Positions 1 to 64,000 of a stretch of DNA of 64,000 nt are shown here, one piece after another (the first letter of the stretch is position 1; every line of letters starts with the position of its first letter). This DNA is from Phaeotremella fagi. Its lineage: Eukaryota; Basidiomycota; Tremellomycetes; Tremellales; Phaeotremellaceae. Position numbers and translations under genes: made by a program. Below the pieces are notes generated by a model. The model searched no databases. It saw nothing but the letters and a program-made list of their open reading frames with translations, and was not told the origin of the DNA. Where the stretch lies: contig BCHU01000013.1 of assembly GCA_001599715.1 (NCBI GenBank), positions 806,001-870,000 of the forward strand. The letters are read 5' to 3'.

Positions 1-3
1 TTC

Positions 4-1131
4 TTATCCTTCTCGAGGCCCTACCCTCGATACAACATACGCTCGTACTCTTTTCTGTTCTTCTCCTCCAACACCGTCGATCTCTTCTGCAGTTTGACCC
101 TCCGAATTCGGCTAATATCTATCAGAAAGAGTCCCCCGGGTGATTGACAACTCACTCTCTCCCTATCGCAGCCTGCTTCTATCAAGACAACAGCGGTATC
201 CGCATGACCAGATTCCAATGCAAGATGTAAAGGTGTATTCCCTGTTCGGGTCAGGGATATGTTTAGGAGAGAAGAAGACTACATACCAGCTCTATCCGCC
301 CCGTTTAATCTGGTTTTAGGTCTACCTTCTGGAGGATGGAGTAGAAGTTGAAGGAAAGCGTTGGATCCCGTCGATGCCGCTCTATGCAGAGGGAACTGTG
401 AAGCTCGATCTTTGGCGTTTATCTATGGTGTGTGAAGGATCAGTATATGTCCATCGAAGTAAGAGGATCAAGCTGACATCTGCTCCTTTCGAAATTAAAA
501 GTCTTCCAATCTAGATACAGCGATCGTTTAGTGTTTGAAGCTTTTCACAATTCAAGATTTGATTTGTACGTACTGACACGTTGGCTTTTGAAGCTGCATA
601 ATGTCTGAAAGAGCAAGTCAGCTATTTCTATCTCATCAATAAAGGACGTCGGAACTCACAAAGCTGTTTGTCCCTTTTCATTGACCCCATTAACATCAGC
701 TCCAGCATTAAGTAACTCGGACACAACTTCGAATTTTCCAGCAGCAGCTGAAATCCATTCCATCAGTCATCATGTCTTGACCAGATCAGATCAGAAAAGT
801 TAGACTCACAAGCAACGATTAATGGTGTCCATCCGACCGCATCTCTAGCTTCGATATCTGGACTATTAGAAAGAATGAGTTGAACCATGTTTAGATCTGA
901 GGTAGTTGCTGCCCAATGTAGAGGGGTTCTACCGTCCTGCAGTCGAGATTAGTTTTGGATTTGATATAAGATGACTGAAAGGGTTTACATCATCTTTGGA
1001 ATTGAGTAATTTTGGGTTCTCTGAGAGTAATGACCTTACGAGACCTTGCTGACCTGTTGGGTTTGAGTCATATTTCAACACCTATTGAGCTTACCTTCTA
1101 GAGCAGCTTTATGTATACTCAGATTTGACAT
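4..1131 (-). CDS. NAS6: Gankyrin-like ankyrin-repeat proteasome assembly chaperone (Nas6/PSMD10)
   Basis: Spliced gene of about six exons. It starts at ATG 1131 (MSNLSIHKAALEG) and ends at TAA 4-6 after ..YVVSRVGPREG. Conceptual splicing gives a run of ankyrin repeats with TPLHWAA, GWTPLIVA, GQTALHYAA, FPLHRAAS and NTPLHLALESGHAD motifs in the same order and number as gankyrin. Nas6/PSMD10 binds the Rpt3 ATPase and helps assemble the 19S proteasome base in cytosol and nucleus; that is family knowledge. The last intron needs the acceptor just before the codons for PNSEGQTAEEI, because reading through gives a different tail. The start is fixed by the short N-terminal leader typical of the family. 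Another small ankyrin protein is possible, but the repeat register favours gankyrin. Confidence 0.82.
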
Positions 1132-1595
1132 AGTGGATAAGTGATGATTGTTGGTGGATGGTTGTTTACAACTGAGGTCTGATGATGGAAACAGAACTGT
1201 AAATTACGAAGCGTTCCCCGCATTTCCCCGCAAAGCCAGATTTTAAGTATTAAGTTTAGTTCATTCGGGAGTTGTAACGAATAAGTCTGTAATGGTGGTT
1301 TGGAATACTTAGCTCAACACTCCATGAACGACAGACTTGTCTCGTGATGATTTTTGGCCAAGTCGCCAGTGGGATCTTGATCGTGAGTGCAGCAGTACTG
1401 TCTATTCGAGGACACCACCGGCAAGAAGGGTTAGTCATTCGGATCCGTCTCCTCCACCTGCTTACTTATCTTTCGATGATATCACGTACGACTACTAACA
1501 GTCCGTTTACAGTATATAAATACATACAGATAATCTTGGTATCCACTCTATTCTAAGTACAACCTCATCGCACCAAGTAACATTCAAACTAAACA
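1132..1595. promoter_or_regulatory. Divergent intergenic region between NAS6 and the MDR gene
   Basis: About 460 bases between two divergently transcribed start codons. A TATA-like TATATAAA lies at 1513-1520, some 80 bases before the MDR start, and suits that gene. No coding signal was seen; the short open frames here have no protein-like composition. Confidence 0.55.
1513..1520 (+). promoter_or_regulatory. TATA-box candidate of the MDR gene
   Basis: TATATAAA about 76 bases before the MDR start codon, at a usual distance for a fungal TATA promoter. Confidence 0.5.
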
Positions 1596-3185
1596 ATGAC
1601 TGAGTCAATTCCAAAAACCATGAAAGCGATGGTACAGACGGAGGTAAGCCGAGTTGAAGTAACTTCCAGAACTGACCGATCAACAGACTCGCAAAGCCTC
1701 AATTATCACCGACCAACCTATCCCAGAACTTGAAGATAACGATGTCCTAGTTAAAGTATCTTACATCGCTCAGAATCCTACAGGTGAACACTAGTTGTCG
1801 TTGAACGTTGCTCAAATTGACTGACACTGTGTAAGATTGGAAACATGTCGATGGACGAGCAAAGATCGGTGCCACCATTGGATGTGATTTTTCTGGGATC
1901 ATCGTCAAACTTGGATCCAAGCTTGTCAACGATTCTTTGAAAGTAGGGGATAAAGTAGCTGGAATGGTTCATGGTGGAAAATTCGTTGGCAAAGTAAGCA
2001 TTTACATATCAGTCCCACTACTATCAGTTTGAGACTTTGCTGAGACCGAAACAGGGATCTTTCGCAGAATACCTCAAAGCAGAATCCGATCTAACTTTCA
2101 AAGTTCCTGATGGATTCCCAATGGATAAAGCTGCGTCTTATGGAATACCTTATACAACCGCTGCCCAAGTTAGTACAAGGTTAATGACAATCAACAGTCT
2201 CAGTCGTACTAACGAAAGTAACCACTAGGTTCTGTACACAAGATTGGGTCTCCCTTTCCCTGGTGATCCAAAGGCTTCTGGCTCCCCTTGGGTAAGTTGA
2301 TTGGCTTGTAGATCTTCAAGTAACCTCTGTTAGATTTTGATTTACGGTGGATCTACCAGTGTTGGATTATTCGCTATTCAAATGGCTAAGGTTGCTGGGT
2401 ACAAGGTATGTTAGAAGATGCACGGTAGGGGTTGACAGCTAACCTAATCAGGTCATCGTCACCTGCAGTCCTCATAACTTTGATTTGGTAAAGGAGTACG
2501 GTGCGGATGAAGCTGTTGATGTAAGTAAAGCAGTACTCTGATATGATTTGGATACTCGATCACCTAGAACCAATACTAACATTGTACAATAGTATCACAA
2601 CCCAACTGAAGCTATTTCCACCATCATTTCCAAAACCTCCTCAACTCTTACTAAAGCTCTCGACACGATCGGTGAAGGTACATCATCAAACATCGTTATC
2701 GAAAGTATATCATCAGATCCCAAGGTAACCAGAAAATTCAACACTCTCATCGCCCTCAGTCCTGAGATCAAAGAAAAATGTAAAGCCAAAGGTGTCGAAT
2801 TCGAACTCACGGTGGCATACACTTTATTTGGAATTGTGAGTCAATAACCCAAAGCATTATTGTCTCTATCGAGAAAGTATCACTGATTTCGATGATACAG
2901 GCATTCAATTTCGTCCAAGGAGTCGATTTCCCACGTATCCAATCCGATCGAGATTTCTTTGCTAAACTCTACAAACAAACTCCGGAATTGATCACTAAAT
3001 TCGATATCAAAGCTAACCCATTGAAACTTTTGCAAGGTGGTTTGGACGGTATCGACGAAGGATTCGCTTTGATGAAGGTCAGTCAAATCTTTGACTTTGA
3101 ATTTTGGTCTTGGTAAAACTGATAGTTTTCAATCTAGGCTAACAAGATATCTGGCGCTAAATTCGTTTACAAAGTTTCTGCTTGA
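1596..3185 (+). CDS. MDR-family (zinc-type alcohol dehydrogenase-like) NAD(P)H oxidoreductase
   Basis: Multi-exon gene from ATG 1596 (MTESIPKTMKAMVQTE) to TGA 3183-3185 (..ISGAKFVYKVSA). The spliced protein of about 370 residues has the GroES-like N-terminal domain (VSYIAQNPTDWKH, IGCDFSGII, VGDKVAGM) followed by a Rossmann domain with ILIYGGSTSVGLFAIQMAK. This is the arrangement of fungal trans-enoyl-reductase and quinone-reductase-like MDR proteins, which usually bind no catalytic zinc; I see no catalytic Cys-His set. No secondary-metabolism synthase lies nearby, so a general NADPH-dependent reductase is likelier than a pathway enzyme. The substrate cannot be read from sequence. A TATA element about 80 bases upstream suggests inducible expression. 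Confidence 0.85.
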
Positions 3186-3734
3186 TTCGACTCTTCCCAC
3201 TTTTTACTTTTGCTTGTTTAGTTGGAACGTACCGGGGGGTAGACATGATTTAGTTGTGCTGTGCCTTGGACCCTATGAATACAGATTTTTGCCCGGATTA
3301 CCCAAACAGTAGATATGCAAAGTCTTGGTTTGATGTTTTGTTGTACTGATTTGTCGTTCACTCAACCTACCTTTTCCTAAAGACTATCTAAGTCTCCCCA
3401 CAAATGAAAGTACTTGCTTGTACTGCATGTATCATTAAAGTTTGGTAATGATTGATAGTATAAATCGACTCGTGTCAGTTCATCTTTCAAATGAGAGCGG
3501 TAGCTCGTACAGTCTACAGTGTAACGAAGTACATCACTACCGTGAAGCCACAAAGTAGGATCAATCGTCAGAAAAGATTGTGGAATGTTAAGAACCCGCA
3601 GATATAACACGGAGAATTACGGCGTTAGACTATTTCTTGGAGGAAAAATGCTTCCGTCCATCCCATCGCCTCCCCCCCTCTACAAACGTATCAACGCTGA
3701 TTGGAACACCATCCAACATCCAGCATAACAAACA
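3186..3734. other. Intergenic: MDR 3' region and prefoldin 5 promoter
   Basis: About 550 bases. No coding signal is seen. The last 80 bases are C-rich (tcgcctccccccctc) and look like a housekeeping leader. Confidence 0.4.
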
Positions 3735-4344
3735 ATGGCAGAACAACAAGTTCAATTAACGGATCTAGATCCTAATCAATTACAAGAGGTTAAAAAACAA
3801 TTGGACGAGGTGTGTCTACCAAATTTACTGATGGTATTCATGTGGAGATGGACTGACATTTGATAGGAACTTGATCATCTAACCAATTCTTTTGGTCAGC
3901 TTAAACAAGCTCAATCGAAATTCAAATCATGCGTTAATGATATCAACGAATTGAAACCTGAGACCGGTGGTAGGTTCCAGTTCTCTCTATCTGATTTTCT
4001 TTCATCCTTTTTTTAACACCAAGTTCTTACCATTTTCACACTGATAGGTAAATCGATATTGATACCATTAACGAGTTCACTCTACGTCCCAGGAAAACTC
4101 ACTGATATAGAGAACGTAGTGGTAGACGTTGGGACGGGATACTACGTCAAGAAGGTAATCCAATACCATTCTCGTAACTGATTTCAATTTTTAGACAAAA
4201 TCTGAAGCTCTCCTTCATTACAATTCTAAAACCACTTTTGTCCAATCTAACTTGGATACACTTCAGAAAACTATCGAGAAGAAACAGGAGAACGTTCAGA
4301 GTGTCGTTCAGGTTTTACAGATGAAATTGCAAGGTCAATCTTGA
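3735..4344 (+). CDS. GIM5: Prefoldin subunit 5
   Basis: Four-exon gene, ATG 3735 ([16 protein letters not shown]) to TGA 4342-4344. The spliced product of about 145 residues is the usual size for alpha-type prefoldin subunits. N-terminal coiled coil with [15 protein letters not shown], central beta-hairpins with [15 protein letters not shown] and [12 protein letters not shown], and a C-terminal coiled coil ending in [13 protein letters not shown]: this is the Pfd5/Gim5 pattern. Prefoldin is the cytosolic hexamer that delivers nascent actin and tubulin to the CCT chaperonin. The gene converges with the Nudix gene, with only about 135 bases between stop codons, so the 3' UTRs may overlap. Confidence 0.92.
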
Positions 4345-4480
4345 ACATAAAATTTGAGATCTTCAATCTAGTACCCGTTTCATTATGCCCATGTATGATA
4401 TACCCGTATCAAGGATTACTGTACGAGTGCATCGCAGATTCATCTCATCAACACACTCAGTCATTCCCTCCAAAAGAGTC

Positions 4481-6032
4481 TTACGCAGGAACAGCCAACC
4501 CAAGTCTTCTATGACATCTCCAAATCAATTCGAAATAATCCTTGTCAGAATCGGGAGTAACGATTCCGTGACGTATCAAGAAATCCACCAAGATGAGTCC
4601 ACAGTTAGGTTTGAAATTACCTGAATACAACGCGGTGATTAAGTCAGGTATCGACAGTAACTACCATAACATTATTAGGCTTGGTTTTTGTTAAACAATC
4701 TTTGATTCATTTACCTCGAACGATTCTACTTCGTCATCGTGTGGTGAAGGTTTTTTGTATTCCGAAGAATCCCTTGAAGGGAGTTTGAGATCGTAGATAT
4801 ATCTAATCGATTTTAGTATCCCCATGACTGAATGAACGACATTAATCGTCACTCACTCAAGTTCTATATCAACCCTATCAATGAAAAGATTCATCCATGT
4901 GAAGAATGTTAGACAATCGACTTACCAGGTTGTAAATACCCATCATCAGTGATATAGAAATAAGTACAAGCTCCAACAGATCTATGTTTACAATTAATTC
5001 TCATGGTTCACAACTGAAATAAAACTCAGAACCTACTTGACACATTTCCTAACTAAACTCTCAGGAAGACTGGCTTCCTCATCACATTCTTTAATCAGAC
5101 ATTCGAGAGGTTTCATACCACTTGGAATACCACCAGCGACAGACTAAAAAGGTTATCAAATCCAAAAAAAATCAATATCGTCCTCATAAACATCTTTAGA
5201 AGCTTATACGTACATTATCCAACTTCCCTGGCCATCTGATCAAAACATTAGTTATCAGTCTAATCCAGGTGAGACCCAAACATACGTCGCTTTAGTAGCA
5301 CTTCGTCTCGGTACCCAAACCTTCATATTCTCACCTTCACCTTCGTAAGCTAGAATTGGAAAAAAATTTAATCATGAGCGGACAAGACATTAGAAGAAAG
5401 CAAAAAAAAAGGTTTACCTGTCATGTGAACTCCGAAAGTACAGAATCCGAATAAAGCACATGCTGCTCTTTCACAGCTGAACGCTAGATTTGAGAATGGT
5501 TCTGTTGGGAGGATGTTGAAGAATGATGAATGGGGTGAAGCGTAGATTGCGTATAACTCGTTACGCCATCCTAAGTTATGTCAGTATGTATTGAGAGGTT
5601 TAAATCGAATGATATCCATGGTGACTTCTACTCACCATCCAAAGCAGATTTATATTTCCCAGCAGCTTTCCATCGCTCAACCGTCTCTTTGATAACCCCA
5701 CTCAAACCTTGCTCTCCATCCCGTAAAACCCATTCAGAGAAGAAAACACATAACGTCGTCAATTGATATACCCCATCTTCATTAGGTAAGCCTTGGGAGT
5801 AACTTTGCCAAGGTCCATTTCCGTCAACTCCATCGGAGTCAGATGATAAAAGTTCAGATAAGATTTCTGGTCGAAGAAGACCAACTGGTGGTAAGTTGTT
5901 TTTATAATCTTGGAAAGTTAGATGAAGGGGGATGTAGATTTCTTGGGTTGAGGGATGGGAGGTTGGGTATGGGGTTTGGAAGTTTGGGAAGTTGTCGGCT
6001 GTTGAGACGACTTTTAGGAGTGATTTTGACAT
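4481..6032 (-). CDS. DUF4743-Nudix hydrolase (YJR142W/Tnr3-like oxy-thiamine diphosphatase family)
   Basis: Start ATG 6032 (MSKSLLKVVSTADNFP), stop TAA at 4481-4483 after ..RCHRRLGLAVPA. The first exon carries the DUF4743 signature region (ADNFP, VGLLRPEIL). Later exons give the conserved FSCERAACALFGFCTFGVH segment, then a Nudix core with LDNSVAGGIPSGMKPLECL and KECDEEASLPE, which fits the GX5EX7REUXEEXGU box. Relatives in yeasts and plants hydrolyse damaged thiamine diphosphate; in fission yeast the domain is fused to thiamine pyrophosphokinase. Here no kinase domain is attached. Seven or so short introns break the C-terminal half. Function is inferred from family. Confidence 0.85.
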
Positions 6033-7600
6033 TTTGATAGAGGGTAATATTGACGATGGGTTTTTTGGATGATGAAAGGAAATGGCGGTGGTGTTGTTTT
6101 GGTGGGGCTCCTCATTCTACCACTTTATGTCCTGTGGCTATGCTCGATGGCAACCGTACTTACCTTTCATGCATCATCGACTTTGTCATAACATTGAGTG
6201 AATATACTTTCATCGTACATGAATATGCTGTAAGATGTTTCAGGACAGGTACAAGATAAGTGATGCATCAAGTGATATACCGTACGATGAAAAGATTGAA
6301 ACTTATCCAGAGGCTTGAAAAAGTCTAGATCCAATGACACAGATCCCAAATCATCTGATGATCCTTCAGCCAAGATAACTGAACAAGTTCTGACGCGATT
6401 GCCTCCCTTAGAATCCTTGAAAATGCTCGATCATTACCCCACATTACCTTGACCTCTTGAAGCGAACTCAATCTTATGGTTAAGCAGGTACTGAGGAGGC
6501 GAATTGTAACTTGCCCAATAGCCTAGGCCCAATAAAGACGCGTACGTAATTTTAATAACGTTGCTTCTACAAACGGCAACTCAACTTTGACGCTGCGCAT
6601 GGGTTCATGGTCTTTCGGCTGACTCTTTTCCGTGGCGTTGGGGTTTCTGCTTTCACCCGAACGAAATCGATTGGAAACTTGACTTGTGCACTGGATCCAA
6701 TTTAAGTACCAATTTATTTACTCCATTGTTCAAGGTTGAGATTTTAGTTCTTTAGTGATGAGTTGGATAAGTTACCGGACAGTAGGCTAAGATTCAATCC
6801 TGTACTTGAGGTCTATTCAACATACCTTTTGGATTCTTAGAAATGCTTTGCTCTTGAGTTGTTATGACGCAAGCGTTGATATGCTTATTAAGAGTCGCAA
6901 GATGTCTTTTACTTATACTAAAGGTCCCGCGGAGAAGTAGATCTAAGATCCAGGTGCAGATTGGGGTGTATAGCTGGAGTGTGTATGATTATCTAAGCAT
7001 TGAGTTTGAGTTGTAAACTTAAGTAGCGATTACTGGTCTTGAGTGACCTAGAATACCAACTTGTCCAAGCACTCCTACACTGACTATTGTAATTTCTGCG
7101 CGCGTGTTCAAAATATCCAGTGGTCCAACCAAAACGCCACAGCATAAACTAGGTAGTACGTAATTCGAAAATGGGAAATGCTAAATAGGATGGGTTACGG
7201 CAAGAGTAGTTGGACCTGAGAGGTAACCTAAGTAGAGAGTATACGTACATACGTAGGTTAGTGCTGTTACGTACTTACTGTAAGCAATTTAAGGGGTTTT
7301 AAACTACGTCAGGGTTCTTTTTATTCAAAAAAATAACAAAGGTAACCAAAGCGTATTGTGTAGGTAGGTCAAGGTAAGTAGGTACAAGCGAAGGCGGGCG
7401 GATGGGAATCATATCATTGCATAAGTGACATATTGCACTATAACAGAGTTTAAGTAGAATCGAATAGAAAGAGTCGAGTAGTCGTTTATTCAAAGTAGAT
7501 CCCCCTTTTAACCTTTTTTATCTCCATAATTAAATTATATCATCGCTTTTATCTTTCCTTTTCTTTCTTCCTCTTTATACCATCTCCATCATCATCATCA
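6033..7600. other. Long gene-free interval upstream of CYC8
   Basis: About 1.5 kb without a credible coding region on either strand. Open frames here are short and lack protein-like composition. No tRNA A/B boxes or repeats longer than simple runs were seen. It contains several short near-palindromes such as gtacgtac. It probably holds the distal promoter of CYC8 and the Nudix promoter; a non-coding transcript cannot be excluded. Confidence 0.4.
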
Positions 7601-8747
7601 TCGACATCATCATCACCTCTTGTTCACCATCACAACTACTGGAATTCAGTACCTGACGTCGATCATTCTGTGAGGAAAAAACACACTTATAGATTAGATC
7701 TTAGGGAGCAGATTGTGAGTATATCGTTACTGTGATCACATCCACGTATCCGTATCCAAGTGATATCTAACTGATACTGATACTCTCTCTTTTTGTCCTC
7801 AAAGGTTCCATCACGATCAACGATCTAGTATCTAGTGGCTGTGAGTGAACCTTCAATTGCCATTCCTTTGATGTAAAGGGACTGATTAGCGTTATTTAGC
7901 ACGGACGTAACTCTTTACTTTCAGTTACCATCAATCAGACACCACATCACACATCACATCAAACATCAACACACGGTTACAGCCTCACTCCTTCCTCCTC
8001 CCTCCTTCCCTCCTTCGCATCACCATCAAACTGCACTAGAACTGCGCCCTCAATTAAACTTAACTTGGGTTGTTATTGTCATTCCCATTAGTCATTGTCC
8101 TTTCACTTCCACTTTCACCATCACATTATACATCTAACATCTTACATTATATCATCTAACCCAACTCAACTCATCACCTATCATAACAACACCTTTCAAT
8201 CGACTATCACCATCAACAACTTCTCAACCAAAAGTCTCAAACAACAACATCAACATCATCAGATAAAGGACCATCACTCCATTTATCTTTTGATCACTCC
8301 ACTTGTTTCGTAAGTACTCGTTCCACTATCTTCCACCACCTCTGTTCTTCCATCCAAATCATCAAACCAAATATTCGGACTTCCAATCGTGTAAAAGGAA
8401 AAGCGGCTAGATGGAAAATGAAATTCTTTCGGCAGCTTTTTCGGGAATTGATAAAAGAAAGGAAAGAGTGAAAAGCATGACACCGATGATGATTTCAACA
8501 AGTCTTCTATTGTTGATGATAGAAGTCATTCAAGGACCGACAATTATTTGCTGTATACAATAGAAATGGATTGCTCCATGGTGGATTTCCTTCTTCTCCC
8601 TTCTTTCACTTTCTTCCACTGTCTTTCTTCCAATCCTTCCCAAAACCTGTTGATTTTAACCTCATCATGCGTCGTCGTCACCTTCATAACAGACGCTTAC
8701 TTGCTCCTACAGATTATCGATCGTTCTCTCGATATCAAACTCCAAAA
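7601..8747 (+). promoter_or_regulatory. Spliced 5' leader of CYC8 with up to three UTR introns
   Basis: C+A-rich leader. Candidate introns run 7715-7804 (GTGAGT..AAAG), 7841-7899 (GTGAGT, ACTGATTAG branch, TTTAG) and 8310-8712 (GTAAGT..CTACAG, about 400 bases). The stretch 7900-8309 contains no ATG that I can find, whereas the proposed 8310-8712 intron does contain ATGs. That contrast is what a selected mRNA leader should show. The last leader exon, 8713-8747, ends directly at ATG 8748. Confidence 0.55.
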
Positions 8748-11700
8748 ATGCCTCCTCCAGAACGACTACCTCCCCATCATCATCATCAACATCATCCTCA
8801 TTCTTATGGTCCAAGTAACGGTGGTCCACCTCCACCCAGTTCGAATTACGCACCAATCATGTCAAACCCATCTTCACGTCATTCGCATAGACACATTTCA
8901 CACTCTGGGGGACCACCACCACCCATGTCGGTAAACAATGGTCCACCTCCAGTTTCAATGGGGGCACCTTCAGATGCAGCCCCGCCACCAAGTAACGGTC
9001 ACAACGGTCATTCTTATGCGGGAATGAGTCCAGCTGTCCGAGCAGCTAAAGACACGATGGATGGTGTTCTGGCTCAACTCGCCACCGCAAACGAGAACAC
9101 TTGGATGTTGATTGGTAGGTTGAACTTGATGGCTTTGCTAACAATCCTAGGCGCTGTCTCTGAACAAATGCAAGATCAAGATAAAGCTCTTTCAGCGTTC
9201 GAACATGCCCTCCGTCATAATCCAATGTCAATTCTTGGTCTCAACGCCGTCGCGTCGATAGCGAGAAGTAGAGACGACTTCAATAAAGCTATCGAATATT
9301 TCCAAAGAATTCTGAATATAAAACAGGATAACGGAGAAGTCTGGGGTTCAATGGGTCATTGTTTGCTCATGAAGGATGACTTACCAAAAGCATACACCGC
9401 TTATCAACAAGCTCTGTTCTATCTACCTAATCCAAAAGTGAGCTTCACAGCCACTTCACCAGTTGCGAACGAAGCTGACTTTTATAGGAACCAAAATTGT
9501 GGTACGGTATCGGAATCCTTTACGATCGATATGGATCATTCGAACATGCCGAAGAAGCCTTCTCCAGTGTTTTGAAAATGGATCCAAGTGAGTGAAACAT
9601 TGATTCAGTGCTAACCTTTAGATTTCGAAAAAGCAAACGAAATCTACTTCCGCTTGGGCATCATTTACAAACATCAACGCAAATATGGTGCATCTCTAGA
9701 AGTAAGTTTTTGATTCTGGGGCTATACTGATACCAGTGTTTCCGATATATTTTAAACAACCCTCCTCGACCTCTCACTGCTTGGGATATCTGGTTCCAAC
9801 TTGGTCATGTTTATGAACAGGATCAAGACGTAAGTGTACTGTCATGAAACGACGCTGATGTCTATTAGTACGTCGCTGCTCGAGATGCCTACAATCGAGT
9901 CCTTCAACAACAACCCGATCACGCCAAGGTCTTACAACAGCTTGGATGGCTTTATCATCAACCTGGAGCACCTTTCGCTAATCAAGAAATGTCTGTTCAA
10001 TATCTTACCAGAAGCTTGGAAACCGATGGTAGTGATGCTCAAAGTTGGTATCTTCTAGGAAGAGCTTTCATGGCTGGTCAACGATACAACAAAGCATACG
10101 AAGCCTATCAACAAGCTGTTTATCGAGATGGAAGAAATCCAACCTTCTGGTGTTCGATTGGTGTTTTGTATTACCAAATCAATCAATACCGTGATGCGCT
10201 CGATGCTTATTCCCGAGCTATTCGTCTTAACCCTTACATCAGTGAGGTTTGGTTCAATCTTGGAAGTCTTTACGAATCATGTAACAACCAAGTCACCGAT
10301 GCTATCGATGCGTATTCTCGAGCAGCCGAACTTGATCCTGGAAATAAAAGTATCAGAGACAGACTCTCCATTCTTCAACAAGCTCAACCCGGTCAACAGA
10401 TTGGACCAGCACCTCCTCCAATTGATGTTCACCCATCGCAATATTCTGCTACACCACAGGGAGCTAATGGTTCACCTGGTTCACCAATGCCTCAAGTTGA
10501 TGTTCAAGGTAGAGATCTTCCACCGCCACCTCCAGATGCTAATCGATCTCCCGGACCGTTCCGCGGTGGAGCTGCTCCTCCACCCCTTGCTCATGTTGAT
10601 GAATCAAGAGGTGCTATGGGAGCTCATGCACCACTTGCACCAATGGAGGATGGACCTCGTCGTGATCCGAGAGATGGTCGTGAGGGACCATTCAACGGAT
10701 CAGGTCCAACGAGATACGATCCAACGAACGATAGTCGTCGTCACGCAAATTCTCCAGGTTCACCACGTCGAGATTTCCCTCCACCGCAAGGATATGCATA
10801 TCATCCAGGTCCGCCTGGTTCAGGTGGTCCACCCGGACCTCCAGGTCCACCGTTCAGTCGGGACAGAGAAGAATGGGAGAGATCACGAAGACATCCAGGT
10901 CAATCTCATGATCCTCGTCAACCCTCACCTAGAATGATGGATAGGATGCCTCATCAACAAGATCCTCGAAGACAACCATCACCTCGTATGCCTCAAGATT
11001 ATCGATCTGAGTATAGAGGTCCAGGTCCGGATGGTTATTATCCTTCTGATAGAGGACCTCCACAAGGTTATTCACAAGGTCCCGATCCACGATATGAACT
11101 CAAGAGGGAAAGAGATGATCGTCCTTCCGGACCTGATAACGGTAATGGTAATGGCGGTTTACGAATTCCGTCATCATCTAGAGATCGTCCACCAGAGGAT
11201 GTTCGTCAACCCAGTCCAGCTCCTTCAACCAGTTCTAAAACTAGTACGAAACGTAAATCCGATAAAAAAGATGAGAGCTCTAAACGACCGAGGGAAGATA
11301 AACCTGCAAGCAAGAAGGGTAGTGGTTCAGAGAAGAAAAACAAGGTTGCCCGTTCGGAAGATGGGACGGCTGATAGTAGTCCAACAAGTCGTGGACAACA
11401 GACACCGATTCAAACACCTCAACCAGCTCCTTCGCGTGCGGTTGATGAAGGTAGGTCAATGATTTTGAATTGATCGAAACTGACAAAATAGATTACGATG
11501 AAGGTGCAGCCGACGCTTTGATGTTCCTACACGGTGATAGACCAGTTGAGAAGGATACAAATAACAAAAGACCAGATCCACCTTCCCCGACTACACCTCA
11601 AGCAGCTAAGAAATCGAAACCCTCCGAATCAGGTTCAGGATCGCCGAAAAATTCACCAGCTAAATCGGATAGAGTTCGAACGGTCATTGAAGTTCTCAAT

Positions 11701-12168
11701 CCTTCCAGAATCGATTCACCACTTTTACCTGTTGAAAGTTCTTTACCTCCACCACCGGCTACTGAACCTGAAACGGAAACGGAAACGGAATCTAAAGAGA
11801 AGGACGAGGAGGTTAGAAGTCCTATGGAGAAAGCTGTATCTCCTGAATTAGAGAAATCAACTATGGTCGATGAACCGGAGAAAGCAGTTGAAGAATCAAG
11901 TCAACCTCTAACACCTGAAATTCCATCTGCTTCAACTACTACGGATACCCCAGTCGAAGTAATTGAACCGGAGACGACAGCGACAGTAGAAACTCCAGTA
12001 CCTGCTGTTGACGACACTATCCAAGTCGAGGTTGAGAAGAAACAGCCGAAAGAGGATGAAGCAATAGAGAAGAAGGATGAAGACGTGGTCATGGCCGAGG
12101 AGAAGGTTGATGAAGAGAAAGAAGTCGGTGTTGATGAGAAAGAAGAAAGTTTTGATGAAAAGAAGTAA
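8748..12168 (+). CDS. CYC8: General transcriptional corepressor Cyc8/Ssn6 (TPR protein)
   Basis: Start chosen at ATG 8748 (MPPPERLPPHHHH), just after the inferred leader intron; an in-frame ATG at 8667 lies within that intron. The N-terminus is His/Pro-rich. From about residue 90 there are about ten tetratricopeptide repeats (ENTWMLIGAVSEQM, KALSAFEHALRHNP, GSMGHCLLMKDDL, IWFQLGHVYEQDQDY, WYLLGRAFMAGQRY, AFCSIG-like and WFNLGSLYESC units), which is diagnostic of Ssn6. A long disordered Pro/Gly/Arg-rich tail follows, then a separate last exon beginning at the conserved DYDEGAADALM motif and ending in Glu-rich sequence. Cyc8 pairs with Tup1 in the nucleus to repress many gene sets. The small introns fall within the TPR region and at 11451-11490. 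Confidence 0.95.
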
Positions 12169-12884
12169 TTGATTTTTCTTGTTTGATGTTTTTTTTAAAA
12201 AAGACTGTTGGGGAGTTGGAGTTATGATTTTTTATTTTATATATTTATATGGAAAACGAATATGAATTCATTATCGTTTTGACTGGTTGCATTTAACGGG
12301 AATTGGACTAACACTGTAGAGTACAGAATGCGTTAAGATCGACCAAGTAGAATAAATTAGTTTGAACACTTAAACAAGGGATTAATTATCTCGACTATGG
12401 AATAAGGAATGATCGAACAATCAAATTGAAGTTCATTTTCAAAAAAAACTTTGAAAATTTCAAACAATTTTTCACCGTAGCACGAGTTCCGTTTCTAAAG
12501 TCTTCTTTAGCGCTAGAAGACCGTAGTGGAAGACCTTACTATGAATTGTCCTTCTCAATAGTCTTCTTCGGTGGATCAACTTGTTACGAGCTACTTTTTT
12601 TCGAATTGAGCAGTGTAAGACCACGCCTGCCGTTCAGCAGTTAGAAATCCTATCTGCATGGGAATGTAGATACTGTATGTCCACTATCTTCTATAATACT
12701 TCTTCTAGTGAAGTTCGTTTTCTCAGAGTCTGTTTCACAAATGTCCACAAGAGGATTTTTTCGATTGCCCTGAAATGTCTTCGATGTTGTATATGTTGCC
12801 ATGTGGACTGTATTCGTGCTCTACATTCTGTGTTGTAAATGCTGTACAAAGTGCAAATACGAAAGTATGCATCCTATTTTTCAA
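12169..12884. other. Intergenic: CYC8 3' UTR and AT-rich spacer
   Basis: AT-rich, with tttttttaaaaaag and tattttatatatttatat just after the CYC8 stop, consistent with 3' processing signals. Short open frames here are not protein-like. The 3' end of the neighbouring minus-strand gene may extend in, to about 12885. Confidence 0.4.
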
Positions 12885-12957
12885 TCACCAACTTCTAACA
12901 CTTTCACTCATTAAACCAAAAACCCCCAGAGAAATCTTTAAACTACCACTCCGATGA

Positions 12958-13494
12958 TTACCATTGGCGTCGGCGAAAAGGAAGTCGTATACTACGCGTT
13001 TGTGTTTGAGAGTATCGACTTTGTCTAGTTCCTCTTCCCCTTCCTCTTCCCCTTCCTCTTCCCCTTCCCCTTCCCCTTCGTCTACCTCTTCGAATGGGTA
13101 CTACCTGGATTTGAATGGTTGGAGGAGGAGGGCCGCTTGGCACCTCGCAAAGTTGATAAGTAGCTTGAAGACAAGGATGATCACTTTGAAAAGTGAAAAT
13201 CGTTTCTGTACAACGTGAAAAATATCTTCGGGTGATTGAACAATCAAAATTAGTTGATTCGAAACCAGATAAGAAACTGTTGTACCAAACTTGGATATCT
13301 TGTTCTTGATCGTTATAAGCTACTTCTAACAACATTTTGAACATATCGTGTACCTCGTCCTCTTTTTCTTTGCTGATTTGAACAGTTTCGATTTCGGTTT
13401 TAGCTTTGGTCCAGAGGTATTCGCTCATCTCGGAGAGATCGTATGTTGGGGTTTGGATTGGTGTGGTCGTGGTTGAACTACTGGTTGAAGACAT
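12958..13494 (-). CDS. Hypothetical protein with GGGGAA-type repeat; exon structure unresolved
   Basis: Start ATG 13494 (MSSTSSSTTTTPIQTP). The first 75 residues look like genuine coding sequence (SEYLWTKAKTEIETV, EVHDMFKMLLEVAYND). Read straight through, the frame ends in an Arg-Gly tract at about residues 135-155 and stops at 12958. A different frame of the same strand is more protein-like: it gives an FKVIILVFKLLINFAR stretch, then, after an in-frame TAG, an acidic EEVDEGEGEGEEE tract and HKRVVYDFLFADANGN, open to 12885. One or two introns with weak donors (for example gtttct near 13270) could join the good N-terminus to that frame. I do not recognise a family. The RG-rich tail may be an artefact of reading a purine hexamer repeat in the wrong frame. 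Confidence 0.4.
   Translation of the reverse strand: MSSTSSSTTTTPIQTPTYDLSEMSEYLWTKAKTEIETVQISKEKEDEVHDMFKMLLEVAYNDQEQDIQVWYNSFLSGFESTNFDCSITRRYFSRCTETIFTFQSDHPCLQATYQLCEVPSGPPPPTIQIQVVPIRRGRRRGRGRGRGRGRGRGRGTRQSRYSQTQTRSIRLPFRRRQW
13026..13082. repeat. Imperfect hexanucleotide (ttcccc/tcttcc) microsatellite
   Basis: Tandem cctcttcccctt units on the plus strand inside the small minus-strand gene. Depending on frame they encode Arg-Gly, Gly-Glu or, on the plus strand, Ser-Pro repeats. Confidence 0.8.
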
Positions 13495-13890
13495 TTTGAT
13501 AATTGAATTCGCTTTTTTTTCTGTCAGTTGAATGATAGTGATAATAGTCCTTTTCTTTCTGAAGATGTCTTGTATAATAACATTTCAGGAAGGCGACCTT
13601 AGCAATTGGTTTTCGAAGACCAATCCGTTCCTTTCAGCCAGTCAACAGAATTTTTTTTTTTTTTTGGTAGATGTGTCTTCTCAGTCTAACAATGGATTCC
13701 TAGGAGATCATTCTCAAAATTGTGAGTCGCCTGGGACTGGGGTGAGATGCTCGAAGGCGTAAACTTGCTAGCTTTGTTCAAGTACTTGTAATGCTGTAAT
13801 TTTGCCACGGCTATTAACGCCACGAACTGGAGATCGATGATCTGATCGTTTATCAATGTTCATGATCGATTGATATGTTTGACATCTACC
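13495..13890. promoter_or_regulatory. Divergent intergenic region, repeat gene and J-protein
   Basis: About 400 bases between divergent start codons. It holds a run of 16 T residues near 13651-13666. No coding signal seen. Confidence 0.4.
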
Positions 13891-14748
13891 ATGCAATGCT
13901 ACACGTTATCATCTCTACGACAAGCAGGTTCAAGTAGCTCAAGAGTGAGGAGTTTTACTTCGAGTGTAAAAATTTCAGCAGCAGGTGCTGCTCATTACGA
14001 ATCACTGAGGTTGCCCAGGAATGCTAGTAAACAGCAAGTGAAAGCTAGGTTCTATGAAGTGAGTGGATTTCGGTGTCGTTTTGTTCTCAGATAGAACTTT
14101 AATTGACAATACTACCAGCTATCGAAAAAGTATCATCCAGATGCCCCAGGCGGAAGTGCTGAAAAGTTTCATAAGATCAACGATGCATACGCAATTCTTG
14201 GAGATGAATCTAAACGGTATTTGCTCTTCACCTCCTATTCGATCCTGATCCTAATAAAATCTTCTTAATCTAGACGTCAATACGACCTATCTCAATCCCA
14301 ACCGTCAACATCAAATTCATCCTATTCCCCCCATTCCCCACTGAATCGTCATTCACCATCAGGACCCCATAGAGCATGGTCAAGAAGACCCCCACCTCCA
14401 CCACCTCAATACCCTTATCATCATGGCGGTCGAAAAGTTCCACCCTCTTTCGGTAGTTCTTCATCACATCCTAACATGAGACGAGCGAATGGGACAGGTC
14501 CAATGGGTGATATTCCTGGATTCGGTCATATGAATCCACGGAAACCACCTCGTTCGACTAGCTCGGCGGATAACGAAGGAGGTGGTGAAGGGCTTTGGAG
14601 ATTTATGGTGGTTCTTGGTGTTTTGTTGACGGTTATTAGTCTTGGGGGAGGGTTGACGGCGAGTGCTGATTCGGAAGACGACGGCGGAGGAGATGAAGAA
14701 GATGAGACACGATGTCTCGAAGACAGACCACTACACGAGATTCAATAG
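13891..14748 (+). CDS. Mitochondrial membrane J-domain protein (DNAJC30-like architecture)
   Basis: Three-exon gene, ATG 13891 (MQCYTLSSLRQAGSSSS) to TAG 14746-14748. The N-terminus is rich in Ser, Arg and hydroxyl residues with no acids, which suits a mitochondrial targeting signal. A J domain follows at about residues 33-92: HYESLRLPRNASKQQVKA, then KKYHPDAP carrying the HPD motif that stimulates Hsp70, then INDAYAILGDESKRRQYD. After a Pro/Ser-rich linker, one hydrophobic segment (FMVVLGVLLTVISLGG) lies near the C-terminus, followed by an acidic tail. N-terminal presequence, J domain and C-terminal membrane helix in this order resemble metazoan DNAJC30 and some fungal inner-membrane J-proteins. 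The start is the first ATG after stops in all upstream frames; exact partner unknown. Confidence 0.78.
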
Positions 14749-15513
14749 ATCTATGTGTGGATTTAGAGGACCTGGCTGGTCATCTCTTTGGAAGGGAAGG
14801 GGGTTGTATGACCTTCGACTAGTTGCAAATGTGATCGTACTCCTGATCTTGACATCCAGCGGTCACTGCAGTCTATCCACCACAAACGTCCGAATCACTG
14901 TCACACTCGGAAACAGGTTCAATAGCCAACCCAAACTTGTATTACACAATCCGGATGTAATATCTGATCAAGAAACAATATTATCTCGTAGAACGGATAC
15001 CTATGGTATACAGGGGCGACTAGCTGTGTGATAAATGGATGATAATGGAGATCAGGTTCGAAATCTTCTTTTTCAATATTCCGATGCATTGCAGTGATGC
15101 TGTCCTTTCGATGTGTGTTGATCCACTTTCCTCAAGAACATGCCTTCCTGTGGAGCATTCTAGCTGCTGACAATCAGGAGCTGGAGTGAAAGGATGTTTC
15201 GCCTTCTGTCTTTTGTTACAAGCAGTTACAACAAGTTTCGAGTGATTGGAGGGGAAAGAAAGGAACTCATGACTCGAAACGGGATATGGGTACCAGACAA
15301 CGGAAATCGTTAGACCTGCTACATTACAGTATGAAACTGCTCGTCCAGGCGATAAAAGGAGATTTGGTTGTGTCGTGCTGTATAAATGACACTGGAAACA
15401 GCATTTGCATTTCTCTGTTCAACCATCGCCCCATCAGCCTTTTTCTCACCACTCAACAGCCAATACTGTACCACACCGTTCAATCTCCTACCAGTCAAAC
15501 TTTACCAACCAAC
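14749..15513. other. Intergenic: J-protein 3' region and promoter of the 15.5 kb gene
   Basis: About 765 bases. Open frames on the plus strand are remnants without protein-like composition. It contains GCCTTCTGTC at 15201-15210 and a TATA-like TATAAAT at 15381-15387, both upstream of the next gene. Confidence 0.4.
15381..15387 (+). promoter_or_regulatory. TATA-box candidate of the orphan gene at 15.5 kb
   Basis: TATAAAT about 130 bases before ATG 15514. This position argues that translation starts at 15514 and not at the in-frame ATG 15286, which lies upstream of the TATA element. Confidence 0.5.
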
Positions 15514-16236
15514 ATGACCACTCCAACATACAGCACCACTGTAAAGCCAATCAAACAATCTCACAATACCTTCTTCGGGAAAGTCCTAGAATCCCGTAGA
15601 AGCAACAACTACCGCTACGAAACGTTCAAACTAGCTCGTTCAACGCTAGAAGACGAATACTCTGATCTCGAAGATTTCTCAATCGACGATACCTTGTGTC
15701 CCAATCCCGACCTCTCAGCCGAAAAATCGAATCTCGATTCAATCATCAAAAAATTCCATTCCTCTGTTTCGGCATTCCCCAAAAAATCAGAAGCCACCGA
15801 TTTACAAATGTCGGAATTCATCAAAAACGATTGGTATCCTACTATGGAAGCTATCAACTCATTCCGAGAATCTGCTATTGAAATTGGTGGTTACCGCGAT
15901 CGGATCCCTCTCAAGGTCAGAGAAAAACATGCTGAACTCTCGTTGGCTCATTTTAAACTCAGAACCAAGGCTCAAACCTTGAAAATCCCAAAGAGCCATG
16001 TTGGAGTTAGAAAGATGATGAACAGTTTATATTCTGATTTTTTGGTTATGGATGAGAAATACCATGAGATGTCCGATTTGAATTCAAGCAGAAGTTTAGA
16101 AAGTCAGATAAAGGAGTTTTACTCGGAAATACCAGGAATAAGAGCCAGAATGGATCAGTTTCAATGGGTGTTGAATAATTACTTTAGTAATTCGAGCACC
16201 AAGGCGGAAGAGGATCCAAAAGCTTCTGTTAGCTGA
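15514..16236 (+). CDS. Hypothetical helical protein, 240 residues, intronless
   Basis: Single open frame from ATG 15514 (MTTPTYSTTVKPIKQ) to TGA 16234-16236. The frame is open further upstream to 15286, but that part is leader-like and lies before a TATA element. The protein is soluble with no membrane segment or signal peptide. It is mostly charged helix, with heptad-like stretches (SLAHFKLRTKAQTLK, LESQIKEFYSEIPGI). I recognise no domain. Lack of introns is unusual among its neighbours, nearly all of which are spliced. Intronless, TATA-containing and orphan suggests a lineage-specific, inducible gene; that is inference only. Confidence 0.65.
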   Translation: MTTPTYSTTVKPIKQSHNTFFGKVLESRRSNNYRYETFKLARSTLEDEYSDLEDFSIDDTLCPNPDLSAEKSNLDSIIKKFHSSVSAFPKKSEATDLQMSEFIKNDWYPTMEAINSFRESAIEIGGYRDRIPLKVREKHAELSLAHFKLRTKAQTLKIPKSHVGVRKMMNSLYSDFLVMDEKYHEMSDLNSSRSLESQIKEFYSEIPGIRARMDQFQWVLNNYFSNSSTKAEEDPKASVS

Positions 16237-16683
16237 TTTCTCCTGTTATAGGGGTTTTCTGTTTTGAGGCGACCGTACGGAAGGATTAGATACAGTAGTC
16301 CCTACTAGAACTTGTGTTACTTTCAGGTATGTATTGTTTTAGATTAGTGTTACGTCAGATTATGTATTCATGGGAGTCGATTTGGTGTTGCCTTGGAGAG
16401 TGATCAAATTTTTAGTATTCAAGATTGCTCAAACTGAAATACTGATCGTTTAAGTCTCTGGGTGCCATAACGTTCCGCGACTGCTTTTTTTTCTGTAGAC
16501 TTTCAGTAATTCTGTATGTGGTTGTCACACAGAGGAGTTCAAGTCAACTGAGAACGTGGTCACTAGTGATAACGATCGTGCGACGGTGGAAGACTTTGTG
16601 AACATTGTAATTCATACTTTGAGCTAAAGCATCAGTTTTCTACGATTTCCATTCCTTTCCCCAAAACACAAAATCCAAGACGA
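16237..16683. other. Intergenic between convergent genes
   Basis: About 450 bases between the stop codons of the 15.5 kb orphan gene and the aldo/keto reductase. Nothing recognisable seen. Confidence 0.4.
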
Positions 16684-18218
16684 TTAGATTTCTTCCTTTT
16701 GTGATTGAACCTTGTCGTTGTATTTAGGATCAGTTTCTTGGTAGATATCGTAGTATGGGTCGAAACCTTTGCAGAGCAGTGTCAGATAAAAAATAACCAT
16801 ACGTAGATAGCCACAACTTACTGGTTGATTGATCACAAACTCTCTTTGATGGATGACTCTCGGAAAGTTTTTGGATTTCAGCAAAGTCTTCCTCAGATAA
16901 ATCGACAGCTATGAGTTTGATCAGAAAACATTCGTTTTTACAAGGGGCTGAAACACGAAAACATACTCTTTTGGTTAGCCTCGATTCTTGAAGGAGTAAC
17001 TGATTTTGGTAGAGGGTTGATACCTCTCTTGATGAGCCAACTGAGAAGGATAGTGGCACCATGAACATCATGTTTCTTTGCGATTTTAGCGACAATCTCG
17101 TGTTCTCTGAGATCAGTTCCGGCTGTTCCACCTAATGGGGAGTATCCTTGAGGAAGGATATCCTTCTTGATGAGCCAAGCGACTAATTCAGGTTGAGGAC
17201 ATTGGATGGAGAGTTCGACTTGGTCTAAAGGTCCAAGTTAGTACGATCTGACACCACTCTGTGATATGGGGAAACGCACTAGCAACTGGTTTAATTCTAA
17301 CGTCCTTGAGCAATTTCTTGACTCTGTGGATGTTGAAGTTTGAAACACCGATTGATTTGACTAAACCTTGATCGACCAACTTCTCCATCTCTCTCCAAGT
17401 AGGTAAGACGTTTTCGGTGAGTTCGACATCAAGCTTGATCTTGCCTTCAGCACCTTTGATGGTGTGTTCCTTAGTAGGAAGGACACCTTCTGGTGCATCA
17501 ACTTGCCAGTTGATCTATTTGATGTCAGTTGGTTTTTCAGACGAAAAAATTGAAGTTAAACTGACGTTCCAATGAAGAAGGTAGAGATCTAAATAACCAA
17601 CACCAAGGTTCTTGAGAGTATCCTTGATTGCCAATGGAACGTGTTCAGGATGATGATGGAGCTCAAAGAGTTTTGAGGTGATCCAAAGCTCTTCACGTGG
17701 TACACCAGCAGCTTTGATACCTTCTCCAACTTCAGCTTCGTTACCGTAAGCCCAAGCACAGTCGATGTGACGGTAGCCAGACTAAAACAAAGTCAGTTGG
17801 AACCTCGATCGAAATCATCTGTCAGCATCGATCGAGCGTTGATCGATGGATACGATGTCGGTGTTGATGGACGTACCTTGATAGCGTGCTCGACAGCTTT
17901 AGCGACTTCTCCTTTACTGTGAGGGTGTTAGTTTAAGCCTACACGATTGAAAGGTGAAAACTCACGGAGATTGCCACTGTAGTGTGAGAAGAGACGAAAG
18001 TGATAAAGGTAAAAATGAGGAATCGTATCGAGATCGAGCACCAGGGTCAGGAGAGAATGGGTGACAGGATGGAAAATAGGAGATAAAACCAATGATCAGT
18101 AAACCATTCAAATTTCACCTATCGAAAGCCAAAAAAAAAACCCTAATCAACTTACAGTACCCAAACCGATGGAAGGGATCTTGAGACCATTGTTGAGAGT
18201 GAAATGAGAAGTAGCCAT
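16684..18218 (-). CDS. Aldo/keto reductase
   Basis: Start ATG 18218 ([16 protein letters not shown]), stop TAA 16684-16686. About seven exons, including very short ones near the N-terminus. The barrel is complete: SIGLGT at the first strand, [14 protein letters not shown] carrying the catalytic Asp and Tyr, ITSKL with the catalytic Lys, LLHW with the His, [22 protein letters not shown], and the NADPH-binding [12 protein letters not shown] near the end. About 330 residues, the normal AKR length. Such enzymes reduce aldehydes and ketones with NADPH in the cytosol; substrates such as xylose, glycerol precursors or methylglyoxal cannot be told apart here. No clustered pathway genes. Confidence 0.92.
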
Positions 18219-18746
18219 TTTGGATTTGAATGAAAAGGAAGAAGAAGAAGTGAAAGTACGTTTGAAGATTTGAGGTAGAATTGTGAATAAATATTAACAC
18301 TTTTGTAGAATGTTCTATGAAAAAAGAGAAGAGAAAAAGAAAGGAGGAGAAAGAGAAAGGTGACCGGTCACAGTTAGGTGCGATGAGATGACGTCCGTAT
18401 TATCGGAGTATTATCGGTGGAAATCCCCGTTTTACCTCCACCCTCCTTTAACATTTTCCCTCATTTACACCGAGTGTGGCACGGAGGGTTAAGTAGGCGC
18501 AAAGCAGAACTTGAAGTAACAAGTTATGATACATCCGTTCCTCGAAAGTACTGTATATATTAAGTGAATCAAACAATGAGGGTTATCTAAGGAGAATCAA
18601 ATGGAACGGACAAGATAGGGATGATGGATGAGATGGTATAGCAAGAAAGATATATACAAATGAAAAGAAAAGACGAGAACCAAAAAGTAAATAACTAGGA
18701 AAAGAACATGATTTGAAACGAAACGATGAAACGTGAAAGTAATCCT
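18219..18746. promoter_or_regulatory. AKR promoter and 3' region of the Gly-rich gene
   Basis: About 530 bases, purine-rich near the AKR start (aagaagaagaag, agagaagagaaaaagaaagg), as expected for a C+T-rich leader on the minus strand. No coding signal. Confidence 0.4.
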
Positions 18747-20088
18747 CTAAAGTAGGATACCTGTATCCTCGACAAAAGCCAAAGTACCCTCCAACGCAAG
18801 ATCATCACCAAGAACACCACCCAAAAGACCAGCACCGTGACCACCCAAAAGACCTCTTCCAAAGGCATCAGGATGGAAACCATTCTCATGACCATGATCG
18901 TTTCCAATTGAAAAATCACCGGAAGCTTGACCACCGATGTAGATCCCATCCACTACTACTGCACCTTCACCTTCACCAGAGAACTCGGTGGAGAGACCTC
19001 GACCGAAAGCGTTAGTGTGAGCTCCACCACCGATTGATCCACCTCCACTGGCACCACCACCAAGTCCAAGTCCGCCACCAAGCCCGCCATTGGCTCCACC
19101 ACCAAGTCCGAGACTTCCTCCGAGTCCACCTAATCCTAATCCAGAATTAAGACTACCTTGAATGGTAGCTGCTAAACCTAAACCCAAAGATGCAGATGAT
19201 GAGGCGGCAGTATCGATGAAACCGAAAATCCCAACTGTGTTGAGTGAGATTGTCTACTAGGGGTCAATGGCCAATCTCCGTCAACCAAAATAATGGATAA
19301 CCTACCTGCGATGAACATGATGAAGCTGAGATTGAAGTTGCTGCGTTAACGTACGCAGTGAACTGCAGATTGAAAATATCAATCAGTCTGTACGACACAA
19401 CTGTTTTTCATCAATGAAAAAGTTCCACTTACCTCAGTGAAGAGGGAAGCACATGCTCCCTGTGGACAACCGGTAGTAGAACAAAGTCCACCAAGTAAAG
19501 TCCTCCAACGAGAGACACGAACGGCTAGTACAGTGGAATCAGTTAACCTTACTATAAAAGCTCAAAAACATAACCTACATCCAAGAGAGGCAAACAAATA
19601 ATCAGCTGTCCAACCTTGAACATGAGCCCAATATGACGCTGATAAATAAGCAGAAAGTTCTAAACAGATTCCGTTGTTATCTGTCATTGGATGTTAGCTC
19701 TCAGCACCAGTACAGATACAAATAAAATCAAAGATTACATACGATAAGCACCTCTACATTGACCTATTGACCAGAGATTGAAATTTTGGATTAATTGGGT
19801 CTACGAGAGGATGCAATTCAGTCAACTTAAAGCAAGTTGATTCAACTTACACCAGTCCCAACTGATCCCAAGGAATCACATGAACTATATGCACCACCAG
19901 TCGTAGCTGACAACTAAAAAAATCATTCAAGTCAATACATAATTTCTTTGGGTAAGGAGATCGGGGGGACATACGAAGAAATCAGTGAACACTTTTAAAT
20001 CTGTGGTAGTAGATGATTTCTTGACAGGTGCCGAATGAACTAGACCCAAAGTTGTCAAAGAGAAGATAATGGTATTAGTGAATTTCAT
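18747..20088 (-). CDS. Secreted cysteine-containing, glycine-rich protein
   Basis: Start ATG 20088, stop TAG 18747-18749, six or seven exons. The N-terminus MKFTNTIIFSLTTLGLVHSA is a classic signal peptide with likely cleavage after VHSA. The middle exons form a compact Cys-containing region (GGAYSSCDSL, SIGQCRGAY, NNGICLELSAY, GGLCSTTGCPQGACASL). The last exon is a long Gly-rich low-complexity stretch of GLGGG-type repeats and NAFGRGL, ending without a GPI-attachment signal. It is therefore likely secreted or wall-associated. I do not recognise a named family; similarly organised proteins are common in basidiomycete secretomes. A strong TATA element about 120 bases upstream suggests regulated expression. 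Confidence 0.75.
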
Positions 20089-20205
20089 CGTTGATATTCA
20101 AATAGAGTGCAGAAAAAGAAAATCGTAAAGACAGTGAATGAACGTATGTAGAAAAACAAAAACAGAACAAGAATGAAGATCCCATTTGGACAGCAAAAAG
20201 CTTTA

Positions 20206-20213
20206 CTTATATA
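20206..20213 (-). promoter_or_regulatory. TATA-box candidate of the secreted Gly-rich gene
   Basis: TATATAAG on the minus strand about 120 bases before ATG 20088. Confidence 0.5.
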
Positions 20214-20769
20214 CCCCTCAAAAATCATTGTTAGGATTAACATACAGTACAACACTAGATCGACAAGCATCCAGAATTAAAATCCAATTGAAATATTCAT
20301 TCTACCGTTTGTTTTTTCATTAATCAAACAAATTCTCTGTTGATTAATGATTTAAGGGATGGTTTGGTAATTCCAAGTAAGATAAATTCAATCTGATCGT
20401 ACGTTTGTTTCATCACGAAACTGGGCTGATAAATCTTAGTCTCAGGAGTGGAATCTACCATTTGAAATGCTGTAAGTATCAACATGCTCTTCGTAACCTT
20501 GTCGATCTTTTATCGTATATGCAACCTGGCTGAACCCAGATATTAATCCGAAAGGGTTAATAGCGTAGTCAATACAGATCCACTCAAGTGGCTGTCACCG
20601 GTTTCGATCGAAAATCGTGTTGCATGCTCAATTCTCGTTTCGTCTTCTAACTCGCATGATATTCGATGGATCAACTAATTAACTATATACTTCAACTTCT
20701 ACCTCTACATCAACTACGTGTAATGCACAACGACTCTCAACAACAACCGAAAACAATATCCACCCCACT
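20214..20769. other. Intergenic between the Gly-rich gene promoter and BDF1
   Basis: Holds the upstream promoter of the Gly-rich gene and the BDF1 3' UTR. Inverted AT-rich stretches around 20311-20355 (ttaatcaaacaaattc / gttgattaatgattt) are noted. No coding signal. Confidence 0.35.
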
Positions 20770-23594
20770 TCACTCTTCATCACTACTCTCCTCCTCTGAA
20801 CTCTCAGAATCACCTTCAACCTCATAACCCCCCTGTGGTCTACCACTACCACCACCTTCGAAACTCTGCAACTGCGCCTCCATTCTTTTAATTCTATCAC
20901 TTTCTTCTTGCTCGTTCATCGACTTCCTAGCAACTCCTCCCGTACCTTTACGACCTGGTTTCTTGGAATGGACTAATGCGTTTTGTTGTTTTGGTCGACT
21001 TGGTTTACGGCCCGGTCGACAAACCAAATTGTAAAGTTTCAAGACTGTTGCGGGTGGGAGTTGATCGATATCTAATTCGATCTCTTCGTTGTTCTGTTAC
21101 AAGTGTCAGTTCGGAACTAGAATGAAGCATTAACACATCAACTTACAGCTCCCAAATTAGTAGTCTGTTGAATAATGTTGATAGCTTTTTGTAAAACATC
21201 CCCATCGGCAACAGTGATCTTCTCAGCCAACTCCTGTTTCTGAGTTAAAGTGACAGTAGTAGCCTCCTCTTCAGAATCTCCATCATCATCATAATTGATA
21301 TCCTTCTTTTTCGAGGTCGAACCAGATTTCTTATGACCATGTCCATGACCGTTCGTTCCAGGTGATCCGTTAGCGTGACTAACAGATTGTTTGCGTGGTT
21401 TGGAAGGACCTGCTTTAGCTGGTTTAGGTTTATTCGATTTGGATTTGCTCGTCTTCTTTTTCGCATGTTTGTTTTTCAATTCTTGTAATCTCGCTTGATC
21501 TTGTTCGATTTTTTGTTCGAGATTAGCGATTTCAGTGGCTAACAATCATCCAGTCAATACTTGGCAAATACACGAATGACTCTACTCACCAATCTCGTCA
21601 TCGCTATCTTCTTCAACATAATCGTCCGCCAAAACATCCTCAGATTCAGCTCTAACCTCTTGTTTAGGTGGACAATTCCTATATTTCTCATCCCAAATCT
21701 GTTGCAGATGTAAACCAGAAGTATGAACCGCATGATCAGGAGGATTAAATTTCAAAGCGTTGGAAATCATTAATTTGATATCAGAATTAACCTGACTGAC
21801 ATCTTCGTATTCGCCTTCATCGAATTTATTTAAGATGATATTCAAATCGATAGGTTTTTTGATGATATCTTTGTAGCCTTGAACGAGTTCGACTAATTCA
21901 CCAACGGGGTAGAAGAATGGTGAAGCGGCGTCATAGAATTTTTGAACTGTTTGAAAGGATGCGATAACTTTTTGTGCCCATTTGAGTTGATTGTCGTTAC
22001 GTCTTTTACCCTTTCGACCTGATGGTCCGTCGTATGCGATATCTTTTGATGGTGGGGGATGAATTTCTCGTTTGGGACGTGAACCATCTGGACCAGTTGA
22101 CGATCGACGGATGGTAGGTGGTTGGGAGATTGATGGACGACGTGCGGTAGATCCAGTAACGGGGGATGGAGCTGCGGCAACGGGAGCAGGTGCAGGAGGT
22201 GGTGCAACGGGCTAATGAAAGTCAGTCAAAAGTTACAATTGAATAAAAACACAACACACCTCTGCGGGAAGTTTGGCAAAAGATTTTTCAAATTGTTCAT
22301 CCAGAGCATCAGCATTGACAGAAACCGCGTGAGTGGGACCATTAAAGATTCTAGTGTTCTCCCAGATCTGTCGAACATCGGCAACGACCTCACTAGCGTT
22401 TTCATATTTTCCTTTGGAAGTATCGACTTTGGATGTATCTTTCGATTTAGGATCAGAGGCTAAAAGTTTGATTTCAACCGTGGAAAGATCCATAGGTTTG
22501 GTGATAACCTGTGGATAATGTGGTAAACCGAGTGCAATAGGGTCGACGGGAGCGTTGAAAGCGAAAGCAATTTTGGCCCTTCGGAGAGCTCTAACTGCAC
22601 CTAGAAGATGACGATGTTGGGCGAATGTTAAGGGAGTTTCTGGTCCTGCATATCTTGGTGGACCTGGGGTATATGCTGGGAGGATGTATTGGAAAGGTGC
22701 AGGAGCAGGTTGTTCGACTGTCTCAGCTGGGAGGGCAATTGAAGGGTCCCCATTACTCTCTACGACGTCTTCTCTGACCCTTTTCTCCTCAGGACCTTCT
22801 AATTCATCTCCAGCTCGCTTCAAACTAGCGTTGGAAGCACTGGAGACCAACCCGTTTGACATTTCTGGTTCTGGAGCGGTAACGTCGATATCCATCGCAA
22901 ATTCTGGAGCCGGTGCAACGGGTGCAGGTTCGGATGGCTGTTCAAACACTGGTGCTGGCGCAGGTGTTGGGGTTGGTTCTGCTGTCGGTTGAGTAACCTC
23001 CGCGTGAACAGAAGGAACGGGAGTTGGAAGTGGAGATAGTGTTGGCGTAGGAAGAGGAGCGGGCTGAGAAACGGATGGAGGTTGCGGGGTTGATTCGATT
23101 GGAGTTTGGATAGGGGTGACTTCGGTGGTAATAACTGAAGCGAAGGGGACAGCGGGTGGGATAGCATTAGGAGTAAGAACTGGAGGTGTTTCATCATTGA
23201 CCTCAGGTGTGGGAGGGACGGTAGCGGTAGGAGGTAAAGGTGAGAGAATTGGTTGAGAAATCGCTGATGAATTAATGGGTTCTGAACTTTCAATTGTGAC
23301 AGCTGGGACTGGAGTTGAGATGGGTGTAGATTCGATATCGCCAGTGACTGAAACAGCTGCACTACCGCCAGTAACGATGTTATCACCAACAGCGTTCGTA
23401 GCTTCGTTCAACGGGTTTGGTGAACGAGGTGGTTCAACGATAGTTGATGACGGAGGTGGACCTTCATTTTGTAGAGGATTAAGTAAAGGTTTTAGTGGTG
23501 CTGCTTCGATTGAGGTTTCTGGAGTTGGTTCGCTTGGAGGTTGTTCAACTGGTGGCGTGATTCCCTCAACTGCGGGGTAAGGTTGAGACGACAT
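20770..23594 (-). CDS. BDF1: BET-family double bromodomain protein Bdf1
   Basis: Start ATG 23594 (MSSQPYPAVEGITPP), placed nine bases after an inferred leader-intron acceptor; stop TGA 20770-20772. Long Pro/Thr/Ser-rich N-terminus, then bromodomain 1 (HYPQVITKPMDLSTVEI, IWENTRIFNGPTHAV with the acetyl-lysine-binding Asn). After a basic linker, bromodomain 2 (ASPFFYPVGELVELV, IIKKPIDLNIIL, ALKFNPPDHAVH). Then a coiled coil and Lys-rich stretch, and the ET domain (EIELDIDQLPPATVLKLY, NLVCRPGRK), ending in an acidic SEEESSDEE tail. Bdf1 reads acetylated histone H4, works with TFIID and SWR1, and is essential or nearly so in yeasts. Domains and order are seen directly; roles are family knowledge. 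Confidence 0.95.
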
Positions 23595-23602
23595 TGTTTT
23601 GA

Positions 23603-23852
23603 CTAAGAGTGTGATTAGTTGATGAACAGATGAATTGAGATAGAAGTGGGTGGCAAAGATATGAATTGAGATCGATATATATAGATATAGATGAAGGGAG
23701 GGTTGGAATACCGACGTTTCGTTATGGAGCATTGGAAGGCTAACGAGGGAAGTCGAAACGATGGAGTGCAATGATTGTCTTGATGAAGGGATGAAGTGAT
23801 AAAGGTTGAAAAGAAAGGATGTAGGGAGGGAGGTATGGAATAGAAGACTTAC
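23603..23852 (-). other. Probable 5' UTR intron of BDF1
   Basis: Donor GTAAGT (minus strand, from 23852) and acceptor CTTAG ending at 23603, about 250 bases. Splicing removes an in-frame ATG (MLHNETSVF) that would otherwise add an unrelated N-terminal extension to BDF1. Confidence 0.5.
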
Positions 23853-24401
23853 ATGACGAATTGGAAGACGTCGATAATGAAAGCGACGTCGAGGTTGATT
23901 GGAGTGAACGTTGCGGAGTGGGAGTTGGATGGATGATGATGAGAGTGAAAGTGGTAGTGAGTAAGTATATGAATGGCTGAATAGATAATGTACAGACTAA
24001 TCAAAGTCTGCTATAAGTATCAATAAGAATATAAATAAAAGTAAAAGTAATAAATTCAATGTAATGTATTGGACACTACAAGTGGAGGTTGAAACAGTTG
24101 AATCAACACCAAAACCACGTTTTTTTGATGTTTATGACTTATGTTTTTATAAAAGAAAAGTTGAAAAGCGCGGGGAAGAGTGAAAGCCGGTTAATTTTAA
24201 TCAGACCTATATACGTTCGGTCCAAATGTTGTTTTTCTGTCAGTGCCTGATTGGTTTGTTTACTCAAGGCGTGACACCAGAGGAAAACTTTCAGGGTCTA
24301 CTTCGCTAGACTCGACTACGTATTAAAAAGGTATAGGTCTGTGCGTTGGTTTTCATATTCCCGAATTACCGTAGTGAGTGGTCGAGTGAGGCGTTTGTAG
24401 A
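23853..24401. promoter_or_regulatory. BDF1 promoter and MAK11 3' region
   Basis: About 550 bases. AT-rich in the middle (ataaataaaagtaaaagtaataaa). No coding signal. Confidence 0.35.
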
Positions 24402-26219
24402 CTACTCTTCGTATTCACCTTCCTCTTCGTCTTCGTCTTCCTCCTCGTCCTCGAACTCAACTTCCATACCAGATTCTTCCTCCTCCTCCTCGTCATTATC
24501 ATAGATATCACCTTGATCATCATCATCCTCCTCCTCCTCATCCTCATCCTCCTCACTTTCAGGTAAAACTACCTTCTTCCCATTCCCCCTAACCTCCCCA
24601 CCCACCTCCTTCCCAACCTTCCCAACAACCTTCCTAGGTGCACTCCCATCAGCCAAGAAAACACAAGTCAATCGACTACCTTTAGTATCGTATTTCGTCG
24701 AAGGTTCAATCCTATCTTCATCCGTACCAAAGATTTTAGATAGATCGTAGAGATTGATGAATCCATCTGATGACGCTGATGTGAGAAGCACCGTTTTTCG
24801 GGGTTCGCCATTAAAGATTGGTTTGTAGAATGATAGAACTGAGATTGATTTGACTCTGTTTGATTCGTTAGCGTTGGTTGATAAAGTTAGATGGGTGGAC
24901 TTACCTATTCGAGTGTCCGACTAAAGTCCCAACTCTGGTAACTTCAGCTCCTGAACCTAAAGTCTCTTCATCCTTGTCCTCCTCCTCATCTTCCTCCTTT
25001 TCATCAACCTCTTCATCAGCTAAATCAATTTGATAAACCTCAATCTCCCCCTTCTCAGTTCCAACACAAAGAATTTCAATCTCAGAATCATCCGCGTCAG
25101 GTATAGTAGTGAATGCAAGAGTATTGAATCTCGATTTCGTATTCAAAGTGTGAAGCAATTTAAGCGTCTAAAGGACGAAGCTCGTCAGTAAACAAAATTC
25201 ATCCATCGGGTAAAAAATTTCACTGACCAGAGAATAGATTTGAATTTTCTTTGGAAACAAGACAGCGAAATGAGTACCCAAAGAAGAAAATTTAACCAAT
25301 TCCGCCTCTACCCAATGAAATCAGTTAGATACCCCCAAAAAACCGAGATTGGATACTCACCGATACCTAAACCTAAACTAGCAGCACCTCTACCTCTCAT
25401 CAAATCCCACATCTTCAGTGTCAAGTCTTTACCGACACTCAAAGCGACTCTGCCGGTTGGATGAACGTCGACATGGTTCACACGACCTGAATGACCTTTC
25501 AGCGATTTCAGTAAAGACCAATCTGAAGTTCTGAATAATGAGATGGTCGAATCGACTGATGTGGCGAGTAAATGTGATGGAGTGGGGAAGGTGACGGAAG
25601 TTATTGAGCCTATAAACGAAAAAGAAGAAATTTAATCAACATGAACCACACAGCAGTAACACTAAGACCTACCGGTGTGTTCACTTAGACTCCCAACTTC
25701 CTTCCTCCGTCTCAAATCCCAAACCTTAACAAACTCATCTTCAGAACCACTAGCCAACCATTTCCCACCTGGACTAGCAGCGACGGTCTTGACACAAGCC
25801 AAATGAGCTGGAAAGATGAATATCGGCGTAAGCGAGATTGAAGATTCACCATCCTCGTTGGGTAAACTATAACGACCTTCCAAACCGTATAAAAGTTTTT
25901 CATATGTTCCAGCAATAATCTTGAACGTTGGTTGGGAGTCCAGCTCGGATTCAATGTCAACTTTCGTGAGGGACTCTTCTTGGGCCTTGGATTTCCCTTT
26001 GTCTTTCTTCTCTTTGCTGATTGGTTTAGATGTTGAGAGTGGTTTGGGTTTGGGTGTGGGTTGAGCAGTTGAGGTTGAGCTGGAGGCGATGTTTTGGATT
26101 TGTTTGGTTGGTTGGACACCTTCGAAGACGACGTCTACTCTTGGTTTTTTGGGATAAGGGGTTGGTCTTGAACCTGATTTACCTTTTGAGGCTGAGGATG
26201 AATTGTTTTGTTTACCCAT
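24402..26219 (-). CDS. MAK11: WD40 ribosome-biogenesis factor Mak11 (PAK1IP1-like)
   Basis: Start ATG 26219 (MGKQNNSSSASKGKSG), stop TAG 24402-24404, five or six exons. After a basic disordered N-terminus comes FKIIAGTYEKLLYGLEG, a segment typical of Mak11/PAK1IP1. WD40 blades follow (VKTVAASPGGKWLASGSED, KVWDLRRRKEV, LLATSVDSTISLF, LKGHSGRVNHVDVHPTG, LTLKMWDLMRGR, LLTSASSDGFINLYDL). The C-terminus is a long Asp/Glu tract. Mak11 is a nucleolar protein needed for 60S subunit maturation, where it escorts Rlp24 onto pre-60S; that is family knowledge. The gene shares a 189-base divergent promoter with SEC6. Confidence 0.88.
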
Positions 26220-26408
26220 TGTGGATATGTGTAGTGAATAGCAATGTACTATGCAGTATATGAAAGTGAAGTCGAAGCACATTTCAACTTTTGCATTAAA
26301 TGACGTGTCTTTTTATATCAAGTCAGTTACCCCGCATCATAGTATCATCTCTCTTAACAACAACTACTCCTTCATTCACCTCCCCCCTCCCACCCAACCC
26401 AACCCACA
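26220..26408. promoter_or_regulatory. Compact bidirectional promoter MAK11/SEC6
   Basis: Only 189 bases separate the two start codons. It contains TTAAATGACGTGTCTTTT at 26296-26313, near its middle, and a C-rich leader (cctcccccctcccacccaac) just before SEC6. Confidence 0.7.
26296..26313 (+). promoter_or_regulatory. Recurrent TAAATGACGTGTC element, copy 1
   Basis: Shares AAATGACGTGTCTTTT exactly, in inverted orientation, with a site upstream of MET6 (41665-41680). It shares AAATGACGTGT with a site upstream of TRF4 (55168-55178). Confidence 0.55.
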
Positions 26409-28922
26409 ATGTCATCCTCAGCTCAAACAGCCTCCTCATCAGTCGGTGAAATACTACGACAACCAGATGATCTATTAAAACTAGCTGCCTATCGAAAGAA
26501 ACTTCTAAAAGAGAAATCAACCCTAGACGCAAAATTAGCTGCAGGCGTTAAATCACAGTTGGACGCTACCAGAGAAGCTTTACTTAAACTACAAACTAGT
26601 CGTGCGGCTGTTGCGTTGATTAAAGAGGAGATGACTGCTGTGGAAAAACTTAAAGGTGGTAGTGAAGCTGAGGGGGATGCTTTCGATAAAATTACCAGGG
26701 TAAGTCTCAAGGTCAACAGATAAATAGATTCCATCTAATATGAACATTGAACATAGGTCTCAACTGTTCACAGAAATTTCGCCCAAACAACCAAAATGGT
26801 CAATAACCTTCGATCAATGGCCGATAAAGTAGACCACATAGCCTACCTTCTCAACGCCGATAAAAATCAAAAACAGGGTCCATCAGGTCAATCACCTAAT
26901 CTCTTACCAATTCATTTCCAATTACAACAACTTGAAGCGTTCCGAAATGAAACTCTTCATCAGGCTAAGAAATCTGATGCGGCCGAACGTGAAGTCTTGG
27001 TTAAATGGTTTGAGAAACTTGATCAGGTTGGATCGGATTTCGAACTTTGGTTGTGGGAGATTGGGGGTCGGGTGGTTGATCTTGCTAGACGTGGGAATGG
27101 GGGGACGGTTGTTAGGTTATTGAAGATTATTGAATTTGAAGGTAAAGAGGATGAGAAGGTGGGTAGTATCTTTTGAATGTGTTGATTGACCCGTCTCCAG
27201 GCCGTTGCTATGAGACTAGTTCGAAAAGTCGCCAATACGGATGCCGCCTCGAAATTCAAATCCATGCAAGCCAACGCTAGAGTTATCAAAAACTATCGAC
27301 ATAAACTACTAGACGCCATGACGAAATCGATCAAAGAAACTTTTGATCAACAATTCGAAGATTCCAAAGACGATTTGTTAACGTTTATCGATCAGCTTCA
27401 ATGGATCTACAAAGATATAATCAGAATTAAAGACGACGTCGATCCCCTCTTCCCACCTGATTACGAAATCTTCCCGTACCTCGTGAAAACCTATCATCGA
27501 CTTCTTAACGAAACCCTACGAAAAGCTGTTGATTCGGCCCCACCAGCCCAAGTTTTACTTGAACTTCATGCTTGGATAAAAGAATATAAACCTTCGATGA
27601 AAGAACTTGAAGTCCCTTCAGCTTGGTTACAACCACCATTACTTGATGGTAAATCACAAGAGCTCATTGAAGATTACGTTAAATTGATTGTGACGAAATT
27701 GGATGAATGGACGGTTAATCTGATGAAAACGGAGACTTTCGATTTCACGTACAGAGCCTCAGCACCTGAACAAGCACAAGATGGAATGTTCGGATTACAA
27801 GGGGCGGTGATATTATTCCAAATGGTTAATCAACAAGTTGATTTAGCTCTCGATTCAAATCAAGGAGCAGTGTTAGCGAGGGTGGTAACTGAGTCAGCCA
27901 AGGTCATGCGTAGAACACAAAGTGAATGGAGTACGTTACTTGAGAGTGAATCTCGAGCGCAAGCCGAAAAACCAGAAGAACAACCAGGTGGTCTAGTCGA
28001 ATACGTGATTGCACTCGCCAACGATCAATTGAAATGTGCAGATTACGCTGAAGCTCTATCAACTCGACTCGAACCTCTAGTATCCGAGAAATACAAAAAC
28101 GTCATCTCAACAAAATTAAACGAAGCCATCGACGGTTACCTCGACGTCGCAAAGAGATGTACCCAGGAATTAGTGAATTTCGTTTCTAACGATACAAAAG
28201 TCGCGATCAAAGGTTTATTCACCCCTCAATGGTATTCGGAACAACTAATCGCGCAGATTATAGAAACGATGAAAGATTACATGGGGGATTATCAAACTCA
28301 TCTCAACCCATCAATCTTTGATATCCTCATCGAAGACCTCCTAGATTCCTTCCTGATAGAATACCTAACAGCACTTCGTCGTGCTTCCTCCCGATCCTTG
28401 AAAATGCCAATAGCAGTTAAAAAAATCAACGAAGATATCCAAATCGCGTTTAACTTCTTTATCCAATATAAATCAAAGGAGGAGTTGGATAATCAATTGG
28501 TTATTCTGGAGATGATAGCGTCGATGTTGAGCGCGAGTAGTCAGATGGTTTTCATGGATTATTGGACGTTTGCTAAAGTCCATGGACCTCAGTTGGGTTT
28601 CGTTGAGAATCTCATGAAAGCTAGAGACGATTTTGATAGAGTTATCGTTAGTGAGATTATGGATACTCTGCGTAGGAAAGTTAAAGAGGAAGAAATTGGT
28701 GAACCCCCAGAACCGACTATCATGGTATGTAAACTAAATCCTAGTATCGTTTTGTTTTCTGATATGTTTCCATATCCTTAGGTCAAAGTCCAGGGAACCA
28801 GTGGTGGACTGTTCTCCAATTTATCTAATCTTTCAAATCTATCAAATAATCTTACCCACATCGCGGGGAACTACGCAGGGACACTCCAAGGTATTCAAGG
28901 TAGATTACAAGATAGATTCTAG
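26409..28922 (+). CDS. SEC6: Exocyst complex component Sec6 (EXOC3)
   Basis: Start ATG 26409 (MSSSAQTASSSVGEIL), stop TAG 28920-28922, four exons, about 760 residues, normal for Sec6. The N-terminal coiled coil with SVGEILRQPDDLLKL and the FAQTTKMVNNLRSMADKV segment, then a long all-helical body with LLDGKSQELIEDYVKLIV followed by TKLDEW, and FDILIEDLLDSFLIEYLTA, match the Sec6 family. The last short exon, after a 50-base intron at the conserved MVKV join, encodes GYAG-type residues and ends QGRLQDRF. Sec6 is part of the octameric complex that tethers secretory vesicles at sites of growth; in Cryptococcus exocyst function also supports export of virulence-related cargo (family knowledge). Converges with QNS1, about 137 bases between stops. 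Confidence 0.9.
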
Positions 28923-29059
28923 TGTACGAGTACAATTGTACAGTATATACTTCACATCATTTAAAGAGTTGTACAGTATTCATATCAAATCAAAACTTGT
29001 ATTTATATGTATGACGATGTTTTACGATTACTCCACGTTTCGTTTAATGAGTTTTACAC

Positions 29060-32045
29060 TTAGTCGACTTTAGATTTATCAACTCCAGGTTGAGTAGCGC
29101 GATTTGGTAGGGATTCAGCTAATGCGTCAATCTTTGCGAATTGATGAGTGAATCTAGAAGGGTAGAGGAATTGACGTAAATCGAATCCTGATTCAAATGT
29201 CAGCTTAAAAGTGCACTCTGAAAGATTGCGAAAGCTAACTTACGATTATCATCTGGGCCGTATGATTCCTATCAAATAACGTTTCAATCAGTCTCGAACA
29301 TTCCACCCATCATAAGATAGTACTAACCATATGAACCGAAGGTGTCAAAGTCGTCCTAAAATCCCGATTAGTTCCAATCGAAACCACCTCAAAAAGACCA
29401 CTCACATCTTATGTCGATTGATAGCATAAGTAAAGAAGAAATGTTTAACCTTCTCCGAAATCTCAATTGGAGACAAGAAAGTTCCCCATTCTTGAATAAG
29501 TTTACCGAACATACTGAACGGCCCGCATTTCTCGACTTTGCGTAATCTACCAAAGACTGATAATTCATCGTAAGTCATTCCCATTTCTACTTCGTCTGAT
29601 TGAACGGCGTTATCAGCTCCTATGGGTATCAATTCTGCTGAGGGGATTGCGTCTAGGAATCTGGTTTTTTCAAATTAGTTCTGACTGGTTTTTTTAAAAG
29701 TGGGGACTCACGATTCTAGGATTGGTAATTCGAATTTCTTTTCGGCGTAGGCTATGAACTTCTTGAGATCTGTTTTACTGATTCCACCAATCGGATTGAC
29801 GTCTGCACTGGAGCAACTAGCACCAAGTCAGTAAAGACTAAACCACCCTTAAATTAGACCCACTCGTATTTTGTCAAATATCCTCGTAAACTCTCATCAA
29901 CATTGGCCGATCCCAACACAAGTAAACCTCCAACTTTGCCTCTAGCCCATGGAAGAAGTTGAGCGAACATGTAGCCAACTACCATTCTCAAACGAGCCTT
30001 TTAAGATGAGTATGAGTAGTGTTTATTGTAAGGTTTGAAAAGACATACCTGGATGTTTTGAAGTGCCAGATTCTCCGCAGCTGATCCTCCGTGAACCTTG
30101 AACTGAGGGGTTCTACCTGTAACGAAACTGAAGATACCTTTGACGGCTGATACTGCAGTGTCCATGTTCAGATCGACGTGATAACTGATAAGATGTCAGC
30201 TGGGCGTAACGAAAAGAGGTAATGATCGTAAGCTGACTCACCTTCCGATCGATTCTGCTAGATCCTTTGCACGTTTTCGAGTCTCTGGACTTGAATTCTC
30301 AGTTCCCATGTAACAAGTATGGAATATCCTATTGGCGAATTCTCTAGGATCTGTCGGTAGATACGTTGAATTTTCAGGTTCACCAGTCATCCTTCTAGCA
30401 TCGTCGATAACTTGTTGTTCTGATGAAGAACAGGCATCAGCTTGAAATTTGGAATCTGATGACTTTGACCTCACCTCCAGCTAGAGCTGCTTCTGAAACT
30501 AGACGACACATTGAATGAACGATTACTGCCGTGGCACAACTGTCGATACCACCACTTAACGGAAGGAAATAACCTTGTGTACGAGATCGTCTGAGATAAT
30601 CCCATAACCAGCATGCTGGACCAAGTCTGAACGCAAAAATGAGTTAAGGTTTCTAGCAGTAGGGAGGATCCAACAACTCACGCAATCTCTTCTTCCGGCG
30701 TGTGATATCTGACCTCAATCTTTCCAACCTTAGTTTCCTCCTCACCAACCCTAATCCCACTTCCACCGTCGAGTCTGGTATCAACGTAAACACGAGTATA
30801 AGCTTCAGCCTGAGCACTTTGCATACGTCTACTACTCGATGTTCGATGAGCTCTGACAGCTTCAAGATCAACAGTTGCAGTAACAACTTCGACATCTGAG
30901 AGTGAAAATTGTGAACCTTGAGCGATAACTTTTCCGTTGAGCGCAATCAAACATGCTCCGTCGTAGTATAATCTGTCTCCGTCACATCCTTGTTGATTTG
31001 CGTAGAGATAGATTCCTCCAAGCTGTGACGTGTCAGGATTATGACTTTACGGGACCTACCTTCAAGGTCGCTTCTTTTATTAAGTCAATTCTTTGGTTCA
31101 ATTTTCGTAATTCATGATGACTAGCTGAAGAGTTGGTGAAAATCTCTACACCGTCCAATCCCATCAATATGTGAGGTCTAACAAAGTTAGTTTCTACATC
31201 AATGATTTGGTAGAAGAAACATACGAAGCTGGAGTGAAAAGTTCCTCGCATAATTCCACACCAATGACTGTATCCTCCGTAGCGACGACTCCGTCACCGA
31301 AAGGGACCATAGTTTGACCAGTCACTTTACGTATGATACCAGGCAAAGAATGTTGTTCGACTTGTCTATGTTTATGCCATGGCGTGAAATGACGAAGTTC
31401 TCTCTGTTGAGGATCTCAGCTGGATTCGGTATTCTCATCTCGATACAACTCACGTAATTCCCATCATTGGCCATCCACATTTTAGGTCTAATCATGACAA
31501 TCTTCCCATCATGAATGATAACTCTACAATTGTAATTATTGTTCTTGTGTGTAATTGGCCTACAAGCGAGTTAGAAGGGGCTAATCGTTTACCAACTCAC
31601 ATTCCAATATCACAAATTATTCCCTTGGCCTCCTCGCTCTGAAGGATAGTCGCTAAAACTTCCCAAGAGTGGAGAATAGTATCACCTGACTACATCAGTG
31701 TCATTCCACTGAAAGTATCAGCAAAACTCACCCTCTAAGAAAGCATCAAGACAACCATATCCAGGAATTTCAAGTTCAGGTCCAACTCTAATAGCAGCAC
31801 CTCGAGATTTAGCGATTGCTATGGAAGACAGAATCCTTTCACAATTTCCCTGCTCTTGTTAGGATTCATATGAGCTTGAAACATACGGTGAAATCAAGAG
31901 CCCATTGATGGAGTTGACTAAAAGTTAGCAATTGATTGCTGGAAATGACTTACCAGCTAATGACGAGCAATGGAGGGAATTCATTGAGTCGATTTTGATT
32001 TTCGAGAAGAGGAAGTACTTACGTAGCTACTGTCACAAGGTGCAT
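29060..32045 (-). CDS. QNS1: Glutamine-dependent NAD+ synthetase
   Basis: Start ATG 32045 ([16 protein letters not shown]), matching the family N-terminus; the frame is open upstream but that part is not conserved. Stop TAA 29060-29062, about twelve exons. N-terminal nitrilase-type glutaminase domain: [15 protein letters not shown] (catalytic Glu), [14 protein letters not shown] (Lys) and [12 protein letters not shown] (catalytic Cys). C-terminal synthetase domain with the P-loop [13 protein letters not shown], then [15 protein letters not shown] and [15 protein letters not shown]. Total about 700 residues as expected. The enzyme makes NAD+ from deamido-NAD using ammonia hydrolysed from glutamine and channelled between domains. 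All key residues are visible. Confidence 0.95.
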
Positions 32046-32353
32046 TTCAATTGGTGTTTGCAGATTTAGAATGATATTGAAAGATGAGAGAACGAAATTG
32101 ATAGATACAGTGGTTGTTCCATTGTGCTGACTCGAAGTGGAGGTCATTAGTGGTTGAGTGGCAACTATGGTAAAGCTGCGAAGATGGCAAAAATTCAAAT
32201 CACTCATTCTGTTCTTTGCGATCTAATCATGATACGAATGACATTCGAGAGCTACCTCCTTCGCAGCTTGATCCTCCTCTTCTTCGTTTGCACAACACTA
32301 CTGTAGAACCTACTTCAATAATCGCACCTCAAAATCTACACGCTGATGAATCT

Positions 32354-35300
32354 CTACTTACATACCAGCGACATCAAATGCTGATATTCCTCCTCCCCAG
32401 CTGCCATACACAAAGACTTGAACTTTCCTTCGACCTGAATCAGATCTGACGGAATACCCTGTTGAATAAGAGATCCATTGTCCATCACCAAGATTCTGTC
32501 ACAGGACATGATAGTCTGTATATCAGCTTCAGGTTGTCATACAAACTTACACGTAGTCGATGGGCAATAATCAGAATTGTTGATCCTGAGAATTCCTCAT
32601 GAACCAAGCGACTGATTTGCGCATCGGTTTTGGAGTCGATACTGGCCGTAGCTTCATCCATTATTAGGAGTTTCTGCCTCTTTAGCATTGCTCGAGCAAG
32701 TACAATGAGTTGTCTTTGCCCAACTGAAAGGCTAAAAGTGGTAATCATCAATATTCAACATCCAGGTCATGCACATAAGGGCATAGCTTACTTTTCTCCC
32801 CCACTCTTGATCTCTGTCTCAAGGTTTGTAAAGATGTTTTGAACACCTTCTTCTTCTGTAAAAGTGTTAGAAGATGCAACGGAATCAGATGAACAGTGTG
32901 AAAAGTTCTTGATCAGCTGAACTTGGTGGAGGGCATCAAACAGCTCATCATCTTTAAAGTTTCCTTCTAGATCAATGTTGAGTCGTAGGGTCCCGCTGAG
33001 TAAAACAGGATCTTGAGAGATTATCCCAATACGTGATCGAACAAATCCAAGCGGCAATGAAGCCAGATCTAGGTAGGCTAAGTCTTCTGTAATCAATCCG
33101 GTGACAATCACTTACCTTGCCCATCAATAGCAATACTTCCTTTGGTGATCTCTACAAAGCTGAGAAATGCTTTGGCAAGTGTGGATTTTCCACCACCTTC
33201 AAGATCTCAAATTTTGTATTTTGACAAGAGTAACAAGTTACTTACCGGTTGCTCCAACTATGCCAACCCTTGTGCCGCCTTCTACACTAAATGTGATGTT
33301 ATGTAGAATCTCAGGCATATCTGGGGCGTATCTCACACAGAGATCTGTTACTTGCAGCCCACCAACTGAAGGCCACACTGGTGGCACATTGACAGGAATT
33401 TCAGAAAGATCTGGGGAGTCTTGAGTAATGTCCACATCGTCTTCTGTTTCCAACTCGCAGTATTCCGCCATTCGTTCTAAGCTGATTCCCTGAGTCTCTA
33501 TATCACGGAGATTGCGAACCACAGCAGAAATGTTTCCACCAATAGCATCCGAAAAGCTCATTAGAAATCCGGCTAAAGCTCCTGTTATTCCTGGGGTATT
33601 CAAGACGCAGACCAGGGTAGCTGCTTGTATGACCAAAGCAACATATCTAAGTTTCACTAAGGAGTGCAGTGAGTAGACCTAAGAGGAAATACGTTGGAAT
33701 CCTTACTTACTGTAGAACCACTCGTTGATAAAACATCGCCAGGAAAATGTATTTATCCTCATATTGATGAGTCCAGCAAATTCTTCAACGTAAATACATC
33801 GTATTTGATTAATACGTACCTTTTACCAGGAATGTCTGAGCTCCGAATGCTCTGATAACAGTAGCCCCAGCTGCCGTCTCGATGAATATGGCATTGATTT
33901 GGCCGGGTATTACCGAGTCTAACCGTTTTATTTGGTTTCCGAAAGTCTTGTACCTCTGTGCCTTCATAAATCAGTCAGTAAATGTAGCATGATGAATGAA
34001 AAAGAAAAAGATACAAACAGGCTTCCATGCGATCAACACAGAGATGACAGTGATCACCCCAAAAACTCCTCCTGCCACATACGAGATGACAACAGTGCTG
34101 ACGATCGCTGTTCGTGTTAGCGGAACGATCAAATCTAAAGTCTTACAATCAAGTATATCAACTCCAATTATTCCCAACAGCCAGGTGCACTTGGTGATCT
34201 CCGACTGAACCAATGTTATTCCAGAAGTTGGATGCCATTGAAAACAACTCACAAAGTCCTGGCTGAACCTTTGCATAATGGAACCAGCACGAGTTTGAGT
34301 GAAGAAGATCATTTTGGCTTTCAACATAGAATGGAGCATCTTCCCATGAATCTAGGAGTCGGTTTTGATGAATTGTATTGTATTTTGGTGTGCCAGAAAG
34401 GGACAACCCACCTTTTTGGAAGCCCTGACCGCTCCAAAATGAAGATAAATCTGAATTGAAGCTCTGAAGAGGACAGCAACAGAACTTAACTGACTTTTGT
34501 TAGCAATGATTCCAGAGGTGAAGGCGTTGTTTCACTAACAATGAGTATAAGCAGCAACCAAGACGCTGTCCCTCGCTCCTTTTCCAAACCCCCTGTCCAA
34601 GAGCTACGATGTTTAGTGGCAGTCATTACTCTACAGTATCGCCACTTACGCTACGAGCCGTCGTTCAAACACAGGTGTGACACTACTTCCCAGCAATATA
34701 CAAGCAAACCCAGCCCAGAACAAGGGGGATCCTATTGAAGCCAACAGCTTTGTCCAATGCCTAGCCTGTACTTTACCTGTTTCTTGAATTTCCTCTTGGA
34801 TCAATTGTTTTGGAGTTCTAGCCAAATGAAATTTGACTTCGAACGATTCCGCCGGAAGACTTTCCAAGCTGGTTCCGTTTTCTTTCTCTGACGTCGATGA
34901 TCCGCCAGCTTCACTACCGCTCTGAAGATTGGTCCTCAGGTGGGTCATGTGTTTACTCAACAGAAGCTCCGGTCCAGTTCCCTCCCACGCTATTTTCCGA
35001 TCTTGCAAGAAAAAGGCAGAGTGAGCTACCGGCGCAAGGAGCTCCACAGCGTGTGAAGCGATGATGATTGTCCGATTTTCCATGAGAGAAGAACAGAAAC
35101 AGTGGGTTAAAATATGTTTACTGGTTTCAGCATCAACTGCACTGATAACATCATCGAGTATTAGGATAGAAGCCTTGCTGTATATCGCTCGAGCAAGAGA
35201 AACTGTCAAATAAGTGAAACGTCAGAGTGTTTCCCTGTAAGTAAAACACTCTACATTGGAATGTACGTGTCTCTGCTTACCTCGAGCCTTCTGTCCACCG

Positions 35301-38164
35301 GAAAGAATCTTACCCCTGGCGAATCAGTAGTGCCATTCAAGTACCTCACCTTTCCCCTATTTCTGTGAAATCACTGTCTTCCAGAATTCTTAGATCCGGG
35401 AGAAGACCAACTGCCTGTATGTCAGAATACTGATGGCGAGATGAGCTCACAAATAAAACATTTCGGTAACGCTCCTCATTCATGGGCAGTCCAAATAGAA
35501 TATTCTCGCTAACACCGTTAACACTAATTTTCAACAATGTTTGGATCGAGCCTACCGGATACTCATGCTCTGTAGCCATGCGGTCTACAGTAGTCAGTAC
35601 CTATGCGCAAATAACCTGATTACAAGAAACTCACTTGAGGGACATAAGCAACTCCAGCATTGCAGCTCCAGTCGCAGGGTTCTGTTTCTGAATCGACAAA
35701 TGGAGTCGCAGCGTAGTGTACCTCACCTTGTAAAACGCTCACCTCCCCCAGAAGAGCGTTCAGCATTAAGGTTTTCCCGGAACCAAATTCACCAGCAATG
35801 AGGGTGATTAGTCCACGTCCAAACTCAAAATCTATGTCTTGCAAAGTAAAAGCTTCGTGATCATGATTCCACCCGATAGTACCGTGAATCGATAAAATGC
35901 CATCCTCGGAAGGGATCATACCTGATCCCTCTGTTTCGTAGGAAGAGATGTCTGAAGACGAAAGATACCTGTCGAGTCTTTTTATTGATAAAAGCTGCTC
36001 CATCGCAGTGGATATCAAGAATGGAAGTGATTGAACAGTGCGTTGGAGATCTGAACAGTTTCAGCCTTGAATTCCTACATCTCTTCAAAATCAGCTCACG
36101 CATACTGATCTCGAATGCAGTCTGAATTGTGATCAGTATATTGTCAATACAATAAGTAGCCATCGCTACAACTCACAAAAGCTACAGCTGCTGTCAAATG
36201 TTGTTGAGCCACTAGAGTATAGTGCGTAAAGGCGCAAAGCACCACTAATGGAGGTACCATAAATCTATACAGTAATCAGAAGTTTTGTTTCGTATAAATT
36301 CTTACTGTATGTAACCAGCAAGTTGTCCCAGGGAAGTCGACATTGTAAATTTTCTAAATTCTCTTTTCTGAATGTCAACAATTCTTTTATACCAGTATCG
36401 CTCGGAGGCCATTAGTTTAATCATGGATATTGCTTGAATTGCCTCTTGCATTAGGGACATCTTTTCATCCTTGATTGTTAACCGCTTGGCGAAAACCTTA
36501 AATTGCAGGTTAGAAAGGATGACTGGGAGTGGAAAAATGATGATCAGAGTCGATAACCCCCAAACTGCGGATACACCTAAGGTGTGTGGTCAGACAACGG
36601 TAAGCAGGAAGAGTCACAGCTCGTAGAAAATGTATTGCTACTTACCCAACAGCATATAGAGGTAAAAGCATGCAATTCCCAGTTCAATCAAGGCATGTAA
36701 CAGCTCGGCGCAACTCTCTACAAAATCCGCTGCAGCCCGAACATCAGTAGATATCAAGTTGACAATCTCTGTCTTGGTGAATAGTATCGTGTCTTTTGAT
36801 TGATTTGAAGTCGGAGAAGCGAATAAACTACGAGTTAAGGTTTTCCTGATTGATTAGTGCTACAACTGAGCCTTGGTCATACCTCCACAAGATGAAAGAG
36901 CCATGAAGAATAAACCTATGTCTCAACCAATATGAAAAGCTATCTACTCAGCACTTGGGATTTCATCCAAAGACTTACATTGCATTGATGTTCTTAGACA
37001 AGAGGGAGTAGCCAAGCAGACTCAATATCAATAGAATTGAATACAGAACAGGACTTGATGACATCTCTGGATTATCAAGAAGGAATATTATCTGTTGTGA
37101 ACAGTATGTTGGAGCAAATGCAAGAGGCGTAATGAGAAGGTAGAGCACAATATCTCAAGATCAGAATCGTTGGGAAACACAAAGACTCACAACAAATAGA
37201 GAATACCCGTTCCGGTCTCCATAGTTGGAAAATTATTGACCTAGTTTCTTGCACCTTTGTAAACTGTTTTGCATGTTTTAACACATTCTGTACCCGTGTC
37301 CAAGTTGGCGGAGAAGGGATATCACGAATGTCAGGGAAATTCATTTTTGAAGTAGCTTTGATAACCGGTGAAACGAAAGACCAATTCCACCAAGAAAATA
37401 TTGAACAATGTATTGATCCAACAACGTTAGGCTCGCGCTCAGGAGGTTGTGCTTCTAGTTGAACTCTGACAGCTTTTGTGTAGATAGGTCTAAGATCTTG
37501 ATAGAATTTGGGACCGGTTGGTACGTTTCCAGAAATGATAAAAATCGAAGCTATGCAGCCTGTCGCTAAGATCGCAAACCAGTCTTTGATTTTGTGGTTC
37601 TTCCAAATTTGTAAGTTGTTAGTCAGACAATCTGTTAGGAGAAAGAATGAAAGATAACATCCGACATTTAACATCCATAAGTGAGAAGTGATGTTCTTTG
37701 TGTACCATAGTGCAGCGATATCAGTCGCAAGTACTGAAGAAGCAATTATATTTGATGTTGTATTCAGAGTCATGTCGGAAATACCTCTTTGAAGGCTTGA
37801 TATGAGGTTAATGACTGATAGCAGCAGCATCAACCGTTTTGGCCAAATATTCTGCCACATTAGCAAGTTTACGCCACAGAAGTCTTACCTTCTCCCAAAA
37901 TCCAGCTAGATCAATGACTTCCCCTTCACATACTGATGTGATACCCATTTGAGATAGCAAGGTGTTGTTGAGCTGTGTCTTTTTGTCGTTCGGATCGGGT
38001 GTAGAAGTAGTGTCTAGTTTGATTCTGCCTGGGTGGCAAAGCTTGAATTGATGAAAGAGAAGGATTGTAATGGAGATTGTTGTAGCAATGAGAAGGATAT
38101 AGGTGGAGAGATCATCAATGTTGATACTCGAGAAGTACTGAGGCTGTGAGCTGAGAGTCTTCAT
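32354..38164 (-). CDS. Full-length ABCC-type (MRP/multidrug-resistance) ABC transporter
   Basis: Start ATG 38164 ([15 protein letters not shown]), stop TAG 32354-32356, many exons. An N-terminal group of membrane helices (TMD0-like) precedes two membrane-domain/nucleotide-binding-domain halves. NBD1: Walker [10 protein letters not shown], signature LSGGQKAR, and [12 protein letters not shown] with Asp in place of the catalytic Glu, the usual ABCC asymmetry. NBD2: Walker A GATGGGKST split by an intron, signature LSVGQRQL, Walker [13 protein letters not shown] and switch His in IIAHRL. The tail reads [20 protein letters not shown] exporters pump glutathione conjugates, metals or drugs at vacuole or plasma membrane; substrate and membrane are not readable here. 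The last codons coincide with a splice-donor-like GTATGTAAG, so the extreme C-terminus is uncertain. Confidence 0.9.
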
Positions 38165-38833
38165 TCTGTACGGGAGTTTATGTTGGTGTCGGAAATTATG
38201 AGAGTTTCAGGGAATGAAAGTGGATTTGGTGGCTTTGTTCTATGTATTTATTCTAAATATGGAATGAATCAGTGACATGCATATAGAAACTTTCATCAAA
38301 GGAAGTGCCTCCTTACAGCTCTCCATTTAAACTGCGTATGAAAAGTGATTGAACTCTTTTCATTCCGTCCGTTTTGCTCAAAAACTGCGACAGTCGTTTC
38401 ACGTTTTGAGTTGAAAACCTTTGTTCGTCAACTAATTTTCTCAGAATGAAACAGAGCTGGGTTTTGATTCATGGAATGACCCTCATGTAAACCCCAATTC
38501 ATTCCTATGCAAGTGATAGATTAGTACCTGGCCTCGAGGTGTAATCTGTTCCACCCGCAGATTGTAAGGCTTAACTACTGGATGACATCCTCAGTTGTTC
38601 AGACTGGCATGCGCCCCTCATATCTAGGTGATAGCAGAATGGTTGTTTGTGGCATCTGCGGAATGAATGGTTGTTAGATATCCCGTCTCAATTACAAATT
38701 CTCATGATGGTCTCTGTGTCGACGGAATTGAAAATACCGGTACTGATGCACTTCCATCATTCATTCAAAGTACACATATACGGCAAAAAGCTACTCTGCC
38801 GAAGACTCAAAGTATACTTTCTTCCCATCTCGC
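38165..38833. other. Intergenic: ABC transporter promoter and 3' region of gene B1
   Basis: About 670 bases. Nothing recognisable seen; the open frame at 38647-38874 on plus is not protein-like and overlaps the B1 terminal exon on the other strand. Confidence 0.35.
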
Positions 38834-39518
38834 CTAAATACCACCGGACGAAGCCTGATAGAACAGACCAGTGACTAAAGCGCTAGAGGTAAGTGTAAGC
38901 ATTAACTTGGCAGTTAACATAGCGTATTTCATAGGCCTTTCTTTATTCTCCTGATGTTCCTCATCAGCCCACTGGCAAAGAGTGTTGATCCTAAACATCA
39001 GTTACAAGGAATGTTTTGATTTAGTGAAGGGCTCACGAATTGATATCGACTTCTTCACCGTTCAATAACGATACAAGACTTGACAGATACTCTCCGTCAA
39101 GGGATTCCCCATTTCCATAAGCGAAGAAAGCTTGAGCGAGTTCTCGTAGATCAGCGGGAGCTGGTTTATTTTCAGCTATGTTTCTTTGGAGGATGGATTT
39201 TTCGTCGTAACCTGCATCAGTGACCTCATTGAAGAGTTGATATGATTGTCGGCGAATTTCGACTGGGAGTTTTTGATGTATCCCAGTACAAAGAGCCTGT
39301 TTTATTTTAGTGAGATTGATGGAGCTGAGATTATGGGAGAGGAGTGAGGAGTCGTGTTCCGACTCCGTGATCATTTCAGGAGAAAGTGAAATCCGGGTTT
39401 GATTGGAGGATTTCTGTTCTAGACTCTCGAGACGAAGTTTTCGAACTCTAAGGAGATCATCACCAGTTAATACTTGGCGATTGGGTGAGAAGCAAGATAG
39501 ATTCTCTTGGGAGGACAT
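38834..39518 (-). CDS. Orphan tail-anchored protein B1 (paralogue of B2)
   Basis: Start ATG 39518 (MSSQENLSCFSPNRQV). A single intron of about 55 bases follows VDIN; exon 2 runs to TAG 38834-38836. The protein of about 210 residues is helical and charged, then carries one C-terminal hydrophobic helix (AKLMLTLTSSALVTGLFY) and only a seven-residue tail, the layout of a tail-anchored membrane protein. It aligns along its length with the next gene, B2: LTGDDLLRVRKLRL versus LTGETLKAYRRLRL, ELAQAFFAYGNGES versus ELLQAFTAVSKKES, and a shared KER before the anchor. No named family is recognised. Three copies of GCCTTCT lie in the 210 bases upstream. The membrane and function are unknown. Confidence 0.72.
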
Positions 39519-39896
39519 GGTGGTTGGTAATAACGAAAAAAGGAAGAATCATTAAAAAAACTCTTATAAGCGCTGGAGCGAGGTTGGCAGTTGAGAAGGC
39601 AGTCTTGGAGAAGGCTCAAGAAGGTGGTTCACACAGCAGACATATGACGGCTTGGTTCTTCGCTTTATAGAAATTGCTGATGCTTCCGGGAGTAAAATGA
39701 ATGTTTTCAGGCTTCATGAAGAAGGCAGGTGGGGTGTAGTTTGCTCTCCACTTCACGATAGTTGCAAATAACAGTATGATGAGGGCTTAATATTAAGGAT
39801 ACTCTTTTCGTCAAGTCTGCTTCAACCTACATCATATAGTCTCTTCTTCCTAAATATGTACAAATCCTACCAATGCACTCCACCCAAATTTCACAC
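39519..39896. promoter_or_regulatory. B1 promoter / B2 3' region
   Basis: About 380 bases. On the minus strand GCCTTCT occurs at 39594-39600, 39609-39615 and 39720-39726, that is 76, 91 and 202 bases before the B1 start. No coding signal. Confidence 0.45.
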
Positions 39897-40468
39897 CTAC
39901 ATAGAAATATTGAGGTAATAGCCAAGGGCCAAAATGCCTAGCGCACCAAGTACAGCCGTCTCCCTAAACTCTGTCCGTTCTTTTCGATCGAACTCCCCTT
40001 TCAGCCATACCAAAGTATCTTCGGTGCGGATACGTAATTTACCGCTAGCGCTTCTAACCATCTCTTCCAATGCCGCTTCACTCCAATCAAACTTCCCACT
40101 CTCCTTCTTTGATACAGCTGTAAACGCTTGGAGCAACTCAAATATATCCCCAGGAGCTTCTGCTCCACTCTCGATGTTACGTTCGAGTACTTTATATTGA
40201 TCGTACACACCTGTTTGAGCATCGATACTTTCCAAAACACTGTAGGCGGATGTATGGAGATTGAAGGTAGTTTCTTTTTAATCTCACTTTCGAGAATATC
40301 GATAACATTTTTGAAATTGTCTTCGGGCCAATATGAATTCGGCGCTTTTTCTATGGTTGAGTATGGTTGAAGTGTGGTGAGTCGGAGTCTTCTGTATGCT
40401 TTTAAGGTTTCTCCAGTTAGCGGGACGCCTTTATTTGAGAACCAGGTGATATCGTCTAGAGTTGACAT
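39897..40468 (-). pseudogene. Orphan tail-anchored protein B2, frameshifted
   Basis: Start ATG 40468 (MSTLDDITWFSNKGVP). The N-terminal part runs in one frame to about 40252 (..KKKLPSISIH). The paralogous continuation (SVLESIDAQTGVYDQ, then ELLQAFTAVSKKES) is in another frame, from about 40245 to TAA at 39897. Alignment with B1 (KLPVEIRRQSYQLFNEV) places the break at one missing base near 40240-40252. The C-terminal part is intact and ends in a hydrophobic helix (ETAVLGALGILALGYYL) with a four-residue tail. An alternative is a 77-base intron (donor GTGAGA, acceptor AAACAG) that restores frame but deletes about 26 residues conserved in B1. So this is either a young pseudogene, a sequencing error or an alternatively spliced gene. 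Unlike B1, no intron lies before the anchor. Confidence 0.6.
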
Positions 40469-40787
40469 TTCGTATTGGTTGGATTGTTCGGGTAAAGTGA
40501 AATTTGAAGATTACGGTAATCGAGGATGAAAGAAAGAAATGAGGGGGAAGATCAATTCAGGTGGGGGACTGTATCTTTCAAGTACAAATCACCGCTCGGT
40601 TTAGAAGACTTGGATTTGAAAGGACTGAATTCGAAAGGATTGGGAACAATGGGAGGGAATGTTTTGATGCACATTCTTGTGGCAATTTCAAACATACAAA
40701 AACGAAAATGATTGCTTTTCGACCTTTCAATCATCGCATCACTTCCAAGACTAATTTGTTTCGAGTATAAATGTATTTACAGACCCG
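40469..40787. other. Intergenic between B2 and gene C
   Basis: About 320 bases with B2 promoter and gene C 3' region. Overlapping short open frames on both strands lack protein-like character. Confidence 0.35.
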
Positions 40788-41453
40788 TTACTTAATATCC
40801 TCAAGCTCAAGTACGTTATCAGGTTTATGTTTTGGATCAATTGTCCATCTCCAAACATTATAACTATTAGTAAGTACTGGTGGTGTAGTGCGAATACTGA
40901 TTTTTTGTTGAAAAAGCGAATAATTATCGAAATTGATCGAGAAGCTTTCTGAATTCGTTGTCGATTCCCCAACCTCAATCAACGTATCAGTTGAAAAATC
41001 CTCAACGAGATATGAATGTTCATCCCCTTGAAAACCATATTCTTCTTCTTCGAAAAAGGATCCGAATTGAATCTTTTTGATTTTGATTGAATGGATCTCG
41101 AAATAACTGATCAACTTTTTTCTGATTTCTTTACACAATATAATTATACCTTCTTTACCTAATTCTTCGATATCTTTGGCACCAAGATCTGAGTTAGGTT
41201 CATAATTTGGTGGACCGTTTTTAGCCATATAATCAAACGTTAGTTTATTTATAGATTCGAATACCGCTAGAACTTCTTTCTTGTATTCTTTGGGCGCATC
41301 GCTATGAAAGTGCGTTTGCATTCGACGTTGAATTGCACCTGTGACCAATCGGTTTAGTTCGTACTCAGGAAAACATTGGATACTCATTCCTTCTGTTAAC
41401 CATTTTGACGTTGAGACCGAGTTGGTGGTCGAGGGTTTTTTCCAGGTCAACAT
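40788..41453 (-). CDS. Orphan protein C, 221 residues, intronless
   Basis: Single open frame from ATG 41453 (MLTWKKPSTTNSVSTS) to TAA 40788-40790. Soluble, charged, with a helical middle (AIQRRMQTHFHSD, KKEVLAVFESINKLTF, EIRKKLISYFEI) and a C-terminal part of predicted strands. No signal peptide or membrane helix. No family recognised. The segment around VLAVFESIN has faint resemblance to the B proteins in the same position (SVLESID / LFNEVTD), too weak to claim homology. Divergent from MET6, with which it shares a 420-base promoter interval. Confidence 0.65.
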   Translation of the reverse strand: MLTWKKPSTTNSVSTSKWLTEGMSIQCFPEYELNRLVTGAIQRRMQTHFHSDAPKEYKKEVLAVFESINKLTFDYMAKNGPPNYEPNSDLGAKDIEELGKEGIIILCKEIRKKLISYFEIHSIKIKKIQFGSFFEEEEYGFQGDEHSYLVEDFSTDTLIEVGESTTNSESFSINFDNYSLFQQKISIRTTPPVLTNSYNVWRWTIDPKHKPDNVLELEDIK

Positions 41454-41664
41454 GTTGATTCAAACTTGTGAGTGGTGATAAGTAGTATATAGAAGCTCAA
41501 AAGCTTTGAATTACATATCATTGTTCCTCATTAGGTGGAGCTGAATTGGAAGACATCGAAAGAAAGAAGTCTTGAGAAAGAACGATTGTCGCAAAGCCAC
41601 AAACTTCAGGTGCCACAAAGAAGATGCACGTTGTTCATGAAAACACCGTGAAATACTATACTTG

Positions 41665-41682
41665 AAAAGACACGTCATTTAT
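41665..41682 (-). promoter_or_regulatory. Recurrent TAAATGACGTGTC element, copy 2
   Basis: Reverse complement reads ATAAATGACGTGTCTTTT, about 195 bases before the MET6 start. Same core as upstream of MAK11/SEC6 and TRF4. Confidence 0.55.
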
Positions 41683-41782
41683 ATTTACCCTGAGTCTGTC
41701 TTTTTTTTTTCTAACGGCGAGCCGTGAGTTGAGTGAGCTTGGGCGTGGCGTGATTGGATTGGATCGTATCATCTAGAACGAA

Positions 41783-41790
41783 TATATAAA
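41783..41790 (+). promoter_or_regulatory. TATA-box candidate of MET6
   Basis: TATATAAA about 90 bases before ATG 41876. Confidence 0.55.
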
Positions 41791-41875
41791 CTATCTTTTT
41801 AACTTTTATTTCTCTCTTTCAACTGTTTCTCCTTTTCCTTCCCTCTTACATTTATTAACAAAAACAAGAATAACT

Positions 41876-44454
41876 ATGGTTCAATCCGCTATTCTCGGTT
41901 ACCCACGTATCGGTTCAGGTCGTGCCATCAAGAAGGTATGTTTTTTTCCTCCAACAAATCATTCCACTTTTCATTTCTTAGTAACGAACGTTTACTGATT
42001 TTCTGCCATCTCATTTAGGCCGTCGAGTCCTACTGGGGTGGTAAATCTTCTGCTGAAGATCTCCAAGCTGTTGCTAAGGCTATCAGAAAGGAGAGATGGG
42101 AATCCATCAAGTCAGCTGGTGTTGATGTCATCCCATCGTAAGTTGGCTCGTCAACGTTGATTTGATCATCTGCTAATCAACCTTTTACTTTTAGTGGTGA
42201 ATTCACCCTCTACGATCATCTCCTTGACCACTCTTTCAACTTCAACGTTATCCCAGAGAGATACACTTCACAAAACTTGTCTGACCTCGACACCTACTTC
42301 GCCATGGGTCGTGGTCGTCAAGACCGTGAAAAGGGTATCGATGTCGTTGCCTCAGAGATGGGTAAATTGTGAGTACACGGGTCAACTTTCCGTAACATCC
42401 CACTTACACCCATTTTCAGCTTCGACTCCAACTACCACGTCGTCAAGGTTGACCACTCCCCATCATCCGAGTTCAAGCTCCGTAACAACCAAGCTTTGGC
42501 TGAATACGAAGAAGCCAAGGCTCTTGGTATTACCACCAGACCAGTCATCTTCGGTCCTATCACCTACCTCTCCCTTGTCAGAAAATCTCGTGACGCCCCA
42601 GCTGATTACGAGCCACTTCAATCTCTCGACGCCCTTCTCCCAGTCTACGTTCAACTCCTCTCCGAGTTAAAGGCTGCCGGTGTCGAGCACGTCCAAATCG
42701 ACGAGCCATTCCTTGTCCTCGACAAGGCTGAATCTCTCGGTGCTGAGTACAAGAAGGTTTACGAGACTCTTGCCCCAGTCGCCCCAAAGATCACCATCAC
42801 CACCGCTTACGGTCGTGTCGGTAAATCCATCGAGTTCCTCAAGGATCTCCCAATCTACGGTCTCCATCTCGATCTCGACCGTGAACCCAAACAACTCGAC
42901 GCCGTTATCGCCGCCATCAAATCTACCAAGATCGTTCTCGAACTCGGTTTAGTTTCTGGTCGTAACATCTGGAAGAACGACCTCAAAGCCTCCAAGGCCC
43001 TCGCTGACAAAGCTATCGCTGAACTCGGTGCTGACCGTGTTGTCGTTTCAACCTCATCTTCCCTCCTCCACACTCCCATCACCCTCAAATCAGAGACCAA
43101 ACTCACTGAACAACAATTGAGTTGGCTCTCATTCGCCCAAGAGAAGGCTGAGGAAGTCGCCGCTCTTGCCAGTGTTCTCGGTGGTGCCGAATCCGCTCTT
43201 TTCGAGCAAAACACCAAAGACATTGCTGCTCGTCGTGAATTCGAGGCCACCTCCGACTCCGCTGTCCGTGACCGTGTCGCCAACATCACCCCAGAGCAAC
43301 TCTCCAGAAAATCCGACTTCCCAACCCGTCGTGAAGCTCAAAAGGCTCATCTCAAACTCCCCAAATTCCCAACCACCACCATCGGTTCTTTCCCTCAAAC
43401 CAAAGAGATCCGTGTTGCCCGTGCTAAATTCACCAAGGGTGAAATCACCAAGGAAGAGTGAGTTTGTAACGTTTACATTAAGAACTTGACTAATCTATAC
43501 TGCAGATACGAGAAAGCCATGGAAGCTGAAGTTGCTGCCGTCGTTAAATTCCAAGAAGAATGTGGTCTTGACCTACTCGTCCACGGTGAACCAGAACGTA
43601 ACGATATGGTTCAATACTTCGGTGAACAACTTAACGGTTTCATCTTCACCCAACTTGGTTGGGTTCAATCTTACGGTTCAAGATACGTTCGTCCACCCAT
43701 CGTTGTCTCCGACGTTTCAAGATCTCAACCAATGACCGTCAGATGGTCCGCTTACGCTCAATCCCTCACTGACAAGCCAATGAAGGGTATGCTTACTGGT
43801 CCAGTCACCGTAAGTTGACATGACTCCTTTTATCGAATCCACACTGACTCTCCTTAGATCCTCAACTGGTCCTTCCCCCGTGCCGATATCTCCAAGGAGG
43901 TTCAATCCAAGCAACTCGCTCTCGCTCTCCGTGACGAAGTTGTTGACCTCGCCAACGCCGGTATCAAGGCTATCCAAGTCGATGAACCAGCTATCCGTGA
44001 AGGTCTTCCTCTCAGAAAAGCTGACTGGGCCAACTACCTCCAATGGGCCGTTGACTCTTTCCGTCTTTCAACCTCAGGTGTTGAGAACGACATCCAAGTC
44101 CACTCTCATTTCTGTTACTCCGACTTCGGAGATATCTTCCCATCCATCCAAGCTCTTGACGCTGATGTTATCTCCATCGAAGCTTCCAAGGCTGATCTCA
44201 AACTCCTTGACGTCTTCAAGTCGTACGGGTACTCCAACGAAATCGGTCCAGGTGTTTACGACATCCACTCTCCTCGTGTCCCCTCCACCCAAGAAATCAA
44301 GGACCGTGTCGCTGCCATGCTCGAAGTTCTCCCCAAGGATCTCCTTGTCATGAACCCAGATTGTGGTCTCAAGACCCGTGGATGGAAGGAAACCGAGGAA
44401 TCCCTCGCCAACCTCGTCGCCGCTGCCAGATGGGCTCGTGAGACCTACGCTTAA
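41876..44454 (+). CDS. MET6: Cobalamin-independent methionine synthase
   Basis: Start ATG 41876 ([16 protein letters not shown]), stop TAA 44452-44454, six exons, about 765 residues, full MetE length. N-terminal barrel with [15 protein letters not shown] and [19 protein letters not shown]; linker with [16 protein letters not shown]-terminal catalytic barrel with the zinc-ligand regions [13 protein letters not shown] (His, Cys), SIEASK (Glu) and [11 protein letters not shown] (Cys). It transfers a methyl group from 5-methyl-tetrahydropteroyl-polyglutamate to homocysteine in the cytosol. Codon use is strongly biased to C-ending codons (CTC, GTC, ATC, GCC), unlike neighbours, as in highly expressed fungal genes. 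That bias leaves several long antisense open frames, which I regard as artefacts. Confidence 0.97.
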
Positions 44455-45129
44455 GCGTATCTCTCAAAGCTCGATCTGAGGTGGTTCCTTTATTTCGTTT
44501 ACTTATTTCTCTGTACAATTTATTCATTTAGGCATTAGCTTCAACAGCCCGCATCAATTTAATTCCCTTTCTATTTTTAAATCCCACATTTGTGATACCC
44601 CCACCCAAAATCAAAAACATAAAACGTTTTTATCATCAAAATCAAAATCCATAGGTTTTCCTTATCGCATCCGCATTGTTCTTTTTACTCTGTTTTTCTG
44701 TTTCATTTTCATTATTTTTATTCTGACTTGGGTTGAGGGAGAGTGCGAAGGAAGGAGAAAAAACAAAGAAGATTGGGAAAGATAATAAAAGAACAGAAGT
44801 TTATGTAGTGCTGTAGGTAGTTTTTGGTAGTTTTGAGATAAAAGCCTGTTCAACCGGCACTTTTGTTTTTGGTGTAGCTGCTCTTAGCGCTACGGTGGGC
44901 ATGAGCAGTTAGCAGTATGAGCTGTGAGAGCGAAAAGAGCAGCAGCAAGGTAAATGGATAGATCAGAGATCAAAAGTAACTGATTGCCACTGAACGCGTC
45001 AATCGAAGGTTTCGAAACGATATAAATGAAATCTGATCATGATTCTTTCTACATCGCATTCATTCATATATAGCATGTCAAGTACCCGAATTGTAAACAT
45101 AGCTATGTGAAGTGGTACTACAGCAGATA
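44455..45129. other. Intergenic: MET6 3' UTR and RAD57 promoter
   Basis: About 675 bases. T-rich 3' UTR followed by an AT-rich promoter. No coding signal; the minus-strand frame at 44662-44853 is low-complexity. Confidence 0.4.
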
Positions 45130-46863
45130 ATGTCAATATCAATACCACTCAGCGAAGTAGGATTATCACCAGCTCAACTATCAAGTTGTGCCCGAGGTAA
45201 ATTCATTCTTCTTCCACAAAAGCGATCAGTCAAGCGACAACTTACCAAATACAGCTGATCTACACACGGCCCAAGATATCCTTCTTCTTTCACCACAAGA
45301 ACTGATCAAAAAGCTCAACCTAAAAACACAACCCAACAACCATCAACAACCCCATCAGATCGTTTCGAATTTGATCAAGCAAGTTTCTAAATCGATTTTA
45401 CCGGTTGTTTCGTGTGGTGATGGTTCTGGATCAGGATTAGTCAGGGGTGATGGAGAAAGATTCGTTAGATTCGGTGATGAAGGGTTGGATGGGATACTTG
45501 GTGGTGGTGTTCGACGTGGGGTATTGACGGAAATCGCTGGAGAGAGGTGAGTTAATCTATGAGTATCTTAGAATAAATATTTACTGGATCATCATCTTAC
45601 AGCGCAGCTGGTAAATCCCATTTAGCACTCACTTTAGCTCTAACCGCTCAAATCCCTTCTCTGACAACATCACCCGGCGGTTCGATAATACTCACAACAG
45701 AAAGGAATATCCCCGTCGATAGATTACTCTCAATCTCGAAAACTCTATTACAGATCCATCATGATAACACGAAAACAGTTGTTACAAGTAAAAAACTACT
45801 TGACAACATCCATACAACGAAATTTTCAGAGATTGATCATTTAATCAATTTTTTACATTATAAATTATCTGCGTTCTTGGAGATACGAAATGGTGGTCGT
45901 GGTCGTACCGAAGGGAGAGGGGCATCAGAAGAGGAAACGTCACATTTAGATGGTATAGAAGGATCTAATCCTATACGATTGATCATTTTGGATTCCATCA
46001 CGTCACTTCTAAGGGGTGATTCGACTTCACCTGCGAATACGCTATCTCTGACCGAGAGATCAAGACATTTATGTCAAATTTCCGATCTTTTAAAACATTA
46101 TGCTGAAAAATACGATCTGGCGGTGGTAGTGATCAATCAGGTTACCGATGTATTCCCCAAATCCAAACCCCCACCCCAACAACAACAACAAGATGATGAT
46201 AACGTCAATGGGGTCGTACCACCATCATCTTCTATGGTCCTTTCACAATTCTATTCGGATGGACAGGAACCACCGATGATCTACTCTACCCAGAGTAGAT
46301 GGTTCTCAGGTCAATCTAGTAGTTACAAGAAAGAAGCTAGTTTGGGGATCGTTTGGGCTAACGCTGTGAACACTAGAATCATGGTATCCAGAACGGGTCG
46401 AAGGAGGATCATGAGTGAACAAGATATATTCAGTAAACGAAGGAAGGTTCATGGGAATATTCAATCCATCGAGGAAGAGATTGAAACGGATACATTACTA
46501 TCTGATGAACCAACTTCAACCTTGATTCGTCGATTCCATCTCGTTTTCTCACCTTTCTCGCAATCAGCTACGATAGATTACACAATCACTTCAACAGGTG
46601 TACATTCATTACCCGATTCCTACAAGATTGAAAATATCTCAAAAGAGGTCAGGAGTAGAGCGAGAAGAGCTAAGGCTATACTTGAGAAGGAGATTATTGA
46701 GAACGGGGAAGATGAGATTGGTGGTGCGGATTTGGGGACTGTTTTTGACGAATATGGGGATTTACCTTCTGATTTTTGGGAGGGGAGGTTGGAGAGTGAT
46801 GGTGTTGAGGTTGATGTTGAGGGTGAGAGTGAGGACGGTGTTGATCCTCCTTTGGAGGTTTGA
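45130..46863 (+). CDS. RAD57: RAD51 paralogue Rad57 (XRCC3-like)
   Basis: Start ATG 45130 (MSISIPLSEVGLSPAQL), stop TGA 46861-46863, three exons. N-terminal helical domain with LHTAQDILLLSPQELI, then the RecA core: FGDEGLDGILGGGVRRG, Walker A GESAAGKSH split by an intron, SIILTTERNIPVDRL and Walker B IRLIILDSITSLL, with VVVINQVTDVF next. This order and the TELAG-like lead-in to Walker A fit Rad57/XRCC3 better than Rad51 or Rad55. An insertion of about 50 residues with a Gln/Asp run (QQQQQDDDN) follows VINQVTD, and a long acidic C-terminal tail is present. Rad55-Rad57 promotes Rad51 filament assembly in homologous recombination. The first exon is short and its join is chosen by frame and a TACAG acceptor. 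Confidence 0.88.
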
Positions 46864-47381
46864 TGGAGGGCAAAAGATTGGTTGGGTGTGGATTATTTGG
46901 TGATGGCCTGTTTTTTCTGATTTTGGGTTTAGTTGTTCGTCAATACCTGCATATATAATTCCCGAACGTGAAGTATGTCATGGATAGACTTGTTGTTATC
47001 AGTAAAACGATCCTTCTACCGACGCCTCCAACGCAGTCGTGGATCTTAATTTACTCTGTTATCAATCGGGTATAACCACAAAATTCACTAGAATATTGAG
47101 GTCCTTCTTGCGTGGTGTCTTCGTTTCATTGCCCCTATACCCGATAACTAGAAAACGCATCCTTCGATAGTCATTTATTTTTATTTTTTTTATTTTTCTT
47201 TTTTCTTGATTACCGACAGAAGCCCTTGCTCCTAAGCCGTCCATGCTTTTTTGAAATGGGCTTCGACTGGTTCGACACAAAAGCCTACGATATTTTCAGA
47301 ATCTCTTCTCTTCTTTACTTTCACTTTGTTCGCCACTTCAAGTGAATATTTCGTTAATCATCAAAGTACTTAGTATCAATC
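46864..47381. promoter_or_regulatory. RAD57 3' region and gene A1 promoter (duplicated with A4)
   Basis: From about 47073 the sequence matches the promoter of gene A4 (from about 50654) up to the start codon. Shared blocks include ATTCACTAGAATA, TGGTGTCTTCGTTTCATT, AAGCCTACGA and ATTTTCAGAATCTCTTCTCT. A1 carries an extra stretch of about 105 bases (about 47142-47245, with a long T/A run) absent from A4. Confidence 0.7.
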
Positions 47382-47909
47382 ATGTCCAACAAAGAACACG
47401 ACCACCCAGAATGGGATGAGCTCATCTCCGAAATCAATACCAGTATCAAAGGTACAGGGTTAGATACCGATCTTTGGGCATCAATCAATCAGAAACTCAG
47501 AAGACTTGGTACTTCTAGATATACCTTCTCAGAGCTTGAGGATTTAGAACAAAAACTAGAAACCATCTCACAATCAGTTGAAGATGAAACCCTCAAGACT
47601 AGACTTCATGATGTTAAAGGCGGTGTTCAGATGATCAAGACAATTTCCAAAGCTGATCAGTGAGTGTGAATTACTCTCAATTTTAAGTAGAGATCATTAA
47701 TTTACGTTGCATCAATTCGACATCATAGGACCGAAATCCAAAAACTCAGAGACCAGTTGAAGAAATCGGAAAATCGGGAGAAAGAAACGCAGGGAACATT
47801 AATCAGAGAAACGAGGACGGGAAATATAGTTACTAATATTCTCCTGCTTAGAACAGCCGTCGATACGTACGATTTTGTCAGAGCTCTAATGAGAGGTTCT
47901 TCTTCTTGA
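47382..47909 (+). CDS. Orphan array protein A1 (exon 1 near-identical to A4)
   Basis: ATG 47382 (MSNKEHDHPEWDELIS). Exon 1 is 47382-47659 and a 69-base intron (GTGAGT..CATAG) follows. Exon 2 starts at 47729; read through, it stops at TGA 47907-47909, giving 152 residues. Exon 1 encodes a helical, W-containing module (DLWASINQKLRRLGTS, ELEDLEQKLETISQSV); its last 28 or so residues, including TRLHDVKGGVQMIKTISK, are almost identical to A4. Exon 2 starts as a coiled coil (TEIQKLRDQLKKSEN) and ends only weakly hydrophobic. Downstream in an open frame (47955-48239) lies a clear hydrophobic stretch (VGVVAGSMYLILILLQ) resembling the A4 anchor (VGVMAS..), so a third exon or a damaged end is possible. 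No family recognised; first of five tandem paralogues. Confidence 0.68.
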
Positions 47910-48770
47910 TGTGTAGCTGACGAGATGTTTGTATTATTTGGTATCTTGCAGTAGTATGAAAGAGTTGGAGTTGTGGCTGGAAGTATGTATCTGATTTTGA
48001 TCTTGTTGCAAGTGGCACCGGAACAGGTTACCCCAGCACAAAGTGCAGATATCCTGCACGGGGCTACTACTGCCTCAGAATGGATGGAGGCACAGTACAT
48101 ACGGGATATGCTAGATTACAGGATTACCTATGAAGGTGGCTACACTTTCACTCAAAGATTATCTCTCCCCAGAAGGGTCAAACTGAGCACTACAATAACC
48201 CGTATCAACGTAATACTGTACTTGTGGCACTTCTTTTGAAAGTGTCTTCTGCCCGAACTCGATGTGCAAATTCCTTCTGAGCCATGGAGCTGTCTAGAAG
48301 GCTGTGCTAAAAGCCGTCTAGATAATTTTATGAATGACTACCTTGCCTTCCTGCAAATTGGCAGATCACTGCTCCCAAATTGAATACATAAACAGAGTTT
48401 ACATATACGTAATGTGGTTAGCCGTGTTTTAGTTTGAGGGAAAGAGGTATCTCCGAATGAAGATGAGTGCATTTGATGCTGATGATGTCAGATCTGGTAT
48501 ATTTCTAGTCCCCCGCTCAATCACCATGTCTGTAAGGATGGACATCGATTTCCCGAAATCCCTTGACGTCTGAAGAAAGGTTCACTGAAATGCCAAACTG
48601 AGTATGCCTTCTTTCGGTGAAACCCCAAACGAAACTGCAAGAAGACCCGATAGTATCTTTCAACGGCCTCTTGTGTCTTCTTGGGAGAAGTATCACCTAT
48701 TCTGTTTCAAACAACCAACTACAACGTCAGCGACTTTTGTTCAATAACGATAAACGATCCATACCCAGTC
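47910..48770. other. Intergenic A1-A2, including a possible A1 terminal exon
   Basis: 47955-48239 is an open plus frame beginning with a membrane-helix-like segment; it could be A1 exon 3 through a CAGTAG acceptor. The remainder is A2 promoter with GCCTTCTTTC at 48606-48615, 165 bases before the A2 start. Confidence 0.4.
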
Positions 48771-49257
48771 ATGTCAACAAAATGGAGCGAACTAATTAGT
48801 GGTCTCGATGAGCGAGTTCAGACTGAAGGTTTAAACTCAGAAGTCTGGATTCCACTCAGCGAGAAACTAAAATTCGACACCATAACTCAATATACTGCAG
48901 CACAAGTCACTGAGTTAGAAGAAAAAATCAAAGAATTCGCCAGTACGGTTGAAGATAAGGATACTCAAGAACGTTTCGAGAACCTCACGAGTTTTTTGAG
49001 TCTTCTTATGGAGTCCAAAGAACATGCTCAGTAAGTCAATCTCGTTTTGGGGTAGATAGACTTGCACGACTCATATTTCAATGTTTTCTAGAGTGCAGCT
49101 TGAGAAGAAACTCGAAGTTTATAATAGGGTGTCTAAGTCAAAAATGGCAGAAATGAGAAACCAAATCTTCGTGTGTGCTGGAATGCTTGTATTCGTCTCC
49201 GCCGGTTTCATCAGTGTGGTAGCACATGAGAACGGCTCAAAAGGAAGTACCCCATAA
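48771..49257 (+). CDS. Orphan tail-anchored array protein A2
   Basis: ATG 48771 (MSTKWSELISGLDERV), exon 1 to 49030, 61-base intron (GTAAGT..TCTAG), exon 2 49092-49257, TAA 49255-49257; 141 residues. Exon 1 repeats the family pattern W..LI..L, then VW..L.EKL, then ELEEKIKEFASTVEDKD. Exon 2 encodes a basic coiled coil (QLEKKLEVYNRVSKSK) and a strong membrane helix at about residues 111-131 (IFVCAGMLVFVSAGFISVVA), followed by a ten-residue tail. The layout is that of a tail-anchored protein with the helical module facing the cytosol. The intron lies at the same place and phase (CA|x) as in A1 and A4. No named family recognised. Confidence 0.75.
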
Positions 49258-49755
49258 TCTGGATGTAGCTACTGCATATGCTGTACGAGTACATTCAGTA
49301 GTAACGGGACAGATGTCGTCTTTCAATTTGTTGTAGTCGTTCCTTATTTTTCATTGTTTTATATACAGTATGCATCCGAAGTTTCTGTAGGGTTGATTAC
49401 ATAAACAGTATCCTGCAAAAGCTGTTCCAGCGTTGAATTTCTGAAATCCGGTAGGTGGTTTGGACTCTTTCTAAGGAACAGGAGGAAATGCTAATTGCAT
49501 GCGCTAGACTCTATTGTACACTCTTTGCACTGGGCAGTTACCACTGTAATGACCTGCAACACTACTGTACTGTATGTCCGGTGTTTAATGCAATGTTTCT
49601 AAACAACCAATATGAAGTCCGACACTCCCGTCGTGAAAGGAGGCTCAAGCAAATTGCCTTCTTCCCGAGTCGGAGCTCATTGTTAAGGTGTGCATGAACA
49701 GTTTTGTTCTTTCCTCTTACCAACTTCATTCAATTCGAAAATACATTGTACAATA
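49258..49755. promoter_or_regulatory. A2 3' region and A3 promoter
   Basis: About 500 bases with GCCTTCTTCC at 49656-49665, 100 bases before the A3 start. No coding signal. Confidence 0.4.
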
Positions 49756-50225
49756 ATGTCAACCTCATTATGGGAAGAACGACTGTCGAAGCTCAAGTCT
49801 GATGGTCTCAAATACAAGATCTTTGATAAAACTTGGCCCCAGATTGAAGATGAACTTGAGACGGCTAGCCTAGATGCTACGAACTCACAGAAACTAAGAA
49901 ATCTTCAAGAACGTTTGAGCAAGTTCTCTCCTAAATTTTTGGCAACTAACACCGAGAGTTACGAAAATTTTATCCACGTCTATGAGACAGTGAAGGCTTT
50001 TTCGGAGAAGCGCCTGGAAGAGGAGTAAGTGTAGAGCCGACTTGTGAACTGTGCAAGTACGGCGGGGGTTTATATAATCTGACAAACGGTCCTAGAAACA
50101 CATCCGAGGCTGACGCATACTTTGCGGCACCCAGATATGAAACGATGTTTAACAGTTTTTTTCTGGCAACAGGATCAGCCATCATCATCGGCGTTGCACT
50201 CACAGTGGGGACAACGTCAGAGTAA
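49756..50225 (+). CDS. Orphan tail-anchored array protein A3
   Basis: ATG 49756 (MSTSLWEERLSKLKSD), exon 1 to 50024, 71-base intron (GTAAGT..CCTAG), exon 2 50096-50225, TAA 50223-50225; 132 residues. The exon 1 module is the most divergent of the five but keeps W..(R)L..L, TW..IEDEL and a LRNLQERLSKF helix. Exon 2 is short, with a hydrophobic segment at about residues 108-128 (FFLATGSAIIIGVALTVG) and a four-residue tail. The intron again falls after codon positions one and two (GA|A), matching the other array members. Its assignment to the family rests on position, exon structure and this pattern. Function unknown. Confidence 0.72.
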
Positions 50226-50856
50226 CAGAGAGGTCAATGATTGGGTGGTAAATATTTTAGCTTGTTGAAGGATGTAAAATTTGATAGTTTCAAATAGCAG
50301 TTGTCTTTGGAAAGAGTTTTGTTGTATCGGAAGACTCATTCTATGTACAAGTACATCTATAATGTTGAAGAGACTGTTCTATATGGCTAAACTCAAGATA
50401 CACACCGTGTTTTACGATTTTCAATTGATCCATCCGGAAATTGGGGCTTCTGATTTACCCTCTACAAAGTCTCCCCAAGAATAAAAATTGAATCAGTACT
50501 TTTGGTATCGCAGTTGAATTCATCATGAGATTGGCTGTGCCTGCTAGTCCTTCAGAAGGAAAGGGTTATATCAGAACACAAGATCATTTTTTGTTGGGAT
50601 CAGCAGTAGCTCGACGGCTTCAGGCAGCCAGGAGAAACTAATAGCATACATATCACCACAGAATTCACTAGAATACTGTGATCCTTTGTGTATGGTGTCT
50701 TCGTTTCATTACCCGCTTTTTGAAATCGCCTTCGACTTGTTAGACACATAAGCCTACGACATTTTCAGAATCTCTTCTCTTCTTTTCTTTTCACTTTCTT
50801 TGCCACCTCAAGTAACTATTTCCTAAATCTCTAAACTACTGTACTTGTTAACTATC
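50226..50856. promoter_or_regulatory. A3 3' region and A4 promoter (duplicated with A1)
   Basis: From about 50654 to the A4 start it matches the A1 promoter. GCCTTCGAC occurs at 50728-50736. The open frame at 50281-50484 is not protein-like. Confidence 0.6.
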
Positions 50857-51380
50857 ATGTCCGACGAAGAACATAATCAAGAACACCAAGAGTGGGATGG
50901 GCTCATCTCCCACCTCAATACCAGTATCAGAAATACCAACTCAGATATCGACCTTTGGGAATCAATCAATCATGAACTCACAAAGCTTGGTACTTCCAAA
51001 TTTTCCTTCTCAGAGCTTGAGGAGTTAGAACAACAACTAGATACTCTCTCACAATCAGTCCAAGATGAAGATATCAAGACTCGGCTTCATGATGTTAAAG
51101 GTGGTGTTCAGATGATCAAAACAATTTCCAAAGCTGATCAGTGAGTGTTCATCTTTAAGCGCATACGCTGACCAACGATGACAGGTCTGAGCTCATGCAA
51201 CTCAAAGAGGAAATAGATAGATTGAAGGCTAGTCGAAGGGAGGATCGAAGAAAAGATGTAGAATTCAAGGGTTACGTTCGACTCTATACTGTTGGTGTCA
51301 TGGCGAGCGCGACCATGACTCTTGTTAGTCAACTTTGGAGCTTGTACACCATTAGTCAATTGTCGGCTCGAGGTCAATAA
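50857..51380 (+). CDS. Orphan tail-anchored array protein A4 (duplicate of A1)
   Basis: ATG 50857 (MSDEEHNQEHQEWDGLIS), exon 1 to 51140, 44-base intron (GTGAGT..GACAG), exon 2 51185-51380, TAA 51378-51380; 159 residues. The frame is open a few codons upstream but without ATG. Exon 1 is closely similar to A1 (INTSI versus LNTSI, then a shared SELE.LEQ.L helix and TRLHDVKGGVQMIKTISK). Exon 2 encodes a coiled coil (ELMQLKEEIDRLKASRRED) and a membrane helix at about residues 128-150 (LYTVGVMASATMTLVSQL), with a short tail. Compared with A1, the anchor half has diverged far more than the N-terminal half. No named family. Confidence 0.76.
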
Positions 51381-52021
51381 TCCCAGCTCTCTTTTGTGAG
51401 GTTGAAATGAGGAGGATTTTTCAGTATTCAGAGTATGAGTTGTAGCGTGATGTAAATGATTTCTTTGATTGTTACTGAAAAATGGGAGCAGGTCAGCAAG
51501 AAACAAATTCGGCCAGTGGCGATTTGCATGAGCAAAAGTGCAGTCATTAAAGACTTATTCTGTGTCTTGTCCAGCTGCTTTCTAAGACTAGATTTTCTTT
51601 TTCATCTCTTAATGGCCGTCTTTCTAGTTCAATAAGCACTGTACAGAACGACAGGTCATCGCCTTCCGCTCCACCAAATCTGAGCAGAAATCTGTGGATT
51701 TCTTTGCCTGAAATATCATTCCCCGCCTAGCCATGCTCCGTGCCAATTGCCTTCTCATGCAGTCATTAGATGTGCTCGGTTGTCAGGCAATCACGTACGG
51801 GAGTAAGCAGTGTTTCGCCTTCTTCTCGAGTGGTATGTGGCTTCTCATTTTTCTGGAAAGACAGTGAACTTTGAACATTTATAGACATATCTTTTGACCA
51901 AAATGCGTCAGGAAGGGTCGCGCCTTCTGTCGCTCGACACCTCAAGCAAAGTCTCTTCGTCTTTTGCCACTCTACATACCAAACATCACGATTTGAGTCT
52001 GAATTACAACAACAGAGAAAG
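51381..52021. promoter_or_regulatory. A4 3' region and A5 promoter
   Basis: About 640 bases with GCCTTCT at about 51757, 51817 and 51922 on the plus strand. No coding signal. Confidence 0.4.
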
Positions 52022-52542
52022 ATGGAGATGGAACATCACATAATGGAGATGCAATCTTGGGACGAATTCATGGAATCACTCGATTCGGTCGTTCAAAATA
52101 CCGATAAATTGAGTTCAGAAACTTGGAGTGAACTTCGAGGTAAAGTATCAGTCCCGGAAGAGTTATGGTTCAATACAGACGAGCACAGAGACCAACTGCT
52201 CGAAAAAGTTAGGTCGTTTACCAGTGTTTTGGATGCTAACGAGCAATCCAAGGAATTCGATCACCTCTTACTTTTGATTGAGGGTTTACCAAGTGCTCGA
52301 CAATGTCTTGAGTGAGTATATCATACTGTAACACATTACTGTGGTTCAGCTGAACTGAAATTGTTATCAGAGATGAACAGCATCGAATAGACGAAATCCG
52401 GCGGGTCAGAAGAATGGTGGAACTGACAGTAGTTGGTACAGCTAGCATCGCGATGCTAATCAGTGCTCTCTCTAGATACTACTGTCAACAAGATTCTAGG
52501 GAACGATTTGTAGATGGATTACAAATCCAGAACACAACATAG
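52022..52542 (+). CDS. Orphan tail-anchored array protein A5
   Basis: ATG 52022 (MEMEHHIMEMQSWDEFM), exon 1 to 52311, 59-base intron (GTGAGT..TCAG), exon 2 52371-52542, TAG 52540-52542; 153 residues. Exon 1 has the family pattern SWDEFMESLDSVV, ETWSELRGKV, then a helical QLLEKVRSFTSVLD segment. Exon 2 begins with a basic helix (RIDEIRRVRRMVE) and a hydrophobic segment at about residues 115-132 (LTVVGTASIAMLISALS). Its tail of about 22 residues is the longest in the array. The intron position and phase (GA|A) match its paralogues. It converges with TRF4, with only 72 bases between stop codons. Function unknown. Confidence 0.74.
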
Positions 52543-52614
52543 TTATTTTGTCCAAATTGATGTATCATGCTCCACTCTTCATCTAGTATTCATATTACAC
52601 TCCTACAAACCTAC

Positions 52615-55058
52615 TCAATCCAAAGCTATGAAATCAGAATCGAAGTCATCATCTTCTTCAGCTACAGCCTTTGAAGCCCAAAATGCCCTTTTCGTAGATT
52701 TCTTGACTTTCCCTGCCGTTTTCGAACGTGTATTTCGACTAGTCGGAAGTTCATCTATAGCCACAATTGAAGAATTGGACGAATCATAGTCTGAATCGGA
52801 TTCGTGTGTTGCAGTTTGGATCGTTCGTTTGTTGGGTGTTTTTTTAGAACCACCGGTTTTACCTAACGCGTATCTCGATTCTTCTTCCACTTCCCCTTCC
52901 TGTCTAACCCCCGCATTCAGGTATTCCATCTCTTCCTCTACATCAACGTCGACTTTGACCGCTTTGTTTTTGGTCGCCTTTTGCTTTTTGTTTGGTGTAA
53001 CAACCGATGGTGCGTTGTAAAAAGCCTCCTCATCTTCTGATACACTGTTAAACCGGTCTTTCGGGATTGGTTTTCCATTACTGTATATCTCCTCTATTTC
53101 ACCCTCCTCAGGATCAGATAACACTTCCTTCAAGAAATCTTCCTCAATCTCTGAATCTGAGAGATACTGATCATCCGAGGCTATATCTTCGTCATCCACC
53201 AAGATGGCTCCAACACCAGACTGTCGATCAGGTGAAGATAAGGAATGACTATGAGTTCGACTTTCGATTTCGTTTCCATCTCTATCATGTCTACGTGATT
53301 TAAGTCGACCTTCTGGAGTAGTTTCGCGTGTGATAGGGAGACCAAGCAATCTTTGTAGTCGACCATCTTCATGCAGTTTCTTGATTTCACGACGATGTTT
53401 GAGTGTCTGCTCATCGTTAGTTGAACTTCCTAGAATATTATATCAAACCTACCTCCTTGGTAACACCCATTACTCCAGCCAGAATACTCAGTTTCTCAGA
53501 ATCAACCTCATCTTCATTTCTATATTTCTTGTGTCTTCTTCCAGAAATCCATTCTGCCCGTTCGAAAAGTCCACGTTGGAGGATCTCATAAGCCCCGGCC
53601 AGGGTTGCTTTGACTTGACGAATCCCATACGAGGATTTTGAAATGTCGTTATCCCTGCCTTGGGGATCTTCAATTGATAGGAGGAAAGGTTGGTTGTTCC
53701 AGATCCAGCCTCTTCTTCTCTTGGAGAAATAACCGCCACCACGTCTTATCGTCAACCCAACTTCATCGTAATTGAAATTTCGACCGTAAAGCTCGAAGAA
53801 CTCCAGTAAGAGGGTTCCAAGGTTTTCCAGAGGGTCTAGTTCAGAATTTCGAAGTTTTGGGTGGACCTTAATAGTGTTATAAATACGTATTGATAGAGGA
53901 CCCTTGATGGAAAACTTACCTGAAGAAAATTGATGACCATGCAGATTACAGAATAACTCCCTAATCCCCCGGTGTAAACCTCATTCATAGATCTCTGACT
54001 TAGAAATGCTTTGACTACCAAAATAAGCTGTCTAGATCCAGGTAAAACATCAAGGTATTGGTTGATGATCTTTCCCGCTGATACACCATTCGTTTGATTC
54101 AGAGATATGTCCACATTCAACTTTCCTGTAAGGATCAAAGGTCAGCGAATTTCCCCATGAGAGCAAAATGCACCAAGATTTACCTTCACTAGTGACAAAT
54201 TTGATGATCGGAACTTTGGCTTTGGATATGATAGCGACCACATCGGTGATATAAGCCTGTCTCATGGCTCTTGCAAGTTCTGATAGCATTCTGGCTTTTT
54301 GCGATTCACTGTATCGTTTGGTAGTGACAACAAGGTCGATATCACTGAGACAATATTAGTGATGCTATTACAAACAGATCCCATACTCACCCTCGAGGAA
54401 GATAAAGCTGATTTTGCCAAGAACCAAATGGGGTTACTTCTGCATCTGGCCATACCTTCGTGACAGCGTTGGTGATCAACTCAATAACATATAATCTGAC
54501 TTCGTATTCCTTTCGTGTTGGTGACATGTAATCGTAGAATGCTATAATTTCTTCGTTCAACCTGCGACAAAAGTTAACAAAGCTGCCATATGTGTGCGCC
54601 GTAAGAACTAACATTTCAGCAGAATCCTGACACCTTTCCCAATCAACCCAATCTGCCCATGGAGCTTGTCTCTCTTTAGCCATTCTTTCTTCCTTCAAAT
54701 TTCTATATTGTACCCCATCATAACTATCATCATTGTCGTCATTCTCAAGCTTCCTCTTCCCCTTGCCTTTGGATTTAGAAGCGTTCTGGCCATTTTTGTC
54801 TTTAGTCTCTTCGTTGCCTTTCCCTTTTTTACTACCACTTCCAGTAGCACCATTTATCGAATTACCTCGAGATGAACCGTTCTTATTGGCGCTATCTTCA
54901 GTGATAGCTTTACCTTTACCCTTTGCGTTGGATTTCGAAGAGTTAGAATCATTTCTTGAAGTCGATGGACCTGCTACGGGAGGTGGCGACGGGGAACGAT
55001 CGAAGGAGATGAAATCGTCACCAGTTTGAAATCCAGCCTGTTGAGCTTGGTTGGACAT
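52615..55058 (-). CDS. TRF4: Non-canonical poly(A) polymerase Trf4/Trf5 (TRAMP complex)
   Basis: Start ATG 55058 (MSNQAQQAGFQTGDDF), stop TGA 52615-52617, about seven exons. Lys/Ser-rich N-terminus, then LNEEIIAFYDYMSPT and the nucleotidyltransferase core: VTPFGSWQNQLYLPRGDID with the GS motif and the two catalytic Asp of DID. Then central-domain motifs LNVDISLNQTNGV, LILVVKAFLSQR, GLGSYSVICMVINFLQ and LGTLLLEFFELYG, followed by LTIRRGGGYF. The C-terminal third is acidic and basic low-complexity. Trf4/5 adds short A-tails to aberrant nuclear RNAs, pre-rRNA spacers and snoRNA precursors, handing them to the exosome with Air1/2 and Mtr4. All catalytic residues seem present. Trf4 versus Trf5 cannot be decided, and most basidiomycetes have few copies. 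Confidence 0.93.
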
Positions 55059-55447
55059 GGTGTTGAACGGGTATGGATTCTTATCTTAAATGAGTTCTCG
55101 TTTTGTCGAAGGAATTCCATTAAATTTCAGACGAGAACCCAACTTTTGTAAATAACATTTATTGAGTACACGTCATTTATGAGAGGTAGTAAGCGTTCAA
55201 GGTCCCATCTAGATAAACAGTATCTATCAACTACCATCATACTCATTCATTCTGGTTGGAACATTATATTCTAGCGTAGAGTGGACTGGACTGCTTGCTT
55301 TACCCAGAATCAATCATTGAGAGAAGAGGGACTGAGGGATACCAACGCAGGAGCAGAGGAGCTAGGATATTATCATGACTCAACCTCCTTCAATTCAAAC
55401 CCGCCACTGAACAAGCTGTATCTCTATCGACTTTTTCAATCTAAACC
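55059..55447. promoter_or_regulatory. Divergent promoter region, TRF4 and the 55.4 kb gene
   Basis: About 390 bases between divergent start codons, with the ATAAATGACGTGT element at 55168-55180 (minus strand). Confidence 0.5.
55166..55180 (-). promoter_or_regulatory. Recurrent TAAATGACGTGT element, copy 3
   Basis: Reverse complement reads ATAAATGACGTGTAC, about 110 bases before the TRF4 start. Same core as upstream of MAK11/SEC6 and MET6. Confidence 0.55.
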
Positions 55448-56678
55448 ATGCTAGCTCCACCAACAAGGAAGAAAAGAGGAAGGTCTCCTTCACCGCCAAC
55501 CTCTCCAAATGGTATAGCTTCTCCTTTGGATATCCTATTGAAGAGACGAAGACGAGATGAATTTCATGAACAAATCGATAGGGAGAATGAAAATGAACCA
55601 GGTGTGAACGACAACGCTTTTCAGGATGGTATTGCAGGTCCATCACGATTCCCACTATCAGATTATGACGATAACGAGAGTATCAATAGATTGAATCATG
55701 ACCTTTCAGAATTTGGTATTGAGAAAAGACGAAGAAGGCAGTGGGAAAAAGCCCAAGCTCCGAACCAACATTTCCCGAACGCTTCTCAACCTATACCCAG
55801 TCGACAAATCCAATCAGAAGATTCCGTGTATCATCCAATAAATTCTTTCCAGTCGCCTCAAGGACCGTTCCATTCCCAACCAAATCCAACCAATCACCTA
55901 CAACCATATCCGCATCATGTCAAAGGTGATCAAATGTCTTCATCGCCTGTTAGGCATCAACTCCCGACTTCTTCACCATTTAGGGATCATAAGGGAAAGG
56001 AACGAAATCATAGTGGGGGTCATGATAACGAGTGGGAAGATGGGTTGACGATAGAAGAAATGCGGCGGGAGTGGGGTCAAGAATACGCCAGTCAAAATAC
56101 GTTACTACATTCACTGGTAAGTTGGTGATTTATAATCAAGCTATCCTTTAATAACATTAATTTAGCATATGGCTCGACTTAACCCTCTCTCTTCCCCAGA
56201 ACATCATCTTCCTCCACCAGTGTACGATCGTGCACAACATTCGTCACCTCATCCCTTCTCTCACTGGGGGAATGCTTCAACACCGTACCCAATACCAAGT
56301 CCAAATCTACAAAGTTCACCCTTTCAAACCCCAAATCTCGACGCTCACCATCCTCACATCCCACATTCCCTCTCAATGACTTCGTTGCAATCAACCACCC
56401 CATATCGACATCTGACAAACTCCTACTTCCCCTCGTCCTCACCATACGATCATCCACCTGGTCAAACGAAAGACGGGCCTCATTCCCTCCCATCAACACC
56501 TTATCATCGTCACGAAGAATCTGGAATGTATGAGGATCTGGGGGAAGACTCGATGGATATGGAGATTGGGAACGAAGGTCGGGCGGTGGAAGCTGATGTT
56601 AGAAGTCGTTATGAAGAGACTAATAGGTTATTGGGCGAACTGGAATTTGCCAGAAGAAGACGTTGGGAGAGTGGGTAG
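55448..56678 (+). CDS. Hypothetical disordered, probably nuclear protein
   Basis: ATG 55448 (MLAPPTRKKRGRSPSPP), one intron of about 49 bases near 56116-56164, stop TAG 56676-56678, roughly 394 residues. An N-terminal basic cluster (TRKKRGRSPSPP) and KRRRR look like nuclear localisation signals. SPLDILLKRRRRDE and the C-terminal YEETNRLLGELEFARRRR helix look conserved in character; the rest is Pro/Ser/His-rich and likely disordered. No catalytic or binding domain is recognised. GLTIEEMRREWGQEY before the intron is the most ordered internal stretch. Could be a chromatin or RNA-processing accessory factor, but nothing in the sequence shows this. Confidence 0.65.
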
Positions 56679-56853
56679 ATGGTCGATTACAATTAAAGCT
56701 CGTTTCACATGGAGATCCTTCTCTGCTGTATCTCACGTTCTGTTGTTTGTTGTACGTACGTTTCTATAATGATTTGTAGACTTAATTTAGCATGTCCGCA
56801 TTCCTTTCATATGAATCAATTGTTCTCGACTTGCAAGCCAATCAACAACCAAT

Positions 56854-57637
56854 CTACCCATTACATATTCCACAACTGTCAATAACATTACCACAATCCT
56901 TCTCCATATTAGCCCACCAATAGTTTTCTGAAAGCGTCTCATTCATGATCGAAACAGAATTATGTATTGTGGAATCAGAAGGACAATGAGCTTCGAACAA
57001 CAATCCATCTCGTACTTCACCAGCAGGTGGAACAAGACGAAGGACGTCATCAGGCTCCTCTGGGGATCGATGATATAGTAAACCAATTTCAGATACGACA
57101 TACCCCCCAATCTCAGCTTGTGCTTGGTCGCACATGACCTCATTCCACACTGGATCTTCAGGATACGCCGTTAACCATCTTTCAACGTCGTCGTCTAAAA
57201 CTTCTTCACTATCGTCTGTGAACTGTTCAGGATTGCCGCCGTGTTCAAGTGCAGCCGCTTGAAGCCCTCGGTCGAGAGCTTTGGGTGTTGGTCGATCGAT
57301 ATAACTGGTCGTAGGCAAGGGAGCAAAGAACGACGAATCCCTTGTCCTGTATTTTTCTTTCGTTCGATTTATTATCTGGATGTTCAAAACATCTATCGGA
57401 TTCAGGAAATCTCGAAAAGATCGTCTCTGCAGATGCAGATTGTCAATTTCGATGATGCACTCTGTGCCAGAGCTGGAAAAACTTACTGGTGACAATAAGA
57501 GATAATTTAAACTGCTCAGGAAACAATCCAAGTTGAGTAAAAACGTAATTAGAGGTATATAACCTCCAATTCTATAATCAAATCAGTGCTCACTCCCTTC
57601 TCGTCAAATCAATATCGTACCCACCCCAAACCAACAT
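56854..57637 (-). CDS. Stand-alone integrase-type H2C2 zinc-domain protein (retroelement-derived)
   Basis: Main exon on the minus strand from about 57426 to TAG 56854-56856. The proposed start is ATG 57637 (MLVWGGYDIDLTRR). An 82-base intron (GTGAGC..AGCAG) follows, then a 25-base exon (LNYLLLSP) and a 60-base intron (GTAAGT..CTGCAG). This model keeps one frame into RRSFRDFLNPIDVLNI and TSYIDRPTPKALDRG. The C-terminal 80 residues match the Ty3/Gypsy integrase zinc-binding arrangement: GLLYHRS, then LLFEAHCPSDSTIH, then NYWWANMEKDC and a final SCGIC. Only this domain is present, with no reverse transcriptase, RNase H or integrase core. It is thus a relic or a domesticated host gene. The first exons are uncertain and overlap the neighbouring gene's 3' end. 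Confidence 0.62.
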
Positions 57638-58771
57638 CTTTTGACAAAGTGGCAGAAGAGATCTGTCGTTGAAAAGCAACCGCCACAAAGAAGTACAGTT
57701 TAGTCAACACAATGTTTTGAGTTTGACTTACAGAGGAAAGCGATAGAACTCCAGAGATGAAAGCGTAGACGTGACCAATAGGACTTTTAGCGTGACCCCA
57801 CCAAACCCACCAGATCATCGAATGACTTTGCGAAGGATGTTGCTGACATTTGACCAATAGTTCGACTTCCCTTTTCAACCTTCGTCTTGAGTAGCTGATT
57901 TTGTTATCATTTTCCTTGCTGTTACTAGATGAATTTTTGATCAAGTGGTTTAGTGGTAGTGATAATACATGATGAAGATAGTAGAGGGATATTGATGTTA
58001 CTAAGGTGAAAGCGGTTTGTAGCCAAGAAAGACAGATTGTGGCTGACAAAAGTTGATCAAGGTATTTAAGCAGAGGACTGTGAATGTCAGTTATCAATGT
58101 TGACCAAAACTTACTCTCCAGGAATCTCAATCCTGAAGTCAGAAGTGGCAAAGTCCTCTCTAACATAATTTGAACAAGTGAGGCTAGACAAGCTCAGTAT
58201 CCAGTAAGTGTCATCGATGGTAGAGTACTTACTCATCTAACGTACACCATCCCAAAACTCCTAAAACAAAATCACCCTCAGTCGCGCTAATATCAAAAGT
58301 ATTTCTCCCAATGTTCAATATTCCACTCACCCCCCCACCCAAACCTCTACTACAAACCAAAAGTGCCGAAGCCAAAATTGAAAAACAGAAAACAAAAACG
58401 AATCTCCAAGTCGAATAAAACTCAAACAATCTACCATCTCGCCAATCCTTCCTCTGCTGCGGATATCTCACAACACGTTTAGGGTTTAAGTTATCTCTAT
58501 GTACACTGTATAAAGGTGAGGCGACTGACATCCTACCCAGTCGATGTTGGGAGGACGCGTTGATGTATCGTGGGGCAGTTTGGATTTCTGGTTGTGGCCT
58601 GTCAGGTCGACGGATTTTTGGGAGTGCGATTTCTGGGTTTAGGGGTGAGAGATCTTGGAAATCTATTATTGAGGGGAGGGTACTTCGAAATCGAGAGTTT
58701 TTGGAGCTAGTTTGAAAGTTGTTGATCTCATTGTGACGGTCCATTTTCTCGGTTCTTGATTCTGAGGACAT
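57609..58771 (-). CDS. Hypothetical multi-pass membrane protein
   Basis: Start ATG 58771 (MSSESRTEKMDRHNEI). About 110 residues of hydrophilic N-terminus precede a first membrane helix (FVFVFCFSILASALLV) and GLGGGVSGILNIGRN. Short introns then lead to LTCSNYVREDFATSD and further hydrophobic helices (LSATICLSWLQTAFTLV, SLYYLHHVLSL) and, after a basic loop, GHVYAFISGVLSLSS; probably four spans. The 3' end is unresolved. Reading through or splicing at CGACAG stops at 57609 (..KDVGLGWVRY). An alternative frame, giving ..LLPLCQKMLVWGGYDID, looks more protein-like and stops at 57590. No family recognised; topology suggests an ER or nuclear-envelope protein but this is a guess. Confidence 0.58.
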
Positions 58772-59218
58772 ATCAGGTTTTCCATGCCTTGTTTTTTTTT
58801 TTTTGCCTACCTCTTGCTTCGTTCATGCCCACAATCTTGGTGATAATCTTTACTAGCTACCGTGATGATACAATTGAGTAAGATATGATAATGAGTACAA
58901 AGGTGTAGGTTATGTATACATTTGTTACCCGCAGCATCACGAATTATCCCTCGAATGGAACAAAGGATGTACTGAGTATGGGATATGGGAGATGTCGTAA
59001 ATCACATTTGTCTCACTCAAATGCACTCTCTTTCAATGGTCACTGAAGGAGTTCGAAATATACATATATTGCTTCTGTACGTATAAAAATTTGGACTGTA
59101 TATGTTTCTCAGTATCTACAATCATTCTCAAACTACGACGACCATCCTTCGAAGTCTTTCTTTCCATATCATCGCCTTCTCTTTCGCGATTATTACTCCA
59201 GCTCGTAATACTTTCGTG
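58772..59218. other. Intergenic: membrane-protein promoter and 3' region of the F-box-like gene
   Basis: About 450 bases, with a T11-14 run near 58790. No coding signal. Confidence 0.35.
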
Positions 59219-60545
59219 TCATCTTCCTTCAAGTCTACTTCTTTCCTTCTTGCTTTGAATGTCATTTTCATATGTGGAACCGCATGCTTCACATGCAGGT
59301 CTTTCTGACCAATCTTTGACACTAAATCTTTCTGGTGGAAAAAGTGTATTTGGAGGAATAGTACCTCCAAATAGCTTCTCTACATTTCCTGGGACCGTCA
59401 AATCGAACTGTGAAAGATCACTGACCGTTGAGCTGTCGAGGTAAACCTCGATCGAAGTCGCTGAAGTAGATGAGATTGGATCTTGGTTATTGTAAAGATG
59501 ATTGGAGAAATTTGATCTCAGCTGCTGATTGAAGAGCATACATGAGATCAAACATCTATAATGATCATCCATAACTTGATGGTGAGCGTTCTCGACTTTC
59601 AAATGAAAGACATTTTTGATACCGGGCACAGCGTCCCAACGACGTGAATCAGAATTGTGGTGAGTGACAGTGAAGTGATTCTTGTTGATGTCTTTTGGTT
59701 TGAACGGTTGAAGTCTTGAGCAGAAGTGCTCCACATCGGTTGAAGTAGCCAACCGCCGGAATCCATCAGTGATTAAGGAATATTGATTATCGAGTCTGTA
59801 TAAGACCCCAAGCATGTTGACTGTATCTTTGCCACGGATATCACGTCGACTGTTAAGTAAGGCTTGCAAGTGTTTTTCGTCGAATGTCGGTGATAAAGAG
59901 AATGTTCTCAAATTAACGAAGATCCCATGGATTTGGTGATACGTTATCAAACTCTCTACTCCTTGAACCCACGACTTGGCTTCAGTTGTGAAGGAGTCGG
60001 TGACCGACCTAAGACCCTCATCTACTGTAAATAGACCACCGTCGTCCATTGATGGAAAGAATCTATATCTTTGAGGTAAATCACGATGATATCGATGAAC
60101 CAAATGGAAATTGACGATAAGTTGAAGAAGATGACGTTTACTTTTGGATTTACGCTGAGATATACCAATTTTTGGAGAGCTGGGATGATTGAACAACCTT
60201 CAAGTAGGAGATTGATATCGTGAACGAATATTGATTTATAGAGGTAAGGAATAGTCATCTCATTGAAAGTCTAATTTGGTACATCAGCTTACAATACATT
60301 GGTCGATAAATTTTGCTCCAGAACACATGGAAATCACTCACTGAGTTGATCCTCATCATGGTGGCAAGACCATTTTGATGCAGATCAGTCCATGTAGCAC
60401 CATCGAGATTCTTAGGAGGGGGTCTATGAAGGAATCTGATGATGTTGTCGAAAATCTCCAATGGAAACATTGGGGCATCGTCTCTTGGATTTGATGATGT
60501 ATCTGGAGCAGTTTGAGGTGATAGCAAGGTGGAATCGTTGTCCAT
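59219..60545 (-). CDS. F-box-like protein with C-terminal CxxCGS motif (paralogue 1)
   Basis: Start ATG 60545 (MDNDSTLLSPQTAPDT), an intron after the MMRINS codons, stop TGA 59219-59221; roughly 420 residues. Residues 28-90 look like a fungal F-box-type start (FPLEIFDNIIRFLHRPPP, then LATMMRINS, then FNEMTIPYLYKSIFV). The middle is alpha/beta with LLQLIVNFHLVHRYHRD and a possible leucine-rich-like sheet (SIEVYLDSS). The C-terminus has DLTVPGNVEKLFGG and RPACEACGS. It aligns over its whole length with the next gene upstream, including the intron position. F-box proteins recruit substrates to SCF ubiquitin ligases; here the Skp1-binding part is only suggested by pattern. Confidence 0.68.
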
Positions 60546-60859
60546 GATTACGAAGAGCTAGCTTATGAGCTGTGGTTGTGAAATGATGAATTGATTGATG
60601 ATGGGAATGAATCAAAGTTCATTGATGTCAACGCTCGAACCAATGCTGATTTGAAACACTAGTGGCAAAAATCTCTCGTGGTCAGTCAATACCACAGTTG
60701 AATCGAGATTCGAAAGCCCATGATCAGCAGGATGGATTCGACCCGTATCATACTAGCGCACCTGAACGTCTGTGAACATATTGCATACAATTCTCTATCT
60801 ATCACAATTAAGACCCAACAACCTTCCTATACTTTCCAAAGTACTCATCAGTTATGACC
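60546..60859. other. Intergenic between the two F-box-like paralogues
   Basis: About 310 bases; promoter of the downstream paralogue. Nothing else seen. Confidence 0.35.
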
Positions 60860-62213
60860 TCATTTAATAGAACCACAACCTTGACATTGGGGTTTCTCCG
60901 ACCGTTGTTTGATGACGACTTTTCCTGGCACTAAACCATTATGACAAGGTTTGCGATTGCAGACGGTGAGAAACTGCTGAAGGTTCTCCGGTACCGTAAG
61001 ATCACCAAGCGTGTGCCAGTCAATAGTCGAATCGAAATAGATTTCAAGTGATGTCGCAGCCGCCAGTTCCTTCGAAATGATTTCACCAGCTTCCTCGCGT
61101 GCTTGGATTCCTCGTCCAAACTTGAAGAGTGCTTCCTCGATGGACGAACGGCATCCAGGGTTAGGGTAGGATCCGGAAATCTTTGGATACAGTTGACAGT
61201 GACCTTTGATATAGTATACATTCCTGACACCACGTTTCATTTCGAAATTAACGGGGTATGAAAACTCATTTGAGGTTTTGACATGTCGAATTAGACTGAT
61301 TTTTTTAGCTGACAATCGTTTCGAGGGGAACAGAAGATTGATCGTTGGGTAATGTTCATAAGTGAGACAAACACTGTCGATATTGATTCGGTCTATTGTC
61401 GTCCAAAACTGATCAGAGATGCCTCGGAGCCACTTCGTGAAAAGAATTAAAAGCTTGTAAGATCGTTTGTTCCCGGGCAGTCTAATGCGATCTAACACGG
61501 GCAGTTGACTGCTGGTGAATGTAGGAAGTAGTGAAATCGTTTTCACATTGATGAGAGAGGGAAATCGTTCTTGATCAGGCGAAGTTGAGCAGAGTTCATC
61601 ATTATCATCGGACCTTTTCAGGTAGTCTAGTCCCTCAACCCATTGTTGAATATCATGAACCATTATATCGAAAGCCTCTGTCACTAGATCCTCGTCGGAC
61701 ACTAGGACTGTTTTCGAGTTCGGATCAACACTTTGTTGGGAGTGCCATTCGAAGTCGTGAACCAAGTGGAAATGGGTGACCTGATTAAGAAGATACCGTT
61801 TGGTTTTAGATTTGCGTTCCAGTATTACTTGATCTGGAACGATCGAAGATGATGATGACGAACAACCTCGAATGAATTTCTGCATGTTACTGACGAACAC
61901 TGATCGATACAATACAGGGATTGTAATTTCGTTGAATTCCTGTTGAAGAAGGTTAGCATCCATTCAACAAAATCAGCAACAAATCGATTGATGGGGCAAG
62001 TGTATCACCAAGACAGACACTCACAGAGTTTATCCTCATCATAGTCGTGAGATCTTGTTGATGCAGATCGGACCATGTAGCACCTTCCAATTCAGTTGGA
62101 GGAGGTCGATATAAGAATGGGATGATGACCCCCCAAACATCGGTTGGGAAAGTTGGACGTGGGTGTTCGTCATCTAAGGGGATTGCAGCTTGATCATGTA
62201 AGTTGGTGTCCAT
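60860..62213 (-). CDS. F-box-like protein with C-terminal CxxCGS motif (paralogue 2)
   Basis: Start taken at ATG 62213 (MDTNLHDQAAIPLDDE) because it aligns with the start of paralogue 1; an in-frame ATG at 62282 would add 23 residues. One intron after MMRINS, stop TGA 60860-60862. Same architecture: FPTDVWGVIIPFLYRPPP, LTTMMRINS, FNEITIPVLYRSVFV, NQVTHFHLVHDFEW, SLEIYFDST, DLTVPENLQQFL, and a terminal KPQCQGCGS with the shared CxxCGS. The middle, about residues 150-260, is poorly alignable with paralogue 1, suggesting divergent ligand-facing sequence. Likely a lineage-specific F-box-like family; no annotation beyond that is supportable. Confidence 0.68.
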
Positions 62214-62282
62214 TTTGTTGAAAAGGCCTAAACTCAAAGTTGGATGTTCAGAATGAAGAGAGGAATTGTGATCGAAGTTCAT

Positions 62283-62879
62283 TTTGACTCAATTGATGCA
62301 TGGTGCGCTGAAAACGCGTTTCGTTTCAGATCTGATTTCACACATGCACAGTGCACAGGAGATACGATCAGAATGATTTTTAAACCAAAGCATTCGGACA
62401 TCCTATTTACACATGTTTCTGAAAGGGATTATTCCAGTATCAAGGATTGTAGCAGATCGGCTAGCTAGGATTACTGTAATTTATTGTGAGCATATCTATC
62501 TGTTTGCCCCAATAGGTTGTAAGTAGTAGGATAGTATTTAGAAGTGGAATAGCGAATTGGTTAAGAGTTTCAATTTCGGCAGGATCCCAATGAAATCAAA
62601 GCTCTACACTACAGTAATGCATTCAATCAATGCAATCAACTAAGTGGTTCCTTTGTTGCATGAGAATAACCTCGTGAGATGTTACTTGAACTCCAGATTG
62701 AGTTTGGTATGGGCAATTCGATCTTAGCCAGAAATCGCAAGGAAATGCAAAATATTTCAAACGATCATATGGGAAGCTATGATTATTTCTTACATAGACC
62801 TTCTCAACATTCTCATTCCAATATTCCGACCCAATAAGCAATCATATCCAAAAATCGTCTTCCACAGAAATATTTAAAA
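62283..62879. other. Intergenic: promoter of F-box-like paralogue 2 and GTO 3' region
   Basis: About 600 bases. The short frames at 62244-62468 (+) and 62623-62841 (-) are not protein-like. Nothing else seen. Confidence 0.35.
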
Positions 62880-64000
62880 TCATTTCAAAGGTTCAATATC
62901 AACGTTAGGTCCATAAGGAACGATACGAGCTGGATTAAGTTGTTTATGAGAATAGAAGTAATGCTCTTTGATATCTGTCAAACAGGTTAGTCCAATATCT
63001 TTCAATTAATTCCAAAGACCTGGACTTACGTTCAAAGTTGGTCGTATCTTTGAAAGCTGGGTTGTTCCAGTATAGACGTTGAAGCCATTTATGAAGGTAT
63101 GGATAATCGTGACGAACTGTTTTGGGAATTAGTATATTGTGCAAGATTAGTATGATTCACTCACTTAATCCAAAGTTACATTTGAAATGGACATAATAAA
63201 CTGGATCATATCTGACGATAGTGGTATAAAGTCTGAAATCGAATCAGTAAAAAAACAAAAACCATTACGTGGAAACTCAGCGTCACTCACCTAACATCAG
63301 CTTCAGTCAATTTCCCACCAACCAAAAATTCCCTTCCGTCACTTAAGATTTTTTCAACTTTCGCCAAAGCCTCCGCAAGAGGTTTAACAGCTTTATCATA
63401 AGCTTCCTGAGTACCAGCGAAACCAGATTTATAAACTCCGTTATTGATATCGTTATAAACCCATTCGTTCAACCCATCAATCTCACTCTTCAATTCCGAA
63501 GGATAAAGATCTAATTCCTTCTTGTCACCATCAGGTAGAATCGATTGAAACCCTGTATTCAAGAATCGAATGATCTCTGACGATTCGTTGTTAACGATGG
63601 TTTGAGATTTCTTGTCCCAGATGATGGGAACTGTGAATCTGGCGTTGTATTTTGGTTCGGCTTTGTAGTAGAGTTCTGAGACGTAGGATGATTGGTAGAG
63701 ATGGTCGATTGTTGCTGCTGGGAAAGAATTGAAATCGTGCGCTGATTGAGGTGAGATTGGTTTGGAGGCGTCGGAGGGTTTCATGAAATGCCATCCACCG
63801 TCTAACATGTGAGGATGGACAATTGAGACATCTAAGAGGTGTCAGAATCTATCGATCCCAGATAATGTATGTGACAGCTTACCAATGAAGTCCTCGAGAC
63901 CTTTGAGTTTTCGTACAATTAGAGCTCGGTGGGCCCAAGGACAAGCTAAAGAGACGTAGAGATGGTATCGCCCTGCAACGGCTCAAGTAAAAAACGGGAC
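62880..64000 (-). CDS. ECM4: Glutathionyl-hydroquinone reductase / omega-like GST (ECM4-type), 5' end cut off
   Basis: The gene enters from the right edge; the first visible exon reads [16 protein letters not shown], carrying the catalytic Cys of the CPWA motif. Stop TGA 62880-62882 after ..[13 protein letters not shown]. Visible parts match Xi-class GSTs: [91 protein letters not shown] and [13 protein letters not shown]. These enzymes reduce glutathionyl-hydroquinones, aiding quinone and xenobiotic metabolism. At least the first 20-60 residues lie outside the window. Five introns are visible. Confidence 0.9.

Follow-up and report, generated by a model that had tools for sequence, protein, structure and literature searches.

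A divergent family of two-exon fungal genes in a tandem array and a second cluster

Five consecutive genes (A1-A5) of a 64-kb window, which is the whole stretch of DNA analysed here, constitute together with at least two genes on contig 4 (C4a and C4c) a well-supported protein family that is held together by the homology of its first exon. Our preferred reading, with a probability of roughly 0.45, is that these genes and their relatives encode fast-evolving, perhaps lineage-restricted, small cytosolic adaptors of helical structure and with a membrane anchor, which belong to a birth-and-death array. The original prediction, a tandem array of orphan paralogues with C-terminal membrane anchors, was confirmed in part and holds with the corrections given below. 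With it, the fungal order concerned, which includes well-studied yeasts, gains a compact and apparently undescribed family of proteins.

Gene models and homology of the exon 1 module

The five predicted plus-strand two-exon genes, located at 47382-52542 and coding for 132-159 residues, splice cleanly with GT..AG introns (Table 1), and none of the five models contains an internal stop or a frameshift. Introns of A1-A5 are 44-71 nt long and in phase 2 in all five cases. With C4a, C4b and C4c included, a phase-2 intron follows a module of about 90 residues in 8/8 gene models, the splice sites of all eight having been picked by hand from the sequence. A RAD57 gene is found upstream of the array, and a gene for a Cid1/TRF4-type poly(A) polymerase bounds the interval on the other side.

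Table 1. Positions in the 64-kb window of the array genes and of the stretch shared by A1 and A4
Feature	Exons	Extent	Strand	Product	Parts	Basis
A1	47382-47659 + 47729-47909	47382..47909	+	152 aa	helical module, then second exon without clear transmembrane helix	splice model, hydropathy, leave-one-out
A2	48771-49030 + 49092-49257	48771..49257	+	141 aa		
A3	49756-50024 + 50096-50225	49756..50225	+	132 aa		
A4	50857-51140 + 51185-51380	50857..51380	+	159 aa		
A5	52022-52311 + 52371-52542	52022..52542	+	153 aa		
Shared stretch, copy 1		47071..47667	+		A1 promoter, exon 1, first 8 nt of intron	blastn
Shared stretch, copy 2		50651..51148	+		A4 promoter, exon 1, first 8 nt of intron	blastn

The paired-tryptophan pattern described for the N-terminal module was recovered, with W11, W32 and L55 (A1 numbering) being invariant in all five array proteins. 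Leave-one-out HMM tests on exon 1 of the eight proteins, with 500 shuffles of each, gave 24.1-84.7 bits for seven of them (A1-A5, C4a and C4c) versus 7.8-12.4 bits for the best shuffles. The highest score was that of A1, raised by A4, and the lowest that of A3, for which the homology support is the weakest among A1-A5. C4b failed this test, with 1.6 bits versus 7.3 bits for its best shuffle. When exon 1 sequences were compared in pairs, 10/28 pairs were never equalled by any of 300 shuffles, A2 appeared as the hub of the family, and none of the seven pairs involving C4b was significant. Apart from the A1/A4 pair, identity to A1 in exon 1 is 14-24%. These results show that A1-A5 are a divergent paralogous family whose exon 1 homology is above chance.

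The cluster on contig 4 (1184510-1186808) contains, besides C4a and C4c, the gene C4b, which shares only the layout and is a candidate member of the family. The nearest relative of A5 is C4c (z 16.9) and not an array neighbour, and A2 pairs across clusters with C4a. The family is present in two clusters and is not restricted to the A1-A5 array. The predicted tandem expansion with strong divergence is supported, and it is widened by the contig 4 cluster and by a partial duplication or conversion between A1 and A4. Two further matches in the genome search, one to A4 at C11:454329 (E 0.38) and one to C4b at C14:436669 (E 1.6), were taken as chance.

C-terminal helices and second exons

Hydropathy was taken as the best Kyte-Doolittle (KD) mean over 19 residues, and 651 ORF ends of the window served as background. 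A hydrophobic C-terminal helix had been proposed for A2-A5, and it is clear in A2 (residues 112-130, 11-residue tail, KD 2.52), A3 (residues 111-129, KD 1.92) and A5 (residues 112-130, 23-residue tail, KD 1.86). In A4 there is only a weak stretch at 130-148, with a KD of 1.16 that was reached by 129/651 ORF ends, and in A1, whose exception the prediction allowed, no such helix was detected by hydropathy (KD 0.83). Hydropathy thus favours a tail-anchored layout in A2, A3 and A5, leaves it plausible in A4 and gives it no support in A1. C4b ends in a helix of KD 2.41, and by the same measure C4a and C4c have no clear transmembrane helix. Since A1, C4a and C4c lack it, the family cannot be defined by an anchor. 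The second part of the proteins had also been described as basic, which holds for A1 and A2 (+3) and A4 (+2) and not for A5 (0) or A3 (-3), the net charge being counted after residue 92, a fixed cut that is close to each exon border and not exactly at it. In the alignment of second exons only A1-A4 exceeded z 3, weakly (z 3.3), and because the remaining second exons could not be aligned, a common descent of the anchor is unsupported.

The family might instead consist of soluble or peripheral helical proteins, in which the bundle and the coiled coil would be the working unit and some hydrophobic C-termini would be buried in an oligomer or touch only the surface of a membrane. The three proteins without a clear transmembrane helix and the marginal A4 are in line with this idea, as is the high helical moment in the last 60 residues of A1 (0.54) and C4c (0.53). 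However, the values of A2 and C4b are well inside the transmembrane range, and a helix of KD ≥1.8 ends 4/8 proteins (A2, A3, A5 and C4b; 3/7 without C4b), a proportion above the 34/651 of the window background, so that we regard this alternative as somewhat unlikely.

Downstream of A1, a frame starting at 47955 encodes a hydrophobic helix that by eye resembles that of A4. As a third exon of A1, this frame had a background-like codon score (-0.181), and no consensus donor joining it to A1 in frame was seen by eye.

Coding signal

In A1, A2, A4 and A5, codon usage of exon 1 exceeds the 95% line drawn from background windows. The score of A3 (-0.020) is not above background (95% line 0.054) and is the weakest coding signal among A1-A5, and negative scores were obtained for exon 2 of A1, A3 and A5. 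Both observations agree with a partly decayed array, in which one or two genes besides A4 (or A1) would still work while A3 and exon 2 of A1 degenerate. This explanation, which overlaps our preferred one, is nevertheless unlikely in view of the intact reading frames of all five models and of the score that A3 still attains in the leave-one-out test. In five divergent exon 1 pairs, codon-aligned, synonymous change amounted to 0.60-0.88 per site versus 0.45-0.51 for non-synonymous change, an excess that is favoured by the construction of these alignments on protein similarity.

Structure, domains and homologue searches

The predicted structure of exon 1 of A1 consists of four helices (mean pLDDT 81.8, pTM 0.68). 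The A5-first model of the module was poor (pLDDT 65.0, pTM 0.46), with a similar order of helices. A fold search with the module returned generic bundles only and no telling match.

As far as tested, the claim that the proteins fall into no named family was upheld, since none of the eight had a credible match in Pfam, and a scan of A1-A5 against the prokaryote-oriented NCBIfam gave nothing over a cut-off. DUP models were absent from the Pfam matches listed. The SNTX thioredoxin-like domain (PF18078) was rejected for A5. Exon 1 alone scored 23.3 bits, slightly above the cut-off of 22.9, and full-length A5 stayed below it with 21.7 bits. Neither C4c, the nearest paralogue of A5, nor A1-A4, C4a or C4b matched this domain, PF18078 run against the fungus's genome yielded a single match, at A5, with 19.5 bits, and the A5 module is predicted, with low confidence, to be all-helical. 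Exon 1 of A5 found nothing at E ≤1 among PDB sequences. The profile of A1-A5 matched 50 sequences at E ≤1 in the same collection (best E 0.011), and the GroEL matches were rejected as chance helical similarity.

A known housekeeping family, such as a SNARE-like, BLOC-like or other coiled-coil subunit, could have diverged past recognition. Syntaxin-type SNAREs have an N-terminal helical bundle, a coil and a C-terminal anchor, and the general layout of a helical N-terminal module, a short coil and an anchor is alike. There were also weak sub-threshold Pfam matches of A1 to Muted and other coiled-coil families, and of C4b to MBR1 (mitochondrial biogenesis regulation; 20.4 bits, below the cut-off of 25, E 5.5e-4), the latter being rejected with no support from the other proteins. 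But no SNARE model was found among Pfam matches of A1-A5 up to E 1, so that the SNARE motif expected before the anchor was not detected, and the coil in exon 2 looks too short for such a motif, which is about 60 residues long. Together with the weak helical matches in the PDB and the generic bundles, this makes a housekeeping origin distinctly improbable.

Homologues in a protein database were sought with the A1-A5 alignment (2275 candidates, none at E ≤0.01) and with A4 as a single query (38 candidates, none at E ≤1). In the same database, a control query with RAD57 retrieved 131 relatives among 7996 candidates scored, and among the 120 matches listed the best had 58% identity and Tremellales-named proteins 38-47%. 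The database thus covers this order but showed no close relative of the source fungus, so that absent matches say little for a fast-evolving family, and its orphan status is provisional. Literature searches found nothing on tail-anchored gene families in Tremellomycetes or on lineage-specific tandem duplication of tail-anchored fungal proteins, no title on tandem gene conversion in such a family in Tremellales, and none on tandem orphan genes in Kwoniella among the titles listed.

Two known systems can be compared by description. Clients of the GET pathway or of the mitochondrial outer membrane resemble A2, A3 and A5, which have one hydrophobic helix at most 23 residues from the C-terminus and none stronger before it. 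Unlike them, A1, C4a and C4c have no such helix, and tail-anchored proteins are a class by topology and not a homologous family. The DUP240 genes of Saccharomyces cerevisiae are laid out in tandem, and their products exceed the proteins described here in size and in the number of transmembrane segments, of which the latter have at most one, at the C-terminus, besides a module that is putatively cytosolic. According to an excerpt of PMC4055711, DUP240 proteins are non-essential integral membrane proteins with an ill-defined role that have been linked with membrane trafficking; the likeness, as far as this excerpt goes, is a lineage-specific expansion of membrane proteins, compared by description and not by sequence.

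The stretch shared by A1 and A4

The closest exon 1 paralogue of A4 is A1, and both genes share similar DNA from the promoter onwards. According to blastn, 47071-47134 and 50651-50714 are 84% identical, and 47248-47667 and 50717-51148 have 82% DNA identity over about 420 bp. The similarity breaks off just inside the intron, right past the 5' splice site, and the DNA alignment is lost in the second exons.

These observations are consistent with our preferred reading of membrane-anchored adaptors, in which exon 1 would provide a four-helix interaction module and exon 2 a short linker and a membrane-contact part, the latter putatively being one C-terminal helix in A2, A3 and A5 (and C4b). In A4 this helix is marginal, and A1, C4a and C4c are without a clear transmembrane helix. 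The proteins may be synthesized in the cytosol and their C-terminal helix inserted post-translationally into the membrane of an organelle (the ER or the outer membrane of mitochondria), so that the module would be displayed to the cytosol and could bind a quickly changing partner. Copies would arise by tandem duplication, and the phase-2 intron that parts the module from the anchor may allow a promoter-plus-module unit to be copied or converted without the latter, as the A1/A4 pair suggests. The cross-paired clusters and a copy that ends inside an intron provide a small test case for the recombination of module and anchor exons in tandem arrays.

In the first half of exon 1, the A1/A4 pair has a dN of 0.23 and a dS of 0.28, which indicates near-neutral amino-acid change. 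It is highly doubtful that the genes encode self/non-self or selfish-element proteins, whose copies would test a rapidly changing partner (strain, virus or drive element) at a membrane and whose array would turn over through conflict, because the near-neutral change, the strong divergence of exon 1, the arrays at two places and the copying limited to exon 1 agree with it, but relaxed constraint yields the same numbers and no domain of known conflict proteins exceeded its Pfam cut-off, the rejected SNTX match excepted. We consider very improbable, and offer as speculation, that recombination at the phase-2 intron combines, within the array, a cytosolic four-helix recognition module with varying membrane anchors, which would give the fungus a membrane-displayed repertoire for conflict (allorecognition, defence against viruses or selfish elements). 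Should localisation and polymorphism between strains point to change driven by conflict, the family would become widely interesting.

Selection and upstream regions

Of the candidate grounds for selection named in the original prediction (stress, self-recognition, organelle membrane function), none gained support from these data. Amino-acid change between A1 and A4 did not differ significantly from random substitution: in exon 1, 27 changes were observed versus 30.7 expected at random (P 0.11), so that purifying selection was not significant. Nor were stress elements enriched in the eight upstream regions, where HSE-like pairs occurred three times (background 0.27 a region) and STRE once (background 0.29 a region). 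With A1/A4 counted once, no 10-mer and a single 9-mer were common to at least three of the eight 300-base upstream regions. CRE-like sites occurred twice in the eight regions (background 0.13), both upstream of A2, a small excess that comes from one gene.

Gene models and paralogy of the array

The five plus-strand genes of the array (A1-A5) were modelled with two exons each, exon 1 coding for a helical module and exon 2 for the C-terminal part. The introns, of 44-71 nt, all have GT..AG borders and lie in phase 2, so that the two-exon splicing of the original prediction is borne out in the models; short introns are typical of the genes studied in this genome (22.6 Mb, 24 contigs; the window is 806001-870000 of contig 13). 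Exon 1 contains 86-96 whole codons; three residues, W11, W32 and L55, are invariant. The identity of exon 1 to A1 is 71% in A4 and 14-24% in the other array members. This low identity was checked by a leave-one-out test, in which each of seven proteins (A1-A5, and C4a and C4c from a second cluster on contig 4) was scored against a profile of the remaining six. All seven reached 24.1-84.7 bits, compared to 7.8-12.4 for the best of 500 shuffles each, with the scores of A1 and A4 mutually raised. Since the exon 1 scores exceed those of all shuffles, the proposed paralogy of A1-A5 holds. In the pairwise test, none of 300 shuffles reached the real score in 10 of 28 exon 1 pairs, while among second exons A1-A4 was the sole pair above z 3 (z 3.3).

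Features of the array, the second cluster and their surroundings (L018, contig 4 stretch containing the second cluster)
Feature	Location	Strand	Description
A1	exons 47382-47659, 47729-47909	+	splice model
A2	exons 48771-49030, 49092-49257	+	splice model
A3	exons 49756-50024, 50096-50225	+	splice model
A4	exons 50857-51140, 51185-51380	+	splice model
A5	exons 52022-52311, 52371-52542	+	splice model
Open frame	47955-48239	+	past A1 stop
C4a	contig 4 1186808-1186410	-	one phase-2 intron
C4b	contig 4 1186026-1185508 (L018:5508-6026)	-	one phase-2 intron; between C4a and C4c
C4c	contig 4 1185104-1184510	-	one phase-2 intron
CWH43/PGAP2IP-like gene	contig 4		downstream of second cluster
RAD57	ORF 45577-46863		directly upstream of array
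Cid1/TRF4-type poly(A) polymerase		-	downstream of array
Integrase zinc-binding ORF	56854-57582	-	~4 kb downstream of array
TPR ORF	9869-11470	+	long ORF with TPR repeats

Coding signal and constraint

Six Pfam-matched pieces of exon from the window (two TPR, Sec6, methionine synthase, RAD57, poly(A) polymerase) served to train the codon-usage score. The background consisted of 276 windows taken across the array region in all six frames, real frames included (95% line 0.054, maximum 0.294). Exon 1 of A1, A2, A4 and A5 scored 0.19-0.29, above the 95% line; A3 remained under it, both in exon 1 (0.026) and over the whole gene (-0.020). Second exons scored -0.015 (A1), 0.033 (A2), -0.141 (A3), 0.199 (A4) and -0.149 (A5). 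In five divergent exon 1 pairs, per-site differences were 0.60-0.88 synonymous versus 0.45-0.51 non-synonymous, which fits proteins under constraint, in codon alignments that were built on protein similarity and are biased in that direction. Between A1 and A4, 27 amino-acid changes were observed versus 30.7 expected when the same 45 substitutions were placed randomly (P 0.11; 19% of trials stop-free); therefore, no constraint was demonstrated for this pair.

The open frame past the A1 stop starts with a hydrophobic helix resembling that of A4. It is possibly a third A1 exon or the remnant of an older A1 anchor; codon usage gives no support.

DNA shared by A1 and A4

The DNA of A1 and A4 is 82% identical over 47248-47667/50717-51148, with an extra 64-base stretch farther upstream (84%). 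The similar part runs from the promoter through the leader and exon 1 to the eighth base of the intron and ends there; the 3' parts match at chance level only. Two histories would give this pattern: copying of promoter and exon 1 as a unit onto another second exon, or gene conversion of exon 1 between two pre-existing genes.

C-terminal hydrophobicity

The best 19-residue hydropathy means were 2.52 (A2), 2.41 (C4b), 1.92 (A3) and 1.86 (A5), followed by a lower group of 1.16 (A4), 0.83 (A1) and 0.42 (C4a); C4c reached 1.36, but internally, 51 residues before the end. Of 651 ORF ends from all frames of the window, array genes included, 34 had a value of 1.8 or more followed by no more than 25 residues, and 129 reached the A4 value of 1.16. 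By this comparison, A2, A3, A5 and C4b resemble tail-anchored proteins, A4 is a doubtful case, and A1, C4a and C4c show no such resemblance. The C-terminal helix originally predicted for A2-A5 is thus retained for A2, A3 and A5, and is uncertain for A4.

A second cluster on contig 4

Searches of the own genome with A4, A5, A2 and A3 (A1 was not a single query) gave two convincing matches outside the array, both on contig 4 (E 2.2e-7 with A5, 1.1e-5 with A2). C4a is nearest to A2 (z 11.8 against shuffled sequences), then to A1 (z 9.3), and C4c to A5 (z 16.9); members are therefore cross-paired between the clusters. The pairing is collinear: on the coding strand of each cluster the A1/A2-like member comes first and the A5-like member last. 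This suggests duplication or transfer of a block rather than of a single gene or, at the least, that two types predate the separation of the clusters.

C4b resembles the family in its position, in the phase of its intron (phase 2) and in ending with a strong hydrophobic helix, but no sequence similarity was detected by exon 1 pair shuffles (0 of 7 pairs significant; lowest, 21 of 300 shuffles) or against the profile of all seven (1.6 bits versus 7.3 for the best shuffle). C4b counts as a candidate member. Queries C4a-C4c revealed no additional cluster in exon-by-exon searches, which members as distant as A3 would escape (A3 matched only itself); a contig 14 match (E 1.6) was judged to be chance.

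These results are explained most economically by a small family of predicted cytosolic four-helix modules that evolves fast and several of whose members would be held at a membrane by a C-terminal helix. Such a family would gain and lose copies in arrays, with recombination probably occurring close to the intron between module and anchor. The layout is similar to that of tail-anchored adaptors, and the expansion is comparable in evolutionary mode to that of DUP240 in baker's yeast (PMC4055711); no homology is claimed in either case.

Flanking genes

Among the few flanking genes identified, none was common to both clusters. Database relatives of the RAD57 ORF include RAD57 of Tremellales and other fungi; among the matches listed, the best shows 58% identity, with 47% for Kwoniella mangroviensis and 45% each for Tremellales sp. 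Uapishka_1 and Naematelia encephala. On these matches the fungus most likely belongs in or near Tremellales, and the protein database used contains no close relative of it. Four other minus-strand ORFs tested (57609-61963) matched nothing in Pfam under the thresholds applied. The ORF with the integrase zinc-binding domain (PF17921, E 1.7e-07) is likely a piece of a retroelement.
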